From Tepidibacter hydrothermalis (GTDB lineage Bacteria > Bacillota > Clostridia > Peptostreptococcales > Peptostreptococcaceae): a stretch of 64,000 bases of DNA. The stretch spans positions 3,038,001 through 3,102,000 of the forward strand of contig NZ_CP120733.1 of the NCBI RefSeq assembly GCF_029542625.1. The letters run 5' to 3'. Both the position numbers and the translations under genes were made by a program. Below the pieces are notes generated by a model, which saw nothing but the letters and a program-made list of their open reading frames with translations, searched no databases and was not told where the DNA came from. Below are positions 1-64,000 of the stretch, one piece after another; positions within the stretch are counted from its first letter, which is position 1, and every line of letters begins with the position of its first letter.

Positions 1-204
1 TCCACAAAGTACAAATATTACACTACCTATATAAACTCCAAATAAATTTGTAGTAATATATGTAACTAAACAATACAATATACCTAATATCAATCCGACT
101 GTTGGAAAATATATCATACCCTTATTAAAATTTTCATCAAATTCTATATTGACCTTTACAGGTATTCTAGTCAAGAATGTCAATATCGCTAAAAATCTAT
201 TCAT
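1..204 (-). CDS. cobS: Adenosylcobinamide-GDP ribazoletransferase (cobalamin synthase), N-terminal part, cut by window start
   Basis: Joins alpha-ribazole to adenosylcobinamide-GDP in the last assembly step of cobalamin; an integral membrane enzyme. The 68 visible codons begin MNRFLAILTFLTRIPV, the characteristic start of this family, and continue with a hydrophobic helix (FPTVGLILGILYCLVTYI). The frame is open to base 1, so only the N-terminus is present. An AGGGG ribosome site precedes the ATG, and the start lies four bases after the cobU stop, so the two genes are translationally linked. Identification rests on N-terminal similarity plus the cobU neighbour. Confidence 0.85.
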   Translation of the reverse strand, partial: MNRFLAILTFLTRIPVKVNIEFDENFNKGMIYFPTVGLILGILYCLVTYITTNLFGVYIGSVIFVLCG

Positions 205-208
205 AATT

Positions 209-769
209 CTACCCCTTAATCTTTACCGGTATAGAACTTACCACTAAATATACTTCATCACTTAATGTAGCTATTTTTTGATTAACTCTTCCAGCTATAT
301 CCCTGTATATTCTAGATAATCTATTTTCCGGCACTATTCCCATACCCAACTCATTTGTCACAAATACGAAGTATAACTCTGTATTTCTTATTGCATCTAT
401 TAATTTCACAACTTGCTCATTTATATAACTTTCTATCTTGTCAATTTCTTCTCTACATATTTCATCCCAATCAACATCAAATTCAAACATAAGATTATTT
501 ACAAGCAATGTTACACAATCTAATAATACAGTATCATTTTTACTTTTTATATCATCAATTATATTGTATATATCCTTATATGTTTCATACGTGTTCCAAT
601 GTTGTGGCCTTGACTCTTTGTGTTTTTTTATTCTATCCCTCATTCCATCATCAAAAGCTATAGACGTAGCTATATAAGCCACTTTTTCTGATTTACATTT
701 ACAAAGCTCCTCTGAAAAAGAGCTTTTTCCTGATCTTGCTCCCCCTGTTACCATTACTATTTGACTCAA
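209..769 (-). CDS. cobU: Bifunctional adenosylcobinamide kinase / adenosylcobinamide-phosphate guanylyltransferase
   Basis: Phosphorylates adenosylcobinamide and then transfers GMP to it, making the substrate used by CobS. A P-loop GGARSGKS sits at the extreme N-terminus, as is normal for CobU, and the protein ends in the family-typical region with FVTNELGMGIVPENRLSR. Length is 186 residues, close to the usual 180. The start is taken as TTG at 769 because AGGAG lies about nine bases upstream; the longer reading to 877 only adds a lysine-rich stretch. The gene overlaps the upstream DUF2225 gene by 71 bases and is followed at once by cobS. Confidence 0.88.
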   Translation of the reverse strand: MSQIVMVTGGARSGKSSFSEELCKCKSEKVAYIATSIAFDDGMRDRIKKHKESRPQHWNTYETYKDIYNIIDDIKSKNDTVLLDCVTLLVNNLMFEFDVDWDEICREEIDKIESYINEQVVKLIDAIRNTELYFVFVTNELGMGIVPENRLSRIYRDIAGRVNQKIATLSDEVYLVVSSIPVKIKG

Positions 770-1565
770 TCTCTGTTCTCTCCTTTTGTTTTTTTTCATT
801 TTTTTTGTCTTTTTCCCCATTTTCTTTAATATTGTTACTTTTGTCATCAAATTCTTCATCACATTGTTCATTTTCACTATCTGATTGTTTGAATTCTTTG
901 TACTCCTCTATAGCGATAGACCATTGGTTTCTAACCATATTTTCTACAATCCTTTTTCTTTTTATATTAGGATCTTTCAGGGCTATTTGAAACCATTTTA
1001 TAGAGTCTTCATAGTTTTGAAACCTTCTGTTCAATTCTCCTATTAAATACGCCATAGATGCGGAATCCATTCCAGCCATAGGAAAGACTTCTTTTGAAAA
1101 ACAATCAGTAAATATAATCAATGCATATTTTTGAAATTTGATTTCAAGTTCTTTATCTCCTTTTAATCTATATAACCATGATAACCTAAGAGATAATCCT
1201 CCTATATAAGATTTCTCCCAATTAAGCACATTTCCTTCATGTATAGCTAATTTATGAGTTTGTATAGCTTCATATATATTTCTTTTTTTTCCATAATCTT
1301 TGGGTTTCCAAAGACTAGTTATATTTTCTGCTATTATACTGTGGTGATATTTTTTTATATTATTAAATTTGCTCTCCATCGCTGCATATCCGCATTTAGG
1401 GCATACCCAAACGGAATATAAATATGGATTTACAGTTTTATAATGAACATACAAATCAGTTTCTCTTTTATCTATTCTAAGAGCAGAAGTTTTTACTTTT
1501 TTTGTAGTGAATTCATTTTTACATATAGGGCACTTTACTTTTTTATCATATAATTCTTTATCCAA
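699..1565 (-). CDS. DUF2225 family protein with N-terminal zinc-ribbon cysteines
   Basis: Function is not established for this family. CPIC near residue 12 and CPKCGYA near residue 55 make a probable zinc site, followed by a helical, TPR-like body. From about residue 220 the protein turns into a low-complexity acidic and lysine-rich tail (ENGEKDKKNEKKQKER). The start is TTG behind GAGGTGG. The last 71 bases overlap cobU in another frame, and the region contains two runs of eight T, so the true C-terminus could be shorter if a frameshift has occurred in sequence or sequencing. It is the first gene before cobU-cobS and may be co-transcribed with them. Confidence 0.75.
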   Translation of the reverse strand: MDKELYDKKVKCPICKNEFTTKKVKTSALRIDKRETDLYVHYKTVNPYLYSVWVCPKCGYAAMESKFNNIKKYHHSIIAENITSLWKPKDYGKKRNIYEAIQTHKLAIHEGNVLNWEKSYIGGLSLRLSWLYRLKGDKELEIKFQKYALIIFTDCFSKEVFPMAGMDSASMAYLIGELNRRFQNYEDSIKWFQIALKDPNIKRKRIVENMVRNQWSIAIEEYKEFKQSDSENEQCDEEFDDKSNNIKENGEKDKKNEKKQKERTEIESNSNGNRGSKIRKKLFFRGAL

Positions 1566-1586
1566 TTTATTCCACCTCTTCTAAAA

Positions 1587-1625
1587 ATAGACTATAGGCC
1601 TATTTTTTCATGACCTATAGTCTAT
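1587..1625. repeat. Inverted repeat (12-bp perfect stem) between VanW and DUF2225 genes
   Basis: ATAGACTATAGG at 1587-1598 pairs with CCTATAGTCTAT at 1614-1625 around a 15-base loop. It lies downstream of the VanW gene on the minus strand. The U-tract is poor, so it may be a weak terminator or an operator for the DUF2225-cobU-cobS group. Confidence 0.5.
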
Positions 1626-1727
1626 ATCGTCAAAGTATGTTTAATTATAAAGTCCTATTTTCCCTAAAGCTAACACTTCTAAATCTCTATCTAATATTAA
1701 ATTTACCTTTAGATATTTTCAAATGCC

Positions 1728-3212
1728 TTATTCAAACATCAAGTTATCTAAATTTTCCTCTATATTTTGATCTACTTCCTCTGTGTTTTGCTCTACTTTT
1801 TTATCTGTACTTTGATCTATTTGTGTATTTGTATTATTAGTTGGAACAGAATCTCCCTCTTTTGGATTTGGTATATTGTCAGTTTGACTTACCTTTTTAG
1901 TTCCTCTATATACAACTTTTTTTCTAGGAGGATAGTAACTCTTAGATATAAGCTCTTTTTTTGCTACTTTTCCATTTTGATAGTAAATTCTATATGTATC
2001 AACTTTATATCCATCTCTTCCCTTGTCATCTATTCGTTCTTTTCCTAATGCTAGACTAGCATCTTCTTTAACCTCAACTTGTCTTGGTATTTTTTTTGTA
2101 ACATCAGTAGTTACACCTATATTATTTTTATCACTTGCATTCCCATAAATTCTTGAAATTATATTATTTGAAACAACTACATTTTCTATATATATAGGAT
2201 TTTGATAATAATTTTTAAATTTAAAATCTGTGCTTCCAAAGACTAAAGTTGCATCTCTTCCTTTAGTTACATAAGATGATGGTATTGTATGATTTCTTCT
2301 ATCTGTTATAGTCACTCCAGAGTAAAGAGCTGCATTATATAGTGTAGATGATACCTGACATACTCCACCAGCTACTCCTTCTTCTAATTGTCCTTGTACT
2401 ATAATGGGAGCCATTTTAAATCCTTGAGATAAACCTCTTTTACCTGTAGTATCATTAAATGAAAATTCTTCTCCTGGATTTACTAAGACGCCATTAACCT
2501 TTTGAGCTACAAGCTTGACATTATAGCTTCTATTATAATTCCCAGCATTAAATCTTGTTGAAAATTCTCCCAACAATGTATTTACTTTAGATAAATATTC
2601 CTTAGTTATTTGAGCATGTATTTCTTTTACTGGTACATTTATATCTGAATAATTGTTATTTTCTATATTGTTAAGTATCGTTTCTTTTAATTTTTCTTTA
2701 TCTATTATATGACCGCTAGTTTCCGGTGTTATACTTATAGATTTATTTGCTATACTTATTTTTGCATTTTGAGGTTCTTTGTCTATTTGATTAGCTATTT
2801 GGGTCAAGCTGTCTTCTAATTTTTCATCATCATATTCCATTTTAAGAGTGATAGTCATTTGATGATTATTTTTAAGATCCATCATAGTCTTTATATTATA
2901 TATAAAGTTTTTATTCCTTCCAACTTCATATGCTAGATCAACAGCTTCTTCAGTTTTAAAATCTAATCCTATTTTATCAAAATTCAAATCAAATGATTGA
3001 TCATTGTATATAAGCTTTATAGTTTTTTTATTGTATGTTGATTTTAGCAAACTATTAGCTTCTTCTTTTGATAGTCCTCCTATATGAATATCGTTTATAG
3101 ATACATTATCATATATTTTATCATCGTTTTTAATAGAATAACTCCATAAAATAATACCGGCTAAAAACACTAGTAAAATAGATGCTCCAATTAAAATCAA
3201 ATTCTTCTTCAA
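1728..3212 (-). CDS. VanW family protein with peptidoglycan-binding-like and G5 domains
   Basis: Probably a membrane-anchored cell-envelope protein facing outwards. Order seen: an N-terminal membrane segment (LILIGASILLVFLAGIILW), a region like the putative peptidoglycan-binding domain (PF12229 type) to about residue 200, a VanW domain from about 225 to 345 (NPGEEFSFNDTTG, GVAGGVCQVSSTLYNAAL, RRNHTIPSSYV), a G5-like domain at about 370-440 (YRIYYQNGKVAKKELIS), and a Gln/Asn/Thr-rich tail. The TTG start follows GGGAGGAAG at good spacing. VanW is named from vancomycin clusters, but no resistance genes are nearby and its role here is unknown. Confidence 0.85.
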   Translation of the reverse strand: MKKNLILIGASILLVFLAGIILWSYSIKNDDKIYDNVSINDIHIGGLSKEEANSLLKSTYNKKTIKLIYNDQSFDLNFDKIGLDFKTEEAVDLAYEVGRNKNFIYNIKTMMDLKNNHQMTITLKMEYDDEKLEDSLTQIANQIDKEPQNAKISIANKSISITPETSGHIIDKEKLKETILNNIENNNYSDINVPVKEIHAQITKEYLSKVNTLLGEFSTRFNAGNYNRSYNVKLVAQKVNGVLVNPGEEFSFNDTTGKRGLSQGFKMAPIIVQGQLEEGVAGGVCQVSSTLYNAALYSGVTITDRRNHTIPSSYVTKGRDATLVFGSTDFKFKNYYQNPIYIENVVVSNNIISRIYGNASDKNNIGVTTDVTKKIPRQVEVKEDASLALGKERIDDKGRDGYKVDTYRIYYQNGKVAKKELISKSYYPPRKKVVYRGTKKVSQTDNIPNPKEGDSVPTNNTNTQIDQSTDKKVEQNTEEVDQNIEENLDNLMFE

Positions 3213-3243
3213 TTAAACTTCCTCCCATATATTAATTTATCTT

Positions 3244-3870
3244 TTAAGTATCAATTTTATTATAATACTTGCAATACTTATTTACAGAACAATTATTACA
3301 ATCTGGCTTTCTAGCCTTACATGTCCTTCTTCCGTGAAATATAAGTAGATGATGAGCTTTTGTCCATCTATATTTAGGTATAACTCTCATTAATTCAATT
3401 TCTGTTGATTCAGGAGTTTTACAATCAACAAGTCCAATTCTATTGCTAACTCTAAGTACATGAGTATCAACTGCCATAGCAGGAATATTAAATGCATTAC
3501 TCAAAACAACATTGGCCGTTTTTCTTCCAACTCCTGGTAATTTAATGAGTTTTTCTAACTCATTAGGTACATTACCATTATATTCATCTACTATCATTTT
3601 TGATGAATCTATTATTTTTTTTGCCTTACTTTTATACAATCCACAACTTTTTATTATTTCTTGTAACTCCTCTTCTTTTAATAAAGCAAATTCCTCACTT
3701 TTATTATATTTTTTAAATAAATTTTCTGTAACCTTATTAACCCTAACATCTGTGCATTGAGCTGACAATATAGTTGCTATTAAAAGTTCAAATTCTGTCT
3801 CATAATTTAGCTCACACTCTGCATCGGGATAATCATTTTCTAGTATATCTAATATTTTATCTACCTGCAT
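3244..3870 (-). CDS. nth: Endonuclease III (DNA glycosylase/AP lyase)
   Basis: Removes oxidised pyrimidines and nicks abasic sites in base excision repair. The helix-hairpin-helix LPGVGRKTANVVL carries the catalytic lysine (K117), and the catalytic aspartate is D135 in MAVDTHVLR; the spacing of 18 matches the Escherichia coli enzyme. A C-x6-C-x2-C-x5-C cluster at the C-terminus (CKARKPDCNNCSVNKYC) binds a 4Fe-4S centre. Length of 208 residues is normal. It lies between a DUF503 gene and the VanW gene, in the same direction, with AGGAGGG before the ATG. Confidence 0.96.
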   Translation of the reverse strand: MQVDKILDILENDYPDAECELNYETEFELLIATILSAQCTDVRVNKVTENLFKKYNKSEEFALLKEEELQEIIKSCGLYKSKAKKIIDSSKMIVDEYNGNVPNELEKLIKLPGVGRKTANVVLSNAFNIPAMAVDTHVLRVSNRIGLVDCKTPESTEIELMRVIPKYRWTKAHHLLIFHGRRTCKARKPDCNNCSVNKYCKYYNKIDT

Positions 3871-3879
3871 TTTTCCCTC

Positions 3880-4161
3880 CTAGTAAATATCGGTGTTTAT
3901 GTTAATAATTTCAACCCTTTCATCATTATCTATAAAATTTATAACAGAACTGATGATAGAATCTATGTGTTTATTAGAGTTAGAAACCATACTAACCCCA
4001 ATTATACTTCTTTGCCACTTATCATTTTCGCCAACCTCAGCTATTGATATATTGAATCTTGATTGTAATCTTTGTATTATGCTCTTTATCACATGTCTTT
4101 TTTCTTTTAAAGAATTACATTCAAATATTATACATTCTATTTCACAAGCTCCAACTACCAT
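3880..4161 (-). CDS. DUF503 family small protein (YlxP-like)
   Basis: A 93-residue alpha/beta protein matching the DUF503 pattern: hydrophobic strand, then CNSLKEKRHVIKSIIQRLQSRFNISIAEVGENDKWQRSIIGVSMVSN. The family is usually found near translation genes, but its function is not settled. The start is taken at the ATG at 4161 (MVVGACEIE) because GGAAGTG lies six bases before it; the ATG fifteen bases upstream has no ribosome site. It lies between nth and the Lon-like protease gene, possibly in the same transcript. Confidence 0.85.
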   Translation of the reverse strand: MVVGACEIECIIFECNSLKEKRHVIKSIIQRLQSRFNISIAEVGENDKWQRSIIGVSMVSNSNKHIDSIISSVINFIDNDERVEIININTDIY

Positions 4162-4188
4162 ATTAATCACTTCCATTTACAAATATAA

Positions 4189-4219
4189 ATACCAAGATAG
4201 CTTAAAGCTATCTTGATAT
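4189..4219 (-). terminator. Hairpin at the 3' end of the Lon-like protease gene
   Basis: A 15-bp stem (4189-4203 with 4205-4219, one G-T pair) overlaps the stop codon region of the protease gene. The minus strand continues with TATTTATATTT, so it may be a weak intrinsic terminator or attenuator before the DUF503 gene. Confidence 0.5.
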
Positions 4220-6424
4220 TTCATAAAACTTATTTAGTCTCTTTATTATTTTATCATATATTTCAGAAAAAGACTTATTTGTTAATATTTCCATAGCCTC
4301 TTCTATTCTAGTTATAGGATATATATGGAATTCACCTTTGTCTATACTTTCTTGTACTTCATCTCTTAAAATCAAGTTTTCTAAATTATATTTAGGTAAT
4401 ATAACTCCTTGTTTTCCATTTAATCCTTTTTGTTTACATATACTATAGAATCCTTCTACTTTTTGAGTAACTCCTCCTACTACCTGAACATCTCCTTTTT
4501 GATTTATTGATCCTGTAACAGCTATATTTTGTTTCAAAGGAATTTCACTAAGCGAAGATAATAATGCATATAATTCTGCACCAGATGCACTATCTCCGTC
4601 TACACCACTGTAACTTTGTTCAAAGCATATATTAGATGTAATAGAAACTGGCTTCTCTTTAGAAAAATTCTCAAGTAGATATCCGCTAAGTATTAATACC
4701 CCTTTATCATGTATTTTTCCACTAAGTTTAGCTTCTCTTTCTATATTTATTATTCCCTTATTTCCAGGACTCGTTGTAACAGTTATTACTACAGGTCTTC
4801 CAAATGAATATTCTCCCATATTAAGAACAGACAGACCATTTATAACTCCTACTTTTTCCTTATCAACACTTATAAGAAGTTGGTTTGATTCATACATACC
4901 ATCTATTTTTTTCTCTATTTTATTTACTCTATTCCATTTTTCATGTATAGCTTTTTTGACGTCTATATCATCTACAAACTCTGAATTTCTTATTTTTGCA
5001 AATAAATTTGACTCTATCAATAATTCAGATATTTTATTAAATCTAGTTGATAATTTTTTATTACTTTCAACAAGTCTTGAACTATATTTTAGAACAACTT
5101 GAACTGCATCATATGTGAAATGCTTTAAATTATTATTATTGCAATAAGACGATATAAATTTGGCAACTCCCATTTCATTATCATTATCTTTATCCATTTC
5201 ACTATCAAAGTCCACCATTACTTTAAAGTATTTATTAAATTCTTCGTCATACATATAAAGCATATTATATAGATACTGACTACCTATTAATATTATCTTA
5301 ACATCAATAGGTATGGCCTCTGGCTTTAAACCTGTTAATGTCTCTATTTTTATTTTTTTAGTTTGAAGACATATTTTAATCGTATCCCAGCAATGAGGAT
5401 TCCTTAAAATCTGATCTACATATAATACTAAATATCCTCCATTTGCTTTATGAAATGCTCCTGGAACCAACTTTGTAAAATCAGTTTTTATAGTTCCATT
5501 TACACTTTCATATTCAGCCTTGCCAAATAGATTTAGATATGTTGGATTTAGTTCTATTACTACCGGAGCCTTATCTACATTTGAGTTTGACACATTGTCT
5601 ATAAATAAGTTAACCTTATATTTCATTAAGTATTCTTTTTCATTTATATTTTTTAGTTCTTCTTCATCTAGATAGAATATATACATATTTTCTAATAAAT
5701 CATCACTTAAATGAGCCAAATATTTTTTAACCTTATAGTTTTCACCATATTCTTCTATTAAATATTCTATATGAGGCTTTATTATATAAACTCCTATTTC
5801 TTCTTCTAATTCTAATAGATTTTCTTTTGCTACTATCTCTAATTCCTTTATTTTTGATATAACTTTTATAGTTATATTCTCCATTTCTCTTTTTAATTTC
5901 ACAAACTCCTCTGATGTTGTATCTGTTTCTTCATCCTTTGGTACAAATACCATTCCATATTTAGTATTTTTTAGCTTAAATCCCCTCTCATCCCCATACG
6001 CTTTCATCTTTTTTATATAAATTTCTTTTTTTATCTCGTATTCATCTAATATCTTATTTTTTTCAACCTCAAACTCTTCACTTTCAAACGCTCTTTGAAG
6101 TTCTATATATAAATCATCTATAAACTTTTCCATATCTCTTTTAAATAATTTACCCTTACCTATTTCAAAATCAAGTGCTATTGGTTCCCTTGCCTCTTCA
6201 AAGTTATATACATAGCACCAATCCTTTTGATTAACCTTATCTTTAGTATATTCTTTTAATTTTTTCAATACATATGATGTTCTTCCAGTTCCAGTTTCCC
6301 CACTTATATACAAGTTGTATCCTACATCATCTATTTTCAAACCGAATTCCATAGCTTCTATAGCCTTTTCTTGACCCAACATCTCCTTTAAAGGTTCAAT
6401 ATCAGCTGTTGTTTTATATTTCAT
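4208..6424 (-). CDS. Lon-like ATP-dependent protease (AAA + Lon_C; LonB/LonC type)
   Basis: A 738-residue AAA protease without the long N-terminal domain of classical Lon. Walker A is GETGTGRT at 42-49. A large coiled-coil-like charged insertion follows at about 90-230, and then the AAA body (GGYLVLYVDQILRNP). The C-terminal proteolytic domain has the serine in DGDSASGAEL (S612) and the lysine in GGVTQKVEGF (K655). The S-K spacing of 43 equals that of E. coli Lon (S679/K722), which supports an active Ser-Lys dyad. The start ATG follows GGGAGGGGG. It stands alone behind a 314-base gap. Confidence 0.9.
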   Translation of the reverse strand: MKYKTTADIEPLKEMLGQEKAIEAMEFGLKIDDVGYNLYISGETGTGRTSYVLKKLKEYTKDKVNQKDWCYVYNFEEAREPIALDFEIGKGKLFKRDMEKFIDDLYIELQRAFESEEFEVEKNKILDEYEIKKEIYIKKMKAYGDERGFKLKNTKYGMVFVPKDEETDTTSEEFVKLKREMENITIKVISKIKELEIVAKENLLELEEEIGVYIIKPHIEYLIEEYGENYKVKKYLAHLSDDLLENMYIFYLDEEELKNINEKEYLMKYKVNLFIDNVSNSNVDKAPVVIELNPTYLNLFGKAEYESVNGTIKTDFTKLVPGAFHKANGGYLVLYVDQILRNPHCWDTIKICLQTKKIKIETLTGLKPEAIPIDVKIILIGSQYLYNMLYMYDEEFNKYFKVMVDFDSEMDKDNDNEMGVAKFISSYCNNNNLKHFTYDAVQVVLKYSSRLVESNKKLSTRFNKISELLIESNLFAKIRNSEFVDDIDVKKAIHEKWNRVNKIEKKIDGMYESNQLLISVDKEKVGVINGLSVLNMGEYSFGRPVVITVTTSPGNKGIINIEREAKLSGKIHDKGVLILSGYLLENFSKEKPVSITSNICFEQSYSGVDGDSASGAELYALLSSLSEIPLKQNIAVTGSINQKGDVQVVGGVTQKVEGFYSICKQKGLNGKQGVILPKYNLENLILRDEVQESIDKGEFHIYPITRIEEAMEILTNKSFSEIYDKIIKRLNKFYEISR

Positions 6425-6534
6425 ACTATACCCCCTCCCGTATTAATACATAGTATGTTTTAATACGTTATTTGTTTAGAGAAAAATTTCACTTGATAAC
6501 TGATATTCTGAATTTCTTATAAATTCGAAACTAC

Positions 6535-6624
6535 AATTTCTTATTTATAAAAAAGAGTCATATAATACTTTATTCATAAAAAGCATTATATGACTCTACT
6601 ATTTTTTATAATGAATAAGAAATT
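6535..6624. repeat. Long nested inverted repeat between queG and the Lon-like gene
   Basis: Bases 6535-6566 are the imperfect reverse complement of 6585-6624, giving a 90-base hairpin with a GAGTCATATAAT core stem. It lies downstream of queG and may end its transcript; it overlaps the start of an AT-rich dispersed repeat. The rest of the 6425-6738 gap holds no gene. Confidence 0.6.
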
Positions 6625-6730
6625 ATATTCCTATTTAAATTTTGGAACAGTATAATTCCTGTTACGAATTTTAAATAACGGAGTCTGATAAAACTCGTTG
6701 GCGCCATGTAATTTTAAAAAAGTCTACATT
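6608..6730. repeat. Dispersed AT-rich repeat, family 1, copy R1
   Basis: Begins ATAATGAATAAGAAATTATA and ends AAAAAAGTCTACATT, matching copies at 20977-21055 and 23338-23416 (inverted). This copy also contains a 27-base insert, AACGGA...TCGTTGGCG (6677-6703), shared with a repeat at 58144-58169. Confidence 0.7.
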
Positions 6731-6738
6731 AAAAACTT

Positions 6739-7641
6739 TTAAAGAATGTCTTTTTTATTTATTATTTCTAGATTTCTAAGAATAATCTTTCTTCCTCTCC
6801 AACTAAATGCTCTATCTCTATATCTTCTTTTAAATTCTTTATTTGATATAGTATTTATTTCCTCATAATCTATGTTATGTTTTAAATTCTCAGTAAATTC
6901 ATGTATTTTACTGGTGTTTATTTTTTTGTTATGAGGACATATATCTTGGCATATATCACATCCAAAAACAGTAGGATTTTTTTCAAATAATTTTTTTTCT
7001 TCATCCGTTAATTCTTCTTTTTTTTGAGTTATAAATGATAAACATTTTTTAGGATTCATCTCGAAATTTCCCAAAAGAGCTCCTCCAGGACATTTTTCAA
7101 TACACTTTCCACAATTTATACATGTTTTATCTAAGCTATTATCTTCTTCTAATTTAATGTTAGTCATTATATATCCTATAAATACATATGAACCATATTC
7201 ATCATTTATTATATTATTATTTTGTCCAAAGTATCCAATGCCAGATATTTGAGCTAAATATCTATCTACTAATGGTCCATTATCTACAAATATCTTGTAT
7301 TCAAATTCATCAATGTCTTTTTTTATCATTTTTGATAGTTTCTCAAGCTTTTCTTTTACTAATATATGATAATCTAAACCATATGTGTATTTTGATATAT
7401 TTGTATTTTCTACATTTCCCGAGAAATATGGAAATAAACAAACAATAACAGACTCTACATTTTCCATAGTAAGTCTAGGATTTATCCTTTTTTGTATATC
7501 CTTTTCTTCAAGCCCTGTATAATGACCTTTATTGATTTTATCTCTTAATACTTTTTCTAACTCATAATATGGACCTATTCCCGCAATTCCTACATAATCT
7601 ATCTTTAAGTTCTTACAATATTGTTTTATCTTTTGCTTCAT
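6739..7641 (-). CDS. queG: Epoxyqueuosine reductase
   Basis: Cobalamin-dependent last step of queuosine synthesis in tRNA. The protein has the family N-terminal half (IDYVGIAGIGPYYELEK, VDNGPLVDRYLAQISGIGYFGQNN) and two ferredoxin-type clusters, CINCGKCIEKCPGGALL and CDICQDICPHN. Length is 300 residues, a little short because C-terminal HEAT-like repeats are absent. The start is set at the ATG at 7641, with AAAGGAAA eight bases upstream, rather than the TTG 21 bases earlier. It is transcribed away from the plus-strand RusA-like gene. The cobalamin need fits with cobU-cobS nearby. Confidence 0.92.
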   Translation of the reverse strand: MKQKIKQYCKNLKIDYVGIAGIGPYYELEKVLRDKINKGHYTGLEEKDIQKRINPRLTMENVESVIVCLFPYFSGNVENTNISKYTYGLDYHILVKEKLEKLSKMIKKDIDEFEYKIFVDNGPLVDRYLAQISGIGYFGQNNNIINDEYGSYVFIGYIMTNIKLEEDNSLDKTCINCGKCIEKCPGGALLGNFEMNPKKCLSFITQKKEELTDEEKKLFEKNPTVFGCDICQDICPHNKKINTSKIHEFTENLKHNIDYEEINTISNKEFKRRYRDRAFSWRGRKIILRNLEIINKKDIL

Positions 7642-7716
7642 ATAAGATTTCCTTTCTAACAATTTAATTTGACTATCCTTTATTCTACATTATAAAATAC
7701 TAAAGAGGTGATTTAA

Positions 7717-8130
7717 ATGATAAAAGTTGTTATACCAGGAAGACCTATAAGCAAATCCAACTTTAAACTTCACAATGTACACGGTCAATCTTGGATGCCA
7801 AAACAGGGAAAACATTCAAGATATGTAGCTTATGAGAATATGATAGCAGGGCATATAAATCAACAATATCAAACAGAGCCTCTTGAAGGTGATATAATTA
7901 CAGTTTTAAAGCTTTATTTTCCTAATAGAAAGATGGGAGATCTACATAATTATCCTAAAAGTATTTGTGATGGTATAGAAAAGAGCGGAATAATAAAAAA
8001 CGATAGACAGTTAAAACCAGTATTATTATTCGACTTTATAGACAAGGAAAATCCAAGAGTTGAAATTGAACTCTATAAAGCATCAGAGTATGATGTTAGT
8101 TATAGTATAAGCAAGAAATCTTTATTATAA
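7717..8130 (+). CDS. RusA-like Holliday-junction endonuclease family protein
   Basis: A 137-residue protein with the RusA fold pattern: N-terminal strand IKVVIPGRPISKSNFK and a central GDLHNYPKSICDGIEKSGIIKNDRQL segment, which aligns with the DxDN...K...DD-Q metal-binding region of RusA. The second aspartate of DxDN is histidine here, so nuclease activity is uncertain. RusA proteins are usually phage genes, but no phage genes surround it. It is one of few plus-strand genes and has GAGGTGA before the ATG. A strong terminator overlaps its last 25 bases. Confidence 0.7.
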   Translation: MIKVVIPGRPISKSNFKLHNVHGQSWMPKQGKHSRYVAYENMIAGHINQQYQTEPLEGDIITVLKLYFPNRKMGDLHNYPKSICDGIEKSGIIKNDRQLKPVLLFDFIDKENPRVEIELYKASEYDVSYSISKKSLL

Positions 8131-8153
8131 AGATTTCTTGCTTATACTTTTTT
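8104..8153 (+). terminator. Intrinsic terminator overlapping the end of the RusA-like gene
   Basis: A 22-bp near-perfect stem (8104-8125 with 8127-8148) is followed by six T. The stem includes the final codons and the TAA stop. Confidence 0.9.
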
Positions 8154-8168
8154 ATTATGCGGATGATC

Positions 8169-8368
8169 AAAACTATATATTAAAATACCGGGAATACAAC
8201 TATATTTTGAATACAGCTAAGTTTCTGTCTTATTAATAATCCTAAAATTTACGAACTCCCTTACGGTCAGACACATAAATTTTTCAACGGATTATTAAAC
8301 GACAAAAACTAAGTTGTATTAATCAAAATATCTAAAAGCATTCCCTAACATTTTAATATATAGTTTTT
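8169..8368 (-). repeat. 200-nt long-arm hairpin element, copy A
   Basis: The ends are an 18-bp perfect inverted repeat (ACTATATATTAAAAT type), and the arms pair nearly throughout. At the apex (8254-8273), read on the minus strand, lies TGTCTGACCGTAAGGGAGTT, shared with copies B and C. Internal helices differ in sequence from the other copies but remain paired. No reading frame of note. It lies in a 516-base gap with copy B in opposite orientation. Confidence 0.75.
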
Positions 8369-8427
8369 AGTATTAGTTTATATTATTAAATAAGATTTTA
8401 TCTCATTTAAACTCTAAGAACTGAACT

Positions 8428-8633
8428 AAAAATACCTCTGGTTAAAATGTTAGCTACTTTTATTAATATTTTTTTATAAAACTCAGATTATGCCGTTTAA
8501 ATATACGTTAAGAAACTTCGTTTGTCTGACCGTAAGGGAGTTTAAGAAGTTTTAGGATATTTAATAAGGCAGAATCTCTAGTTTTATAAAAAATATTAGT
8601 CCAAGTAGCGGTATTTTAATCAGAGGTATTTTT
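8428..8633 (+). repeat. 200-nt long-arm hairpin element, copy B
   Basis: Terminal repeats AAAAATACCTCTG.TTAAAAT and its complement lie at 8428-8449 and 8609-8633. The apical motif TGTCTGACCGTAAGGGAGTT is at 8523-8542. The inner stems (AAACTTCGT with AGAAGTTTT; AAAACTCAGATTATGCC with its partner) pair with few mismatches. After the right end comes TTTTCGCTTAAGCA, also found after copy C. Sits just downstream of the ZIP transporter gene. Confidence 0.75.
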
Positions 8634-8646
8634 CGCTTAAGCATAT

Positions 8647-9342
8647 TTATATTATCCCTCTCATAATAACCATAACCACAAATCCCAATACAAATCCAAA
8701 TGTAGCCTTTTTTTCATTTCCTCTACAATGGCACTTAGGAATCATTTCATTTGATACAACATAAAGTATAGATCCTCCAGCAAACGCCATGGAAAAAGGT
8801 ATTAAAACCCGTATGTATTGAAGAGTTAAAATTCCTATTCCAGCAGACAAAGGTTCTGCAAGACCTATCAGAGATGTATATAATATAGCCTTATACTTTG
8901 AATTCAAAGTATTTTTAAGTATATTCCCTATAATTAACCCTTCTGGTATATTTTGTATACCTATAGCTATTGCAAATAATATTCCTGTATTATTTCCTTC
9001 TGCTTCATATCCAGCTCCTATAACAAAACCTTCTGGTATATTGTGTATTATATTGGCTACAACAAACATAAAATTTCCTTTAACTTTATCCTCTGGAATC
9101 TTCTGTTCTAAATAATACATAAAAAAAGCTCCTAAAAGAATTCCGATTGTAGCCTGTATATTATGTCCTTGTTCAATACAAGGATATATTAAGCTATAAG
9201 CTCCAGCAAATACCATTATACCTGCAGCAAATCCAAGAAGTATATCCTCAGTTTTTTCACTCAAATTTTTTATAAATAAAATAGGAATTGCTCCTACTCC
9301 AGTGCAAAATCCCGTTATCAAACTAGCAATAAAACCACCCAA
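8647..9342 (-). CDS. ZIP family divalent metal transporter
   Basis: Inner-membrane uptake of zinc or related divalent metals. Eight hydrophobic segments are visible, with the two metal-binding signatures HNIPEGFVIGAGYEA and QNIPEGLIIGNIL in the fourth and fifth. A CHCRGNEKK loop precedes the last segment. The start is best placed at TTG 9342, where AGGTGA lies six bases upstream and translation begins in the first membrane helix (GGFIASLITGFCTGVG); a TTG at 9372 would add ten residues but has no clear ribosome site. About 231 residues. Confidence 0.9.
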   Translation of the reverse strand: MGGFIASLITGFCTGVGAIPILFIKNLSEKTEDILLGFAAGIMVFAGAYSLIYPCIEQGHNIQATIGILLGAFFMYYLEQKIPEDKVKGNFMFVVANIIHNIPEGFVIGAGYEAEGNNTGILFAIAIGIQNIPEGLIIGNILKNTLNSKYKAILYTSLIGLAEPLSAGIGILTLQYIRVLIPFSMAFAGGSILYVVSNEMIPKCHCRGNEKKATFGFVLGFVVMVIMRGII

Positions 9343-9430
9343 AAATCTCACCTCTATATATATTTTTTCCAATATATATTTCCCATAGAAGTGAAACTTA
9401 ATTCAGAGGATACTTTTTTAGCTAATTTTT

Positions 9431-10432
9431 CTACTTTTCTAATACTTTAGCTACATTTTTTAACATTTCTCTAATATTTAAATCATATGGACATCTTTGC
9501 TCACAAAGCCCACATTCTATACAATCTGATGCCTTTTTATCTAAGCTTTCATATCGCTTTGTAGACCATTCTTTTAGATTATATCTAGTGTAATATCCCT
9601 CTAGCAAAAACTGAAGAGGTATATTTATATTTTCAACACAAGGCATACAGTATTCGCATCTTCTGCAAAAACTATTTCCTAATTCTACTTTTATTTTGTC
9701 TATACTCTCCATTTCATCTTGAGTTAATTCAATTCTATCCTTTAATATAGATATATTTTCTCCTATTTGCTCAACCTTGTCCATTCCAGGTATTACAACA
9801 TCTATATATTCTTTTGATAATATATACTTAAGTGCAAGCTTTGCATCAGTCAATGCTCCTCCTGCAAGCGGCTTCATTATTATAGTTCCTATATTTTTAT
9901 CATTTGCAAGCTTTAGTACTTCTTCTCCTTGATTTTCAACTATATTATAAGGTATTTGTATAGTGTCAAACTTTTCATCGTATATAGCCTTTTTTATAAC
10001 CTCTACATTATGACTAGTTATTCCTATATACTTTATTTTTCCTTCTTTTTTAGCTTCTAATAAAGCTTTGTAAGCCATATTATCTTCAAATACAGAATCA
10101 TATTCTTCTATCTTAACATTGTGCATTTGATATATATCTATTTTCTCACACTTCAAATTGCTAATACTTATATCTATATCTTTTTTCATACCTTCATAAT
10201 CTCTGTTCATAGATTTTGTAGCTATTATAAATTTATAGTCTCTATCTTTTATACTATTTCCTATATATTCTTCACTTATAGTATACCCTCTTGCTGTATC
10301 TATAAAGTTTACATCATTTTTTATAAGTTCATCAATTATTCTGTCACAATCTTCTTGAGATACTCTTTGAATAGGCAATCCTCCAAACCCTACTCTTTTT
10401 ATATATAAGTCTGTTTTTCCAAGTTTTCTCAT
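9431..10432 (-). CDS. Aldo/keto reductase with C-terminal ferredoxin domain
   Basis: A 333-residue oxidoreductase. The TIM-barrel part has the aldo/keto reductase catalytic pattern (FIDTARGYTISEEYIG, ATKSMNRDYEG, IYQMHNV), and the C-terminal 90 residues carry cysteine motifs CRRCEYCMPC and CIECGLCEQRCPYDL for a 4Fe-4S cluster. Enzymes of this architecture are common in anaerobic Clostridia; the substrate is unknown. GGGGG lies before the ATG. Single gene between the ZIP and PspC genes. Confidence 0.9.
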   Translation of the reverse strand: MRKLGKTDLYIKRVGFGGLPIQRVSQEDCDRIIDELIKNDVNFIDTARGYTISEEYIGNSIKDRDYKFIIATKSMNRDYEGMKKDIDISISNLKCEKIDIYQMHNVKIEEYDSVFEDNMAYKALLEAKKEGKIKYIGITSHNVEVIKKAIYDEKFDTIQIPYNIVENQGEEVLKLANDKNIGTIIMKPLAGGALTDAKLALKYILSKEYIDVVIPGMDKVEQIGENISILKDRIELTQDEMESIDKIKVELGNSFCRRCEYCMPCVENINIPLQFLLEGYYTRYNLKEWSTKRYESLDKKASDCIECGLCEQRCPYDLNIREMLKNVAKVLEK

Positions 10433-10566
10433 AAATATGCCCCCTTATAATTTACTATTTATTAATTATATCAAAGTCTTTTGTTAAAATAAAAAATGAT
10501 ATAGTTTCCTTAAGTATGAAAAAATCTTTATTTGAAAGAATTTAGATAAAACCACTATAACTAGTA

Positions 10567-10593
10567 AACCACTAACAAATTGTTAGTGGTTTA
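10567..10593. repeat. Perfect inverted repeat downstream of the PspC gene
   Basis: AAACCACTAACAA (10567-10579) pairs with TTGTTAGTGGTTT (10581-10593). No strong U-tract on either strand, so its role as a terminator is uncertain. Confidence 0.5.
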
Positions 10594-10615
10594 TTGGTTA
10601 TAGAAAAAACTTTTT

Positions 10616-10813
10616 TTAATACATATTTGGATCATTAGGTATTATTAGTGCACATATAATGTATCCCAAAATACCACTACCTCCAGCAAGTATAAATAGT
10701 ATCCATAGTAATCTAATAATTGTAGAGTCTATATCGAAATACTCAGCTATTCCACCACATACACCTGATATTTTTTTGTCTCTTATTGATTTATAAACTT
10801 TCTTTTCAGTCAT
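10616..10813 (-). CDS. PspC domain protein
   Basis: A 65-residue membrane protein that is almost only a PspC domain: an N-terminal positively charged part (KKVYKSIRDKKISGVCGGIAEYFDIDSTIIRL) followed by two hydrophobic segments (LLWILFILAGGSGILGYIICALIIP). PspC domains belong to membrane stress responses in other bacteria, but short stand-alone versions have no fixed role. GAGGTAA precedes the ATG. Confidence 0.9.
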   Translation of the reverse strand: MTEKKVYKSIRDKKISGVCGGIAEYFDIDSTIIRLLWILFILAGGSGILGYIICALIIPNDPNMY

Positions 10814-10951
10814 AAGATTACCTCTTTTTTACATATTTTTTAGTTTTATTATAACATTAAAACTTAAGATAAGTAAATTCCTATCTAATATAATATATTT
10901 TCAATTATTTTATTAGGTACAAGTTTGATTTTATTTTTATAACAACCTCAT

Positions 10952-10990
10952 AAAAAAAGAACCTAGATTTCATTTGCACGAAATCTAGGT
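10952..10990 (-). terminator. Intrinsic terminator of the bcd-etfBA operon
   Basis: An 11-bp stem (10961-10971 with 10980-10990) is followed on the minus strand by TTCTTTTTTT. The apical part resembles the hairpin at 14132-14180 on the other side of the operon. Confidence 0.85.
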
Positions 10991-11032
10991 AAATACTTTT
11001 TGTATTAATATTTTTTCCTTTATTACTTAACT

Positions 11033-12040
11033 TTAAGCTTTAAGTTTGTGAGATTTTATTTCCTCAATCAAACAAGGTATAACCTTATTTAAATCACATA
11101 CAATCCCTAAATCAGCTACATCAAATATAGCAGCTTCCTTATTCTTATTAATAGCTATAATAAAATCTGAATCCTCCATACCAGCTATATGCTGAATAGC
11201 ACCAGATATTCCACATGCAAAATATACATCAGGTCTTACAGTTTTTCCCGTTTGTCCTACCTGTCTATCCTTTTCTAGTAATCCTTCATCTATTACTGCA
11301 CGAGATCCTGATACTTCGGCCTTTAATAAATCTGCAAGTTCACTTAGTACAGATAAATTTTCCTTATTTCCTACACCACGACCTCCTGATACGAGTATCT
11401 TGGCGTCTTCTATACTTATTTTTTTATCCTCTTCTTTAACTACTTCTAACACTTCAACATCCATATCATTTTCATTTATATCTACACTATGGTATTTTAT
11501 TACAGATTCTCTATTCTCATCCTTCACAAATTTTTTCATAACTCCGGGTCTTACAGTAGCCATTTGAGGTCTATGTTCACTACATGTTATTGTAGCCATT
11601 ATATTTCCACCAAAAGCTGGTCTTGTCATCAATAAATTATTATCTTCTTCATCTATATCTAATGATGTACAATCAGCTGTAAGTCCAGTCTTTATCCTTG
11701 CAGATACTCTAGGTGCTATATCTCTTCCTATTGACGTTGCACCTATTAATACTATTTCAGGATTCTCTGTATTTATAATAGATGTAAGTGCTTTTGCGTA
11801 AGTCTTTGTTATGTAGTATTCAAATTTTTTGTCTTCTACAACTATTACATTGTCCGCTCCATAGTGATTTAAAATTTCTACATTTTTTATATCACTACCT
11901 ATAATAGCTGCACTTAATTTAACATTCAATTTATCTGCAAGTTCTCTTCCCTTTCCTAAAAGTTCAAGTGATACATTTTGAATTTCAGATTCTCTTTGCT
12001 CTATATATACAAGTACACCCTCATGTTTTACATTATTCAT
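11033..12040 (-). CDS. etfA: Electron transfer flavoprotein alpha subunit
   Basis: Pairs with EtfB to carry electrons to or from acyl-CoA dehydrogenase. The N-terminal domain has the ETF fold. The C-terminal FAD domain has the alpha-subunit signature VSGGRGVG...GSRAVIDEG and RPDVYFACGISGAIQHIAGMEDSDFIIAIN. At 335 residues it lacks the extra ferredoxin domain found in some anaerobic EtfA proteins. Last gene of a bcd-etfB-etfA operon, 13 bases after etfB, with AAGGGG before the ATG. Confidence 0.96.
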   Translation of the reverse strand: MNNVKHEGVLVYIEQRESEIQNVSLELLGKGRELADKLNVKLSAAIIGSDIKNVEILNHYGADNVIVVEDKKFEYYITKTYAKALTSIINTENPEIVLIGATSIGRDIAPRVSARIKTGLTADCTSLDIDEEDNNLLMTRPAFGGNIMATITCSEHRPQMATVRPGVMKKFVKDENRESVIKYHSVDINENDMDVEVLEVVKEEDKKISIEDAKILVSGGRGVGNKENLSVLSELADLLKAEVSGSRAVIDEGLLEKDRQVGQTGKTVRPDVYFACGISGAIQHIAGMEDSDFIIAINKNKEAAIFDVADLGIVCDLNKVIPCLIEEIKSHKLKA

Positions 12041-12053
12041 AATACCACCCCTT

Positions 12054-12836
12054 TTATATAATGTACTTTTCTTTTAATTTATCTAATATAATACTTGCTG
12101 CTTCTTTAGGAGTTGCTTCATGTTTCACTCCAGCTGTTTTAGCTCCTTTTGTAAATGATTTTTTAACTTTTGTAGGTGAACCACTAAGACCTATATTACT
12201 TTCATCTACATCTATATCATCTAAAGTCCACATTTCTAACTTACTTTCATCAAAGCATTCATATATTCTTTTAATCTTCATATATCTAGGCTCATTTATC
12301 TCTTTTAAAGTAGTTATTAAGCATGGAGTCTTAACCTTAACTTTGTAGTATCTATCTTCAAACATTCTTTTTAGTATTATACTATCCTCACAAATATTTA
12401 AGTCTTCAACATAACTAATAGAAGGTATATTTAGGTGTTCTGCCATTTGAACTCCAACTTGAGCAGTGTCACCATCTATAGCCTGTCTTCCAGTTATTAT
12501 AATATCGTAATCAAGTTTTTTAATAGCTCCTGCAATAGTAGATGATGTTGCTAAAGTATCAGCTCCTGCAAACTTTTTATCACTTAACAGTATCGCTCTA
12601 TCTGCTCCCATGGCTAATGCTTCTCTTAAAGCTAATTCTGCCTGCTTAGGGCCCATAGATATTACTGTTATATTAGCTCCTATTTCCTCTTTTATTCTTA
12701 GAGCAGTTTCTAGTCCACTTTTGTCATCAGGATTTATTATGCTCTTTACTCCATCTCTAATTAAAGTACCAGTTTTAGGGTTAATTTTGACTTCAGTAGT
12801 ATCTGGAACTTGCTTAATACAAACTATTATATTCAT
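12054..12836 (-). CDS. etfB: Electron transfer flavoprotein beta subunit
   Basis: The AMP/FAD-binding partner of EtfA. Family motifs include VCIKQVPDT at the N-terminus, GPKQAELALREALAMGADRAILLSD and the signature GRQAIDGDTAQVGVQMAEHL. The 260-residue length is typical. In Clostridia EtfAB together with butyryl-CoA dehydrogenase can bifurcate electrons from NADH to crotonyl-CoA and ferredoxin; this is family knowledge and not proven for this copy. It lies between bcd and etfA with 13-base gaps. Confidence 0.96.
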   Translation of the reverse strand: MNIIVCIKQVPDTTEVKINPKTGTLIRDGVKSIINPDDKSGLETALRIKEEIGANITVISMGPKQAELALREALAMGADRAILLSDKKFAGADTLATSSTIAGAIKKLDYDIIITGRQAIDGDTAQVGVQMAEHLNIPSISYVEDLNICEDSIILKRMFEDRYYKVKVKTPCLITTLKEINEPRYMKIKRIYECFDESKLEMWTLDDIDVDESNIGLSGSPTKVKKSFTKGAKTAGVKHEATPKEAASIILDKLKEKYII

Positions 12837-12849
12837 AGATTTTTCCCCC

Positions 12850-13989
12850 TTATTTTAATAAATTAGCTGCTATTACCATTTTTTGAACTTCTGATGTTCC
12901 CTCATATATTTCAGTTATCTTAGCATCTCTCATCATTCTTTCTATATCGTATTCTCTTGTATATCCGTATCCTCCATGCAATTGAACACATCTAGTTGTA
13001 ACATCCATAGCAACTTCAGATGCATATAATTTTGCCATGGCTGCTTCATTAGAATACGCTAACCCCATATCCTTATTCCAAGCTGCCTTATATACTAGCA
13101 TTCTAGCCGCTTCTATTTTAGTTTTCATATCAGCTAACTGAAATTGTGTGTTTTGGAATTTTGCTATTGATCTTCCAAACTGCTTTCTCTCTTTTACATA
13201 ATCAATAGTAGTATCAAGAGCACCTTGAGCTATTCCAAGTGCCTGTGCTGCTATTCCTATTCTTCCTCCATCAAGTGTCTTCATTGCTATTGAGAACCCT
13301 TTTCCTTCTCTTCCTAACATATTTTCTTTAGGAATTTTACAATTTTCAAATATAAGCTCACAAGTAGCTGATCCTTTGATACCAAGTTTCTTTTCTTTAG
13401 GACCTACTTTAAATCCAGGAGTATCCTTCTCAACTATAAATCCAGTTATTCCTTTCGTGCCCTTTGACTTATCTGTCATAGCCATAACTATGTATATATC
13501 CGCATACCCTGCATTTGTTATAAATATTTTTGAACCGTTTAATATGTAATGATCTTCATCGAGAACTGCTGTTGTCTGCTGAGAAGATGCATCTGTACCT
13601 GCATTAGGCTCCGTAAGACCAAATGCCCCTAATTTTTCTCCACTTGCTAAAGGCTTTAAATATTTTTCTTTTTGTTCATTTGTTCCAAATTCGTTTATAG
13701 GAGATGCACAAAGTGATGTATGTGCAGATAATATAACACCTGTAGTTGCACAGTATTTAGATAACTCTTCAACAGCAAGTATATATCCTAAATTATCTCC
13801 ATCTTCTCCTTCATACTCACTACTAAAAGGAATTCCCATAAATCCTGCTTTCTTCATCTTCTCTACAGTTTCAATAGGGAACCTCTCTTGTTCATCTATT
13901 TCACTTGCTAAAGGCTTGACCTCATTTTTAGCAAATTCTTCATACATTTGCTTTAACATATTATGTTCTTTTGATAAATCAAATCTCAT
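12850..13989 (-). CDS. bcd: Short-chain acyl-CoA dehydrogenase (butyryl-CoA dehydrogenase type)
   Basis: FAD enzyme reducing a short-chain enoyl-CoA, or oxidising the acyl-CoA. Three-domain acyl-CoA dehydrogenase of 379 residues with GAFGLTEPNAGTDAS, KIFITNAGYADIYIVMA, and the C-terminal signature QLHGGYGYTREYDIERMMRDAKITEIYEGTSEVQ (shown here as one family block), in which the glutamate of YEGTSE is the catalytic base. It leads the bcd-etfB-etfA operon. The usual butyrate genes crt, hbd and thl are not next to it, so the substrate could be another short acyl-CoA. Confidence 0.93.
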   Translation of the reverse strand: MRFDLSKEHNMLKQMYEEFAKNEVKPLASEIDEQERFPIETVEKMKKAGFMGIPFSSEYEGEDGDNLGYILAVEELSKYCATTGVILSAHTSLCASPINEFGTNEQKEKYLKPLASGEKLGAFGLTEPNAGTDASSQQTTAVLDEDHYILNGSKIFITNAGYADIYIVMAMTDKSKGTKGITGFIVEKDTPGFKVGPKEKKLGIKGSATCELIFENCKIPKENMLGREGKGFSIAMKTLDGGRIGIAAQALGIAQGALDTTIDYVKERKQFGRSIAKFQNTQFQLADMKTKIEAARMLVYKAAWNKDMGLAYSNEAAMAKLYASEVAMDVTTRCVQLHGGYGYTREYDIERMMRDAKITEIYEGTSEVQKMVIAANLLK

Positions 13990-14128
13990 AACTTTTTATC
14001 CCCCTTTATTAAATAGTTCTTGTCCTAAAAGTGATACATTAATATATATTTAGAGGGATTTGCTTTTAGAACAGATTTTGTATATAAAAATTTTCTTATG
14101 GTATTTTATAACTTAAAATACTCATTAT

Positions 14129-14180
14129 AAAAAAATAGCTACATAGATTTCATGCAATCGAAACCAAAGTAGCTATTTTA
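14129..14180 (-). terminator. Intrinsic terminator downstream of nfo
   Basis: An 11-bp outer stem AAAATAGCTAC/GTAGCTATTTT (14132-14142 with 14170-14180) with an inner AGATTTC...GAAACC helix, followed on the minus strand by seven T. Its inner part resembles the terminator after etfA. Confidence 0.75.
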
Positions 14181-14213
14181 GAATTATTTAGGTTATAAAA
14201 AACTTCACTTAAA

Positions 14214-14412
14214 AAACAGAGGGTATTAAAATGTTAGATAATCATTTAAATATTTTTGTATAGAACTTGTATTACATCGTTTGCATATCCGTTAAGAAAG
14301 TTCGTTGTCTGACCGTAGGGAGTTTAGAACTTTTAGGATATTGAATAAGATGTAGTACTTAGTTCTATTAAAATATTTAATGAATTATCGGTATTTTAAT
14401 ACCCTCTGTTTT
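14214..14412 (+). repeat. 200-nt long-arm hairpin element, copy C
   Basis: Perfect 20-bp terminal inverted repeat AAAACAGAGGGTATTAAAAT (14214-14233 with 14393-14412). The apical motif TGTCTGACCGTAGGGAGTTT is at 14306-14325. Inner arms pair (AGAACT.TGTATTACATC with GATGTAGTACTTAGTTCT; AAAGTTC with GAACTTT) although they differ from copies A and B. It lies between nfo and its terminator and contains no gene. The remaining gap back to bcd holds only the terminator and promoter space. Confidence 0.75.
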
Positions 14413-14444
14413 CGCTTCAAGCACAAAATCTACTCATTTATGTT

Positions 14445-15281
14445 TTAATTTTTTTTCAAAAAATCCCTTATCATCTCTATTTCCTTTTTATGACCCTCAT
14501 CATCATAAGGAGTCTCCAAGAAAAATGGAAGATGTTTAAGCTTTTCATGAGTCATAAACTCCATTAAAGCCTTAAAACCTATTTCTCCCTCTCCAATACC
14601 TGCATGTCTATCTTTATTGCTCTTAAACGGCATCATACTATCATTAAAATGTATTACTTTCAATTTATCAAGTCCTATTATTTTATCAAATTCATCAAGT
14701 ACACCATCAAGATCATTTACTATATCGTATCCAGCTGAAAATATATGACACGTATCAAGGCATACTCCAATTTTATCTTTATAATTAATCTTATCTATTA
14801 TACTTTTTATATGCTCAAAATCATGTCCTATCTCAGTACCTTTTCCCGACATAGTTTCAAGAAGTATAATTACATTTTGATCCTCTGTTAAAGATTCATT
14901 TAAAGCATTTGTTATCCTATCTATTCCGAATTCTATACCTCCACCCACATGACTTCCTGGATGAAAGCACATGTATTCTATTTCAAGTTCATCCATTCTC
15001 TTTATATCTTCTTTAAATATTCTTCTTCCAAATTCATATACATCATCTTTTTTACCTCCAAGATTCATAGTATAAGGTGCATGAGCAAGCATTGCTCCAA
15101 AGTTATTTTTTTTTCTTATTCTTTGAAACTCTGCTATATCTTTTTCATTAAATTCCTTTGCATTTCCTCCTCTTGGATTTCTAGTAAAAAATTGAAATGT
15201 ATTAGCGCCTATATCTAAAGCGGCATTAATTGCCTTTGAATATCCTTTTGCTATTGATATATGTGGTCCTATAACTAGCAT
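14445..15281 (-). CDS. nfo: Endonuclease IV (AP endonuclease)
   Basis: Cuts abasic sites in DNA using three zinc ions. The TIM-barrel pattern is clear: [100 protein letters not shown], with the metal-binding His, Glu and Asp residues in place. Length of 278 is normal. AGGAGTGA precedes the ATG. Together with nth it gives two base-excision repair enzymes in the window. Confidence 0.96.
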
Positions 15282-15328
15282 TAAATCACTCCTAACATAA
15301 TATTAAATCATATACCTTAATTATACCC

Positions 15329-15370
15329 AAAAAAAATAGACATCAACAAATTGTTGACGTCTATTTTTTT
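15329..15370. terminator. Bidirectional terminator overlapping the end of the ArsR-type regulator gene
   Basis: AATAGACATCAACAA and TTGTTGACGTCTATT form the stem, with A-run on the left and T-run on the right, so it can act on both strands. It includes the stop codon of the regulator gene. Confidence 0.85.
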
Positions 15371-15945
15371 GCCTTCTTCTCTTTTCTAAGATCAGGCACT
15401 CCCATTAATGTTATATTATATGGTCTAGTATTATCTCTATCCTTTTTATCCTTACCATTTAAAACCTCAGTAATCTTTTCTTCTAAACAATCCATTACTT
15501 CCTTACATTCTTCCTCTGTTAAGTAGTACTGATTATAATGTCTTACATGCTTAGATTTAACCTCATCATTTTCAGCAGCTCTATAAAAATCATCACTTAT
15601 CTTCTCGAATAAAGATATTGAAACTTGATTTAATGTTCTAGCTACATTTTCATCATAAACAGCAGAGTTTAAAATACTTTTATCCATAATAACCATTTTC
15701 GCCTTTGGAAGATAGTATTTTTCTATAATTCCAGATTTAACTTTTTCTTCTACTAATTCTAATATGCCCGCATTTAACAATGTTTTTATATGATAATTGA
15801 TTTTAGCATGCGGTTCTGATAATAATTCTGACAATTGCTTAGCTGATAAGGGCTCCTCTGCAAAAGCCTCCAGTATATCCACTCTATACGGATGGGATAC
15901 AGCCTTTATTTGATCAATATCTCTTAAAACTAAAATATCCTTCAT
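15361..15945 (-). CDS. ArsR-type winged-helix transcription regulator
   Basis: A 194-residue DNA-binding protein. Residues 8-75 form a winged helix (IKAVSHPYRVDILEAFAEEPLSAKQLSELL, then a recognition helix around HAKINYHIKTLLNAGILELV). The rest is a helical ligand or dimer part ending in a basic tail. No metal-binding cysteines are seen, so it is not a classical arsenic or cadmium sensor. The inducer and targets are unknown; glsA is divergent in function but in the same direction upstream. AAGGTGA lies before the ATG. Confidence 0.85.
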   Translation of the reverse strand: MKDILVLRDIDQIKAVSHPYRVDILEAFAEEPLSAKQLSELLSEPHAKINYHIKTLLNAGILELVEEKVKSGIIEKYYLPKAKMVIMDKSILNSAVYDENVARTLNQVSISLFEKISDDFYRAAENDEVKSKHVRHYNQYYLTEEECKEVMDCLEEKITEVLNGKDKKDRDNTRPYNITLMGVPDLRKEKKAKK

Positions 15946-16021
15946 AGAATCACCTTCACTTAGTTTTTATATATTATATTATTTAAAATTGCAATTGTCA
16001 AAATATTTTTATATATAGTTT

Positions 16022-16939
16022 TTAGAATATACTTAAATTCAGTTTTTCTGATATACTCTCCATAACTTTAATACCAGCTATACTGTTACCTTTTTCATCA
16101 AGAGACGGTCCAAATACTCCTATTCCCATTTTACTCGGAACAGTTCCCATAATTCCTCCTCCAACTCCCGATTTAGAAGGTATTCCAACACTTATAGCAT
16201 ACTCTCCAGATGCATCGTACATACCACATGTAACCATGAATGTTTTTACTATCTTAGATACTTCTTCATCCATCAATCTCTTTCCAGTTAACATATCAAC
16301 ACCTTGATATGCAAGATTCACACCTATTCTAGCTAAATCTCTAACTGTTACCTCAATAGAACACTGCTTAAAATATAAGTCGAGCACATCCTCTACATTT
16401 TCAGTCAAAACTCCTTCACTTCTTAGAAAATATGCCATGGCTCTATTTCTATCACCAGTAAGCTTTTCAGACATATAAACCTCTTCATTTATACTCAAAT
16501 TTTCATTTCCAGAAAGGTTTTTAAAGAAGTTCATCATCCTATTTAATTTATCAGCATTGTTTTTACCTTTAATCATAGACGTTATCATTATAGCCCCAGC
16601 ATTTATCATAGGATTATACGGAATTGAAGGCTTTGATGTTTCAAGCTTCATTATAGAGTTAAACGGATCTCCGCTAGGCTCCATTCCAACCTTAGAAAAA
16701 ACCTTATCCTTTCCATTATCCATAAGAGCCAAAGCAAGCGTTATAGGCTTTGACACACTTTGTATAGTAAATTTTTTACCACAATTTCCAGCCTCATATA
16801 TATTATTATCCATGTCTACCACACAAATTCCTAAATCATTTTTACTAGCTTTTCTTAGCTCCGGAATATAAGTAGCCACATTTCCATATTCAGTATACTG
16901 TCTATTATCATCGATTATCTTTTGTAATATTTGTTCCAA
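16022..16939 (-). CDS. glsA: Glutaminase A
   Basis: Hydrolyses glutamine to glutamate and ammonia. It belongs to the serine beta-lactamase-like glutaminases: the S-x-x-K pair is S61-K64 in FTIQSVSKPITLAL, followed by NPMINAGAIM and SVGIPSKSGVGGGIMGTVP. Length 305 is typical. The start is TTG at 16939 with GGGGG eight bases upstream. It follows the nucleoside-kinase-like gene by 20 bases, so the two may be co-transcribed. Confidence 0.95.
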   Translation of the reverse strand: MEQILQKIIDDNRQYTEYGNVATYIPELRKASKNDLGICVVDMDNNIYEAGNCGKKFTIQSVSKPITLALALMDNGKDKVFSKVGMEPSGDPFNSIMKLETSKPSIPYNPMINAGAIMITSMIKGKNNADKLNRMMNFFKNLSGNENLSINEEVYMSEKLTGDRNRAMAYFLRSEGVLTENVEDVLDLYFKQCSIEVTVRDLARIGVNLAYQGVDMLTGKRLMDEEVSKIVKTFMVTCGMYDASGEYAISVGIPSKSGVGGGIMGTVPSKMGIGVFGPSLDEKGNSIAGIKVMESISEKLNLSIF

Positions 16940-16959
16940 TTCCTATTCCCCCGTTCTAT

Positions 16960-18618
16960 CTAATGTACCAATCTGCTTCCGCCTATAAACTCTTTAAGTA
17001 TTGATGTTGGCGGAACATCCCCCTCATCTTCTATTGTAACAAAATATTGTAGGAATTTTAATAATCTATTAGCTTCTCTATATTCCTTACAATTAGGATC
17101 TATCTCTTTTAATAAAGGTTCTGCATACTTTTTAAGTATAGATAACTCATATATAGAGGCAGAATTAAACATAACATCTGCATTTTCTTGATATGGGAAA
17201 ATATAGTTTTTCTCACCACGTCTTACCATAGACCACATTTGAATAGTTCTTATAGCACTATGTCCTCTAAACTGATTATCTCTTACCATTCTTCTTATAA
17301 GTCTTACATCGGTTGTGTGTATTCTATTGTGTTCATCCAAATTAAGCTGAGTTAAAGCACTCACATATATCTTAAACTTATTATCTTCAGAAATAGACTC
17401 TGTTAAAAGATCATTAAGCCCATGTATTCCCTCTATTATTATAGGTTGATCCTCTCTAACCTTTAATCTATTTCCTCTATACTCTCTTTTACCAGTCTTA
17501 AAATTAAAATATGGAACTTGTATTTCTTCTCCATTTATAAGATTTTGCAAATCCTTATTAAAAAGATCTAAATCAATAGCATAAATAGACTCAAAATTAT
17601 GCTTACCATCTTTATCTTTAGGTGTATCCTCTCTATTTACAAAATAATCATCTAAAGATATTGATACAGGTCTTAGTTTATTAACTCTCAATTGTATAGA
17701 TAGTCTTTGTGCAAAACTAGTCTTACCTGATGATGATGGACCTGAAATCAATATAACCTTGCTTTTTTTCTTATTTTTAACTATCATATCAGCTATCCTG
17801 GCTATTTTCTTTTCATGAAGAGCTTCTACAGTTCTTATTATATCTCCATAATTTCCATCCTCTATCAATTTATTTAACATAGCAATCTTATGAACATCCA
17901 TTATTTTAGCCCATTCTTCTGCTTCTTTATAAACTTGAGCAAGCTTTGGTTGATCTATAAATTTAGCAACCTTATCTGGATGTTCCTTTTTTGGTCCAAG
18001 TATAACAACTCCAGGGTTATAGTATTTCAAATCAAATAACTTCAAATATCCTGTAGACGGAACCATATAACCATAAAAATAATCTTTTATCCATCCACAT
18101 TTATATATGCTTACAGTATCAGATTCTTTATATCTGAATAAATCAGCTTTCGCATTTTTTTCATTAGTCTCAAATATTTTTATAGCCTCTTCTATAGGTA
18201 GCTTTTTCTTTTCTATAAGAACATCCTCATCTATTATTTCTCTCATTCTAGCTTTTACTTTTTTTATATCTTCTTCATTTATATCTCTATCATAGTTTAT
18301 TTCACAATAAAGCCCTTTTCCCAGGGAATGTTCTACAGATACTCTGCATCCAGATAACATTTCCTCACAAGCTCTTATAAATACAAAAGATAAACTTCTC
18401 ATATAAGTTCTAATTCCATCCTGCTTTGTTAAATCTACAAATTCAACATTACAATCCTTTTCTATTTTATAAGTCAATTCTCTAAGATTGTTATCTACTA
18501 CCCCAAGAACTATAGTGGAGTCATATTTTTTATCATAGTCTTTGCTTATTTCAAGAAGTGTAGTACCAACTTCATACTCCCTAACATCATCCATTATATT
18601 AATTTTAACTTTATTCAC
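16960..18618 (-). CDS. TGS/threonyl-tRNA-synthetase-like and uridine-kinase fusion (putative nucleoside kinase)
   Basis: A 552-residue protein with three parts: a TGS-like N-terminus (to about 65), a segment like the second additional domain of threonyl-tRNA synthetase (about 70-200), and a C-terminal phosphoribulokinase/uridine kinase domain with the P-loop GPSSSGKTS at 293-301, followed by SLDDYFVNREDTP and IIEGIHGLND. This fusion is widespread in Clostridia. Uridine phosphorylation is the usual annotation, but the substrate has not been shown for this protein. GTG start behind GGGAG. Upstream of glsA. Confidence 0.9.
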   Translation of the reverse strand: MNKVKINIMDDVREYEVGTTLLEISKDYDKKYDSTIVLGVVDNNLRELTYKIEKDCNVEFVDLTKQDGIRTYMRSLSFVFIRACEEMLSGCRVSVEHSLGKGLYCEINYDRDINEEDIKKVKARMREIIDEDVLIEKKKLPIEEAIKIFETNEKNAKADLFRYKESDTVSIYKCGWIKDYFYGYMVPSTGYLKLFDLKYYNPGVVILGPKKEHPDKVAKFIDQPKLAQVYKEAEEWAKIMDVHKIAMLNKLIEDGNYGDIIRTVEALHEKKIARIADMIVKNKKKSKVILISGPSSSGKTSFAQRLSIQLRVNKLRPVSISLDDYFVNREDTPKDKDGKHNFESIYAIDLDLFNKDLQNLINGEEIQVPYFNFKTGKREYRGNRLKVREDQPIIIEGIHGLNDLLTESISEDNKFKIYVSALTQLNLDEHNRIHTTDVRLIRRMVRDNQFRGHSAIRTIQMWSMVRRGEKNYIFPYQENADVMFNSASIYELSILKKYAEPLLKEIDPNCKEYREANRLLKFLQYFVTIEDEGDVPPTSILKEFIGGSRLVH

Positions 18619-18663
18619 GTTATCATCTCCCTTGCTTTTTTAAAGTCTGTATAATAGTATATG

Positions 18664-18690
18664 TGCAAAAAGAGAGCATTTGCTCCCTTC
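18664..18690 (-). terminator. Intrinsic terminator of the HEPN-lepB-isomerase operon
   Basis: GGGAGCA..TGCTCTC stem (18672-18678 with 18681-18687) followed by TTTTT on the minus strand. Confidence 0.75.
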
Positions 18691-18692
18691 TT

Positions 18693-19463
18693 CTACTTTT
18701 TAGATATTTTTTTGTATAACGCAAAACTCTCATTTAAATACTTAGTATTCATTTCAAAAACTAAATACTTGTTATTTTTAATTTCTAATATGTCTTTTAT
18801 ATCTTTTTCCGTTACCAATCCATTTTCACTCAAACCTAAATGCAAGTCTTTATTTCCATCATTATCGCTTAAATGAACTAATCTTATATTATCCGATAAA
18901 CGCTTTAAATACTCATCTTTATTTATAAGATTATGGCCTGTATCATAACAAAATCCCAAATTATATTTTGTCACATTTTTAAATAAATATTCAAAATCCG
19001 ACAATACATTTCCAAGATTAATTAAGTCTCCACTTTTAGAGTATGTATTTTCAATATATATATCAACATCATCTATATTATTTAAAACTCTTATAAGAAA
19101 ATTTGCAGTATTATTTAAATACCCAATTCTATTTTTTTCAACCTTATTTTTAAATCCATATCCTAAATGCAAATTATAATACTTTACATTTAATAGTTTT
19201 CCTATTTTATAGTTTTCATAAAAATAATCAACCCAAAACTCATTTATCATTTTTATCGGATCACAAGTGTTCATCTCCATAGGTAGATGAATACCTATTG
19301 ATATATCATTTTTAATTAATTCATCCTTATTGTGATATAAATAATCCCAATCCTCAAGATTGTCTATTCCAACTTCTATATGATTAAACCCTAACTTTTT
19401 ACATATTTTTATCTTTTCCTTTATTTCATACGCCATAGAAGAGAATCCAATTCTCATGTCCAT
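18693..19463 (-). CDS. Sugar phosphate isomerase/epimerase-like TIM barrel protein
   Basis: A 256-residue protein of the xylose isomerase-like TIM barrel (AP endonuclease 2) superfamily: RIGFSSMAYEIKEKIKICKKLGFNHIEVGI, HLGYGF, IYIENTYSKSGDLINLGN, GFCYDTGHNLIN and LVHLSDNDGNKDLHLG with candidate metal ligands His, Glu, Asp. The substrate cannot be told. Start at the ATG two bases after the lepB stop (or the ATG six bases further in). Last gene of the operon with the HEPN protein and lepB. Confidence 0.8.
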   Translation of the reverse strand: MDMRIGFSSMAYEIKEKIKICKKLGFNHIEVGIDNLEDWDYLYHNKDELIKNDISIGIHLPMEMNTCDPIKMINEFWVDYFYENYKIGKLLNVKYYNLHLGYGFKNKVEKNRIGYLNNTANFLIRVLNNIDDVDIYIENTYSKSGDLINLGNVLSDFEYLFKNVTKYNLGFCYDTGHNLINKDEYLKRLSDNIRLVHLSDNDGNKDLHLGLSENGLVTEKDIKDILEIKNNKYLVFEMNTKYLNESFALYKKISKK

Positions 19464-19465
19464 AA

Positions 19466-19999
19466 TTATTTTAATAAACCTATTTTATTAAATGGATAAA
19501 GTCTTATAAAAGCTCTACCTATTATTTCATCTTCCTCTACAAAACCAACTCTAGGATCTCTACTATCTAAACTATTAGGTCTATTATCTCCCATGGCAAA
19601 TATATGACCTTCAGGAACTACTGAATCTATAATACCATCTGTGTAATCCCCATTTATATAGTCTTCTTTAAGCTCTACATCATTAACATACACTTTTCCA
19701 TTCATAACCTTTACCTTATCACCAGGAAGACCTACAACCCTTTTAACAAGGTCCTTGTCTTTCCCATTGTCTCCAGGTAGGTGCGATTTGAATATAACTA
19801 TATCTCCCTTTTTAGGCTCATTCATAGTGTATGGTATTTTATTTATTATAAGGTAATCATTTTCTTCAAGTGTTGGATACATAGAGTACCCCTTAACAAG
19901 AGTAGGTCTTATAAATAAAGTTATAAAAAAAGCCAGTATACAAGCTATTCCTATAGTTTTTATCCACTCCACAATTTCACTTTTTACTTTTTCATTCAT
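19466..19999 (-). CDS. lepB: Signal peptidase I
   Basis: Cleaves signal peptides of secreted proteins at the membrane. One N-terminal membrane anchor (IGIACILAFFITLFI), then the catalytic serine S39 in KGYSMYPTL and the catalytic lysine K86 in DLVKRVVGLPGD; box E is GDNRPNSLDSR. At 177 residues it is the short Gram-positive type. Its ATG overlaps the end of the HEPN gene by eight bases, so translation is coupled. Confidence 0.95.
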   Translation of the reverse strand: MNEKVKSEIVEWIKTIGIACILAFFITLFIRPTLVKGYSMYPTLEENDYLIINKIPYTMNEPKKGDIVIFKSHLPGDNGKDKDLVKRVVGLPGDKVKVMNGKVYVNDVELKEDYINGDYTDGIIDSVVPEGHIFAMGDNRPNSLDSRDPRVGFVEEDEIIGRAFIRLYPFNKIGLLK

Positions 20000-20810
20000 A
20001 GCAAACGTCTCCTTTATCCCTTATATATTTACTTAGAAGTTCTATTATTATATTATTTATATCATCATATTTATCAAACTTTATATCAACATCTAATTTT
20101 TCACATGCAGTTATAAAATCGTCCACAACTTCAAATGGCTTCCCATATATATGTTCTATATCTTCTTTGCTAACTCCTTTAAAACCGTGTCCAACAGGAC
20201 ATTCATTTCTAAGTCTTATTAAGTTCTCTAATTTTTCGCTATTGAGTATTTCTAATACTTTAGCTATTTTTTTTGTTTTTCTCATATTTTTGTTTATATA
20301 TCTAGTAATTCCATAAGTCAAGTTGCTAGTATATATATTATACTTCTTTTTAAGTATATTCAATATGTTTTTTTTAGATACCATATACCCTATCATAGAT
20401 ATTTTTGTTTTATTTGATTGACTTTGAACAAATACATACTTAAACAAAGCTTCCTTTAATCTGTATATTCTTCCTAAAAAATCTATATATTCTTCATTTA
20501 TCAACTTTATTTTTATATTTTCTATAAACTCAGAGAATATAGCAGCAACTTCTCCATCCAATAAATCTATAGAATTATTTCTAAGCTTTTTTACATCTTT
20601 TCTGTTTTTAATTTGAGGAGTTAACATATCAAGCTTTTTTACAGCAGTCCTAAAATCAAAATTAACAGATGATTTACAGTAACTAACCAATATATGAAGA
20701 TCTCCATTCTCTATTCCAAGTTCTTCTAATATATCTAAAACCGCATCATAATTATACCTTGCCAAAAATTTTGTTATTACAAATTCGTATTTTTTATCTA
20801 TGCTTCCCAT
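19992..20810 (-). CDS. Orphan HEPN-domain protein related to Csm6/Cas02710-type RNases (putative)
   Basis: A 272-residue soluble, helical protein. Near the C-terminus it has LRNECPVGHGFKGVSKEDI with R201 and H208, the R-x6-H signature of HEPN RNases; the sequence around it resembles CRISPR-associated Csm6/TIGR02710-type proteins (RN....HGF). Residues 85-130 (EYIDFLGRIYRLKEALFKY) also fit the second helix region of that family. The N-terminal 75 residues look like paired TPR-like helices (NYDAVLDILEELG, FDFRTAVKKLDML). No CARF sensor domain and no CRISPR locus is present. Start ATG with GGAGGA. First gene of an operon with lepB. Identification is by motif only. Confidence 0.6.
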   Translation of the reverse strand: MGSIDKKYEFVITKFLARYNYDAVLDILEELGIENGDLHILVSYCKSSVNFDFRTAVKKLDMLTPQIKNRKDVKKLRNNSIDLLDGEVAAIFSEFIENIKIKLINEEYIDFLGRIYRLKEALFKYVFVQSQSNKTKISMIGYMVSKKNILNILKKKYNIYTSNLTYGITRYINKNMRKTKKIAKVLEILNSEKLENLIRLRNECPVGHGFKGVSKEDIEHIYGKPFEVVDDFITACEKLDVDIKFDKYDDINNIIIELLSKYIRDKGDVCYE

Positions 20811-20949
20811 ATAATCCTCCTATAAGTCAAAAGTTAGTATTATATATAATATGCCTTTTATTTAGTTTATTAAAACTATTAAATTTTTGACATACAAAAT
20901 TATTGACTATTTAGCGGTTTATTTCAATATATCATTTTTACTTAAGTCA

Positions 20950-20975
20950 AAAAAAGACCCTATAAGGGTCTTTCT
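20950..20975 (-). terminator. Intrinsic terminator of the 5'-nucleotidase gene
   Basis: AAAGACCCT (20953-20961) pairs with AGGGTCTTT (20965-20973), followed by TTTTT on the minus strand. Confidence 0.75.
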
Positions 20976-20976
20976 T

Positions 20977-21055
20977 ATAACGAATAGGAAATTATATTCC
21001 TCTTTAAGTTGCGGATAAATATAATTTTCGTCATGAGTTTCAAAAAAGTTTACAT
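20977..21055. repeat. Dispersed AT-rich repeat, family 1, copy R2
   Basis: ATAACGAATAGGAAATTATA at the left and TTTCAAAAAAGTTTACAT at the right. It aligns along its whole length with the reverse complement of 23338-23416, so this repeat flanks the 5'-nucleotidase gene as an inverted pair. Confidence 0.75.
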
Positions 21056-21085
21056 CTAATATTCTTTTAAATAATAACTTTTTTA

Positions 21086-23119
21086 TTACATAGATGGTAT
21101 TTTAATTACTTGACTTGGATATATTAAATTTGGATTATTTAAATTATTATACTCAGCTAACTTTTTCCAATCAATATCGAATTTCTTAGCTATTTTCCAA
21201 AGAACATCTCCATTTTTAACTGTATAGCTTTGTTCTTTAACAACAACTTCTTTTTTAACTTCTTCTTTTATAATCTCTTCCTTCTTTACTTCCTCTTTCT
21301 TAACTTCTTCCTTTTTAAGTTGCTCTTTAGATCCTTGTTTAACATCAGACTTAAGTAACCCTTGTTTTTGAAGTTCATATACATTTAAAGATTTAACATT
21401 AGGAGTTCTCTTATCCTCTGATGTAGGAATGCTTATTTTTCCTTCTTTCACTAATTTATAAACCTCATCTTTTAGAGGATTATCTAAATCTATCCCAATT
21501 AATTTCCAGTTATTATCAACTTGTGGAGTTACTTCTTTATTTTTAGTAACATATTTAACAATAAGACTTCTTATGCTTCCATCTGCATACTCTAATGAAG
21601 AATCAAATACTTTATCTTCTTCTTTAAAGTATCCATCCTTAACCATGTTCCCGAATCTATAGTTGTTAACTGCTATAGTAAATGTCATATCATCAGTAAC
21701 AGGTTGATCCTTGAACTTAAGATTAACTATTCTTTGTCCTTCTGGCTTTGATATATCTATATCATAATCAACACCTGAGAACATATCATAATTGTATCCT
21801 CTTATTTCAGGATTAAAACTAACTGTAACATCTCCATCTTTATAAGTATTATAGTATCTTGCAGACCATTCCATATAATCTTTTAATTGCTTACCTGTAA
21901 CCTTAACACTAATTAATGTATTTGGATATTTATATATATTAGCAACATCTTTTTTCTTAAAATCTCCCTTTAAAAGGTTCATATCATTTTTAAAAGCTGC
22001 TACTGATGATATATCCGCTCCAGAATAGTGCATTTGAACTTTATTTATAAAGTCTATTAATGCAGTATCTTCTACTTGAGCTGTAGGTATACCTGGTAAT
22101 ACCTGAGTATTCTCTATAAAATCGTCAGTAACACTTCCTATTACCATATTTGCATCATTTCTAGAAGTTTCATGAATGTAATTGTATTTATTTTCAAGCT
22201 CTTTATCAACTTTATAATTCTTAGTGTCTATGTTTTCACTATTTTTTTCAACTACATCCCATTTTCCGTTTTCTTTTTTTAATTTTAAATCTATTTTAGA
22301 TACTCTATTTCCATAACTCTTAGGTTCAATAACTATAGTATCTCCTACTTTTTCACCTGCAATATCACTATGAGCATGTCCCATTACAACAGCATCAAGC
22401 TCTGGATTTTTTTCTATTATACTTCTCGTTCCATCAAAATCTGTATATTCATCTTCAAGTCCCATATGAAATACACCAACGAATACGTCAGCTTTACCCT
22501 TAAGTTCATTTATAACCTTTGAAGTTTCTTCAACTGGGTTTCTAAATTCTAATCCTTTGAAATGCTCTGGAGTTGATGATTCCCATCTTGGTATATTAGG
22601 AGTAACCATTCCTATTATAGCTACCTTAACTCCATCTTTTTCTACTATTTTATAAGCATCATAAACCCTTTTTCCATCTTCTTTATATAAGTTTCCAGCT
22701 AAAACTGTAGCATTTGAAGTTTTAACTGCCTTATCTAATACATCAAGACCAAAGTTAAATTCATGATTTCCAAGAGTCCATGTGTCATATCCTATATCAT
22801 TCATAACTTCAATTATAGGATTTTTATCTTTTCCCTGGAAAAGTTCTATTGAATTATCTTGAGTAGTATCTCCTGCATCAACTAATATTACATTTTTATT
22901 ATTACTTTTAATTTCTTTTACAACAGTTGCAACCTTTAAATATCCTGCATCAGAATCTTCTGTATCTAATGCATAATCCCATGGAAATATTCTTCCATGA
23001 ATATCACTTGTTCCTACTATTGTTAAAGTAGTTTCTTCTTCATTTGCACTAACTATTGATGGCACAAATAAAGTTAAAATCATACTCATTATAACCAATA
23101 ATGATATCCTCTTTTTCAT
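21086..23119 (-). CDS. Secreted 5'-nucleotidase / 2',3'-cyclic phosphodiesterase with C-terminal LysM
   Basis: Exported enzyme that dephosphorylates nucleotides outside the cell. Signal peptide at 1-25 (SLLVIMSMILTLFVPSIVSA). The metallophosphoesterase domain has GTSDIHGRIFPW, DAGDTTQDN, GNHEFNFG and GHAHSD; the 5'-nucleotidase C-terminal domain spans about 330-540. A short SLH-like or linker region, a lysine-glutamate repeat of KEEVK units (about 600-625) and one LysM domain (YTVKNGDVLWKIAKKF...YPSQVIKIP) follow, which should bind it to peptidoglycan. 677 residues. A palindromic leader element lies 20 bases before the ribosome site. Confidence 0.92.
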   Translation of the reverse strand: MKKRISLLVIMSMILTLFVPSIVSANEEETTLTIVGTSDIHGRIFPWDYALDTEDSDAGYLKVATVVKEIKSNNKNVILVDAGDTTQDNSIELFQGKDKNPIIEVMNDIGYDTWTLGNHEFNFGLDVLDKAVKTSNATVLAGNLYKEDGKRVYDAYKIVEKDGVKVAIIGMVTPNIPRWESSTPEHFKGLEFRNPVEETSKVINELKGKADVFVGVFHMGLEDEYTDFDGTRSIIEKNPELDAVVMGHAHSDIAGEKVGDTIVIEPKSYGNRVSKIDLKLKKENGKWDVVEKNSENIDTKNYKVDKELENKYNYIHETSRNDANMVIGSVTDDFIENTQVLPGIPTAQVEDTALIDFINKVQMHYSGADISSVAAFKNDMNLLKGDFKKKDVANIYKYPNTLISVKVTGKQLKDYMEWSARYYNTYKDGDVTVSFNPEIRGYNYDMFSGVDYDIDISKPEGQRIVNLKFKDQPVTDDMTFTIAVNNYRFGNMVKDGYFKEEDKVFDSSLEYADGSIRSLIVKYVTKNKEVTPQVDNNWKLIGIDLDNPLKDEVYKLVKEGKISIPTSEDKRTPNVKSLNVYELQKQGLLKSDVKQGSKEQLKKEEVKKEEVKKEEIIKEEVKKEVVVKEQSYTVKNGDVLWKIAKKFDIDWKKLAEYNNLNNPNLIYPSQVIKIPSM

Positions 23120-23137
23120 ACTATCTCCCCCTTACAT

Positions 23138-23211
23138 TTATCCAAAAGCTAAGAGTTCTATGTACATCCCCTCTTAAGGCTAGAGATAATGACTCTACAG
23201 CTTCTGGATTA
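23138..23211 (-). promoter_or_regulatory. Palindromic leader element (family 3) before the 5'-nucleotidase gene
   Basis: TTATCCAAAAGCTAAGAGT (23138-23156) pairs with ACTCTACAGCTTCTGGATTA (23192-23211). Related hairpins lie 32 and 30 bases before the starts at 32556 and 38276. The U-poor 3' side argues against a normal terminator. Confidence 0.55.
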
Positions 23212-23337
23212 GTTTACCCAAAATGTGACTTACGCAACTAAAACTTCAGTTAAAGTAAAAACTCCATCTGAATTAAACTGCACTTTATATTATGTAATTA
23301 ATACTTTTATAAAAAAGTCTTTATTCTAAAGATTTTC

Positions 23338-23416
23338 AATGTAGACTTTTTTGAAATTCATAACGCAAATTATATTTATCTACAATTCAAAAAGATTATA
23401 ATTTACTATTCATTAT
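23338..23416. repeat. Dispersed AT-rich repeat, family 1, copy R3 (inverted relative to R2)
   Basis: The reverse complement runs ATAATGAATAGTAAATTATA...TTTCAAAAAAGTCTACATT and aligns over about 79 bases with R2. Apart from this repeat and the leader element, the 23120-23562 gap contains only promoter-like AT-rich DNA. Confidence 0.75.
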
Positions 23417-23562
23417 AAATAAACTTATGTCTATACAAATATGCCTTTATTATTAGGATATCATTTCCAATTTTATATTTCAATAAATTTTTATGTTGAC
23501 TATATATATATATACATTAAAATATAATTAGGATCAAACTAACAGCAAAGGAGGTAATTACA

Positions 23563-23979
23563 ATAGAAAAATTCAAAGATATTTTTTATGAAATAAGCGA
23601 CCTAATATTAGGATTTTTTGTTTTATTAATTATAATAGCCACTATTGGATATCAGTTTTATGGATGGTTTGATAAAGATAAAGAATCAGTAATGAATATA
23701 AATACTACTATGGAAGATACAAACACTCCATCTAATGATAATTCAAATGAAAATAATTCTAAAATTTCTATACAAGATATCGTATATTTTCAAGTCAAGT
23801 CCGGAGAATCAGGTTCTCAAGTAGCCAGCAATCTAAAAAATCTAGGATTAATTGAAAATCCACAAGATTTTTTAACAAAATTGAAAGAATTAAATCTTGA
23901 GAATTCTGTAAAAGCAAATACATATAAACTAAAAACAGAATCGTCTCTAGATGAAATAATATCTACACTTACAAAATAG
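23563..23979 (+). CDS. Small single-pass membrane protein with MltG/YceG-like domain; apparent ATA start
   Basis: The frame from 23563 codes 138 residues: IEKFKDIFYEISD, a membrane helix (LILGFFVLLIIIATIGYQF), an Asn-rich linker, and a C-terminal 70 residues of the MltG/YceG N-terminal kind (VKSGESGSQVASNLKNLGLIENPQDF...KANTYKLKTESSLDEIISTLTK). The catalytic part of MltG is absent, so it is probably not a transglycosylase. AAAGGAGG is eight bases before an ATA codon at 23563; no in-frame ATG, GTG or TTG is as well placed. The internal ATG at 23692 lacks a ribosome site and would delete the membrane helix. Confidence 0.7.
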   Translation: MEKFKDIFYEISDLILGFFVLLIIIATIGYQFYGWFDKDKESVMNINTTMEDTNTPSNDNSNENNSKISIQDIVYFQVKSGESGSQVASNLKNLGLIENPQDFLTKLKELNLENSVKANTYKLKTESSLDEIISTLTK

Positions 23980-24006
23980 GCGCTATTATATAATAGCGCC
24001 TTTTTT
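23979..24006 (+). terminator. Intrinsic terminator of the MltG-like gene
   Basis: A 10-bp stem GGCGCTATTA/TAATAGCGCC (23979-23988 with 23991-24000) is followed by six T. It overlaps the stop codons of both convergent genes. Confidence 0.9.
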
Positions 24007-25665
24007 CTCATCCTCATATATCATTTTTTCTAGATTCTCAATAGATACAGGTTTACTGTATAAATATCCCTGATAAGATTGACAATCTAATTCTTCCAAT
24101 AAGTTCAATTGGTCTACATTCTCTACTCCTTCAGCTAATACCTTAAGATTCAAAGCCGTTGACATATCTATAATAGCCTTCATTATAGTTCTATTTACAT
24201 TATTAAAACAAATCTCATCTACAAATACTTTATCTATTTTAACCTTATCTATAGGCAAATCCTTCAAATAGCTTAACGATGAATAGCCCTTTCCAAAATC
24301 ATCTAGAAGTATTTTTATCCCCTTGCTTCTTAATATATTTAAAACATTGTAAACATATTCTTTATCTTCCATGGCAGCAGTTTCTATTATTTCAATACTT
24401 ATGTCTTTAGGATCTATTTTTGTTGACTCAAATACAGCTTCTAAATGCGGGATAAAACTTTCCTCATGTAATAGCTTTGGAGATACATTTACAGAAATGT
24501 TTATAGGCTCTTTTCCTCTATCTATCCAATCTCTTATTTGAAGGCATGCAAGCTTTAATATATGTTTATCCAATGTTTTTATAAACCCTGTTTCTTCTGC
24601 TATTGGTATAAACTCATTAGGATATATCATACCCTTTTTAGTATGATTCCATCTTACAAGAGCTTCAACTCCAATTATTTGATTTGTCATTATATCTACT
24701 TTAGGCTGATAATGTAGAATAAACTCATCCTTCTGTATCCCAATTATAAGACTTTCTGCAATATCGAATTTATTTTTTATCTGACTATGCATATTATCAT
24801 TATAAAATTGATAACCATTCCCCTGCTTTTCCTTAGTTTTATGCATAGCTATATCAGCATTTTTCATAAGTGTTTCCATATTGTCTCCATTTTTAGGATA
24901 TAAGCAAATTCCTATACTGCATGTTATATGTACAGTGCTATCTTCTAATTCAAATGGTTTTCTAAATCTACGTACAATTTTTTTAGAGATTTGAGCTATT
25001 TCATTTTCATTTTCAATATCATTAAGTATTATAAGAAATTCATCTCCACCAGATCTTGCTAAATAATCTTCTTCTCTAATATTTTCTTTAATTCTTCTGG
25101 CTACTTTTTTTAATATATAATCACCATGACTATGTCCTAGAGAATCATTTATCAATTTAAATTTATCCAAGTCTACAAATAATATAGCAAATTTTTTATT
25201 CTCTGATAAAGCTTTCTCAATATTTTTTTCAATATCCCTTCTGTTTGGAAGCTCTGTCAATGAATCATTAAATGCAGTATGAGTTATTTCTTCTAATAAA
25301 TTTTCCCTTTCTACTATAGCTTTTAAAAATCCATAAGCTATAAATATCATTCCTAATAAAAACGAGCTATTAAATACAATATTAGTTATCCCCGTATCTA
25401 CTATATTGTATTTCATTATATTTATAATATCCCCAAATATATATATAGATAAAAATATCCATCCAAAACTTAAATATCTTGTCTTCAACTTAACCGATAT
25501 CCCAAGACAAAATAAAGATAATATATATCCTAATGTTTTAATAAAAAAATCGAATATACTAGATTGTACATTCCCTTTAAAAGGTATATTATTTAAAATA
25601 AATACACATATAAAGAAAATAGTAATCGGCAGTATAATCCAATTCTTATAGAATTTTTCTTTCAT
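23986..25665 (-). CDS. Membrane GGDEF-EAL protein (diguanylate cyclase/phosphodiesterase)
   Basis: Makes and/or breaks cyclic di-GMP. About four hydrophobic segments in the first 120 residues, then a GGDEF domain with an intact RSGGDEFL active site and an RxxD inhibitory site (REED) five residues before it, then an EAL domain with intact EALVRW, NISVNVSPKLL, DDFGKGYSSLSYL and AEGVEN. Both halves therefore look active; the net direction cannot be told. About 559 residues; start at the ATG at 25665 behind GGGGGA. Confidence 0.93.
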   Translation of the reverse strand: MKEKFYKNWIILPITIFFICVFILNNIPFKGNVQSSIFDFFIKTLGYILSLFCLGISVKLKTRYLSFGWIFLSIYIFGDIINIMKYNIVDTGITNIVFNSSFLLGMIFIAYGFLKAIVERENLLEEITHTAFNDSLTELPNRRDIEKNIEKALSENKKFAILFVDLDKFKLINDSLGHSHGDYILKKVARRIKENIREEDYLARSGGDEFLIILNDIENENEIAQISKKIVRRFRKPFELEDSTVHITCSIGICLYPKNGDNMETLMKNADIAMHKTKEKQGNGYQFYNDNMHSQIKNKFDIAESLIIGIQKDEFILHYQPKVDIMTNQIIGVEALVRWNHTKKGMIYPNEFIPIAEETGFIKTLDKHILKLACLQIRDWIDRGKEPINISVNVSPKLLHEESFIPHLEAVFESTKIDPKDISIEIIETAAMEDKEYVYNVLNILRSKGIKILLDDFGKGYSSLSYLKDLPIDKVKIDKVFVDEICFNNVNRTIMKAIIDMSTALNLKVLAEGVENVDQLNLLEELDCQSYQGYLYSKPVSIENLEKMIYEDEKKGAII

Positions 25666-25776
25666 AAAATCCCCCAAAATATGTTTAATTAGATTTTTTC
25701 TGTTTAATTAAATCAATGTATGAATTTTTTACTTGAAATATATTATATCATCTTAAAACTACTTTACTATAAAAAA

Positions 25777-25835
25777 ATCATAAATTAAATAGTATATATA
25801 TACTATAATAATATCATAAATTAAATAGTATATAT
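25777..25835. repeat. Pair of 23-bp direct repeats upstream of the GGDEF-EAL gene
   Basis: Two identical copies of ATCATAAATTAAATAGTATA plus TAT begin at 25777 and 25813, 36 bases apart. They lie between prsW and the GGDEF-EAL gene and may be a regulator binding array or a simple duplication. Confidence 0.6.
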
Positions 25836-25849
25836 TAGTTTTTTTAACT

Positions 25850-26563
25850 TTATTCTTTCTGTATTTTATTTATAAATCCAAATCTATCTTTTGAATCTTG
25901 TGTATACTTATTTAATTTACTAAGATTTATCTTCCACAAATAAATTACATAAGGTAAAAATAACCCCATCAATATAGGCATATTAGACATCAGTATAAAA
26001 TCAAATATACCATGAAGTATTATAGGCATAGTCAAAGATTTTCTAAGATATTTCTTACAAACACCTTCCTCCATAACACAATATTTTGCAAGAGACAAGT
26101 AATACCCCATAGTTACTCCATATAGCATATGAGACGGAACAGAAAATAATCCCCTTCCTATTCCTACAGTAGGATTTGAGCTGAATTTAAATACAACATA
26201 CATTATATTCTCTATAGTTGCAAATCCCAGTGATGCAAACGTACAATAAACTATTCCATCAAGCTTTTCATTGAAATGAGGACTCTTAAACGCACTCTTT
26301 AAAACTACCAACCTCTTAAAATACTCCTCTGTAAATCCAGCAACTATAAAAGCTGTATAAAAAGGCCACATTATACCAGAAAAAACATTAAATTTATCTA
26401 ATATTTTTTCAACTACAATAGTTGGAATAACAGATAAACATCCCAATATAAATACTTTTAATAAAAGTTCTGGTGGTTCTTTGTCATATCTATCAGTAAG
26501 ATATATCCCAATCAAAAGTGCAATTGACGGTGCTATTGCTGTAATAAAAAGTTTCATATTCAT
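25850..26563 (-). CDS. prsW: PrsW family intramembrane metalloprotease
   Basis: A membrane protease of 237 residues with about seven hydrophobic segments. The family motifs are present: EEYFKR (EExxK-like) at about residue 79 and the downstream ENIMYV and HMLYG, HGIFDF motifs holding the metal ligands. In Bacillus subtilis PrsW cleaves the anti-sigma factor RsiW; no sigma/anti-sigma pair is seen nearby, so the target is unknown here. GGAGGAAG precedes the ATG; divergent from the SleL-like gene. Confidence 0.88.
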   Translation of the reverse strand: MNMKLFITAIAPSIALLIGIYLTDRYDKEPPELLLKVFILGCLSVIPTIVVEKILDKFNVFSGIMWPFYTAFIVAGFTEEYFKRLVVLKSAFKSPHFNEKLDGIVYCTFASLGFATIENIMYVVFKFSSNPTVGIGRGLFSVPSHMLYGVTMGYYLSLAKYCVMEEGVCKKYLRKSLTMPIILHGIFDFILMSNMPILMGLFLPYVIYLWKINLSKLNKYTQDSKDRFGFINKIQKE

Positions 26564-26667
26564 AATCTTCCTCCAAACACTTTATTTGATTTTTATTATT
26601 CCCAAAATAACTTAACAAAATATGATTTTTTTCATATTATATAATAATTTAATTTAGGAGGGGTAAA

Positions 26668-27966
26668 ATGGAAATTTATAGAGTCAATAAAGGAGACAGC
26701 CTTTATGATATATCTAATAAATTCAAAGTATCTATAGATGATATCGTAAAAGCCAATAATCTTCCCTATTATGATAAAGTAGCTGTTGGAATGAATCTTT
26801 TAATACCTTCAAATTCTAATAAATCTAATAAAAATGATTTTGAATATAAAGTAGAAGTTGGAGATTTTTTATATAAAATTGCTAAAAAATTCAATGTAGA
26901 TTATGAAGATATAATTAATATTAATAATTTAAAATCTCCATATGTAGTTTATCCTGGTCAAACTATTAAAATACCTAGCTCAAGCTCAAGACAACAGATT
27001 TCTACTCTACCTTTTTTTCAACCAGGAAAAGATTACGAAAAATATTATGATTATATAAAAGAAATATCAGATCAATTAACTTATATGGCTATATTTGATG
27101 TCAGAACTGACAAGGATGGAAATTTAATCAGTGAAATTCCAGATGATTTACCACAGTTTATATTAGACAATAACATAAGTCCTCTTCCTGTTATAACTAA
27201 CTTTGATGGAGAAAATTTCAATAAGGATTTAGCAAGAGAAGTTTTAACAAATAATATGGATAAATTGATAGATAACATAGTTAAATTAACTGTAGATAAC
27301 AACTACGGAGGAGTCATTCTAGATTTTGAAAATCTATATCCAGATGATAGAGATCTATTTAATACTTTCGTCAAAAAACTATCTGAAAAACTTCATGAAA
27401 ATAATAAAGTACTTGGAATGGCTATTGCTCCTAAATGGGAAGATTGGTCTGATAGACCTTGGGTTGGATTCTTTGACTATGAAGAGTTAGGAAAATACTT
27501 GGATATAGCATATATTATGACTTATGAATGGGGATGGGTAGGTGGAGATCCTCAACCTATAGCTCCTCTTCCTAATGTAAAAAAAGTACTCGATTATGCT
27601 ATAACAAAAATGCCTAAAGATGTAATATATATGGGAGTAAATTTATACGGATACGATTGGCTTGTTTATAAATATAAACAAGAGTCTGCAGAAACAGTAA
27701 CACTTGAAAATGCATACAAACTAGCAATAGACAATAATGCACAAATAATGTGGAATAATCAATCTAAAACTCCGTATTTCAGATATACAGACGAAAAAGG
27801 AGATCTTCATGAAGTTCATTTTGAAGATGCATTAAGCCAATTATACAAGCATGAACTTGCAGAAGATATGAATCTTGAAGGTATTGGTTATTGGGTTTTA
27901 AATACAGAAATAGCTCCTACTTGGTATATTCTAGACGACTTATTTGAGGTTAGGAAGGTGATGTAA
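26668..27966 (+). CDS. Spore cortex N-acetylglucosaminidase-like protein (two LysM + GH18; SleL/YaaH type)
   Basis: Two LysM domains at residues 1-47 and 58-103, then a GH18 glycosidase domain from about 115. The YaaH-like motif is GGVILDFENL: the catalytic glutamate is E221, preceded by D219, but the first aspartate of the usual D-x-x-D-x-E pattern is glycine. No signal peptide, as usual for SleL proteins packaged in spores by LysM. SleL hydrolyses cortex fragments during germination. It lies two bases before the sleC gene, so they form an operon. 432 residues; AGGAGGGG before the ATG. Confidence 0.87.
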   Translation: MEIYRVNKGDSLYDISNKFKVSIDDIVKANNLPYYDKVAVGMNLLIPSNSNKSNKNDFEYKVEVGDFLYKIAKKFNVDYEDIININNLKSPYVVYPGQTIKIPSSSSRQQISTLPFFQPGKDYEKYYDYIKEISDQLTYMAIFDVRTDKDGNLISEIPDDLPQFILDNNISPLPVITNFDGENFNKDLAREVLTNNMDKLIDNIVKLTVDNNYGGVILDFENLYPDDRDLFNTFVKKLSEKLHENNKVLGMAIAPKWEDWSDRPWVGFFDYEELGKYLDIAYIMTYEWGWVGGDPQPIAPLPNVKKVLDYAITKMPKDVIYMGVNLYGYDWLVYKYKQESAETVTLENAYKLAIDNNAQIMWNNQSKTPYFRYTDEKGDLHEVHFEDALSQLYKHELAEDMNLEGIGYWVLNTEIAPTWYILDDLFEVRKVM

Positions 27967-27968
27967 TT

Positions 27969-29219
27969 ATGGAAACTGGTAGATTATTAGTTCAAGTTAT
28001 AGATAGTAAAACTAAAACTCCAATATCAGGTTGTAGAGTCAATATTTATTCCACAGAAACTGACACTCAAAAAACTTTAGCAGAAAATCTCCCTACAAAT
28101 GAATTTGGTCAAACACCGATTATAGATTTACCAGCACCTGACCTTATATATTCACAAAAACCATCAGAGACAAGACCTTATAGCACCTATGTAGTAGAGG
28201 TTATAAAAGATGGATATGTAGATGTTGTAGTAGATGGTATTCAAATACTGGCAACAGAACTTGCTGTTCAAGGCATAGAGCTTGATAAAATAGAAAACAC
28301 TAGATTCATGAGACAAGAAACTGAAATTGTAGTTATTAGTGAACACACTTTATGGGGAGTATTTCCTCCAAAAATTCCAGAAACACCAAATAAAATTATA
28401 CCTCCACCTACAGGATTTGTAGTTTTAGATTTTCCTCAAGTTCCAGAGTATATTATAGTACACGATGGTTCCCCAGATGATGATTCCGCTCCTAACTATT
28501 GGGTTAGATATAAGGACTATATAAAAAATGTGGCATCATCTGAAATATACTCAACATGGCCAGTAAGCACAATATACGCAAATGTATGTGCTATAGTATC
28601 ATTTACTTTGAACAGAGTTTTTACTGAATGGTATCGAGGAAAAGGTAAAAATTACACTATAACATCATCAACAGCATTCGATCATAAATGGGTATACGGA
28701 AGAAATATATTCGAAAATATAAGTTTAGTTGTAGACGATATATTCAATCTATACTTTAGTAGACCAGGAGATAGAAGGCAACCTCTTCTTTCTCAGTACT
28801 GTGATGGTGTTCGAGTTGAATGTCCTACATGGATGACTCAATGGGGTAGTAAATATCAAGGAGATCTAGGTAAGTCTTATGATGAAATATTAAGATTTTT
28901 TTACGGACCTAATATAGCATTTAAAAGAGCTCAAGTAGTAACAGGAGTTCCTACCTCTTATCCTGGTTATACCCTAGGAATTGGTTCAAGTGGAAGTCCA
29001 GTTAGAACAATACAAACTCAACTAAATAGAATAGCACAAAACTATCCTGCTATCCCTAAAATGAAAGTAGACGGTGTATACGGAGACTCAACTGCTGAAG
29101 CTGTAAGAACATTCCAAGAAATATTTAGATTACCAGTTACAGGAACAGTAGATTTCCGTACTTGGTTTAAAATTTCTGATATTTACGTAGCAGTTACTAA
29201 AATTGCAGAATTAAAATAA
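27969..29219 (+). CDS. sleC: Spore cortex-lytic enzyme, SleC-like, with C-terminal peptidoglycan-binding domain
   Basis: In clostridia SleC is stored as an inactive proform and cut by Csp proteases to start cortex hydrolysis. This 416-residue protein has the N-terminal propeptide region (to about 120), the SleC catalytic region with NYWVRYKDYIKNVASSEIYSTWP and a SpoIID-like middle, and a C-terminal PG_binding_1 domain (SSGSPVRTIQTQLNRI, VDGVYGDSTAEAVRTFQ). The order sleL-sleC facing a Csp-type protease gene makes a complete cortex lysis module. Identification is by recognised family segments; gene-level confidence is high for the family. Confidence 0.88.
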   Translation: METGRLLVQVIDSKTKTPISGCRVNIYSTETDTQKTLAENLPTNEFGQTPIIDLPAPDLIYSQKPSETRPYSTYVVEVIKDGYVDVVVDGIQILATELAVQGIELDKIENTRFMRQETEIVVISEHTLWGVFPPKIPETPNKIIPPPTGFVVLDFPQVPEYIIVHDGSPDDDSAPNYWVRYKDYIKNVASSEIYSTWPVSTIYANVCAIVSFTLNRVFTEWYRGKGKNYTITSSTAFDHKWVYGRNIFENISLVVDDIFNLYFSRPGDRRQPLLSQYCDGVRVECPTWMTQWGSKYQGDLGKSYDEILRFFYGPNIAFKRAQVVTGVPTSYPGYTLGIGSSGSPVRTIQTQLNRIAQNYPAIPKMKVDGVYGDSTAEAVRTFQEIFRLPVTGTVDFRTWFKISDIYVAVTKIAELK

Positions 29220-29224
29220 ACACT

Positions 29225-29292
29225 AAAAAAGATATATAAAGAAAAAGAGTAAAGCTTATAAGCTTTACTCTTTTTCTTTATATATCTTTTTT
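29225..29292. terminator. 68-bp perfect palindrome, bidirectional terminator between sleC and the Csp protease gene
   Basis: Two 34-base arms (29225-29258 and 29259-29292) are exact reverse complements, with A-run and T-run at the ends, so both convergent genes can terminate here. It includes the last five codons and the stop of the protease gene. Confidence 0.9.
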
Positions 29293-32200
29293 AACTTGTG
29301 AAGAATATCTCCAGTTAAATACAGATCTTATTTTTTCAAAAGCACGTCGTAAATCAAGAGAACCATACCCCCAAGATATATTAGGATATTCATCCCCTTC
29401 TCTCATATTAGCTCCTCTTATTAAGTAAGTCTTAACTTTTGGAGTATACATTCTTGTATCATTTCCTTCTACTATTCCCCACTGTAAAAGCTGTGCTACA
29501 GCACCTGCTGTATGAGCTCCTGCAGCACTTGTTCCTGTAATCGTTCCATATCCTCCACCTGGAGTAGTGGACGTTATATTAACCCCCGGAGCTACTATAT
29601 CTGGTTTTATTCTATCATCTCTAGTTGGACCTCTTGAAGAAGCTCTATACAAACTATTGTCTCTATGATTATAAGCTCCTGCTGTTATTCCAGCTTCTGC
29701 TGTACCTGGAGTAACTATAGTTCCGTAGGGATCTGCCTTTAAGAATTCAGTTCCATCTGCAAGTAATTCTTTATTAGGTAGGTACATATCGTATCTTCCA
29801 TCTACAATGTAATCTCCATATAATTTTATAATCCAATTCCCAGGTTTTATATTTTCGAAAGAAATCCCTATAAATTCATCTCCAGTAAGCTCATCTGGGA
29901 ATTTATAAGTTATATTCGTTTCTGAACCTTCCATTGTAAATTTCACAAGTTCAGTTTCGCTTAATTTAGCTGGTATTTTATCAATAGCATCTCCAGTTGG
30001 AGAAACCAACCCCACAGATATTCTATCAGGTTTTTTACCCCAAAAATAAACTTCTAAATCATCTTGATTTTCTCCTACTTTAAGCTCTACTTCTTGTACT
30101 TCTCCTGTATTATTAAATTTCCCACTATAATGAGTTTTAGTATCTGCTTCATTTCCTGCTGCTGTAACAGCTACTACTCCTCTATTTCTAGTTAATTCAT
30201 ATATATAATTTTCTAACATAGTTCTACCATCATGACTTCCTTCATTTGATCCTACAGATACATTTATAACTAAAGGCATACCGAGCTCTTGTGCCTTTTC
30301 ATATGCATATTTTATTCCAAGCATTAAATCTGAAGAATTATAATGCCCATTATGATTTTCTAATTTTACAACTACAAATTCACTATCAGGAGCAGCTCCT
30401 ACATACTTTTCATCTACCATTCCTCTTCCACCTATTATTCCTGCTACTAATGTTCCATGGCCTGTTTCATCTGTAGTCTCTAATTTTTCACCACTTTGAA
30501 TTGCTTCATTTATTTCTTCTCTTGTATATTCTTTCCCAAATACAAATCCTTCTGGTGGATTTCCTTCTAAATTCTGATCCCAAATACTTACTATCTTAGA
30601 AGTGTCATCCTCATATATAAAATCAGGATGAGAATAATCTACCCCTGAATCAATTATAGCTACCAAAACACCTCTTCCCGTCTGAGGTATATATGGATGC
30701 TCGTGAAAGAATTTAGATCCAGTCTCTTCTATACTGTTATCTATAAGAGGTACCATTTTCATAGGTCTTCTTACAGCTACTATATTATCTATTCTTTCTA
30801 CTAATATTTCTGCATTTAGATAATCAGGAACATATACTACTGCATATCTATCATTTATCTTTTGAATTTTATCTATACCCATTTCATTTAATTCGTCTGC
30901 TATATCACCTTGATATTCTACTACATATTCCTTTAAACCGTCATTCCCATCCCTATAATTATTGTCACCTCTATATAAATTCCTAAAACCTTGTGTATTA
31001 ATATCTTTTAAATTCAATTCACCATACCCCCAAATCTCATCTGGATATTCTAAAAAACTCTTATCTCGTGTAGCATTTTTTAATATTAAAGCTTTAATCC
31101 TATCAGCATATAAAAATGGGTCATTTCCGTCAGCTATTCCCCATTCCATTAAAAGTGCTATACTTCCAGCTACTTGTGGAGCTGCCATACTCGTTCCTGA
31201 AAGAGCTGCTAATCCTCCTCCTGGAAAACTAGATACTATATCCTCACCCGGAGCTACTATATCAGGTTTGACTATATTCCTTGATACATCACCTCTTCCA
31301 GAGAAAGATGATGTTGTATCTGTTTTATGATCATAGCTTCCAACAGATATAACTCTTTTAGCAGTAGCTGGAGTTGTTATCGTAAGCTCTGTGGTTGGAT
31401 CTAAAAATTTAGTATTTTTACTTAATTTCTCCGATATAGGCAGATATATATCGACATCTCCTTCTACAACTTCACTAGCATCTATTATTATCTTCCATAT
31501 TCCCTCTTGAATATATGGATTCCATTTTAAATTAATTCTAGCCTGTTCTCTTAATGTATATGGAGTTGGTGGAACAAAAAAAGATGTCATATTGGTATTT
31601 CCTAACATAGCATTTATTTCTCCAGAGTTTTCTCCAATGTTTGGACTAGATACTCCAGATGGATTTACAACTTTAAAGGTGAAATCATCGGCAAATTTCT
31701 TCCATATAGCAATGTCAAGCTCTCTTTCTCCAGGTCCTACAGAGAATTCAATTGGCTTTAATACATCTTCTTCAAGCTTTACATACTTATGATGCCCCTT
31801 ATCACCTTCATTACCAGCTGCAACGACAATAGAAGTTTTCCATCTTTGTGACATATCATCTAAATACTCTTCAAACAAAGAAGTTCCATCATGAGGTCCT
31901 TCATTAGTTCCATAACTTATATTTATAACAACAGGTTTACCTAATTTTTCTGCTTCATCTATTATATACTTTACAGCCCTCATAAACTCTGTTGTTCTAG
32001 CAAATGACTCTATTCCCTTAGTTCCTACCTTAACAGCTATTATATCGGCATCTGGGGCTGCAGAGGATGCTATTCCTGCTACATGTGTCCCATGCCCTAC
32101 TTGATCTACAAAAGGAATACTCTCTTCTCCCTCAAGTGCTTTATTGATATCTTCATTTGTATAAACATATCCTTCTTTAAATCCTTCAGGTGGATTCCCC

Positions 32201-32556
32201 TCTCTTGTTTGATCCCATATACTTATTATCTTGGATGTAGAATCTTCATTAATAAAATACGGGTGCCTATAATCTATTCCAGAATCTATAATTCCTATTA
32301 TAACCCCATCACCCGTGAGACCTGTTGTGCTTTTAAAAGAATCTATTCCACTTGCTTCAGAACCTGTTAAACTCGGTCCTAAAATAAAAGGTCTCTCTAT
32401 ATATTCTATCTCTTCGTAATCTAGTAATTTAGGTATATCTTCTTCTTTTAAAGTAATTATTGCAAACCTTTCATTTAAAAGCTCAACAACAGACTCCAAA
32501 TCTTCTTCTATTTTTGATAAATCACCGTGATATTTAACTATAACCTCAAAATCCAC
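29278..32556 (-). CDS. cspBA: Double subtilisin-like germination protease (CspB-CspA type fusion)
   Basis: A 1092-residue protein of two complete Csp units. Each has a prodomain-like start (EVIVKYHGDL; YVVEYQGDI), a subtilase domain and a jelly-roll insertion. Unit 1 triad: D91 (IIDSGIDY), H155 (GHGTHVAG), S456 (SGTSMAAP). Unit 2 triad: D636 (IIDSGVDY), H700 (GHGTLVAG), S1010 (TGTSAAGA), with oxyanion asparagines in AAGNE. In C. difficile the CspA half has lost its triad; here both are intact. It faces sleC. GTG start six bases after AAGGAGGG. A family-3 leader hairpin lies 32 bases upstream. Probable role: activate pro-SleC during germination. Confidence 0.85.
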   Translation of the reverse strand: MDFEVIVKYHGDLSKIEEDLESVVELLNERFAIITLKEEDIPKLLDYEEIEYIERPFILGPSLTGSEASGIDSFKSTTGLTGDGVIIGIIDSGIDYRHPYFINEDSTSKIISIWDQTREGNPPEGFKEGYVYTNEDINKALEGEESIPFVDQVGHGTHVAGIASSAAPDADIIAVKVGTKGIESFARTTEFMRAVKYIIDEAEKLGKPVVINISYGTNEGPHDGTSLFEEYLDDMSQRWKTSIVVAAGNEGDKGHHKYVKLEEDVLKPIEFSVGPGERELDIAIWKKFADDFTFKVVNPSGVSSPNIGENSGEINAMLGNTNMTSFFVPPTPYTLREQARINLKWNPYIQEGIWKIIIDASEVVEGDVDIYLPISEKLSKNTKFLDPTTELTITTPATAKRVISVGSYDHKTDTTSSFSGRGDVSRNIVKPDIVAPGEDIVSSFPGGGLAALSGTSMAAPQVAGSIALLMEWGIADGNDPFLYADRIKALILKNATRDKSFLEYPDEIWGYGELNLKDINTQGFRNLYRGDNNYRDGNDGLKEYVVEYQGDIADELNEMGIDKIQKINDRYAVVYVPDYLNAEILVERIDNIVAVRRPMKMVPLIDNSIEETGSKFFHEHPYIPQTGRGVLVAIIDSGVDYSHPDFIYEDDTSKIVSIWDQNLEGNPPEGFVFGKEYTREEINEAIQSGEKLETTDETGHGTLVAGIIGGRGMVDEKYVGAAPDSEFVVVKLENHNGHYNSSDLMLGIKYAYEKAQELGMPLVINVSVGSNEGSHDGRTMLENYIYELTRNRGVVAVTAAGNEADTKTHYSGKFNNTGEVQEVELKVGENQDDLEVYFWGKKPDRISVGLVSPTGDAIDKIPAKLSETELVKFTMEGSETNITYKFPDELTGDEFIGISFENIKPGNWIIKLYGDYIVDGRYDMYLPNKELLADGTEFLKADPYGTIVTPGTAEAGITAGAYNHRDNSLYRASSRGPTRDDRIKPDIVAPGVNITSTTPGGGYGTITGTSAAGAHTAGAVAQLLQWGIVEGNDTRMYTPKVKTYLIRGANMREGDEYPNISWGYGSLDLRRAFEKIRSVFNWRYSSQVKKDI

Positions 32557-32587
32557 CCCATTCCCTCCTTATCATATTAAGTAAAGC

Positions 32588-32638
32588 TTAATCCAAAAGC
32601 TGTTAAGTTCTTATATCTAACTTTTAGCTTTTAGGTAA
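32588..32638 (-). promoter_or_regulatory. Palindromic leader element (family 3) before the Csp protease gene
   Basis: TTAATCCAAAAGCTGTTAAG (from 32588) pairs with AACTTTTAGCTTTTAGGTAA (32619-32638). It matches the elements at 23138 and 38306. The plus-strand DUF3783 gene begins about 108 bases to the right and could share the region. Confidence 0.55.
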
Positions 32639-32745
32639 ATTAAAACTTATATTATAATTGTATGTTTAAAAATCAAAAACAAGCTTTTAAATATCTTTTT
32701 TTGGGATATAAATATAATATGATATATATAAAGGAGTGTTAAAAA

Positions 32746-33165
32746 ATGAGTTTTAATAGAATAGATGATAATAATAATGAAAAACCTAACGATCCACATA
32801 AAATTTTAATATACGGATATTCGGATCAAGATATGATTAAATTTGAAGATTCATTTAAAAATGTTGGTGAAAATGATTTTATATTTTTAAATAATTCAAA
32901 TTTAAATCAAAAAGTATATGATATAATCATTTCGAACAATATGAGTGAAAATAATACTTCAAATGAAGATTTTCCAAATATCCCTTTTATACTTTTAAGT
33001 GGTTTTTCCAATAAAGAAGTTATGGATTTCTTTAATTTTATAAAAGAAAACAATTTCCCCAAACCACTAATAGCACTACTAACAAAAACTAATAAATCAT
33101 GGTTTCTAAAAGATTTAATAAAAGATGTTTATCAAGAACATATGATCATGATAAATAAAAAATAA
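32746..33165 (+). CDS. DUF3783 domain protein
   Basis: A 139-residue cytoplasmic protein. The C-terminal half fits DUF3783: FPNIPFILLSGFSNKEVMDFF, then KPLIALLTKTNKSWFLKDLIKDVYQEH. The N-terminal part (KILIYGYSDQDMIKFEDSF) looks like an alpha/beta receiver-like strand-helix unit without phosphorylation residues. Function is unknown. AAAGGAG lies before the ATG. Confidence 0.75.
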   Translation: MSFNRIDDNNNEKPNDPHKILIYGYSDQDMIKFEDSFKNVGENDFIFLNNSNLNQKVYDIIISNNMSENNTSNEDFPNIPFILLSGFSNKEVMDFFNFIKENNFPKPLIALLTKTNKSWFLKDLIKDVYQEHMIMINKK

Positions 33166-33286
33166 ATAGAAGTATATCAAATATAAAGTTTGACAATACT
33201 AAGTATACGTGTTACTCTATATAAGTAATATAGTTACGGAATATAAGTAACAGAGTTACAGAATAATTTTTTTGGAGGATTTTTAA

Positions 33287-33487
33287 ATGAAAACAGGAAT
33301 AGTTAAATGGTTCAATAGCGAAAAAGGATTTGGTTTCATAACAGTAGATGGTGGAGAAGACGTATTCGTACATTTCTCAGCAATCCAAACTGAAGGATTC
33401 AAAACTTTAGAAGAAGGACAAAAAGTTGAATTCGAAGTAACTGATGGACCTAAAGGACCTCAAGCTGCTAACGTAAGTAGAATATAA
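33287..33487 (+). CDS. Cold-shock protein of the CspA/CspB family
   Basis: A 66-residue single cold-shock domain that binds single-stranded RNA and DNA as a chaperone. RNP1 is KGFGFI and RNP2 is VFVHFS, both intact. GGAGG lies nine bases before the ATG. A leader of about 120 bases separates it from the previous gene; it contains repeated GTAACAGAGTTAC-like segments that could form RNA structure, as is usual for cold-shock mRNAs. It should not be confused with the Csp germination proteases, which only share the name. Confidence 0.97.
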
Positions 33488-33525
33488 TAAATAATTATAT
33501 ATTTTATTATATATTTATTTCAAGG

Positions 33526-33553
33526 AAAGCCTAGTTTATTCTAGGTTTTTTCT
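33526..33553 (+). terminator. Intrinsic terminator of the cold-shock gene
   Basis: AAAGCCTAG (33526-33534) pairs with CTAGGTTTT (33541-33549), followed by a T-rich tract. Confidence 0.8.
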
Positions 33554-33595
33554 TTTTTTGTACTTTAAATTTTCTACTTTAAACAATGATAGATG

Positions 33596-33646
33596 AACAA
33601 TAAAAAAGGTATCTTATCATAATGATAAGATACCTTTTTTATTGTT
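33596..33646. terminator. Bidirectional terminator between the cold-shock and Na/Pi cotransporter genes
   Basis: A stem of about 25 bp (33596-33620 with 33622-33646) includes AAAAAAGGTATCTTATCAT and its complement, with A and T runs on opposite arms. Confidence 0.9.
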
Positions 33647-33657
33647 TATTTTTTTAT

Positions 33658-35280
33658 TTAACTATTTGGATTTGCATCAATAACATATTTAGCTATGTTA
33701 GAAGCATGATCTCCTATTCTCTCCATATTACTTATTAATTCTAAGAAAACTATTCCTGATTCTATATTACATTTATTATTATTCAATCTATATATATGGT
33801 TCTTTCTATATGCTTTTTCCATCTCATCTATTTCTTCTTCTATCTTTAATACGCTTAAAGCCAAACTAATATCTGCATTCTTCATAGAATCAAGTGATGT
33901 CTTATATGCTGACATAACCTTTTCAAACATAATCTTTAAATCTTCTATAGCTCTATCAGAAAAAGATATGTCTTTTTCTATAACTTCTACCGCAAGTTCT
34001 GCTATATTATCAGCATGGTCTCCAACTCTTTCTATATCTCCTATAGTGTGGAACAATGCATCTATTATTTCTCTGTGCTTTACAGATAAATCTTTATTCG
34101 ATAATTTCATTAAATATTCCGTAAGAATTTTTTGTAAATCATTTATTTTTCTTTCTTTCTCAAATGTTACATCTGCATCTTTTTTAGATTTATTTAAGAA
34201 TGCATTCATAGAAGATTCCAATGATTTTCTAGCCTTCTTACCCATTCTCAAAGTCTCTCTTACAGAGTTCGAAAGAGCTATTGATGGTGTTTCAAGAATT
34301 CTATCATCTATATACTTAGTAAGTCTATATTCTTTTTCATCTTCTTTTTCCGGTATTATAGTCATAGCAATTTTCACTATGAACATTGCAAACGGAAACT
34401 GTATTACAACATTTATAATATTAAACAGTGTATGAGCATTAGCTATTTGTCTTGTAACATCAGTAGGATTAAATTTTGTTACAAGTGCAGTTATAGGAGC
34501 ACTTAGAATAAAAGCAAATATCGTAGTACCTATAATATTAAATGTTAAGTGCATGATAGCTGCTCTTTTTGCATTTTTACTAGCTCCTATACTCGATAAA
34601 AGAGCAGTAACACAAGTTCCTATGTTCTCTCCATATAATATAGGAAGAGCTGATGATAGTGGCATTAATCCTTCAGATGCAAGAGCTAAAAGTATACCCA
34701 TTGAAGCACTACTACTTTGAACTATTACAGTAAGTCCAAATCCCATTAATATTCCAAGAAAAGGATTATGTCCAAAACTTACTAATGCATCAGTAAAAGC
34801 CTTAACCTCTCTTAAAGGCTTAACAGCATGTTTCATAAAATCCATACCTATAAATAATATACCAAAACCTATTAATATCTCTGCAAATTTTTTATTTCGT
34901 TCATTAGATGAAAATAAATATATTATCATACCGATTCCAACAGCAACTGGTGCTATATCAGTTAATTTAAAAGATACAAGTTGAGCTGTAACTGTAGTAC
35001 CAATATTGGCTCCCATTATAACTCCTATAGCTTGAGTTAATTTCATTATTCCAGCATTAACAAATCCAACAACCATAACAGTCGTAGCACTACTACTTTG
35101 TATAACAGCAGTAACAAACGTTCCTACTAAAACAGCCATAAATCTATTACTAGTCAACATAGCTATTATCTTTTTCAATCTCTCTCCTGCTGCTTTTTGA
35201 AGTCCTGCAGCCATTAGATTCATTCCATATAGAAACAATCCTAGACCACCAATTATTCCCATTGCTATTTCTACAGCCAT
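33658..35280 (-). CDS. Na/phosphate cotransporter family protein with C-terminal PhoU domain
   Basis: Membrane phosphate transporter of the NptA/PNaS family. Two repeated units with the QSSSATTVMVVGF and QSSSASMGILLAL signatures lie within about eight to nine membrane segments in the first 310 residues. The last 220 residues are a helical PhoU-like domain (DLQKILTEYLMKLSNKDL, HTIGDIERVGDHADNIAELA, NMERIGDHASNIAKYV). About 540 residues. Start set at the ATG at 35280 with GAGGAGG seven bases before; a TTG fifteen bases upstream overlaps the ribosome site. Confidence 0.93.
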   Translation of the reverse strand: MAVEIAMGIIGGLGLFLYGMNLMAAGLQKAAGERLKKIIAMLTSNRFMAVLVGTFVTAVIQSSSATTVMVVGFVNAGIMKLTQAIGVIMGANIGTTVTAQLVSFKLTDIAPVAVGIGMIIYLFSSNERNKKFAEILIGFGILFIGMDFMKHAVKPLREVKAFTDALVSFGHNPFLGILMGFGLTVIVQSSSASMGILLALASEGLMPLSSALPILYGENIGTCVTALLSSIGASKNAKRAAIMHLTFNIIGTTIFAFILSAPITALVTKFNPTDVTRQIANAHTLFNIINVVIQFPFAMFIVKIAMTIIPEKEDEKEYRLTKYIDDRILETPSIALSNSVRETLRMGKKARKSLESSMNAFLNKSKKDADVTFEKERKINDLQKILTEYLMKLSNKDLSVKHREIIDALFHTIGDIERVGDHADNIAELAVEVIEKDISFSDRAIEDLKIMFEKVMSAYKTSLDSMKNADISLALSVLKIEEEIDEMEKAYRKNHIYRLNNNKCNIESGIVFLELISNMERIGDHASNIAKYVIDANPNS

Positions 35281-35548
35281 ATTATTCCTCCTCAATTTTT
35301 ATAATTGAATTTTTTATAATTTCGTCAAATTATGACCTTCTTAAGCTTATCAAAATAAAATATTAGTATGGTTAAGTTTTTGTTAAATGTAAGTTAAGAA
35401 AGAGTTAAAAAAATTATGAGTATATTAAGCGAAAGGTAAAAATAGTTAAATATAAGTTAAATTCATATATTAATCATTTATTAGTATCTGAATTTCATAA
35501 AAAAATATGTAATTTATATAATAAAAAAAATCTTCATTTGAAGATTTT

Positions 35549-35585
35549 AAATGTAGGCTTTTATAAAATTTGTAACATAAATATA
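35549..35585. repeat. Dispersed AT-rich repeat, family 1, partial copy R5
   Basis: AAATGTAGGCTTTTATAAAA and TTTGTAACATAAATAT match one end of copies R2 and R3. The rest of the 35281-35625 gap is AT-rich and shows no gene. Confidence 0.45.
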
Positions 35586-35586
35586 A

Positions 35587-35621
35587 AAAATACCTATAAA
35601 CAATTTGTTTATAGGTATTTT
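35587..35621 (-). terminator. Intrinsic terminator of the NhaC gene
   Basis: AAATACCTATAAACAA (35588-35603) pairs with TTGTTTATAGGTATTT (35605-35620); T-run on the minus strand. Confidence 0.85.
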
Positions 35622-35625
35622 TAAT

Positions 35626-37029
35626 CTATGCTGTTTCTTCTTCGAAGAATTCCTCATCTACATATTCTATTGTAATTCCTAAGTATCCATATACTATAGC
35701 CACTATAGGATTAATTAAATTTAAAAATGCAAATTGCATATAAGCAAATGGATGAACTCCAAGTGTTGTTGACATGTAAGCTCCACATGTATTCCATGGA
35801 ATTAATGCAGAAGTTAAAGTTCCTGAATCCTCAAGTGTTCTAGATAGATTCTTAGGATGTAATCCTCTTTTTCTATATGCATCCTTATACATTCTACCAG
35901 GAACAACTATAGATAAATATTGATCTCCAGTAACTAAGTTAGTAAATATACAAGACAATACAGTAACAAGTATTAACGAACCTGTACCTTTTGCTAATTT
36001 TAATATATTACCAGCCATACACTCAAGCATACCTGTACTTTCTAATATACCACCAAAACTAAGTGCACATAGTATTAATGATACAGTACCCATCATACTA
36101 TCAAGTCCACCTCTACTTAATAGTTGATCTACTACGTCTACTCCAGTATTAGATACGAATCCACTTTGAGCTGCTCCTAAAATTGCTTCAAGACCTGCTC
36201 CTTGGAATATAACTGCAAATATACCTCCTATTATCGTTCCACCTACAAGTCCAGGTATCGCTGGAACCTTAAATATAACAAGTGCTATAACTAAAAGCGG
36301 TGGTACTAATAACATAAGATTTATATTGAACTGACTGTTTAAAGTATTAAGTATCAAATTAATACTCTCAGAATCAACGTCCCCTCCAGCATACTTCATT
36401 CCAAGCACCCCATATATAACAAGCGCTATTAAAAATGAAGGTCCCGTTGTAAATATCATATGTCTTACATGATCAAACAATGTAGCTCCAGCCATTGCAG
36501 GCGCTAAATTAGTTGTATCTGATAAAGGAGACATTTTATCTCCAAAATAAGCACCTGATATTATAGCTCCTGCAATCATAGGTTCTGGCATTCCAAGTCC
36601 CTTACCAACACCAACAAGTGCTATACCAACAGTACCAACAGTTGTCCAAGAAGATCCAGTTGAAAGTGCTACTACTGCACAGATTATAGCAGTTGCAACT
36701 AAGAATACAGATGGTGATAATATCTGAAGTCCATAATATATCATCGTTGGAACCACTCCACTTAATATCCACGTACCTATTATAGTACCTATTATCATAA
36801 GTATTAATATGGCTTGCATTCCCATATTTATACTTTTTAACATTCCACTTTCTATTTCTTTCCAAGTATATCCTATATAAGTTGCCACAAGACCGGCAAT
36901 AGCAGATGCTGCTATTAAAGGTATATGTGGAGATGCTTCAAATTTAAATACCGCTATTACTAAAAATAATACCAATGAAATTATCGGTATAAGTGATACT
37001 CCTAACGTTATACGTTTTTTTTCACTCAT
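35626..37029 (-). CDS. nhaC: Na+/H+ antiporter, NhaC family
   Basis: A 467-residue membrane protein with about eleven hydrophobic segments. Family features include STGSSWTTVGTVGIALVGVG, AGAIISGAYFGDKMSPLSDTTNLAPAMAG and LEDSGTLTSALIPWNTCGAYMSTTLGV. Exchanges sodium for protons, or possibly a dicarboxylate or amino acid as some NhaC relatives do. It sits alone between a 437-base gap and the phosphate transporter. AGGAGG precedes the ATG. Confidence 0.9.
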   Translation of the reverse strand: MSEKKRITLGVSLIPIISLVLFLVIAVFKFEASPHIPLIAASAIAGLVATYIGYTWKEIESGMLKSINMGMQAILILMIIGTIIGTWILSGVVPTMIYYGLQILSPSVFLVATAIICAVVALSTGSSWTTVGTVGIALVGVGKGLGMPEPMIAGAIISGAYFGDKMSPLSDTTNLAPAMAGATLFDHVRHMIFTTGPSFLIALVIYGVLGMKYAGGDVDSESINLILNTLNSQFNINLMLLVPPLLVIALVIFKVPAIPGLVGGTIIGGIFAVIFQGAGLEAILGAAQSGFVSNTGVDVVDQLLSRGGLDSMMGTVSLILCALSFGGILESTGMLECMAGNILKLAKGTGSLILVTVLSCIFTNLVTGDQYLSIVVPGRMYKDAYRKRGLHPKNLSRTLEDSGTLTSALIPWNTCGAYMSTTLGVHPFAYMQFAFLNLINPIVAIVYGYLGITIEYVDEEFFEEETA

Positions 37030-37420
37030 AAAAACCTCCTAGTTTTTCACACAATATTCTGTCTATTAACTTTTCTTTTTTCACTCATTCACATACTATA
37101 AAATAAATGAGACTTGCCAATTAGATTAAAATTATTTGATTGATTACTACAATTCATTTTTATAATATTTTTTAATTTAACACCCTCTTATTATAAGTTT
37201 TTGTATACAATCTTTTCATTTATTATACATGTTTAATAAATTTTTGTCAATAACCGACAACTTTTCTGATTTTTTAAAATTTTCTCTTTCATCTTTCAAT
37301 TCAATGCCATTTTTAACCATTCTTCATTTTTATCACAAATCAATACTTTCATATAATTAAAATTTTCATTTCATTATATAATATGACTCACTCGTACCGT
37401 CTCTGTTGTTATAATTACTA
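37030..37420. other. Intergenic region without visible genes
   Basis: About 390 bases of AT-rich DNA upstream of nhaC. No reading frame, hairpin family or repeat stands out; it probably holds the nhaC promoter. Confidence 0.5.
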
Positions 37421-37467
37421 ATAGATATAAAAAAACTCTCAAAGTTTGAGAGTTTTTTTATATCTAT
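37421..37467 (-). terminator. Intrinsic terminator of the secreted repeat protein gene
   Basis: AAAAACTCTCAAA (37431-37443) pairs with TTTGAGAGTTTTT (37445-37457), with further pairing outwards to ATAGATAT/ATATCTAT. T-run on the minus strand. Confidence 0.85.
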
Positions 37468-38276
37468 TAAAAGTTTTTCATCATTTCCTTATTATTCATC
37501 TTATTTCCTCGTCTATGCCCTTGTCTATTTCCTCTTTGATTATTTTGATGCGCTTCCTTTATTTTATCTGCTGTATCTTGAGATATTACACCAGCCTCTA
37601 CAAGTTCTGTTAAGCCTTCTCCCTTTTGTTTATGGTTCTCAGTAAAATATGCTTTTCTTTCTTCTTGTGTCATATCTTTAATTTTTTCCATTTCTGCTTG
37701 TCTTTCTTCAGCTTTTTCAGCACTGAACTCCATCCACTTATCAGCTTCATCTTGAGTTATTATACCATCTTCTACTAATTTATCTACTCTTTCTTGATGC
37801 TTTTGTTTATTTAAATCCACCCTCATTTCATGAATCTTCTCTTGTATTTCATCCGCTCTTTCTTGAGTTAACGATCCTTGTTCAACTAATTCAGCGAATA
37901 TGCCACCTTTATTTTCCGGCTTATTTTGTTTCATATATTCAAATTTTTCTTGTCTTGTCATGTCTTTAGTAGCCTCTTGCATCTTAGATCTTTTTTGTTC
38001 TTGTAAATCTTTTAATTTATCTGCTTCTTCTTGAGTCATAATGCCTTTCTCTACTAATGTATTCATATCTTTCTTAATGTCACGTTTATTTTGTTTAAAG
38101 TTGCAATCTCTAGAACCCATTCCTTTATTCATTTGACTATTAAAAGACGCCTTACTTGATGTAGGATTTAAATTCTCAAGTTCATTTGCAAAAGCAACTC
38201 CTGCCACAGATGATAATAATGTTCCTCCTATTAAAACTCCACTAAGTAATTTTCTCACTCTTGAATTTGTTTTCAT
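37467..38276 (-). CDS. Secreted protein with four DUF2680-like helical repeats
   Basis: Signal peptide at 1-30 (LLSGVLIGGTLLSSVAGVAFA). The mature part is highly charged and helical, with four repeats of the form LVExGxxTQExADKI at about residues 71-92, 127-150, 164-187 and 221-244, alternating with KDMTRQEKFEYMKQN and KDMTQEERKAYFTEN linkers. The C-terminus is rich in Arg, Asn, Gly and His. Resembles the YckD/DUF2680 group of exported proteins of unknown function. 269 residues. A family-3 leader hairpin lies 30 bases before the start. Confidence 0.75.
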   Translation of the reverse strand: MKTNSRVRKLLSGVLIGGTLLSSVAGVAFANELENLNPTSSKASFNSQMNKGMGSRDCNFKQNKRDIKKDMNTLVEKGIMTQEEADKLKDLQEQKRSKMQEATKDMTRQEKFEYMKQNKPENKGGIFAELVEQGSLTQERADEIQEKIHEMRVDLNKQKHQERVDKLVEDGIITQDEADKWMEFSAEKAEERQAEMEKIKDMTQEERKAYFTENHKQKGEGLTELVEAGVISQDTADKIKEAHQNNQRGNRQGHRRGNKMNNKEMMKNF

Positions 38277-38305
38277 TTTTATTTCTCCTCTCGAATTTAG
38301 GTAAT

Positions 38306-38378
38306 TTATCCAAAAGCTAAAAGTTGTCTATCAATAATTCTAAGATTCATGATAAGAACTTAACAGCTTGTGGATTAA
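38306..38378 (-). promoter_or_regulatory. Palindromic leader element (family 3) before the secreted repeat protein gene
   Basis: TTATCCAAAAGCTAAAAGTT (38306-38325) pairs with AACTTAACAGCTTGTGGATT (from 38357). Same layout as elements at 23138 and 32588. Confidence 0.55.
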
Positions 38379-38439
38379 GTTTCGCTTTATTTCTTACCTT
38401 TATTCTAAAGAAGTTTTGTCACAGTTTTGTTACAATAAT

Positions 38440-38485
38440 ATAAACCTTTTATATATTTTCCATAGAAAATGTATAAAAGGTTTAT
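38440..38485. repeat. 14-bp inverted repeat in the thiE / secreted protein intergenic region
   Basis: ATAAACCTTTTATA (38440-38453) pairs with TATAAAAGGTTTAT (38472-38485). May be part of the promoter region of the secreted protein gene. Confidence 0.45.
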
Positions 38486-38547
38486 AAATGTAAATACTAT
38501 AACTAATCTACTGTGGTATTAATGCATTTTCATTAATTCCTAGATTG

Positions 38548-38581
38548 GCTCCATCAACGACCTCCCCCCTGTTGATGGAGC
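38548..38581 (-). terminator. Hairpin at the end of the thiamine operon
   Basis: GCTCCATCAAC (38548-38558) pairs with GTTGATGGAGC (38571-38581) around a loop with six C. It touches the thiE stop. No U-tract follows on the minus strand, so termination is uncertain. Confidence 0.5.
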
Positions 38582-39195
38582 TATTTTATTTTAGATATCC
38601 ATTTGGTACATTCACTGTTTATATCATCTTTTCCTAGTATAGCAGATATAACTGCATATCCTTGAATGTCGCATTTTTTTATTGGATCTATGTTATCTAG
38701 TTGCAATCCTCCAATAGCTACTATTGGAATATCGACCTGGCTTCTTATATTCTTAAGCGTTTCTATACTCACACTTTTAGCATCAAGCTTTGTAGAAGTG
38801 TTAAACATCGCTCCCACTCCTATATAATCCGCTCCATGCTCCTTAGCTATTTTAGCTTCTTCAACATTAGATACCGATAATCCTACTATCATATCTTTTC
38901 CTACTATAGATTTCACATAAGAAACAGGTATATCACTTTGACCTACATGAACTCCATCGGCATTTGATATTATAGCAATATCAACTCTATCATTTACAAT
39001 AAACATAGCATTATACTTTTTAGTTAACTCTCTTAACTTAATTGCTTTTTCTAAAAACTCAGCTCCAGTTGCATACTTTTCCCTAAGCTGAACAGTTTTA
39101 ACTCCACCTTTTAATGCGTCTTCTATGCATTTATAAAAATCTCTACCTTCTAAGATTTTACTATCTGTAACTATATAAAGACCATACTCCTTCAT
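38581..39195 (-). CDS. thiE: Thiamine phosphate synthase
   Basis: Joins hydroxymethylpyrimidine diphosphate and thiazole phosphate to thiamine phosphate. TIM-barrel motifs QLREKYATG, FIVNDRVDIAIISNADGVHVGQSD, VGLSVSNVEEA, YIGVGAMFNTSTKLDA and VAIGGL are present. 204 residues. Last gene of the thiD-thiM-tenA-thiT-thiE operon, so under the TPP riboswitch. Confidence 0.95.
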   Translation of the reverse strand: MKEYGLYIVTDSKILEGRDFYKCIEDALKGGVKTVQLREKYATGAEFLEKAIKLRELTKKYNAMFIVNDRVDIAIISNADGVHVGQSDIPVSYVKSIVGKDMIVGLSVSNVEEAKIAKEHGADYIGVGAMFNTSTKLDAKSVSIETLKNIRSQVDIPIVAIGGLQLDNIDPIKKCDIQGYAVISAILGKDDINSECTKWISKIK

Positions 39196-39223
39196 ATTGT
39201 ATCCCCTTTTTTATTATATTAAT

Positions 39224-39832
39224 TTAAGATTTGTATGCTTTTACATATCTACTGTTCATAAATTTTTCAATAGGAAGAATAGATACTATAACTGCACATA
39301 ATACACCTTCTACACCTGCACTTGATGCATTATATATGAAAGAATACCACCATACGTTCATGCCCTCAGGTGCATATTGACCGAAATAAACAGCTCCAGA
39401 TATAATATTTATTCCGACACTTACAATCACTGCAAATAAACATCCCGCAAATATTTTAGACTTACTTTCTCGTCCAAATGTACACGCTAGTCCGATTCCC
39501 ATAGTGGATAATATATAGTCTAGTAAAAACTGCGCTGGATGAACTACAAACATTCCGTTTAACATCTTTAACAATCCAAATACAAGTCCTCCAGTTAATC
39601 CAACTGTTCTTCCATACATCATTGAAATTAACATTACAGGTACCATAGAAAATAAACTTATACCTCCACCTTGAGGATATTTGATAAATTGTATAATGTA
39701 GAGTATATAAGATATCCCACTAAAAATTCCTACAGTTATAATACTTCTTAAATCAAGTTTATGTTTTTTCAAATCCCAAACATATAATATTAATAATAAT
39801 ATTGAAATGCCTAAAATAATACTGTTTTTCAT
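39224..39832 (-). CDS. thiT: Thiamine transporter substrate-binding component (ThiT family)
   Basis: Membrane S-component of an energy-coupling factor importer. Six hydrophobic segments in 202 residues, with the ThiT features SIITVGIFSGISYILYIIQFIKYPQGGGISLFSMVPVMLISMMYG (central block) and HPAQFLLDYI, GQYAPEGMNVWWYSFIYNAS near the C-terminus. It must work with ATPase and T-component proteins encoded elsewhere. Sits within the TPP-controlled operon, which fits thiamine uptake. Confidence 0.9.
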   Translation of the reverse strand: MKNSIILGISILLLILYVWDLKKHKLDLRSIITVGIFSGISYILYIIQFIKYPQGGGISLFSMVPVMLISMMYGRTVGLTGGLVFGLLKMLNGMFVVHPAQFLLDYILSTMGIGLACTFGRESKSKIFAGCLFAVIVSVGINIISGAVYFGQYAPEGMNVWWYSFIYNASSAGVEGVLCAVIVSILPIEKFMNSRYVKAYKS

Positions 39833-39841
39833 AATATCCTC

Positions 39842-40504
39842 CTAGTCTAATTCCGTGTATGCCATATTCCAAAATTCTAATTCATAAAGGCTAGATTTTA
39901 TAAATATTTCTTTAATATTTTCTTTCTTTTCATCTGTTATATCAGCACATAAATCATCTATATAATCTATCCATGCCTGCGTAAACTGACAGTATCCATC
40001 TGATGCATATGTATCTATCCATGCTTTATAGTAGTTACCTTCTAAACAATCTGAATATTTATCCTTTAGATACTTGCCTATATAATTATAGCTCCATGTA
40101 CATGGAAGAGTTGTTGCTACTATATCCTCCAAATCTCCAGTTAAAGCTAAAGCCTGCATATAACTTATATACGATGTCGTTACTAAGTTCATATCCATAC
40201 TTTCGATCTCTATTTCTTCTATTCCAAACTTTTTCAAATACTCTATATGAACTGCAGTCTCATCTTCCATAGTACCTTTTATTGACTTATAAAAAAATCT
40301 CATTTCGTCCATAGTTTTAGCTTTTATAACTCCCATACAAAATACCTTAGAATACTCTTTCAAGTATAAATAATCTTGTATTAAATACTTTTCGAACTTT
40401 TCTTTAGGTAAGCTTCCTTCACCTATTTGTTTTACAAATGGATGATCTATATATTTATCCCATATATGTGCTACCTCTTTTAATAGATATTCTGATATTT
40501 TCAT
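39842..40504 (-). CDS. tenA: Thiaminase II / aminopyrimidine aminohydrolase
   Basis: Hydrolyses aminopyrimidine products of thiamine breakdown so that the pyrimidine can be salvaged. All-helical TenA fold with HPFVKQIGEGSLPKEKFEKYLIQDYLYLKEY at the N-terminus and YKAWIDTYASDGYCQFTQAW near the C-terminus, including the conserved cysteine region TLPCTWSY and glutamates. 220 residues. Its ATG overlaps the thiM stop by four bases. Confidence 0.94.
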   Translation of the reverse strand: MKISEYLLKEVAHIWDKYIDHPFVKQIGEGSLPKEKFEKYLIQDYLYLKEYSKVFCMGVIKAKTMDEMRFFYKSIKGTMEDETAVHIEYLKKFGIEEIEIESMDMNLVTTSYISYMQALALTGDLEDIVATTLPCTWSYNYIGKYLKDKYSDCLEGNYYKAWIDTYASDGYCQFTQAWIDYIDDLCADITDEKKENIKEIFIKSSLYELEFWNMAYTELD

Positions 40505-41283
40505 ATAGTCTCAACCTTTCCCAAATCTCGTATTTTTTCTTCAGTAAGCTTGTATATATTGTCAAATAGATTTACCTTGAAAGATCCAATTCCAAGATCA
40601 TCTTTATCTGCTAATTCACCTGACAATGACATACATAAAATTCCCATAACAGCAGCATCCATACTATTATCGCTAACCCCTAAAAAACTTCCTATTAAAC
40701 TATTTATCATACATCCTGTTCCTGTTACACTTTTCAACTTAGGACTTCCATTGTGTATTTTAACAACGTTATCAAAGTCTACTATAACATCTGTTTTTCC
40801 TGTTATTGCCAGTGTAGTCTTTAACGTTTTACTGATTGCTTTTAATTGATCTATATCATCACATTCTTCATGAGAGTCAACACCTTGACCGTTAACAGCT
40901 TGTCCACCTATAAACTTTATTTCGGCCATATTACCTTTGATAACATCGAACTTAACTTCTCCTAAAAGAATTTTTATTATTTCTTGTCTTTTCTTTGATG
41001 CAAATACGCCAACTGGATCTAACACAAGTTTTTTTCCAACTTTATTTGCATATTTAGCAGCCTTTACAAATAAATCTAAATGAGATGAGTTCATAGTTCC
41101 TATGTTTATAACAACTGTACTTGCAATGTTTATAACATCTTCTAACTCTTCGTATGAATAACTCATCAAAGGACTTGCTCCTATTGCTAAAGTCATATTT
41201 GCACAATCGTTTATAGTAACTTCATTAGTGTAATGAACTACTAGTGGGGATGCTTTTCCTACTTTGCTTATTAATTCATACAC
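40501..41283 (-). CDS. thiM: Hydroxyethylthiazole kinase
   Basis: Phosphorylates the salvaged thiazole. Ribokinase-like fold with HYTNEVTINDCANMTLAIGASPLMSYS, VLDPVGVFAS, GNMAEIKFIGG and the anion-hole motif SVTGTGCMINSLIG. 260 residues. GTG start behind AGGAGG, two bases after thiD; the tenA start overlaps its stop. Confidence 0.95.
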   Translation of the reverse strand: MYELISKVGKASPLVVHYTNEVTINDCANMTLAIGASPLMSYSYEELEDVINIASTVVINIGTMNSSHLDLFVKAAKYANKVGKKLVLDPVGVFASKKRQEIIKILLGEVKFDVIKGNMAEIKFIGGQAVNGQGVDSHEECDDIDQLKAISKTLKTTLAITGKTDVIVDFDNVVKIHNGSPKLKSVTGTGCMINSLIGSFLGVSDNSMDAAVMGILCMSLSGELADKDDLGIGSFKVNLFDNIYKLTEEKIRDLGKVETI

Positions 41284-41285
41284 TA

Positions 41286-42104
41286 TTAATTTCCTCCTTT
41301 GTCAAATTCATAGAAATGATGAACAGGGCCGATGCCATGGCCTATATCAAAGCTATTTTCTATAGCCTTTGTTATGTAATTCTTACTATTACCAACAGCT
41401 TCCTTCACATCATATCCATGAGCTAATTGAGTAACTATAGCTGAAGATAGTGTACATCCTGTTCCATGAGTATTTTTTCTATCAAGTCTTTTAGATTCAA
41501 ATAATTCACAAACACCATCACCCATTAATAAATCAACAGCATCACCATCTAAGTGTCCGCCTTTAACTAATACGTACTTAGGTCCAAGCTCTAATAATTT
41601 TTTAGCAGCTTCTTTCATATCTTCTAAGTTTTCAATATGTATACCCGTTATCTCTTCGGCTTCCATTGTATTAGGAGTTATAATATAAGCCATCGGTATT
41701 AAATACTTTATAAGATTTTCTTTAGCTTCTGTTCTTAATAAAGAGTATCCACTCTTTGAAATCATAACAGGGTCTATTACCAAATTATTAACCTCATATT
41801 TACTCAATGTATCTGCTATTTGTTTTATTATGTCTGGACTCGAAACCATTCCTATTTTCAAAGCCTTTGGATGAATATCTTCAAATATAACTTCTATTTG
41901 TTTTTTTATTATTTCTTTGCTAATTTCCTCTACAGCAAATACTCCTCTTGTATTTTGAGCTGTAATTGCAGTTATAACACTCATTCCAAAAGTTTTAAGA
42001 GCACTAAATGTCTTTAAATCCGCTTGAATACCGGCTCCTCCAGATGAATCTGATCCCGCTATTGTAAGTACAGGTACTCTATAATTAGTTTTATTATTAA
42101 TCAA
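41286..42104 (-). CDS. thiD: Hydroxymethylpyrimidine/phosphomethylpyrimidine kinase
   Basis: Phosphorylates hydroxymethylpyrimidine twice. Motifs LTIAGSDSSGGAGIQADLKTF, MSVITAITAQNTRGV, VIDPVMISKSG, ITPNTMEAEEITG and the C-terminal KNTHGTGCTLSSAI are intact. 272 residues. TTG start behind GGGGG. First gene after the TPP riboswitch and its terminator. The operon has salvage and coupling genes but not thiC or thiazole synthesis genes. Confidence 0.95.
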   Translation of the reverse strand: MINNKTNYRVPVLTIAGSDSSGGAGIQADLKTFSALKTFGMSVITAITAQNTRGVFAVEEISKEIIKKQIEVIFEDIHPKALKIGMVSSPDIIKQIADTLSKYEVNNLVIDPVMISKSGYSLLRTEAKENLIKYLIPMAYIITPNTMEAEEITGIHIENLEDMKEAAKKLLELGPKYVLVKGGHLDGDAVDLLMGDGVCELFESKRLDRKNTHGTGCTLSSAIVTQLAHGYDVKEAVGNSKNYITKAIENSFDIGHGIGPVHHFYEFDKGGN

Positions 42105-42164
42105 AAAAAATCCCCCTTTTATAAAAAAACTAGGGGGACCTTATATATAACTACGTGATTTTCC

Positions 42165-42196
42165 AAAAAAAAATTGTATTCATAATGAATACAATT
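42165..42196 (-). terminator. Riboswitch expression-platform terminator before thiD
   Basis: AATTGTATTCAT (42172-42183) pairs with ATGAATACAATT (42185-42196), followed by nine T on the minus strand. It lies between the TPP aptamer and thiD, so thiamine pyrophosphate binding should favour this terminator. Confidence 0.9.
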
Positions 42197-42221
42197 AATA
42201 TATATACTAAAACCATATAAT

Positions 42222-42308
42222 CATTACTTCCCTACGTTGGTACTAACCAAATCAGGTTTAAAGAGTTAACAGACAATTCTATCTCTCAGCCAAAAGGCAC
42301 CCCTAGCT
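42222..42308 (-). ncRNA. TPP riboswitch (THI element)
   Basis: On the minus strand the aptamer reads GCTAGGGGTGCC ... GGCTGAGAGATAG ... ACCTGATTTGG ... ACGTAGGGAAGTAA, which contains the conserved CUGAGA, ACCUGAU and GNAGGGA parts of the THI box. It controls the thiD-thiM-tenA-thiT-thiE operon. Confidence 0.97.
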
Positions 42309-42348
42309 TTTATTAAATTATTTTAGACGCTTTCTAAAGTCTGGTTTA

Positions 42349-42376
42349 ATTATACCTCAAATATATTATTTTGCAA
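42349..42376 (-). promoter_or_regulatory. Sigma-A-type promoter of the thiamine operon
   Basis: TTGCAA (42371-42376) and TATAAT (42349-42354) on the minus strand with a 16-base spacer, about 41 bases before the TPP aptamer. Confidence 0.7.
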
Positions 42377-42381
42377 ATATA

Positions 42382-42819
42382 TTATTTATCTCTACATAAT
42401 TTCTTACATAATCCAGCTTTTTTAGTACAAGTAACTTTGTTCAATCCACAAGAAGGACAAGAAACCTTATCTTGGCTATACTGTATGTTATACTCATTCC
42501 CACAATCCATGCACTTAAACTTGCAATGCTTTGTTGTGTAATGTCCTCCACTTATTCTTATAGCTTTTCCTTGTGTTAATGATATAGCTACTTTTTTACG
42601 AGCACTGTCTATTATGTTTTGAAATGTTTGTCTTGAAACCTGCATTTTCTTTGCACATTCTTCTTGATTTAAGTTTTCAATATCCTTAAGTCTTATAGCT
42701 TCAAGCTCTTCTATCTTTATTTCCACTTCTTCTATATCATATTGTTGTTTTCCAACTGGAATAAAATAATTATTTTCTGGAAAAAATTCTACTGTCCTGG
42801 CTTTTGTAGGTCTTGCCAT
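42382..42819 (-). CDS. DUF134 family HTH regulator with zinc-ribbon C-terminus
   Basis: A 145-residue protein. The N-terminal half matches DUF134 (ARPTKARTVEFFPENNYFIPVGK, then a sigma-70 region-4-like helix-turn-helix LNQEECAKKMQVSRQTFQNIID). The C-terminal half adds a zinc ribbon (CKFKCMDCGNEYN...CPSCG) and a Cys-rich end. DUF134 genes are commonly next to NifX/NBP35-type genes as here; regulation of the cluster is an inference. AGGGAGG before the ATG. Confidence 0.88.
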   Translation of the reverse strand: MARPTKARTVEFFPENNYFIPVGKQQYDIEEVEIKIEELEAIRLKDIENLNQEECAKKMQVSRQTFQNIIDSARKKVAISLTQGKAIRISGGHYTTKHCKFKCMDCGNEYNIQYSQDKVSCPSCGLNKVTCTKKAGLCKKLCRDK

Positions 42820-42904
42820 AGCTATACCTCCCTGTACTGAATAATCTATTTAATTATATCATTACCTATTAATTATTTAAACTATACAGGGATTTTCTAT
42901 AACC

Positions 42905-43261
42905 TTATCCGTTACAGTTTCCCTCATGTGCATGCTCTGTACATACACTATTAGTTGACTTTAAGTTACCACTTATATAACTTTCTACTGATTTATCAGC
43001 AAGACCACTTGCACCAACTACAACTTCTATATCATTTTCTCTAAATAAATCTTGAGCTGTACCTCCCATACCTCCAGCTATTATAACATCTACATTTTGT
43101 TCCTTTAAAAATACTGGTAAGTATCCTGGTTTATGTCCTGGATTTTGTATAAACTCATTTTTTAATATCTTGCTATCTGCTACATCGTATACACTAAATC
43201 CCTCACAGTGTCCAAAGTGTCCACTAACCATTTTATTATCACTTGCAACTGCTATTCTCAT
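42905..43261 (-). CDS. NifX/NifB-type iron-molybdenum cofactor-binding family protein
   Basis: A 118-residue single-domain protein of the dinitrogenase iron-molybdenum cofactor family: MRIAVASDNKMVSGHFGHCEGFSVYDV and DVIIAGGMGGTAQDLFRENDIEVVVGA. The C-terminus CTEHAHEGNCNG adds Cys and His, possible metal ligands. No nitrogenase genes are near, so it probably works in iron-sulphur handling with the adjacent ATPases. Last gene of the Mrp cluster. Confidence 0.9.
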   Translation of the reverse strand: MRIAVASDNKMVSGHFGHCEGFSVYDVADSKILKNEFIQNPGHKPGYLPVFLKEQNVDVIIAGGMGGTAQDLFRENDIEVVVGASGLADKSVESYISGNLKSTNSVCTEHAHEGNCNG

Positions 43262-43262
43262 C

Positions 43263-44114
43263 TTAAATACCTCCTAATTTTTTTATATCATTCCACATGT
43301 TTTGTATAGCTTCATTTGCTTTACTATTCTTATACAGTGTTATTGGTTTTAACTCATTTATAGATTTAACTACAGTTTCATCATATGGAATTTCTCCAAC
43401 CAATTTCATATTCTTAGCCTTTATAAATTCTTGTATATTAAAACTCATTTCTTCATTTATATCGTATTTATTTATGCAAACCATAGTGAGTATCCCAAAG
43501 TGCTCACATAAGGAAACCACTCTTTTTAAATCTTCTAATCCTGATTTTGTAGGCTCTGTAACAATTAAAGCCATATCTGCTCCTGTAATTGAAGATATTA
43601 CAGCACATCCTATACCTGGAGATCCATCTATTATAACCAAATCCTTATTTTGATTAAACTTTTTCGCATTCTTCCTAATATCTGAAATAAGTAGTCCTGA
43701 CCCATCACTTCCTATTTCCATTTCAGCTCTTGATATTATTCCATTATCCAGCTTTGTTATAAATGTTTGAGCAGTTTTTTCTTCTTCTAGTTTTATGGAA
43801 TTATGCTCACATACATGTGTGCAAGCCCCACATCCTTCACATAAAAATTTATCTATATTAAAGTCTTTTATAGCATCAAATCTACATACCTCTTCACACT
43901 TTGAGCACTCTACACAAGAAGATCTATCTATAGTGGCTTTTTTCCCCTTAAAAAAATCTTTCTTTTCGATATCTTCTCCATTGTAATAAAGATATAGATT
44001 AGGTGCATCCACATCGCAATCTACCCTAACTACTTTTTCATTTAATTCGCATAGCGCAGTTGCAATTGTAGTCTTTCCTGTTCCACCTTTACCACTTAGT
44101 ACAACTAATTCCAT
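43263..44114 (-). CDS. MinD/ParA-like P-loop ATPase with two ferredoxin clusters
   Basis: P-loop GKGGTGKTT at residues 8-16 (deviant Walker A of the MinD/Mrp class), an inserted two-cluster ferredoxin segment CVECSKCEEVCRFDAI and CEGCGACTHVCEHNSI at about 67-115, then the rest of the ATPase domain with IDGSPGIGCAVISSI. 283 residues. Paralogue of the next gene upstream (same architecture). The ATG overlaps the upstream gene by ten bases. Likely an iron-sulphur cluster carrier or redox ATPase; the partner is unknown. Confidence 0.9.
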   Translation of the reverse strand: MELVVLSGKGGTGKTTIATALCELNEKVVRVDCDVDAPNLYLYYNGEDIEKKDFFKGKKATIDRSSCVECSKCEEVCRFDAIKDFNIDKFLCEGCGACTHVCEHNSIKLEEEKTAQTFITKLDNGIISRAEMEIGSDGSGLLISDIRKNAKKFNQNKDLVIIDGSPGIGCAVISSITGADMALIVTEPTKSGLEDLKRVVSLCEHFGILTMVCINKYDINEEMSFNIQEFIKAKNMKLVGEIPYDETVVKSINELKPITLYKNSKANEAIQNMWNDIKKLGGI

Positions 44115-44935
44115 GAAAACACCCCCTTTATACTTTGGGCTATTTCATCGAATACATTCTTATACTTTAAATCATCATATAGCATATTTCCTCTTGAGTA
44201 TATTCTAGCAATATCCTTGCTGTAAGGTATTCTTCCTATTACGTCTATCTCTTCATTTTCACAGTAATTTCTAACCAGATTATTTTCTACATTATCTTTA
44301 TTAATTACTATTCCAAACGGTATATCAAACATTCTTACAAGCTCAACGGCCATTTTAAGATCATGAAGTCCGAATTCAGTAGGCTCAGTTACTAAAACTG
44401 CCATATCTGCATATTTCAATGAATTCACTACATTACAAGATGTTCCAGGTGGACAATCTATAATATTAACATCGGTTTCAATATTATTTAAAATCTTTTT
44501 TATTATAGGTACTGCCATAGGCTCCCCTATATTCAAAATGCCTCTAGTACATTTTATATGTGATCTTTTACCCTCTTCTATTTTTCCAATCTCTCTAAGT
44601 TTATATTTTATAGCTCCAGATTTACATACAATCTCACATGCTCCACATGAATGACATAACTTATCAAATACCATAATTTCATTCTTTACATTCACTAAAG
44701 CATTGAAATTACAGTTTTTCACACATTCTCCACATGATATACACTTCTCCTCGTCTATATGAGGATACTCAACTGAAACGCCATCTGTTCTATCTATACT
44801 CGGTTGTAAAAATAAAAAACCATTGGGCTCTTCCACATCACAATCTATATAATTGGCATTTAATGCAAGTGATATATTCGTTGAAACTGTAGTCTTTCCT
44901 GTTCCACCTTTTCCACTAAGCACAGCTATATTCAA
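44105..44935 (-). CDS. MinD/ParA-like P-loop ATPase with two ferredoxin clusters (paralogue)
   Basis: Same layout as its neighbour: P-loop GKGGTGKTT, ferredoxin insert CISCGECVKNCNFNAL and CHSCGACEIVCKSGAI at about 65-110, and IDCPPGTSCNVVNSL in the C-terminal half. 276 residues. TTG start behind AAGGAGGAG. The pair of tandem paralogues may act as a heterodimer. Confidence 0.9.
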   Translation of the reverse strand: MNIAVLSGKGGTGKTTVSTNISLALNANYIDCDVEEPNGFLFLQPSIDRTDGVSVEYPHIDEEKCISCGECVKNCNFNALVNVKNEIMVFDKLCHSCGACEIVCKSGAIKYKLREIGKIEEGKRSHIKCTRGILNIGEPMAVPIIKKILNNIETDVNIIDCPPGTSCNVVNSLKYADMAVLVTEPTEFGLHDLKMAVELVRMFDIPFGIVINKDNVENNLVRNYCENEEIDVIGRIPYSKDIARIYSRGNMLYDDLKYKNVFDEIAQSIKGVFSWN

Positions 44936-44947
44936 AGTAACTCCTCC

Positions 44948-45313
44948 TTATACATTCATGCCATGATGAGCCTTACCTGCTACTTCAATTTGTTCAAGTT
45001 CTCCTTTATTTAACATACTTAAAGCTTCTTCAACAGAAACCTCACCACATTTATAAGCTTTTATGTTTGCTCTTTGAAGTATCTTAAATGCATTCGGACC
45101 AAGATTTCCTGTTATAACAACATCTATTTTTTCATCTATAATCTGTTGTGCAGCTGATACACCTGCACCTGATCCAGATATTTGTCCTTCATTTTTCACA
45201 GCTTTTATTTGTTCTTTTGCTTCATTGTATATTTGGAAGTAATTACATCTTCCAAATCTTTTATCTAATAAAGCATCTTTTTTTTCATCAAAAGATGATA
45301 CTGCTATATTCAT
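44948..45313 (-). CDS. NifX/NifB-type iron-molybdenum cofactor-binding family protein (second copy)
   Basis: A 121-residue protein: MNIAVSSFDEKKDALLDKRFGRCNYFQIYN and GVSAAQQIIDEKIDVVITGNLGPNAFKILQRANIKAYKC, with MNV and His near the end. Start chosen at the ATG at 45313, eight bases after AAGGAG. It lies between mrp and the ferredoxin-ATPases, and with the copy at 42905 brackets them. Confidence 0.9.
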   Translation of the reverse strand: MNIAVSSFDEKKDALLDKRFGRCNYFQIYNEAKEQIKAVKNEGQISGSGAGVSAAQQIIDEKIDVVITGNLGPNAFKILQRANIKAYKCGEVSVEEALSMLNKGELEQIEVAGKAHHGMNV

Positions 45314-45325
45314 ATTAATCACTCC

Positions 45326-46153
45326 TTAATTAGTAGCTTTTTTTAATATTTTACTAGCTATATTTTCCATTACTTCTTTGACATCTTCATCTAGAGGCTT
45401 ATCAGTATTTTTCTCAAGTCCACTTACACTTTTAACCATAGGAAGCTCTCCTAAAAGCTCAAGATCCATATCCTGTAAAAACTTATCACTTTCCTCATCA
45501 CTAAATAACTTTATTTTCTTATCGCAATCAGGACATTTTATATAACTCATATTTTCAACTACACCATATACATTTATATTCATTTGTTTCGCCATACTTA
45601 CAGCCTTTGATACTATCATAGAAACCATATCCTGAGGAATAGAAACCATCACAACACCATCAATAGGAATTGACTGCATAACAGTAAGCGCAACATCGCC
45701 TGTTCCTGGTGGCATATCAATTATTAAATAATCTAATTCTGCCCAATATGTATCTGTCCAAAACTGCTTTACAACTCCTGCAATCATAGGTCCTCTCCAT
45801 ATTACAGGTTGACTCTCATCCATCAATAAATTAAGAGACATTACACTTATATTATCCTTAGTTTTAGCTGGATACATTACATTATCAGATACCATAACTT
45901 TTTCTTTGCTAACACCTAAAAGTCTTGGAATACTAGGACCTGTTATATCTGCATCAAGCACACCAACCTTGTATCCTTCCTCACTCAAGTGCTTAGCTAC
46001 AAGTGCTGATACTGTAGATTTTCCTACTCCACCTTTTCCACTCATAACTCCTATAATTTTTTTTACATTGCTTAATGAATTGAATTCTAACATACATTTA
46101 TCTTTATCTTTAGAGCAAGTTTCACCACTTGGACAAGTGTTGCATTCTCCCAT
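45326..46153 (-). CDS. Mrp/NBP35-type iron-sulphur cluster carrier ATPase
   Basis: A 275-residue P-loop ATPase of the ApbC/Mrp family: GVMSGKGGVGKSTVSALVAKHL, DADITGPSIPRLLG, VIWRGPMIAGVVKQFW, LIIDMPPGTGDVALTVMQ and the CxxC near the C-terminus (IKCPDCDKKIKLFS) that holds the bridging cluster. An N-terminal CNTCPSGETCSKDKDKC adds extra cysteines. First gene of the cluster, directly behind a consensus promoter with an inverted operator. AAGGAGA before the ATG. Confidence 0.94.
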   Translation of the reverse strand: MGECNTCPSGETCSKDKDKCMLEFNSLSNVKKIIGVMSGKGGVGKSTVSALVAKHLSEEGYKVGVLDADITGPSIPRLLGVSKEKVMVSDNVMYPAKTKDNISVMSLNLLMDESQPVIWRGPMIAGVVKQFWTDTYWAELDYLIIDMPPGTGDVALTVMQSIPIDGVVMVSIPQDMVSMIVSKAVSMAKQMNINVYGVVENMSYIKCPDCDKKIKLFSDEESDKFLQDMDLELLGELPMVKSVSGLEKNTDKPLDEDVKEVMENIASKILKKATN

Positions 46154-46178
46154 CTATTTCATCTCCTTGTTTATCTTA

Positions 46179-46235
46179 TTGGCATATGCCACCTTCAGTA
46201 TACTATCATTTTATATTATTGTCAAATGCCAATAA
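46179..46235 (-). promoter_or_regulatory. Consensus sigma-A promoter with inverted TTATTGGCAT operator, before mrp
   Basis: On the minus strand TTGACA (46220-46225), a 17-base spacer and TATACT (46197-46202). TGGCATATGCCA at 46180-46191 lies just past the -10 box, and TTATTGGCATTTGACA overlaps the -35 box in the opposite direction. A repressor binding both would cover the promoter; the DUF134 protein is a candidate. Confidence 0.75.
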
Positions 46236-46274
46236 CTTTTATTCAAGATTTATTTTATAAAAAAATAAATCCTA

Positions 46275-46305
46275 AATTGTAAATCTTAATTTAAGATCTA
46301 CAATT
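46275..46305 (-). terminator. Terminator-like hairpin at the end of the GerAB-like gene
   Basis: AATTGTAAATCTTAA (46275-46289) pairs with TTAAGATCTACAATT (46291-46305), with the stop codon in the stem. The T-run lies about ten bases further, so it is a weak fit. Confidence 0.6.
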
Positions 46306-47392
46306 CAAGATTTTTCTTATTTTTAATCTCACATGCTATCCATATAATAACGGGTATGAAAACATGAAAAAATAAGTGATAATAATCTATAATATCATTT
46401 AGCCATTCTACCATATCAACTATATCTGTAAATATAAAGACATTTAAATTTATTACATTTAGCGTTACAGGAATTACTAAAAATCGGTAATCTATACATC
46501 TAAATATATAACTAATCCCTTTACATATTGCCAAAATAAATATACTGAGCTTTAGTACACCTCCTAATAAAAACATAGTATTTGCTATTATTTCTGTTCT
46601 TTGTATAAAATGTCCTATATCCACTCTTGCTGCAGTTACAGTCAATGTATAATATTTATTTGCTGCTTGTTCTACTCCTAACACTGCAACATTCGCTACA
46701 AATACCAAAAATATCAATATAAATCCAATTATAGTACCTAGCGTATATACTTTAAAATAAGAGTGTGCATTTTTTAAATTTGAAAATACCATAGTAAGTA
46801 CAACTACCTGTGTTAAAGGAAATGAAAATACTGAAAAAGCTCCTCTTATTATTGGTTTTATCCCATAAGCCATAGTAGGTCTAAGATTATTTATTTCTAT
46901 ATCACAACCTGCTATTAGTAATACTACTGTTATAAATACAAACGCTATTAATATGTATGCAAATAACTCTGACCATCTTCCTATTAGTTCGATTCCTTTT
47001 TTTACTAACCAAGCTGCTAACAAAGCTTGTATAGAGGCAGGTACTATTCCTGGTGTTTGTTGCATTGTTACTGTTACATAAAATTCTAAGTACTCTCTTA
47101 ATATAACAGCAGCTATAATATAAGCATATGATATATATAATAATATAATTATAGTTCCTATAATTTTGCCAAAACACACTTCAACGATTTCAAATAAGTT
47201 TTTATCTGGAAATATATTATGTATTTTTATATACATGCATATAATTGGTAATGCCATAATAAATCCTAATATAACAGCTATCCATATATCATGTTTAGCT
47301 TGTATTCCCCTTGTATATATAATTGCAGTTCCTGATAAAAATATTATATATATACTTAGAGCTTTTCTATCTGAAATAATTTCTTTATTCAT
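46298..47392 (-). CDS. Spore germination permease, GerAB/GerKB type (orphan)
   Basis: Membrane subunit of nutrient germinant receptors, of the amino acid permease type. 364 residues with ten hydrophobic segments; fits the endospore germination permease family (SDRKALSIYIIFLSGTAIIYTRG, AILREYLEFYVTVTMQQTPGIV, RWSELFAYILIAFVF). Normally found with an A and a C subunit gene; neither is adjacent. It may join subunits encoded elsewhere, or act alone. GGAGGA before the ATG. Confidence 0.88.
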   Translation of the reverse strand: MNKEIISDRKALSIYIIFLSGTAIIYTRGIQAKHDIWIAVILGFIMALPIICMYIKIHNIFPDKNLFEIVEVCFGKIIGTIIILLYISYAYIIAAVILREYLEFYVTVTMQQTPGIVPASIQALLAAWLVKKGIELIGRWSELFAYILIAFVFITVVLLIAGCDIEINNLRPTMAYGIKPIIRGAFSVFSFPLTQVVVLTMVFSNLKNAHSYFKVYTLGTIIGFILIFLVFVANVAVLGVEQAANKYYTLTVTAARVDIGHFIQRTEIIANTMFLLGGVLKLSIFILAICKGISYIFRCIDYRFLVIPVTLNVINLNVFIFTDIVDMVEWLNDIIDYYHLFFHVFIPVIIWIACEIKNKKNLEL

Positions 47393-47517
47393 ATATCCTC
47401 CAAAATATTATCACTGTAATCTTATATGTTAATTAATATTTTTCCCTTACTGTACATTTTTTACACAAAAATATATGTAAAGAGAAAAATTCAGATTCAA
47501 AACTATATAATTTCCTC

Positions 47518-47559
47518 TAAACAAAAAGAGCATCTCTAACGAGATGCTCTTTTTGTTTA
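47518..47559 (-). terminator. Intrinsic terminator of the chemoreceptor gene
   Basis: AAACAAAAAGAGCATCTC (47519-47536) pairs with GAGATGCTCTTTTTGTTT (47541-47558); it can work on either strand. Confidence 0.9.
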
Positions 47560-47564
47560 GATAA

Positions 47565-49601
47565 CTATTCCACTTTAAATTTTTCTACATTATTTTGAAG
47601 TTCTCTAGCTAATTCATTTGATGTTTTAGCTAAAGACATTATCTCTTGTATCGAAGCTAGTTGTTCTTCTGTTGAAGATGAAACTTCTTCTGTTGCTGCT
47701 GAATTTTCTTCAGTTATTGCTGAGATATTTTGTATAGAGTCAATAATAATCTCTTTGTTATCTGAAATATCATTACTAACATGTTTTACTTCCATTATTT
47801 TGGATACAAGTTCTTGTAATTTATTCTCAATTTTTTTAAATGTATTACCTGTATTATCAATAGCCTTATCATTACTTTCTGCCATATTATCTACTTCATT
47901 CATTATACTTACAGCATTCACTGCTTTCATTTGTATATTATTTATTATTTCATTTATATCCTTTGTTGCATTTCCTGTATTTTCTGCTAGTTTTCTAATC
48001 TCTTCTGCAACTACTGCAAATCCCTTACCAGCTTCCCCTGCTCGAGCAGCTTCTATACTTGCATTAAGAGCTAATAAATTAGTTTGTTCTGAAATCTGAG
48101 TTATAAGATTTGTAATACTCTCTGCATTTCCAGTTGCAACGTTTACTTCTTGTATAATACCATGAACATCTCTATTTTTCTTTTTACTATTTTCTGTTTT
48201 CTCATATAAATCAGATATAATAATACTACCTTCTTTACATATCTTATCTGTTTCATTTGTTAAGCAAACAGCTTCATTAATAACCTCAGTAGAAGTATTG
48301 ATTTTTCCTCCCAATTCTTCTGTGCTAATTGCAACCGATTGAGCATCATTTGCTTGATCTGCTGAGCTTAACGCCATCTGTTCAACTGACTGAGCAATAA
48401 CATCCATAGCTTGATTAGATTGATCTGTAATCTCAGCTAAATCATTAGAATAGTTAGTCATTGTATTAGCACTATTTTTAATATTACCTACAAGCGCTTT
48501 TAATTCTTCCTGCATCTTTTTAACAGAGTTAGCTATGTACCCTATTTCATCATTATATTTTAATATTTTACCAGACATAGTTTGTGTAAAATCTCCTTCT
48601 GCAATTCTTTGAATATAACCAGAAGTTACTTTTAATGGCTTCATAGAATACCCAATTACAAAATATAATATTAAAGATACTAATAAAATTATAACTAATG
48701 ATATTATCATAGATGTTTTCATAATATCATTTTTAGCATTTGTTAAAGATTCTAATGATAATCCTATATCAATAGAACCAACATGTTTTCCATCTTCATG
48801 ATATGGTATTTGTACATCGTATGCTAATATACCTAGTTTTTCATCAAACCATGTATTTGCAGCAGCCTTTCCGTTTATAGCTGCTGATTTTGTTACATCA
48901 TCATCATACACTTTACCAACTAAATCTTTAGTACCAGCAACTGCTAAACCTGTTTTATCAATTTGTACAGCATATAATACTTTTTCATCTTCTGTTGCTC
49001 TTATAAGTGTATTCTGTATGTTAACATTTTTCTTAAATTCTTCTATTATCTCTGTAGAAACACCCGCCTGTACAAAGTAACCATTTCCTAAACTAATCCC
49101 CCCAAATTTATAAAGCTTTCCATCCAGTGGATTTTCTCTTGCTTCCTCTAAATAAGTATCGGAGCTACCATTAAATACAACATCCATAGCATGTCCAGCA
49201 GGATATTCCCAACCTATATTAGCAGGAACATTAGAATAATCTATAATTCTATCTGGACCTATAATACTTATTTCCGAAATTCCTAAATCAGAAACTAGTT
49301 GAACTATCTTTTCATTAGACATCTTATTTATATCCATATACTTTATCATAGAAGAAGAAGTTATAATCTTATCATCTATTATATCCTCTAATATTTTTTC
49401 AATTTCTTTGCTTCCTTCTATTTGACCTTCTATCTGCTCAGCTAAATTCATACCACTCATTGTTATTTCATCTTCTAGCTTATCATTAACTGTTTTGATA
49501 GATACTCCCATAAGAATTGAAATAGAAATAAAAAATAAAGCTAATACAACGCTTATGATTTTCCATTTGAATGTAAATTTCGTTAATATATTGTCAATCA
49601 T
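47565..49601 (-). CDS. Methyl-accepting chemotaxis protein (dCache/HAMP/MA)
   Basis: Transmembrane chemoreceptor of about 678 residues. First membrane segment at 15-37 ([21 protein letters not shown]), extracellular sensor of the Cache type (about 40-295), second segment ([21 protein letters not shown]), HAMP with [12 protein letters not shown], and a long cytoplasmic signalling domain with the hairpin tip [38 protein letters not shown] (family block). The ligand is unknown. Start at the ATG at 49601, seven bases after GGGAGG; the earlier ATG is too close to it. Confidence 0.95.
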
Positions 49602-49859
49602 TTCCATACCTCCCTTTTAGATGTTTATTCAGTCTATAGTTCTCATTATATTTAAAATACAAATGTTTTTCAATGCAAAACGCCTGATAATTTGCAGAAT
49701 TCTGTAATTTTTTAGATTTTGATTACACATTTTATTAATTTGTATATTTTTTTCAAATTAGTGCTCCATTTTCCATTTAATAAAATGTATAAAATTTTAA
49801 ATATAATTTGGTATAATATGTATAATGCATTGAATTTGAATTAAAAGGACGTGAAACTA

Positions 49860-50810
49860 ATGAAAAAAAGTTTAGTTGCAATTCTAACATCTATTTTGCT
49901 TTTTTCTATTTTCATTGTAGGATGCGAAAACTCTCAACCAAAAGAATTAAAAATAGGAGATTATATACAATTTGGGAAATACAACGACGAACTAATACTT
50001 TGGAGAATAATAAATATTGATCCAGACGGTAATCCTCTACTCTTTTCAGATAGAATAATATCTTTAAAAGCATTTGATGCAGATGGAAATTACCATGATG
50101 ATGAAATTAGAGTAGATGATGGAAGTAATTATTGGAGAGATTCAAATATTTGACAGTGGTTAAATAGCAATGAAAAAGCAGGTACAATAAAATGGATACA
50201 AAATCCTCCCTCAAAAGAAAATATGCTTCAAGGTTATTCTCCCTATGAAGATGAAAAAGGCTTTTTAGCATATAATAACTTTACAGAAAGTGAAAGAAAT
50301 ATTATAAAAGCAGTCAATCACAAAGTTCTGTTGAATGATATAGATAAAGACAAAAAAACTGGAGGAGAAGAATCTCATACTCCAAATGTTCGTATATATG
50401 ACGTAGTTGAAAATTATGACAGTGCATATTATGAAAATATAGAAGATAAAGTATTTTTATTGTCTGTAAAAGAATTGCATGATTATATATGGGAAAATCA
50501 AAAAATATTAGGAAGAGAATATTATATAGGAAAGCCAACAAAACAAGCTGTCTCTCATTCATCAGAAAAAAATGCAAAATTAAATTATAATAATAACTGG
50601 TATAGTTGGTTGCGTACTCCTTCTGCTTTGCGTGCTGATGGTATACGTGTTATTGCTGATAATGGTTCTATATTAGAAAGGTTTGCAAATTTTGGTGGTT
50701 ATGGTGGAGTTCGTCCAGCTTTATATATAAATTTATCATCTACAATTTTTAAAGGTGGTTCTGGTATTGAGTCAGACCCGTATATTATTAAAGGTGGTGC
50801 TAGTGAATAA
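49860..50810 (+). pseudogene. DUF6273-type lipoprotein gene interrupted by an in-frame TGA
   Basis: A lipoprotein signal with lipobox (FSIFIVGCEN) leads into a protein with IGDYIQFGKYNDELILWRIINIDPDGNPLLFSDRI, then NYWRDSNI, a TGA at 50151-50153, and in the same frame QWLNSNEKAGTIKW and on to a complete C-terminus (YSWLRTPSALRADGIRVIAD, GGVRPALYINLS). Both halves are in one frame, so only this codon breaks the gene. In the SNxRQWLN context of this family an arginine is expected (AGA or CGA to TGA). It could be a recent pseudogene, a sequencing error or readthrough. Confidence 0.8.
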
Positions 50811-50825
50811 TTATCTAAAATAAAA

Positions 50826-50866
50826 ATTCTAACAATGCCAAGTATTATACTTGGCGTTGCTAGAAT
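50826..50866. terminator. Hairpin between the DUF6273 gene and the RCC1-repeat gene
   Basis: ATTCTAACAATGCCAAGTA (50826-50844) pairs with TACTTGGCGTTGCTAGAAT (50848-50866). Convergent genes flank it; no T-run, so termination is inferred only from position. Confidence 0.5.
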
Positions 50867-50896
50867 ATCAATATCTAAAATGGCATTCACCATCAG

Positions 50897-52201
50897 TTAA
50901 TATACCCTAACCTGTACTGGTATGTTCTTATTAGTTTCAAAAGTTCCATCACCTAATTGTCCATTATAGTTATTCCCCCAAGCCCAAACTGTTCCATCAG
51001 TCCTAAGTGCTAAGCTATGACTCCAACCAGCTGATATAGCTGCTACATTAGTTAGAAAATCTGAAGAATTATTATAATTCTTAACCTGTACTGGTATATT
51101 CTTATTATTTCCAGAACTCCCATCTCCTAATTGTCCCTCAATATTTCTGCTCCACCCCCAAACTGTTCCATCAGTCTTAAGGGCTAAACTATGACTCCAA
51201 CCAGCTGATATAGCTACTACATTAGTTAAAAAGCAAGTAGGATTAGTAGTGTCCTTAACCTGTACCGGTATATTACTATTACTTGTAAAAGTACCATCAC
51301 CCAATTGACCACTAGAGTTTCCACCCCAAGCCCAAACTGTCCCATCAGTCTTAAGAGCTAAACTATGAAACCAACCAGCTGATATAGTTCTAATATTGCT
51401 GATAAAATTAGTAGAATCCTTAACCTGTACTGGTATATTCTTATTACTTCCAGAAGTACCATCCCCTAATTGACCATCATAATTATTTCCCCAAGCCCAA
51501 ACCGTTCCATCAGCTCTAAGCGCTAAACTATGACTCCAACTAGCAAATATATCTATAACATTAGCTAGAAAACCAGTAGAGTCAGTATTATCTTTAACCT
51601 TAACTGGTATCTTCTCATTAGTTCCAAAACTCCCATTGCCTAATTGACCTTTAGAATTATTACCCCAAGCCCTAACTGTTCCATCAGCCTTAAGGGCTAA
51701 ACTATGAAACCAACCCGCTGAAATTGATATAACATTAGTTAAAAATCCAGTAGGGTCAGTCACATCCTTAACCTGTACTGGTATATTCTTATTACTTCCA
51801 GAAGTGCCATCCCCTAATTGACCATCGTAGTTATTACCCCAGGTCCAAACTGTTCCATCATTCTTAAGTGCTAAGCTATGTCTCCAACTAGCAAAAACAG
51901 CTATTATATTAGTTAAAAATCCAGTAGGGTCATTATAATCTCTAACTTGTATTGGCATATTCTTATTAATCCCAAAAGTATCATCACCTAATTGCCCATT
52001 AGAGTTACTTCCCCAAGCCCAAACCGTTCCATCAGCCTTAAGGGCTAAACTATGACGGTTCCCAGCAGATATAGCTATTACATTAGTGAAATAACCCGTA
52101 AAATCATCACACTGTATTGGTATATTCTTATTAGTTCTAAAAATAGACTCGTTTAATTCGCCATTATAATTGTTTATCCAGTCCCAAATTTGATTACCCA
52201 T
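50897..52201 (-). CDS. RCC1-repeat (seven-bladed beta-propeller) protein
   Basis: About 434 residues made of seven RCC1-like repeats of about 55 residues, each with HSLALKxDGTVWAWGxNxxGQLGDGT and NIPVQVKD. The N-terminal 45 residues are half a repeat (IWDWINNYNGEL...TNKNIPIQ) that probably closes the ring with the C-terminal strand. No signal peptide or anchor is seen. RCC1 repeats in bacteria often mediate protein binding; role unknown. The strong DNA similarity between repeats suggests recent internal duplication. Start at the ATG at 52201 behind AGGTGG. Confidence 0.9.
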   Translation of the reverse strand: MGNQIWDWINNYNGELNESIFRTNKNIPIQCDDFTGYFTNVIAISAGNRHSLALKADGTVWAWGSNSNGQLGDDTFGINKNMPIQVRDYNDPTGFLTNIIAVFASWRHSLALKNDGTVWTWGNNYDGQLGDGTSGSNKNIPVQVKDVTDPTGFLTNVISISAGWFHSLALKADGTVRAWGNNSKGQLGNGSFGTNEKIPVKVKDNTDSTGFLANVIDIFASWSHSLALRADGTVWAWGNNYDGQLGDGTSGSNKNIPVQVKDSTNFISNIRTISAGWFHSLALKTDGTVWAWGGNSSGQLGDGTFTSNSNIPVQVKDTTNPTCFLTNVVAISAGWSHSLALKTDGTVWGWSRNIEGQLGDGSSGNNKNIPVQVKNYNNSSDFLTNVAAISAGWSHSLALRTDGTVWAWGNNYNGQLGDGTFETNKNIPVQVRVY

Positions 52202-52420
52202 ATATAACACCACCTCAAAATTATTTAAAGTATTGAGATTACATGATTCTATGAATATATCTGATAATAGTTTTTTGTTGTTATTTTATTATATTCACTA
52301 ACCCTTAAGATAGTTAAGGCGAATAATAAAGATAAACCAAGAACTTAATTATCACTTGCAATTGTTAAATGTTAAAAAACACTATTTTACCTAACATCAC
52401 TTAATATATTCCTGTAAATA

Positions 52421-52465
52421 AAAAAAGCATTAAGGGAATTTTAAAAATTCCCTTAATGCTTTTTT
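52421..52465 (-). terminator. Intrinsic terminator downstream of the AGCS symporter gene
   Basis: AAAAAGCATTAAGGGAATTT (52422-52441) pairs with AAATTCCCTTAATGCTTTTT (52445-52464), with A and T runs at opposite ends. Confidence 0.9.
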
Positions 52466-52470
52466 ATTTT

Positions 52471-52486
52471 TAGAAAACGTTTTCTA
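52471..52486. promoter_or_regulatory. cre-like palindrome at the 3' side of the symporter gene
   Basis: TAGAAAACGTTTTCTA is a 16-bp perfect palindrome with the core GAAAACGTTTTC, also present at 54690-54701. It resembles LacI-family/CcpA cre sites. Position after the stop codon is unusual. Confidence 0.5.
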
Positions 52487-52535
52487 AATATATTTTTATA
52501 TTTTTTTATGAATTTATTTTAATCAGAAGCTATTT

Positions 52536-53984
52536 CTACACATTTCTTTTTAATTTATTTGATTCAGTTGATTCATTTGATTCATAGTCTTTTGTCATCT
52601 TAAATACCAATGGGCTAAGAGCTAGCATACCTATAAGGTTAGGAAGTATCATCAATCCATTAAATGCATCAGATAAACCCCATACAATATCAAGCTTTAC
52701 TACAGCACCAACAACACACATTCCAATCCAAAGCCACTTGTATACTTCAACAGCTTTCACTCCTGCAATATACTCAAGACATTTTGAACCATAGTAGTAC
52801 CATCCAAGGATTGTTGAATAAGAGAAGAATATAAGACCAACAACAATGATAAGATCTCCAGGTCCAGGTAGTCCCATATTAAATGCCTTAGAAGTAAGAG
52901 CAGCACCACTAATTAGATTAATACCTTGAGATGCAAGTTCTGCCTTCATAGTAACAGGATACATCGCACCATCTGAAGCCAAAAGTTGTAAGATACCATC
53001 TTGTCCAATATTTATTGCAGGAGAAACTAATATTACAAGAGCCGTCATAGAACAAACCATTAATGTATCAATAAAAGACCCTAAAGAACCTATAATACCT
53101 TGCTTCACAGGATCTTTTGTAGCAGCAGCACCATGGGCAATAGCCGCAGTACCAAGTCCTGCTTCATTTGAAAATACTCCACGAGCTACACCAAAACGAA
53201 TAACTGTTCCTAAAAGACCACCTTGTACTGCATGACCAGTAAATGCATTAGAAAATATCATACCGAAAGCTGCAGGAATTTTATCTACATGTAAAACAAG
53301 AATTGCTAGTGCTCCAACAATATAAACTCCTGCCATAAGTGGAACAACTTTATCTGAAACTTTACCGATAGATTTTACCCCACCTATTAGAACAATAGCA
53401 GTTGCAATAGCAACAACAATACCAGTTATTAAATGAGGAACACCAAAAGAGGTATTCATAACACTAGCAACCGCATTTGCTTGAACTAAGTTTCCAGGAC
53501 CAAAGCATGCCATAACACCAAAGAATGCATATAGCCAACCTAACCATGCCCATTTTTTCCCCATACCATTTCTGATATAGTACATTGGGCCACCAGATCT
53601 CTCTCCTTTTTCATTTATTTCTCTAAATTCAACAGCTAGAACCGCTTCAACATATTTACTTGCACCACCTACTAATGCCACAACCCACATCCAAAAAATT
53701 GCACCAGGTCCACCAGCAACAATTGCTGTTGCAACTCCAGCAATATTTCCAGTACCAATAGTTGCAGCAAGTGATGTCATAAGAGCTGCAAATGGCGACA
53801 TATCCCCCTCTTCATTAGATTCACGATTAGATAATAGTAGTTTAAAAGCTAAGGGCATTTTTCTAAATTGTAAGAATTTTGTTCCAATACTTAGAAATAA
53901 ACTTGTTCCAACAAGCATAACAATCATAAAAGGTCCCCATGCAAAATTACCTAGGGTAGTAACGAAATTTGAAAATGTTTCCAT
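52536..53984 (-). CDS. Sodium:alanine (AGCS family) symporter
   Basis: Imports alanine or glycine with sodium. 482 residues with about eleven membrane segments and the AGCS features GTGNIAGVATAIVAGGPGAIFWMWVVALVGG (family block), VEAVLAVEFREINEKGERSGGPMYYI, FSNEAGLGTAAIAHGAAATKDPVKQG. Hydrophilic tail NESTESNKLKRNV. GGGAGGA lies before the ATG. Preceded by a 940-base gap with a cre-like site. No other gene in the operon. Confidence 0.93.
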   Translation of the reverse strand: METFSNFVTTLGNFAWGPFMIVMLVGTSLFLSIGTKFLQFRKMPLAFKLLLSNRESNEEGDMSPFAALMTSLAATIGTGNIAGVATAIVAGGPGAIFWMWVVALVGGASKYVEAVLAVEFREINEKGERSGGPMYYIRNGMGKKWAWLGWLYAFFGVMACFGPGNLVQANAVASVMNTSFGVPHLITGIVVAIATAIVLIGGVKSIGKVSDKVVPLMAGVYIVGALAILVLHVDKIPAAFGMIFSNAFTGHAVQGGLLGTVIRFGVARGVFSNEAGLGTAAIAHGAAATKDPVKQGIIGSLGSFIDTLMVCSMTALVILVSPAINIGQDGILQLLASDGAMYPVTMKAELASQGINLISGAALTSKAFNMGLPGPGDLIIVVGLIFFSYSTILGWYYYGSKCLEYIAGVKAVEVYKWLWIGMCVVGAVVKLDIVWGLSDAFNGLMILPNLIGMLALSPLVFKMTKDYESNESTESNKLKRNV

Positions 53985-54689
53985 AATTGTCCTCCCGAAT
54001 AAAATATTTTGGTATTTTTAAAAATAATTTGATAAGTCCGCCTAGTTGCCAGCTCCTCCCTTCTGCTTTTAATTTCTAAAACCTATAATTTTATTAAATC
54101 TTCAAATTAGTTTTAAAGATTCAACTCCATATCTTTTCAAAATCTTCTTATCGCCAAATCCCTTTAGCAATATCATAGCTACTTTTATTTTTATATTTTT
54201 TCTTTATTTATTTAATTTTTATAGATTTATACTTTATTTAATTAATTCATTTTATAATATAATTAATTAAGTAAAGTATAAGTCAAATAAATAAAACTTT
54301 ATTATAAGTATAATTGCTCCCCAGATAATACCACTTCATTGAGTATATTAGAAAAAAATGTAGAATACAAGGGTATTTTCAGAAATTTTAAAACATTAAA
54401 AATATTTTTTTAACAAAATAATATGCATGTATACGTTATACAAATATTGTTAAAAATCACCTTATGCTTTCACAATATTTTTTTATATCTCAAATTGATA
54501 ATTATTAATAGAATTGTATTTTAATCAAAAAGATTAAAATGTAAAATTTGTTAGAATTTTCCTAAAATACAGAATATATTGATTTTTAGGTATTTATATA
54601 CACTTATTCCTATGTTAAATTGTTCAAATTTTTATTATTTAACAGCTTTTATTTAATATAAATTCTATATTTATAACATATCGTTTATC

Positions 54690-54701
54690 GAAAACGTTTT
54701 C
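54690..54701. promoter_or_regulatory. cre-like palindrome upstream of the symporter gene
   Basis: The 12-bp core GAAAACGTTTTC is identical to the one at 52473-52484; the two flank the symporter gene. About 700 bases before its start codon. Confidence 0.45.
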
Positions 54702-54790
54702 ATTACTATTTTTACTCATTGACAATCAAAATCAATTAATCATGATTAATTTTGTTAAAACCTTACCGTTTTTCTGTAGTTTTTGATATA

Positions 54791-54835
54791 TTTTTTTTGA
54801 AATTTATAACGAAAATTATATACATAAATTATTTA
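54791..54835. repeat. Dispersed AT-rich repeat, family 1, partial copy R4
   Basis: The reverse complement includes TATATAATTTTCGTTATAAA and TTTCAAAAAA, matching the right half of R2 and R3. Confidence 0.5.
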
Positions 54836-54858
54836 AGAGTATGATTTTTTCCTAAAAA

Positions 54859-54893
54859 CTAAAAAACGAAGCTTATTAAATAAGCTTCGTTTT
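54859..54893 (-). terminator. Intrinsic terminator of argGH
   Basis: AAAACGAAGCTTA (54863-54875) pairs with TAAGCTTCGTTTT (54881-54893), followed by T-run on the minus strand. Confidence 0.9.
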
Positions 54894-54924
54894 TGATTAA
54901 CTACTATTAAATATTTATAATTTT

Positions 54925-56244
54925 CTATTCTGCAATTTCCTTTTTAATTCCTTTTTTAAGTATATTATCATAGTCTATAAATTCATATATAGATTCATCA
55001 AACAAGTCACTAAACTTCTTAAATTCATCAATACTCATATCCTCTATAGCTATTGATTTTTCTTCGCAATATAAAACTATTTCTCCAACTACTTTATGAG
55101 AATCTCTAAAAGCCATGCCATGATTTACTAGATAATCAGCAACTTCTGTTGCATTTAAAAATCCATGTTTTACAGCTTTCATCATATTTTCTTTATTGAC
55201 TGTAACAGTATCTATCATATTAGACATAACATTCAAGCAACTAAGAGTTGTTTTTATCGAATCAAAAAACACTTCCTTATCTTCCTGCATATCCTTATTG
55301 TATGCAAGTGGTAAGCCCTTCATAGTTGTAAGTATAGACATTAAGCTTCCATATACTCTACCAGTTTTTCCTCTTATAAGTTCTGCTGCATCTGGATTTT
55401 TCTTTTGAGGCATTATACTGCTTCCAGTTGAATACGCATCACTTATTTTGATAAATTCAAATTCCTTAGAGCTAAATAGTATTATTTCTTCACTAAGTCT
55501 ACTAAGGTGCATCATTGCTATACTCATATTAGATATAATCTCTATTATATAATCCCTATCACTTACCCCATCCAAATAATTATCAATAGGTTTATCAAAG
55601 TCAAGTAAATCGCATGTATATTCTCTATCTATATCATAAGTTGTTCCAGCAAGTGCACAACATCCAAGTGGACTCTCATTCATTAAGCTTAAAGAGTTTA
55701 ACATTCTTTTTTTATCTCTTTCAAACATATTATAATATGCCATTAAGTGATATTTAAATGTTACTATTTGAGCTCTCTGAAGATGAGTATATCCCGGCAT
55801 TATATAATTGTTTTTATCCGCCTTATCTTTTATAACATCTTGAAGATGTTGTATACTATCTACTATTTCTAAAGCATTTCTTTTTGTATACATTCTCATA
55901 TCTACAGCAACTTGATCATTTCTACTTCTAGCTGTATGGAGCTTTTTTCCTACATCTCCTACTTTTTTTACAAGATTTATCTCTACAAAACTGTGTATAT
56001 CCTCATAATCTCCTTGTATCTTTAGTTTTCCAAATTCAATTTCTTGTAATATTTCATTCAATCCTTTAATCAATGTATCTGATTCATCTTTTGTCAATAT
56101 ATTAGATTTATAAAGCATCTTAACATGTGCTATACTTCCCTGTATATCTTCAAAATACATTACTTTATCGAATTTTAATGAAGAATTGAAATCTTCCATT
56201 AGTTTACTCTCTTCGGTTTTAAAACGGCCACCCCAAAGCTTCAT
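54925..56244 (-). CDS. argH: Argininosuccinate lyase
   Basis: Splits argininosuccinate to arginine and fumarate. N-terminal KLWGGRFK, central YTHLQRAQIVTFKYHLMAYY and the fumarase-superfamily signature GSSIMPQKKNPDAAEL with the catalytic serine region. 439 residues. Its ATG directly follows the argG stop, with GAGGTAGG before; the two form one operon behind the T-box leader. Confidence 0.97.
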   Translation of the reverse strand: MKLWGGRFKTEESKLMEDFNSSLKFDKVMYFEDIQGSIAHVKMLYKSNILTKDESDTLIKGLNEILQEIEFGKLKIQGDYEDIHSFVEINLVKKVGDVGKKLHTARSRNDQVAVDMRMYTKRNALEIVDSIQHLQDVIKDKADKNNYIMPGYTHLQRAQIVTFKYHLMAYYNMFERDKKRMLNSLSLMNESPLGCCALAGTTYDIDREYTCDLLDFDKPIDNYLDGVSDRDYIIEIISNMSIAMMHLSRLSEEIILFSSKEFEFIKISDAYSTGSSIMPQKKNPDAAELIRGKTGRVYGSLMSILTTMKGLPLAYNKDMQEDKEVFFDSIKTTLSCLNVMSNMIDTVTVNKENMMKAVKHGFLNATEVADYLVNHGMAFRDSHKVVGEIVLYCEEKSIAIEDMSIDEFKKFSDLFDESIYEFIDYDNILKKGIKKEIAE

Positions 56245-57474
56245 CTAGATTGCACCTACCTCACTTTTAGCCTTCATATTTGACTTTATTTTAAATGGTA
56301 AGCTGAATAGATTTATAAATCCTTCTGCATCCTTATGATCGTACATATCACTATCTCCGAATGATGATATTGACTCATCATATAATGCAAAAGGTGATTT
56401 CATACCAGCTATCATAATATTTCCTTTATAAAGCTTTAATTTCACACTTCCTGTAACAGTCTTTTGTGTTGTATCTACGAATGCATCTAAGCTTTCTTTT
56501 AATGTAGAGAACCAAAGTCCATCATATACAAGCTGTGAATATTTATGAGCTATAATCTGCTTGTATTGTAGTGTATCTCTATCAAGTGTTAAATATTCAA
56601 GTTCTTTGTGTGCATTAAATAATATTGTTCCACCTGGTGTTTCATATACTCCTCTTGATTTCATACCAACTAATCTATTTTCTAGTAAATCTATAACTCC
56701 TATTCCATTTTCTCCACCTATTTTATTTAAATAAGATATTATTTCAACAGGAGACATTTCTTCATCATTTATCTTCTTAGGTATTCCTTGTTCAAAGTAT
56801 ATTTCAACATAACTTGCTTTATCTTTAACCTTATCAAGAGGAGTTGTCATCATATATATATCATCAGGGTTATGCTCATTCTCTGGATTTTCAAGTTCTC
56901 CACCCTCATGACTTATATGGAATATATTTTGATCTCTTGAGTATATTTTTTCTTTTGTTGCTGCAACTTCTACACCCTTTGATTTTGCATAATCTATAGC
57001 ATCTTCTCTTGATTTTATATCCCACATTCTCCATGGCGCTATTATCTTAATACTAGGATCAATTGCAGCAATTCCAACCTCAAATCTTACTTGGTCATTT
57101 CCTTTTCCTGTACAGCCATGGCAAATATACTTAGCACCCTCTTTATGAGCAACCTCAACCAACTTCTTAGCCATAAGAGGTCTTGCAAAGCTCGTTCCTA
57201 AAAGATACTTATTTTCATATATAGCTCCAGCCTTTATTCCCTTGTATATATACTCAGATACAAATTCTTCTTTACAGTCCTCAATATATGCTTTTGCTGC
57301 CCCTGATTTTATAGCCTTTACCTCAACTTCACTCATATCCTCATCTTGACCTACATCAACGCAAACTGCTACTATCTCTGCATTATAGTTTTCCTTCAGC
57401 CATGGTATTATTATAGAAGTATCTAAACCTCCTGAGTATGCTAAAACAACTTTTTCCTTCATATTTTCTTTCAT
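56245..57474 (-). CDS. argG: Argininosuccinate synthase
   Basis: Joins citrulline and aspartate using ATP. Nucleotide-binding motif [18 protein letters not shown] at residues 8-25, [15 protein letters not shown] and [20 protein letters not shown] are the family signatures. 409 residues. ATG eight bases after GAGGAGG. First gene of argGH, with a tandem T-box leader of about 450 bases upstream. The rest of arginine synthesis is not in the window. Confidence 0.97.
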
Positions 57475-57542
57475 AATAGATTCCTCCTCAAAATTTTTAA
57501 TTTATTATTTTAATTTGGTATCTAGCTAGACATATTTTAATT

Positions 57543-57551
57543 CGCGCGCGC
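57543..57551. other. Alternating CG tract in the argG leader
   Basis: CGCGCGCGC stands out in very AT-rich DNA, between T-box 2 and the argG ribosome site. Confidence 0.6.
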
Positions 57552-57570
57552 TTTTTTATTTTTTATATTA

Positions 57571-57735
57571 AAAAATCTCGTCTCTTAAAAATAAGAGACG
57601 AGATATAGTTCCCGTGTTACCACTCTTGTTGATACGAAAATTCGCTTCATGCTAACGCATGAGCTCATATATCCAACGGGTCCTCACGAACTTCGTTGAT
57701 CAAAACTGGCTGCTACTTTGGAATTATATAATTCT
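57571..57735 (-). ncRNA. T-box leader 2 (shortened) of argGH
   Basis: Conserved T-box sequence AGTGGTAACACGGG (57611-57624, minus strand) followed by a terminator stem CTCGTCTCTTA (57577-57587 with 57592-57602) and T-run. The upstream part holds only short hairpins (CAACG...CGTTG; TCATGC GTTA GCATGA) and no clear stem I, so it looks shortened. Confidence 0.75.
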
Positions 57736-57744
57736 TTTAAAATT

Positions 57745-57990
57745 AAAAAACTCTCGTCTCTTAATTAAGAGACGAGAGTATAATTCCCGTGCTACCACTC
57801 TTGTTGATATAGTTTCATATCCACTCATTATCCTTTAACGATAGGTCCGTATCTTCATACTGCTATTTCAGAAGATCTCCTCCATGGCTCTTGTTCAATA
57901 TAACTATGTTGCTGAACTCACACCTACTTCAGCTCGCTGAAACAATCATTATACCTACTCTCCACTTCTTAGGATTTGCGTATTCTCTTT
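57745..57990 (-). ncRNA. T-box leader 1 (complete) of argGH
   Basis: Conserved T-box AGTGGTAGCACGGG (57786-57799), terminator stem CTCTCGTCTCTTAA (57751-57764 with 57765-57778) and, upstream, stem I features GGAGAGTAGG and GAGCTGAAGTAGG. Uncharged tRNA binding should allow read-through into argGH. The specifier codon could not be assigned with confidence; arginine is expected from the genes. Confidence 0.88.
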
Positions 57991-58001
57991 TGTTAGATTA
58001 G

Positions 58002-58030
58002 ATTATATTCTGTTTGATTTAGTATGTCAA
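58002..58030 (-). promoter_or_regulatory. Consensus sigma-A promoter of argGH
   Basis: TTGACA (58025-58030) and TATAAT (58002-58007) on the minus strand with a 17-base spacer, just before T-box 1. Confidence 0.88.
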
Positions 58031-58072
58031 CATAAAAAATAAATTTTATCATAAAGTTTATTTTTTATACTT

Positions 58073-58109
58073 AAGGAAATTATATTATTCTTAAGTTCTG
58101 GATAATATT
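58073..58109. repeat. Dispersed AT-rich repeat, family 1, partial copy R6
   Basis: AAGGAAATTATATTATTCTT and TAAGTTCTGGATAATAT match the left half of R2. Confidence 0.5.
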
Positions 58110-58140
58110 GATGAAATAGCTATACTTACAACTATTTTTG

Positions 58141-58195
58141 AGCAACGGAACCCATAGGGATCGTTGGCGATATGAGTCAGTGCGTAGCGACTAGA
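58141..58195. repeat. Hairpin-rich module downstream of pyrE
   Basis: CAACG...CCC..GGG..CGTTG (58143-58165) folds as one hairpin and AGTCAGTGCGTAGCGACT (58175-58192) as another. AACGGA...TCGTTGGCG at 58144-58169 is shared with the repeat at 6677-6703. It may end the pyr operon, though no T-run is present on the minus strand. Confidence 0.55.
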
Positions 58196-58201
58196 CGAAT
58201 T

Positions 58202-58876
58202 TTATTTAACTCCATAGATCTTATAATAATCTTCAATTCTTGTCTTCATATCATCGTCTATAATAACTTGCCCATTAATTTCTTTATTATGCAGATATTC
58301 TACAACTTCATTCATGTCAACTATTGCACACGTATTCATATTGTAAGTATCCTTTATATCTTCAAGCGCTGATTTTTCACCTGTTCCTCTTTCCATTCTA
58401 TTAACAGATATAATAAGTCCTACAACATCTACATCCTTATCATTTTTAAGGATTGGCATAGTCTCTCTTATACTTGTTCCAGCAGTTGTAACATCTTCTA
58501 TTATCAGAATCTTATCCTTGTCTTTTAACTTTGTTCCAAGAAGAATTCCTTTATCGCCATGGTCTTTTATCTCTTTTCTATTTGAGCAATATCTAACATT
58601 CATATCGTATTTTGAACTTAATGATATTGAAGTTGTAACACAAAGAGGTATTCCCTTATATGCTGGTCCAAATAATACATCTATATCCTCATCAAAGTTT
58701 TCTTTTATAGCTTGTGCATAAAAGTCACCTAATTTACTAAGCTGTTCTCCAGTTTGATAATTTCCAGTATTCACGAAAAAAGGCGTCTTTCTTCCACTTT
58801 TAGTAACAAAATCTCCAAAAGTCAAAACATTACACTCAACCATAAACTCTATAAATTCTTGTTTATACTTTTTCAT
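58202..58876 (-). CDS. pyrE: Orotate phosphoribosyltransferase
   Basis: Makes orotidine monophosphate from orotate and phosphoribosyl pyrophosphate. The PRPP-binding motif is ILIIEDVTTAGTSIRE; RKEIKDHGDKGILLG gives the catalytic loop. 224 residues. Start set at the ATG at 58876, eight bases after AAGGTGG. Last gene of the pyr operon in this window, following pyrD by 18 bases. Confidence 0.95.
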   Translation of the reverse strand: MKKYKQEFIEFMVECNVLTFGDFVTKSGRKTPFFVNTGNYQTGEQLSKLGDFYAQAIKENFDEDIDVLFGPAYKGIPLCVTTSISLSSKYDMNVRYCSNRKEIKDHGDKGILLGTKLKDKDKILIIEDVTTAGTSIRETMPILKNDKDVDVVGLIISVNRMERGTGEKSALEDIKDTYNMNTCAIVDMNEVVEYLHNKEINGQVIIDDDMKTRIEDYYKIYGVK

Positions 58877-58894
58877 AATATCTACCACCTTCTC

Positions 58895-59803
58895 TTAGTC
58901 TATTATTCCTCTTATACTCGATAAATCAGTTATATTATAGTCGTTCATATACTTCTTAATTCCGTCTAAAACATCCATTGTAGCTGTTGGATTTATAAGA
59001 TTTGCAGTACCTACTGCAACTCCTGTAGCTCCTGCCATTATAAACTCTATAGCATCCTCGCCATTCATTATTCCACCCATTCCTATTATAGGAATTTTAA
59101 CAGTTTTAGAAACTTGATGAACCATTCTAATTGCGACAGGCTTTATAGCAGGACCTGACAGTCCACCTATTTTATTAAAAAGAACTGGCTTTCTTCTGTG
59201 TATATCTATCTTCATGCCTATTAAAGTGTTTATCATGGATATACAATCAGCTCCACCATTTTCAACTGCTCTTGCAATCTCAGTTATATCAGTTACATTA
59301 GGAGATAGTTTAACTATTAAAGGCTTGTTTGTTACACTTTTGACCTCTTTAGTTATGCTCTCTGCCATTAAAGCATTAGTTCCAAATGCTACCCCACCCT
59401 CTTTAACATTAGGACAGCTTATATTGAGCTCTATCATATCTATATCTGTATCATTTAATCTTCTAGCTACTTCCTTATATTCATCAACAGTCTTACCTGC
59501 AATATTAACTATAATATTAGTATCATGTTTTTGTAGAAATTTCATATCATTTTTTATAAAATTATCTACCCCATCATTTTGAAGACCTACACTGTTTATC
59601 ATTCCTCCATAAGTCTCAGCTATACGAGGTGAGTTGTTCCCATCCCAAGGATCTAAACTAATGCCCTTTACAACAATTGCTCCAAGTGAACTTAAATCTA
59701 TGAATTGTTCAAATTCTTTTCCAACCGAACCAAAAGTTCCTGATGCTGTCATAACTGGATTTTTAAATTCTACACCAGCTATATTAAATCCTAGATTACT
59801 CAT
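58895..59803 (-). CDS. pyrD: Dihydroorotate dehydrogenase B, catalytic subunit
   Basis: FMN enzyme that oxidises dihydroorotate to orotate, working with PyrK in NAD-linked form. Motifs NPVMTASGTFGSVGKEFEQF, NISCPNVKEGGVAFG with the catalytic cysteine, VKLSPNVTDI and GMGGIMNGEDAIEFIMAGATGVAVGTA. 302 residues. ATG overlaps the pyrK stop by eight bases; GAGGTGA is upstream. Confidence 0.96.
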   Translation of the reverse strand: MSNLGFNIAGVEFKNPVMTASGTFGSVGKEFEQFIDLSSLGAIVVKGISLDPWDGNNSPRIAETYGGMINSVGLQNDGVDNFIKNDMKFLQKHDTNIIVNIAGKTVDEYKEVARRLNDTDIDMIELNISCPNVKEGGVAFGTNALMAESITKEVKSVTNKPLIVKLSPNVTDITEIARAVENGGADCISMINTLIGMKIDIHRRKPVLFNKIGGLSGPAIKPVAIRMVHQVSKTVKIPIIGMGGIMNGEDAIEFIMAGATGVAVGTANLINPTATMDVLDGIKKYMNDYNITDLSSIRGIID

Positions 59804-60572
59804 CAAACATCACCTCACAAGCTTTAAATACAGGTCCATCTACACAAACCTTTTTATTCTTATATCCTTTATCATTATCTTCCTTTATCTTAACAGCGCA
59901 TCCGACACATGCTCCAAATCCACATCCCATTCTCTCTTCAAGAGATAGATATGCCTCTATTTTATTATTAGCTGCATACTCTTTTACAGCCTTTAACATC
60001 CCTTTAGGTCCACAAGAATATATTCTATCTGCTTTTTCTACATACTTATTCATTAAATCTATAACATTTCCTTTTTCTCCATGTTCCCCGTCTTCAGTTG
60101 CTACGTAAACTTCTCCGTACTTTTTAAACTCATCTATTAAATAAACATCTTTTCTAAATCCTAAAAATATCTTATTATTTCCTTTTAATCTCTTAGCAAG
60201 TTCTAGGAGAGGAGGAGTTCCAACTCCTCCTCCAACTATTATATTTTCACCTTCACACTCTAGATCGAATCCATTTCCTAAAAATGCCATCAAGTAAACC
60301 TCATCATTTTCTCTAAGTCTAGAGAACTCTTCAGTACCTTTTCCTACTACCATAAATACTAGTGTTATTTCTTTATTTTCTTCATCTATCTCACATACAC
60401 TTATAGGTCTTGGAAGTAACATAGATTTATCTTTGCTATATAGATTCACAAACTGGCCTGGCTTAAAATCGAATATTAACTCTTCTGATTTAACTACCAT
60501 CTTATACACATTATCCACTAAAATTTCATTTTTTAATATCTTAGCTATCACCTTTTTCTTAGTTACGCACAT
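59796..60572 (-). CDS. pyrK: Dihydroorotate dehydrogenase B, electron transfer subunit
   Basis: Passes electrons from PyrD to NAD through FAD and a 2Fe-2S cluster. FAD motif LLPRPISVCE, NAD-binding GGGVGTPPLLELAKRL, and the cluster cysteines in MGCGFGACVGCAVKI and CVDGPVF. 258 residues. Between carB (gap of ten bases) and pyrD (overlap). Confidence 0.96.
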   Translation of the reverse strand: MCVTKKKVIAKILKNEILVDNVYKMVVKSEELIFDFKPGQFVNLYSKDKSMLLPRPISVCEIDEENKEITLVFMVVGKGTEEFSRLRENDEVYLMAFLGNGFDLECEGENIIVGGGVGTPPLLELAKRLKGNNKIFLGFRKDVYLIDEFKKYGEVYVATEDGEHGEKGNVIDLMNKYVEKADRIYSCGPKGMLKAVKEYAANNKIEAYLSLEERMGCGFGACVGCAVKIKEDNDKGYKNKKVCVDGPVFKACEVMFDE

Positions 60573-60582
60573 ACAATACCTC

Positions 60583-63500
60583 CTACTCTATTCCCATATT
60601 ATACACACTCATATTCTCTGCTTTTATATCAGATTCCATTATATCTAGTATCCCTTTTACAGTATCAAGTGATGTAAACACTGGAACTGTAGTCTCTATA
60701 GCAGCTCTTCTCATTCTAAATCCATCACGAGTTGAATCATTTGCTTTAGTTGGAGTATTTATCAACATATCCACTTTTCCACTTCTAATAACATCTAAGA
60801 TATTAGGTTCTCCCTCTCCTATCTTCTTAGCTCTTTCAACATTTATTGAATTTTTTTCAAGCTCATCAGCTGTTCTGCTAGTTGCTATAAATTTACATCC
60901 CTTATTATCAAAACGCTTAGCTATATCTACAAACTCTTTTTTATCACTCGGTTTTATAGTTGCAAGTATTGTAGATTTTTGGTTTGGTATATTTATTCCA
61001 GCCGCTATAAGTCCCTTGTATAAAGCTTCTACAAAGGTTTCCCCTATTCCCAATACTTCTCCAGTTGATCTCATTTCAGGTCCAAGACTTACTTCAACCT
61101 CTGGAAGTTTTTGAGTTGAGAATACCGGAACCTTTACAGATATTTTTTTAGATTCCTTATAAATCCCTGTTCCAAATCCCATATCTTGAATTTTTTCTCC
61201 AAGCATAGCTCTAGTTGCAAGTTCTATCATAGGAACTCCTGCAACTTTACTAATATAAGGTACCGTTCTTGATGATCTTGGATTTACCTCTATGATATAT
61301 AATTCCCCTTTGAACTCTATATATTGTATGTTTATCATTCCAATTATCTTAAGTTCTTTTGCTATTTCTCTTGTCTTTACAGATATTTGTTTTTTAATAT
61401 CATCACTTATATTTTGACTTGGATATATAGATATTGAGTCCCCTGAGTGAACTCCAGCTCTTTCAAGATGTTCCATTATTCCAGGTATTAATATATCCTT
61501 TCCGTCACATATTGCATCTACTTCTATCTCTTTTCCAGTCAAATACATATCTATTAATACTGGATTTTTAGGATCTCTATCAAATGAATTTTCAAGATAT
61601 CCCTTTAGCTCTTTCTCATTGTGAGTTATCTCCATACCTTGTCCGCCTAGTACATAAGATGGTCTAACTAACAATGGATATCCTAGATTTGAAGCCTCTT
61701 TTATCCCCTCATCTACAGACCATACAGCCTTTCCCTTTGGTCTATTTATTTGAAGTTTTTCCATTATTTCATCAAATTTTTCTCTATCCTCTGCCTCATC
61801 TATTTGCTCAGGCTTAGTTCCAAGTACATTTACATTCATATCATCTAGGAACTTAGCAAGCTTTATAGCTGTTTGCCCTCCGAATTGAAGTATTACTCCG
61901 TAAGGTTTTTCTTTTTGTATAATATTTAGTACATCTTCCTCTGTAAGTGGTTCAAAGTATAATTTATCAGCTGTATCAAAATCTGTACTAACTGTCTCTG
62001 GATTATTGTTAACTATTATAGTTTCTATATTCTGCTTTTTAAGAGCTAGTATTGAGTGAACTGAACAGTAGTCAAACTCTATCCCCTGTCCTATTCTTAT
62101 AGGTCCTGACCCTATAACTATTACTTTCTTCTTATCTGATACTTCAACCTCATCATGCTCATCATAAGTTGAGTAATAATATGGAGATACAGCGTCAAAC
62201 TCTCCTGCACAAGTATCAACCATCTTATACACAGCTTCTATTTTATATAATTTTCTAAGATTGCATACATCCTTAGGTGATGAGTTTGTAAAATCAGCTA
62301 TTGCTTTATCAGAGAAACCTTTCATTTTAAGTTCTCTCATCCAATCCTTAGTTATATCCTCTAGATTTGATTTCTTTAGTTTTTCTTCCTCATCAACTAT
62401 ATTATTTATCTTATTTACAAAGAATTTATCCATTCCAGTTATCTTACATATCATATCTAACTTATAATTTCTTCTTATCATTTCAGCTAAGTCAAATATT
62501 CTTTCATCATCAGGTATTTGAACTCTTCTTTTTAATTCTTCAATACTTCTATCAGAAGATGCCTTGTGTTCTAAGCTGTATTGACCTATCTCAAGAGATC
62601 TTATAGCCTTTAAAAATGCCGATTCAAAATTGTTTCCAATTGCCATTACTTCTCCTGTTGCCATCATCTTTGTTCCAAGAGTTCTCTTAGCTCTTCTAAA
62701 TTTATCAAATGGCCATTTAGGAATTTTTACTACACAATAATCAAGTGTTGGCTCAAAACACGCCTTAGTTTTTTTAGTTACAGCATTTTCTATCTCATCA
62801 AGTGTGTATCCTATAGCTATTTTAGTTGCAACCTTTGCTATCGGATAACCTGTAGCTTTTGAAGCTAGAGCTGATGAACGGCTAACTCTTGGATTTATCT
62901 CTATTACTATATAATCAAAGCTATCTGGATTAAGTGCTAACTGAACGTTACATCCGCCCTCTATTCCTATAGTATTTATTATGTCTATAGATGCCTTTCT
63001 AAGCATCTGATACTCAACATCTGTAAGAGTTTGAGATGGTGCTACAACTATTGAATCTCCTGTATGTACTCCAACAGGGTCTATATTTTCCATATTACAT
63101 ACTGTTATACAATTTCCCTTGCTATCTCTCATTACCTCATACTCTATCTCTTTCCAACCTTTTATGCTTTTCTCTAAAAGTACCTGTCCTACACGGCTTA
63201 GCTGAAGTCCACTTGCAAGAATCTCTTCCAATTCTTCTTTATTTTCAGCTATTCCACCACCTGCACCACCTAATGTATATGCAGGTCTTACAACCACTGG
63301 ATATCCAATTTTTGATGCAAACTTTATTCCGTCCTCCATAGTTGTCACTATCTCACTTTGAACTAGTGGCTGGTTTATATCTTCCATTATTTTTTTGAAT
63401 GATTCTCTGTCTTCTCCATCTTTAATTGATTTTATAGAAGTTCCTATAACCTTTATATTATGCTTTTTTAAAATTCCACTATCATGAAGTTCAACCGCTA

Positions 63501-63792
63501 AGTTAAGTCCTGTTTGACCTCCCATACCTGCTATTAAACTATCTGGTTTTTCCTTTATTATAACTTTTTCTACAAATTCTAAAGTAAGTGGCTCTATATA
63601 AACTTTATCCGCTATTTCTTTATCTGTCATTATAGTTGCAGGGTTAGAATTTATAAGTACTGTCTCTATTCCCTCTTCTCTTAATGTTTGACAAGCCTGT
63701 GTTCCTGAATAATCAAACTCCGCTGCTTGACCTATTACTATTGGTCCTGATCCTATAACTAATACTTTTTTAATATCATCTCTTCTTGGCAT
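60583..63792 (-). CDS. carB: Carbamoyl phosphate synthase large subunit
   Basis: Makes carbamoyl phosphate from bicarbonate, ATP and ammonia supplied by CarA. 1069 residues with two homologous ATP-grasp halves ([21 protein letters not shown] and [21 protein letters not shown]), an oligomerisation part between, and an MGS-like allosteric domain from about 935. Metal and ATP motifs [22 protein letters not shown] and [18 protein letters not shown] are present. GGGGAGG before the ATG. Confidence 0.97.
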
Positions 63793-63855
63793 AATTTTAC
63801 CTCCCCATAATAACTACTTAAAATTAGAATGTCTTTTCTTAAATCTAAATTCATA

Positions 63856-64000
63856 TTAAACCGATTCAGTTTTAGCTTTCATATAAACATCTATAAATTC
63901 ATCAAATATTGGTGCTGCATCATATGGTCCTGGGCAAGCTTCAGGATGGAACTGTATGCTGTAAATGTTCATATCATCAATTCTCATTCCCTCAACAGTA
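63856..64000 (-). CDS. carA: Carbamoyl phosphate synthase small subunit, C-terminal end, cut by window end
   Basis: Glutamine amidotransferase subunit that supplies ammonia to CarB. The 47 visible codons contain YSIQFHPEACPGPYDAAPIFDEFI, including the histidine and glutamate of the class I amidotransferase triad (HPEA), and end at TAA 63856. The rest lies beyond base 64000. It precedes carB by about 63 bases in the same direction. Confidence 0.95.
   Translation of the reverse strand, partial: TVEGMRIDDMNIYSIQFHPEACPGPYDAAPIFDEFIDVYMKAKTESV

Follow-up and report, generated by a model that had tools for sequence, protein, structure and literature searches.

Three copies of a long hairpin, or rod, lie in the 64,000-nt stretch of Tepidibacter hydrothermalis DNA that was analyzed (the window), and are referred to here as A, B and C (Table 1). 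The 3' end of copy A points at the 3' end of a RusA-like gene, which closes with a terminator-like hairpin of its own, while A and B together form a divergent pair. A ZIP transporter gene has its stop codon only 7 nt from the 3' end of B, with no separate terminator in the gap, and 25 nt separate the 3' end of C from the stop of an AP-endonuclease-family gene (14445-15281). An earlier note on this DNA had described A and B as two oppositely oriented hairpins, and the covariance model R1 placed both where the note had put them, although the real boundaries proved about 5-10 nt wider than it had given; the third copy that it had listed was likewise recovered as a full rod, with a slightly shorter apical motif. 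No further full copies were found in the window by covariance-model search. The folding of each copy from end to end, also claimed previously, was borne out by energies of -72 to -78 kcal/mol, whereas shuffled sequences averaged about -34 to -37 (z about -10) and none of 200 shuffles reached an equally low energy. The apical motif shared by A on the minus and B on the plus strand is exact and not a product of chance, with the 18-base core of TGTCTGACCGTAAGGGAGTT expected 0.04 times in the window at up to three mismatches.

Table 1 Features of the hairpin copies and their immediate surroundings in the window.
Feature	Position	Strand	Basis
Intrinsic-terminator-like hairpin and T-run closing the RusA-like gene (7717-8130); A starts directly after	8103..8153	+	Inverted repeat, then TTTTTT
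Copy A, full rod, AAAACTATATAT outer-stem subtype	8159..8371	-	R1 match 165 bits, E 5e-32; fold z -9.65
Apical motif of A, TGTCTGACCGTAAGGGAGTT	8254..8273	-	Exact
Spacer of divergent pair A/B, with the 5' flank of each rod; TAAGAACTGAACT before B	8372..8426	.	Sequence; spacers of 18 pairs
Copy B, full rod	8427..8640	+	R1 match 203 bits; fold z -9.97
Apical motif of B, TGTCTGACCGTAAGGGAGTT	8523..8542	+	Exact
Copy C, full rod	14211..14420	+	R1 match 203 bits; fold z -10.45
Apical motif of C, one base shorter, TGTCTGACCGTAGGGAGTT, triloop GTA	14306..14324	+	Sequence; loop tally over 139 copies

The gene adjoining A (plus strand) is of the RusA type, a Holliday-junction resolvase, which places a junction nuclease by a cruciform-prone repeat and may be a coincidence. 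Ordinary Rfam matches elsewhere in the window were a T-box leader (57765-57979, minus strand) and a TPP riboswitch (42212-42314, minus strand).

Genome-wide, a motif search gave 43 places, and the R1 model, built on 28 copies, gave at least 149 matches, of which almost all were full length; as 150 candidates were scored in that search, this count is a minimum. The element measures about 210 nt, with insertions of about 250-285 bp where the ends were readable, and mean pairwise identity was 64% among 143 copies taken with short flanks. The copies divide into three large subtypes and a small fourth group located mostly behind rRNA operons, and few copies occupied the 1.2-2.2 Mb part of the chromosome, which faces the presumed origin. 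Chimeric or interrupted copies (G000:C1:2012629-2012842, G000:C1:2889629-2889838 and, in a congener, G003:C1:3279108-3279326) combine two arms of different subtypes or have one arm interrupted by a repeat, evidence that copies recombine with each other. Overall, decayed or chimeric copies were few, fewer than expected of an old passive MITE, and this scarcity could reflect use by the host.

The previous observation that arms are altered yet complementary between copies holds throughout the genome. In an alignment of 139 copies (A2), double changes were found in 52 of 70 base pairs and 96.2% of 9,689 base-pair cells remained paired, while a structure-blind MAFFT alignment gave double changes in 32 of the 70. 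The covariation score was 0.422, compared with 0.143 for shuffles (0 of 500 as high) and 0.05-0.08 for slid arms; A2 was fitted to the model and leans to its structure, yet the slid controls preserve relatedness and score far lower. Among 13 orthologue pairs that look vertically inherited, pairing survived 41 double changes and was broken by 9, with single pair breaks clustering in chimeric copies. The unpaired loops were nearly invariant and among the most conserved parts of the 139-copy consensus, comprising internal loops (ATGTTAG opposite CGGTAT, CGTT opposite AATAAG, and CGTTAAGA opposite TTTTAG) and the apical motif TGTYTGA-SS-(3-4 nt)-SS-GAGTT, whose two-base-pair stem covaries (CC/GG, GC/GC, AC/GT) around a free loop of 3-4 nt. 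A GNRA tetraloop was considered and rejected, as apical loops are mostly GTA, ATA, AAC or GTTA and follow no GNRA rule. These comparisons show that the stems are free to vary provided that pairing holds, and that one strand forms a single rod.

Mispairing was strongly asymmetric between the strands. G·U outnumbered A·C by 668 to 90 (356 to 90 after dropping four G·U-dominated pairs), with 50 pairs leaning to G·U against 7, and the constrained fold is therefore assigned to the strand bearing TGTCTGACC…GGGAGTT; relative to the gene that the rod follows, this is the antisense strand in most copies. Strand-biased mutation during replication is not the explanation because the excess was present in both copy orientations relative to replication (3.4 and 6.1). 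Since wobble is tolerated by both RNA (G·U) and single-stranded DNA (G·T), the excess does not choose between them. Hexamers resembling a -10 element occurred before the stem at register -7/-6 in 30 of 138 copies, compared with about 4 per position, and this promoter-like signal in a minority of copies leans slightly to transcription. For the folded single strand, RNA appears somewhat likelier than single-stranded DNA, a modest lean.

Copies were positioned non-randomly with respect to genes. The gene on the 3' side was transcribed toward the rod in 128 of 149 copies (p = 6e-20). A median of 48 nt separated the rod 3' end from the convergent stop codon, compared with 231 nt between the 5' side and the next gene, and some copies lay behind 5S rRNA. 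Because 60 of these 128 rods are within 45 nt of the stop codon and their flanks carry A/T runs, the outer stem is likely to act as the terminator there; if rods do act as terminators, a repeated element would have set as many as about 130 gene ends in this genome. The close opposite-strand pairs, 18 in number, were without exception divergent, as expected if two convergent genes carry one rod each, and divergent pairs were seen in two other genera too. The leading strand holds 84% of genes, so gene orientation and replication direction are confounded, and the same confounding applies to the folding strand, which is not the lagging-strand template in 120 of 149 copies.

Such placement would also follow if the rods were simply gene 3'-end elements, i.e., terminators or mRNA-stabilizing 3' UTR hairpins of the preceding gene, an explanation we regard as decidedly improbable. 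It fits their location behind stop codons and 5S rRNA, the little space left for another terminator in the 60 closest copies, the T-runs on both sides and the existence of mini forms that retain the outer stem alone (see below). However, G·U is tolerated on the strand antisense to the gene and not on the mRNA strand, termination does not need conserved apical or internal loops, and several copies, including A, come after an intact terminator-like hairpin.

Comparison with a congener that is about 90% identical (G003) provided 60 copies with a readable corresponding site. No full-length counterpart was present in G003 for 31 of these and one or more for the other 29 (tallied by own copies and full-length G003 copies as 21 + 10 = 31 and 19 + 5 + 3 + 2 = 29, respectively). 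Some empty sites were small clean gaps (e.g., 804112, 256850 and 4055244), some G003 sites contained a 67-nt mini form that has lost the interior and retains the outer stem, and other corresponding sites had a different subtype at the same place and in the same orientation. In total, G003 carried some 50 complete or nearly complete copies in addition to short forms, with about ten mini-rod places (e.g., C1:3351184-3351250), a few of which sit where the T. hydrothermalis genome (G000) has a full rod. Copies come and go between related species at corresponding sites, where comparison of two species at most sites makes gain and loss indistinguishable. No regular target-site duplication was seen at insertion ends, which are fuzzy in AT-rich DNA; automatic alignment of insertion boundaries was noisy, with native terminators aligning to the rod outer stem, and few sites gave credible ends. 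Separately, window positions 14124-14188 contain another short repeat, which forms a terminator-like hairpin (AAAAAAGAACCTAGATTTCGTATAAACGAAATCTAGGTTCTT); hairpins of this type recur beside rods, many of the AAAACT subtype (e.g., locus L164 near position 4000), and at some "empty" G003 sites.

Dispersed copies with inverted arms, their presence or absence at corresponding sites and recombination between them (chimeras 2012629 and 2889629) are all features of a passive MITE derived from a DDE-type DNA transposon, in which the arms would be kept complementary by template-switch correction of quasi-palindromes instead of selection on the fold. We consider this origin very unlikely, as correction would erase mismatched internal loops, yet those are the most conserved, and the strand-specific excess of G·U is not predicted; in addition, neither a target-site duplication nor a linked transposase gene was found.

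Beyond this genome, the R1 model matched in 14 of 61 relatives from several families of the order, including four same-genus genomes. The three congeners searched each had at least 39 copies, and the named matching records are Tepidibacter. The apical motif occurred in 9 of 398 phylum-sampled genomes, this genome included, and was found in Candidatus Frackibacter and Clostridium guangxiense. Rods of other genera had almost no stem sequence in common, and CGTNAAGA-like and TTTTAG motifs were present together in 8 of 25 such rods compared with 0.4% in shuffles. Polycladospora repeats that carry the motif were unmatched by the model and may be unrelated, while motif hits within protein-coding genes of unrelated phyla (e.g., L082, L126 and L133) look like chance. 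Nucleotide searches with one rod each gave no plasmid or phage homologues.

Loops kept across genera on unrelated stems could belong to a multi-copy family of structured non-coding RNA genes with their own promoters, whose 210-nt rod RNA would act in trans for the host and which would have spread by duplication. Selection of the fold on one strand with G·U tolerated, the enrichment of -10-like hexamers at -7/-6 (30 of 138 copies) and the small number of degraded copies are consistent with such a family. Conversely, the promoter signal is confined to a minority of copies with no statistically shown -35, and both the large copy-number differences between congeners and the absence at half of corresponding sites would be unusual for a host RNA gene, making this explanation unlikely in our estimation. 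It is similarly doubtful that the rods represent an undescribed, widespread class of single-rod RNA whose members, with unrelated stems in different Firmicutes, would have in common the apical TGTYTGA...GAGTT and the CGTTAAGA/TTTTAG loop, multiply via RNA as a SINE-like retroposon and serve as a two-way terminator.

A mover was sought among genes near the copies and in carrier genomes. No transposase gene or family recurred beside the copies, and a transposon with its gene between divergent rods was rejected on this basis. Matches to Y1_Tnp were limited to a 174-aa frame and a 74-aa fragment in G000 and a fragment in G003, with none in the congener G001 (a draft, with at least 39 copies). RVT_1 was found in all four same-genus genomes and in none of the carriers G066, G332 and G089. 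As both are missing from some carriers, Y1/RAYT proteins and reverse transcriptases (of a group II intron or other RT-borne element) were each discarded as a universal mover.

Taken together, we consider it fairly probable that a non-autonomous mobile hairpin element, about 210 nt long, gave rise to A, B and C. This element would be recognized while folded and single-stranded and, though its behavior resembles that of REP or MITE sequences, would form a family of its own. The alternatives offered in the earlier note, a non-autonomous mobile element or a structured RNA, are supported by the presence/absence differences between species and by one-strand selection of the fold. We infer that a protein encoded elsewhere would bind the conserved loops and spread the element, for which the rod transcript would probably be the substrate and single-stranded DNA less likely. 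The location at gene ends may result from insertion beside, or survival near, intrinsic terminators, and the A/T-flanked outer stem could terminate transcription in both directions. Divergent pairs would then mostly be two such copies, one per convergent gene.

The earlier note had recognized no described family, and Rfam 15 at the gathering score gave no match for the window rods or 20 related loci, with none credible at E up to 10. Where it had named three outcomes that would speak against its reading, the opposite was found in each case, i.e., more copies, covariation far above controls and no Rfam family. Skipping-rope RNA was set aside as it gave no Rfam match, and integron attC sites (GTT-containing loops) were dropped since the copies are dispersed and not in arrays. 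Derivatives of IS200/IS605-type (Y1) elements have a hairpin that is recognized on one DNA strand, produce no target duplication and are oriented with respect to replication. The element described here is similar in having a hairpin on one strand without regular target duplication, but differs in that Y1 matches are lacking in the carrier G001 (a draft with at least 39 copies) and reduced to a fragment in G003. Its folding strand is mostly not the lagging-strand template, an observation confounded by gene orientation. ERIC and bcr1 are dispersed repeats of about 103-167 bp that are predicted to fold, ERIC as a single long stem-loop (PMC2267715); compared by literature description alone, they share the dispersed, foldable character of the element and belong to other lineages.

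These results add a large family of structure-selected dispersed hairpins without an Rfam match, with very clear covariation for a repeat family (52 of 70 pairs). New relative to the earlier note are the approximately 150 copies, the placement at gene ends, the regular occurrence of divergent pairs, the mini forms and the loops on unrelated Firmicutes stems. The strand asymmetry, the loop modules common to unrelated genera and the filled and empty sites make two questions testable, namely what moves long hairpin repeats without a RAYT and whether the folded form is RNA or single-stranded DNA.

Closest in behavior are REP palindromes and the long-stem MRSC-65-2, although the element has the defining features of neither, in the case of MRSC-65-2 as judged by description. 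REP sequences are palindromes of 20-40 bp and include GTAG- and CGTC-tagged REP and BIME (PMC3733652). The element is likewise found behind genes (128 of 149 copies) and in pairs (18 divergent), but is far longer (about 210 nt) with several conserved loops, has no GTAG or CGTC tag in its subtype flank consensus, and its genome has no RAYT-size transposase. MRSC-65-2 is a single long covarying stem with dozens of copies per genome that is thought to be selfish, with RNA or DNA left undecided, and its description gives UYCCGG as a conserved repeat (Narunsky et al. 2024, PMC11109978). A long covarying stem and many copies per genome are shared with the element, whereas UYCCGG is absent from the 139-copy consensus, which sets the two apart as far as the motif description goes; the element may be present, without a name, among the other repeat candidates of that study (250 in its table). 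At two further loci (L152, positions ~3900-4000, and L192, ~3760-3900), a hairpin repeat TATCCAGAAGCTGT...TTAGCTTCCGGATAA with TTCCGG was observed that might be of the MRSC-65-2 kind.
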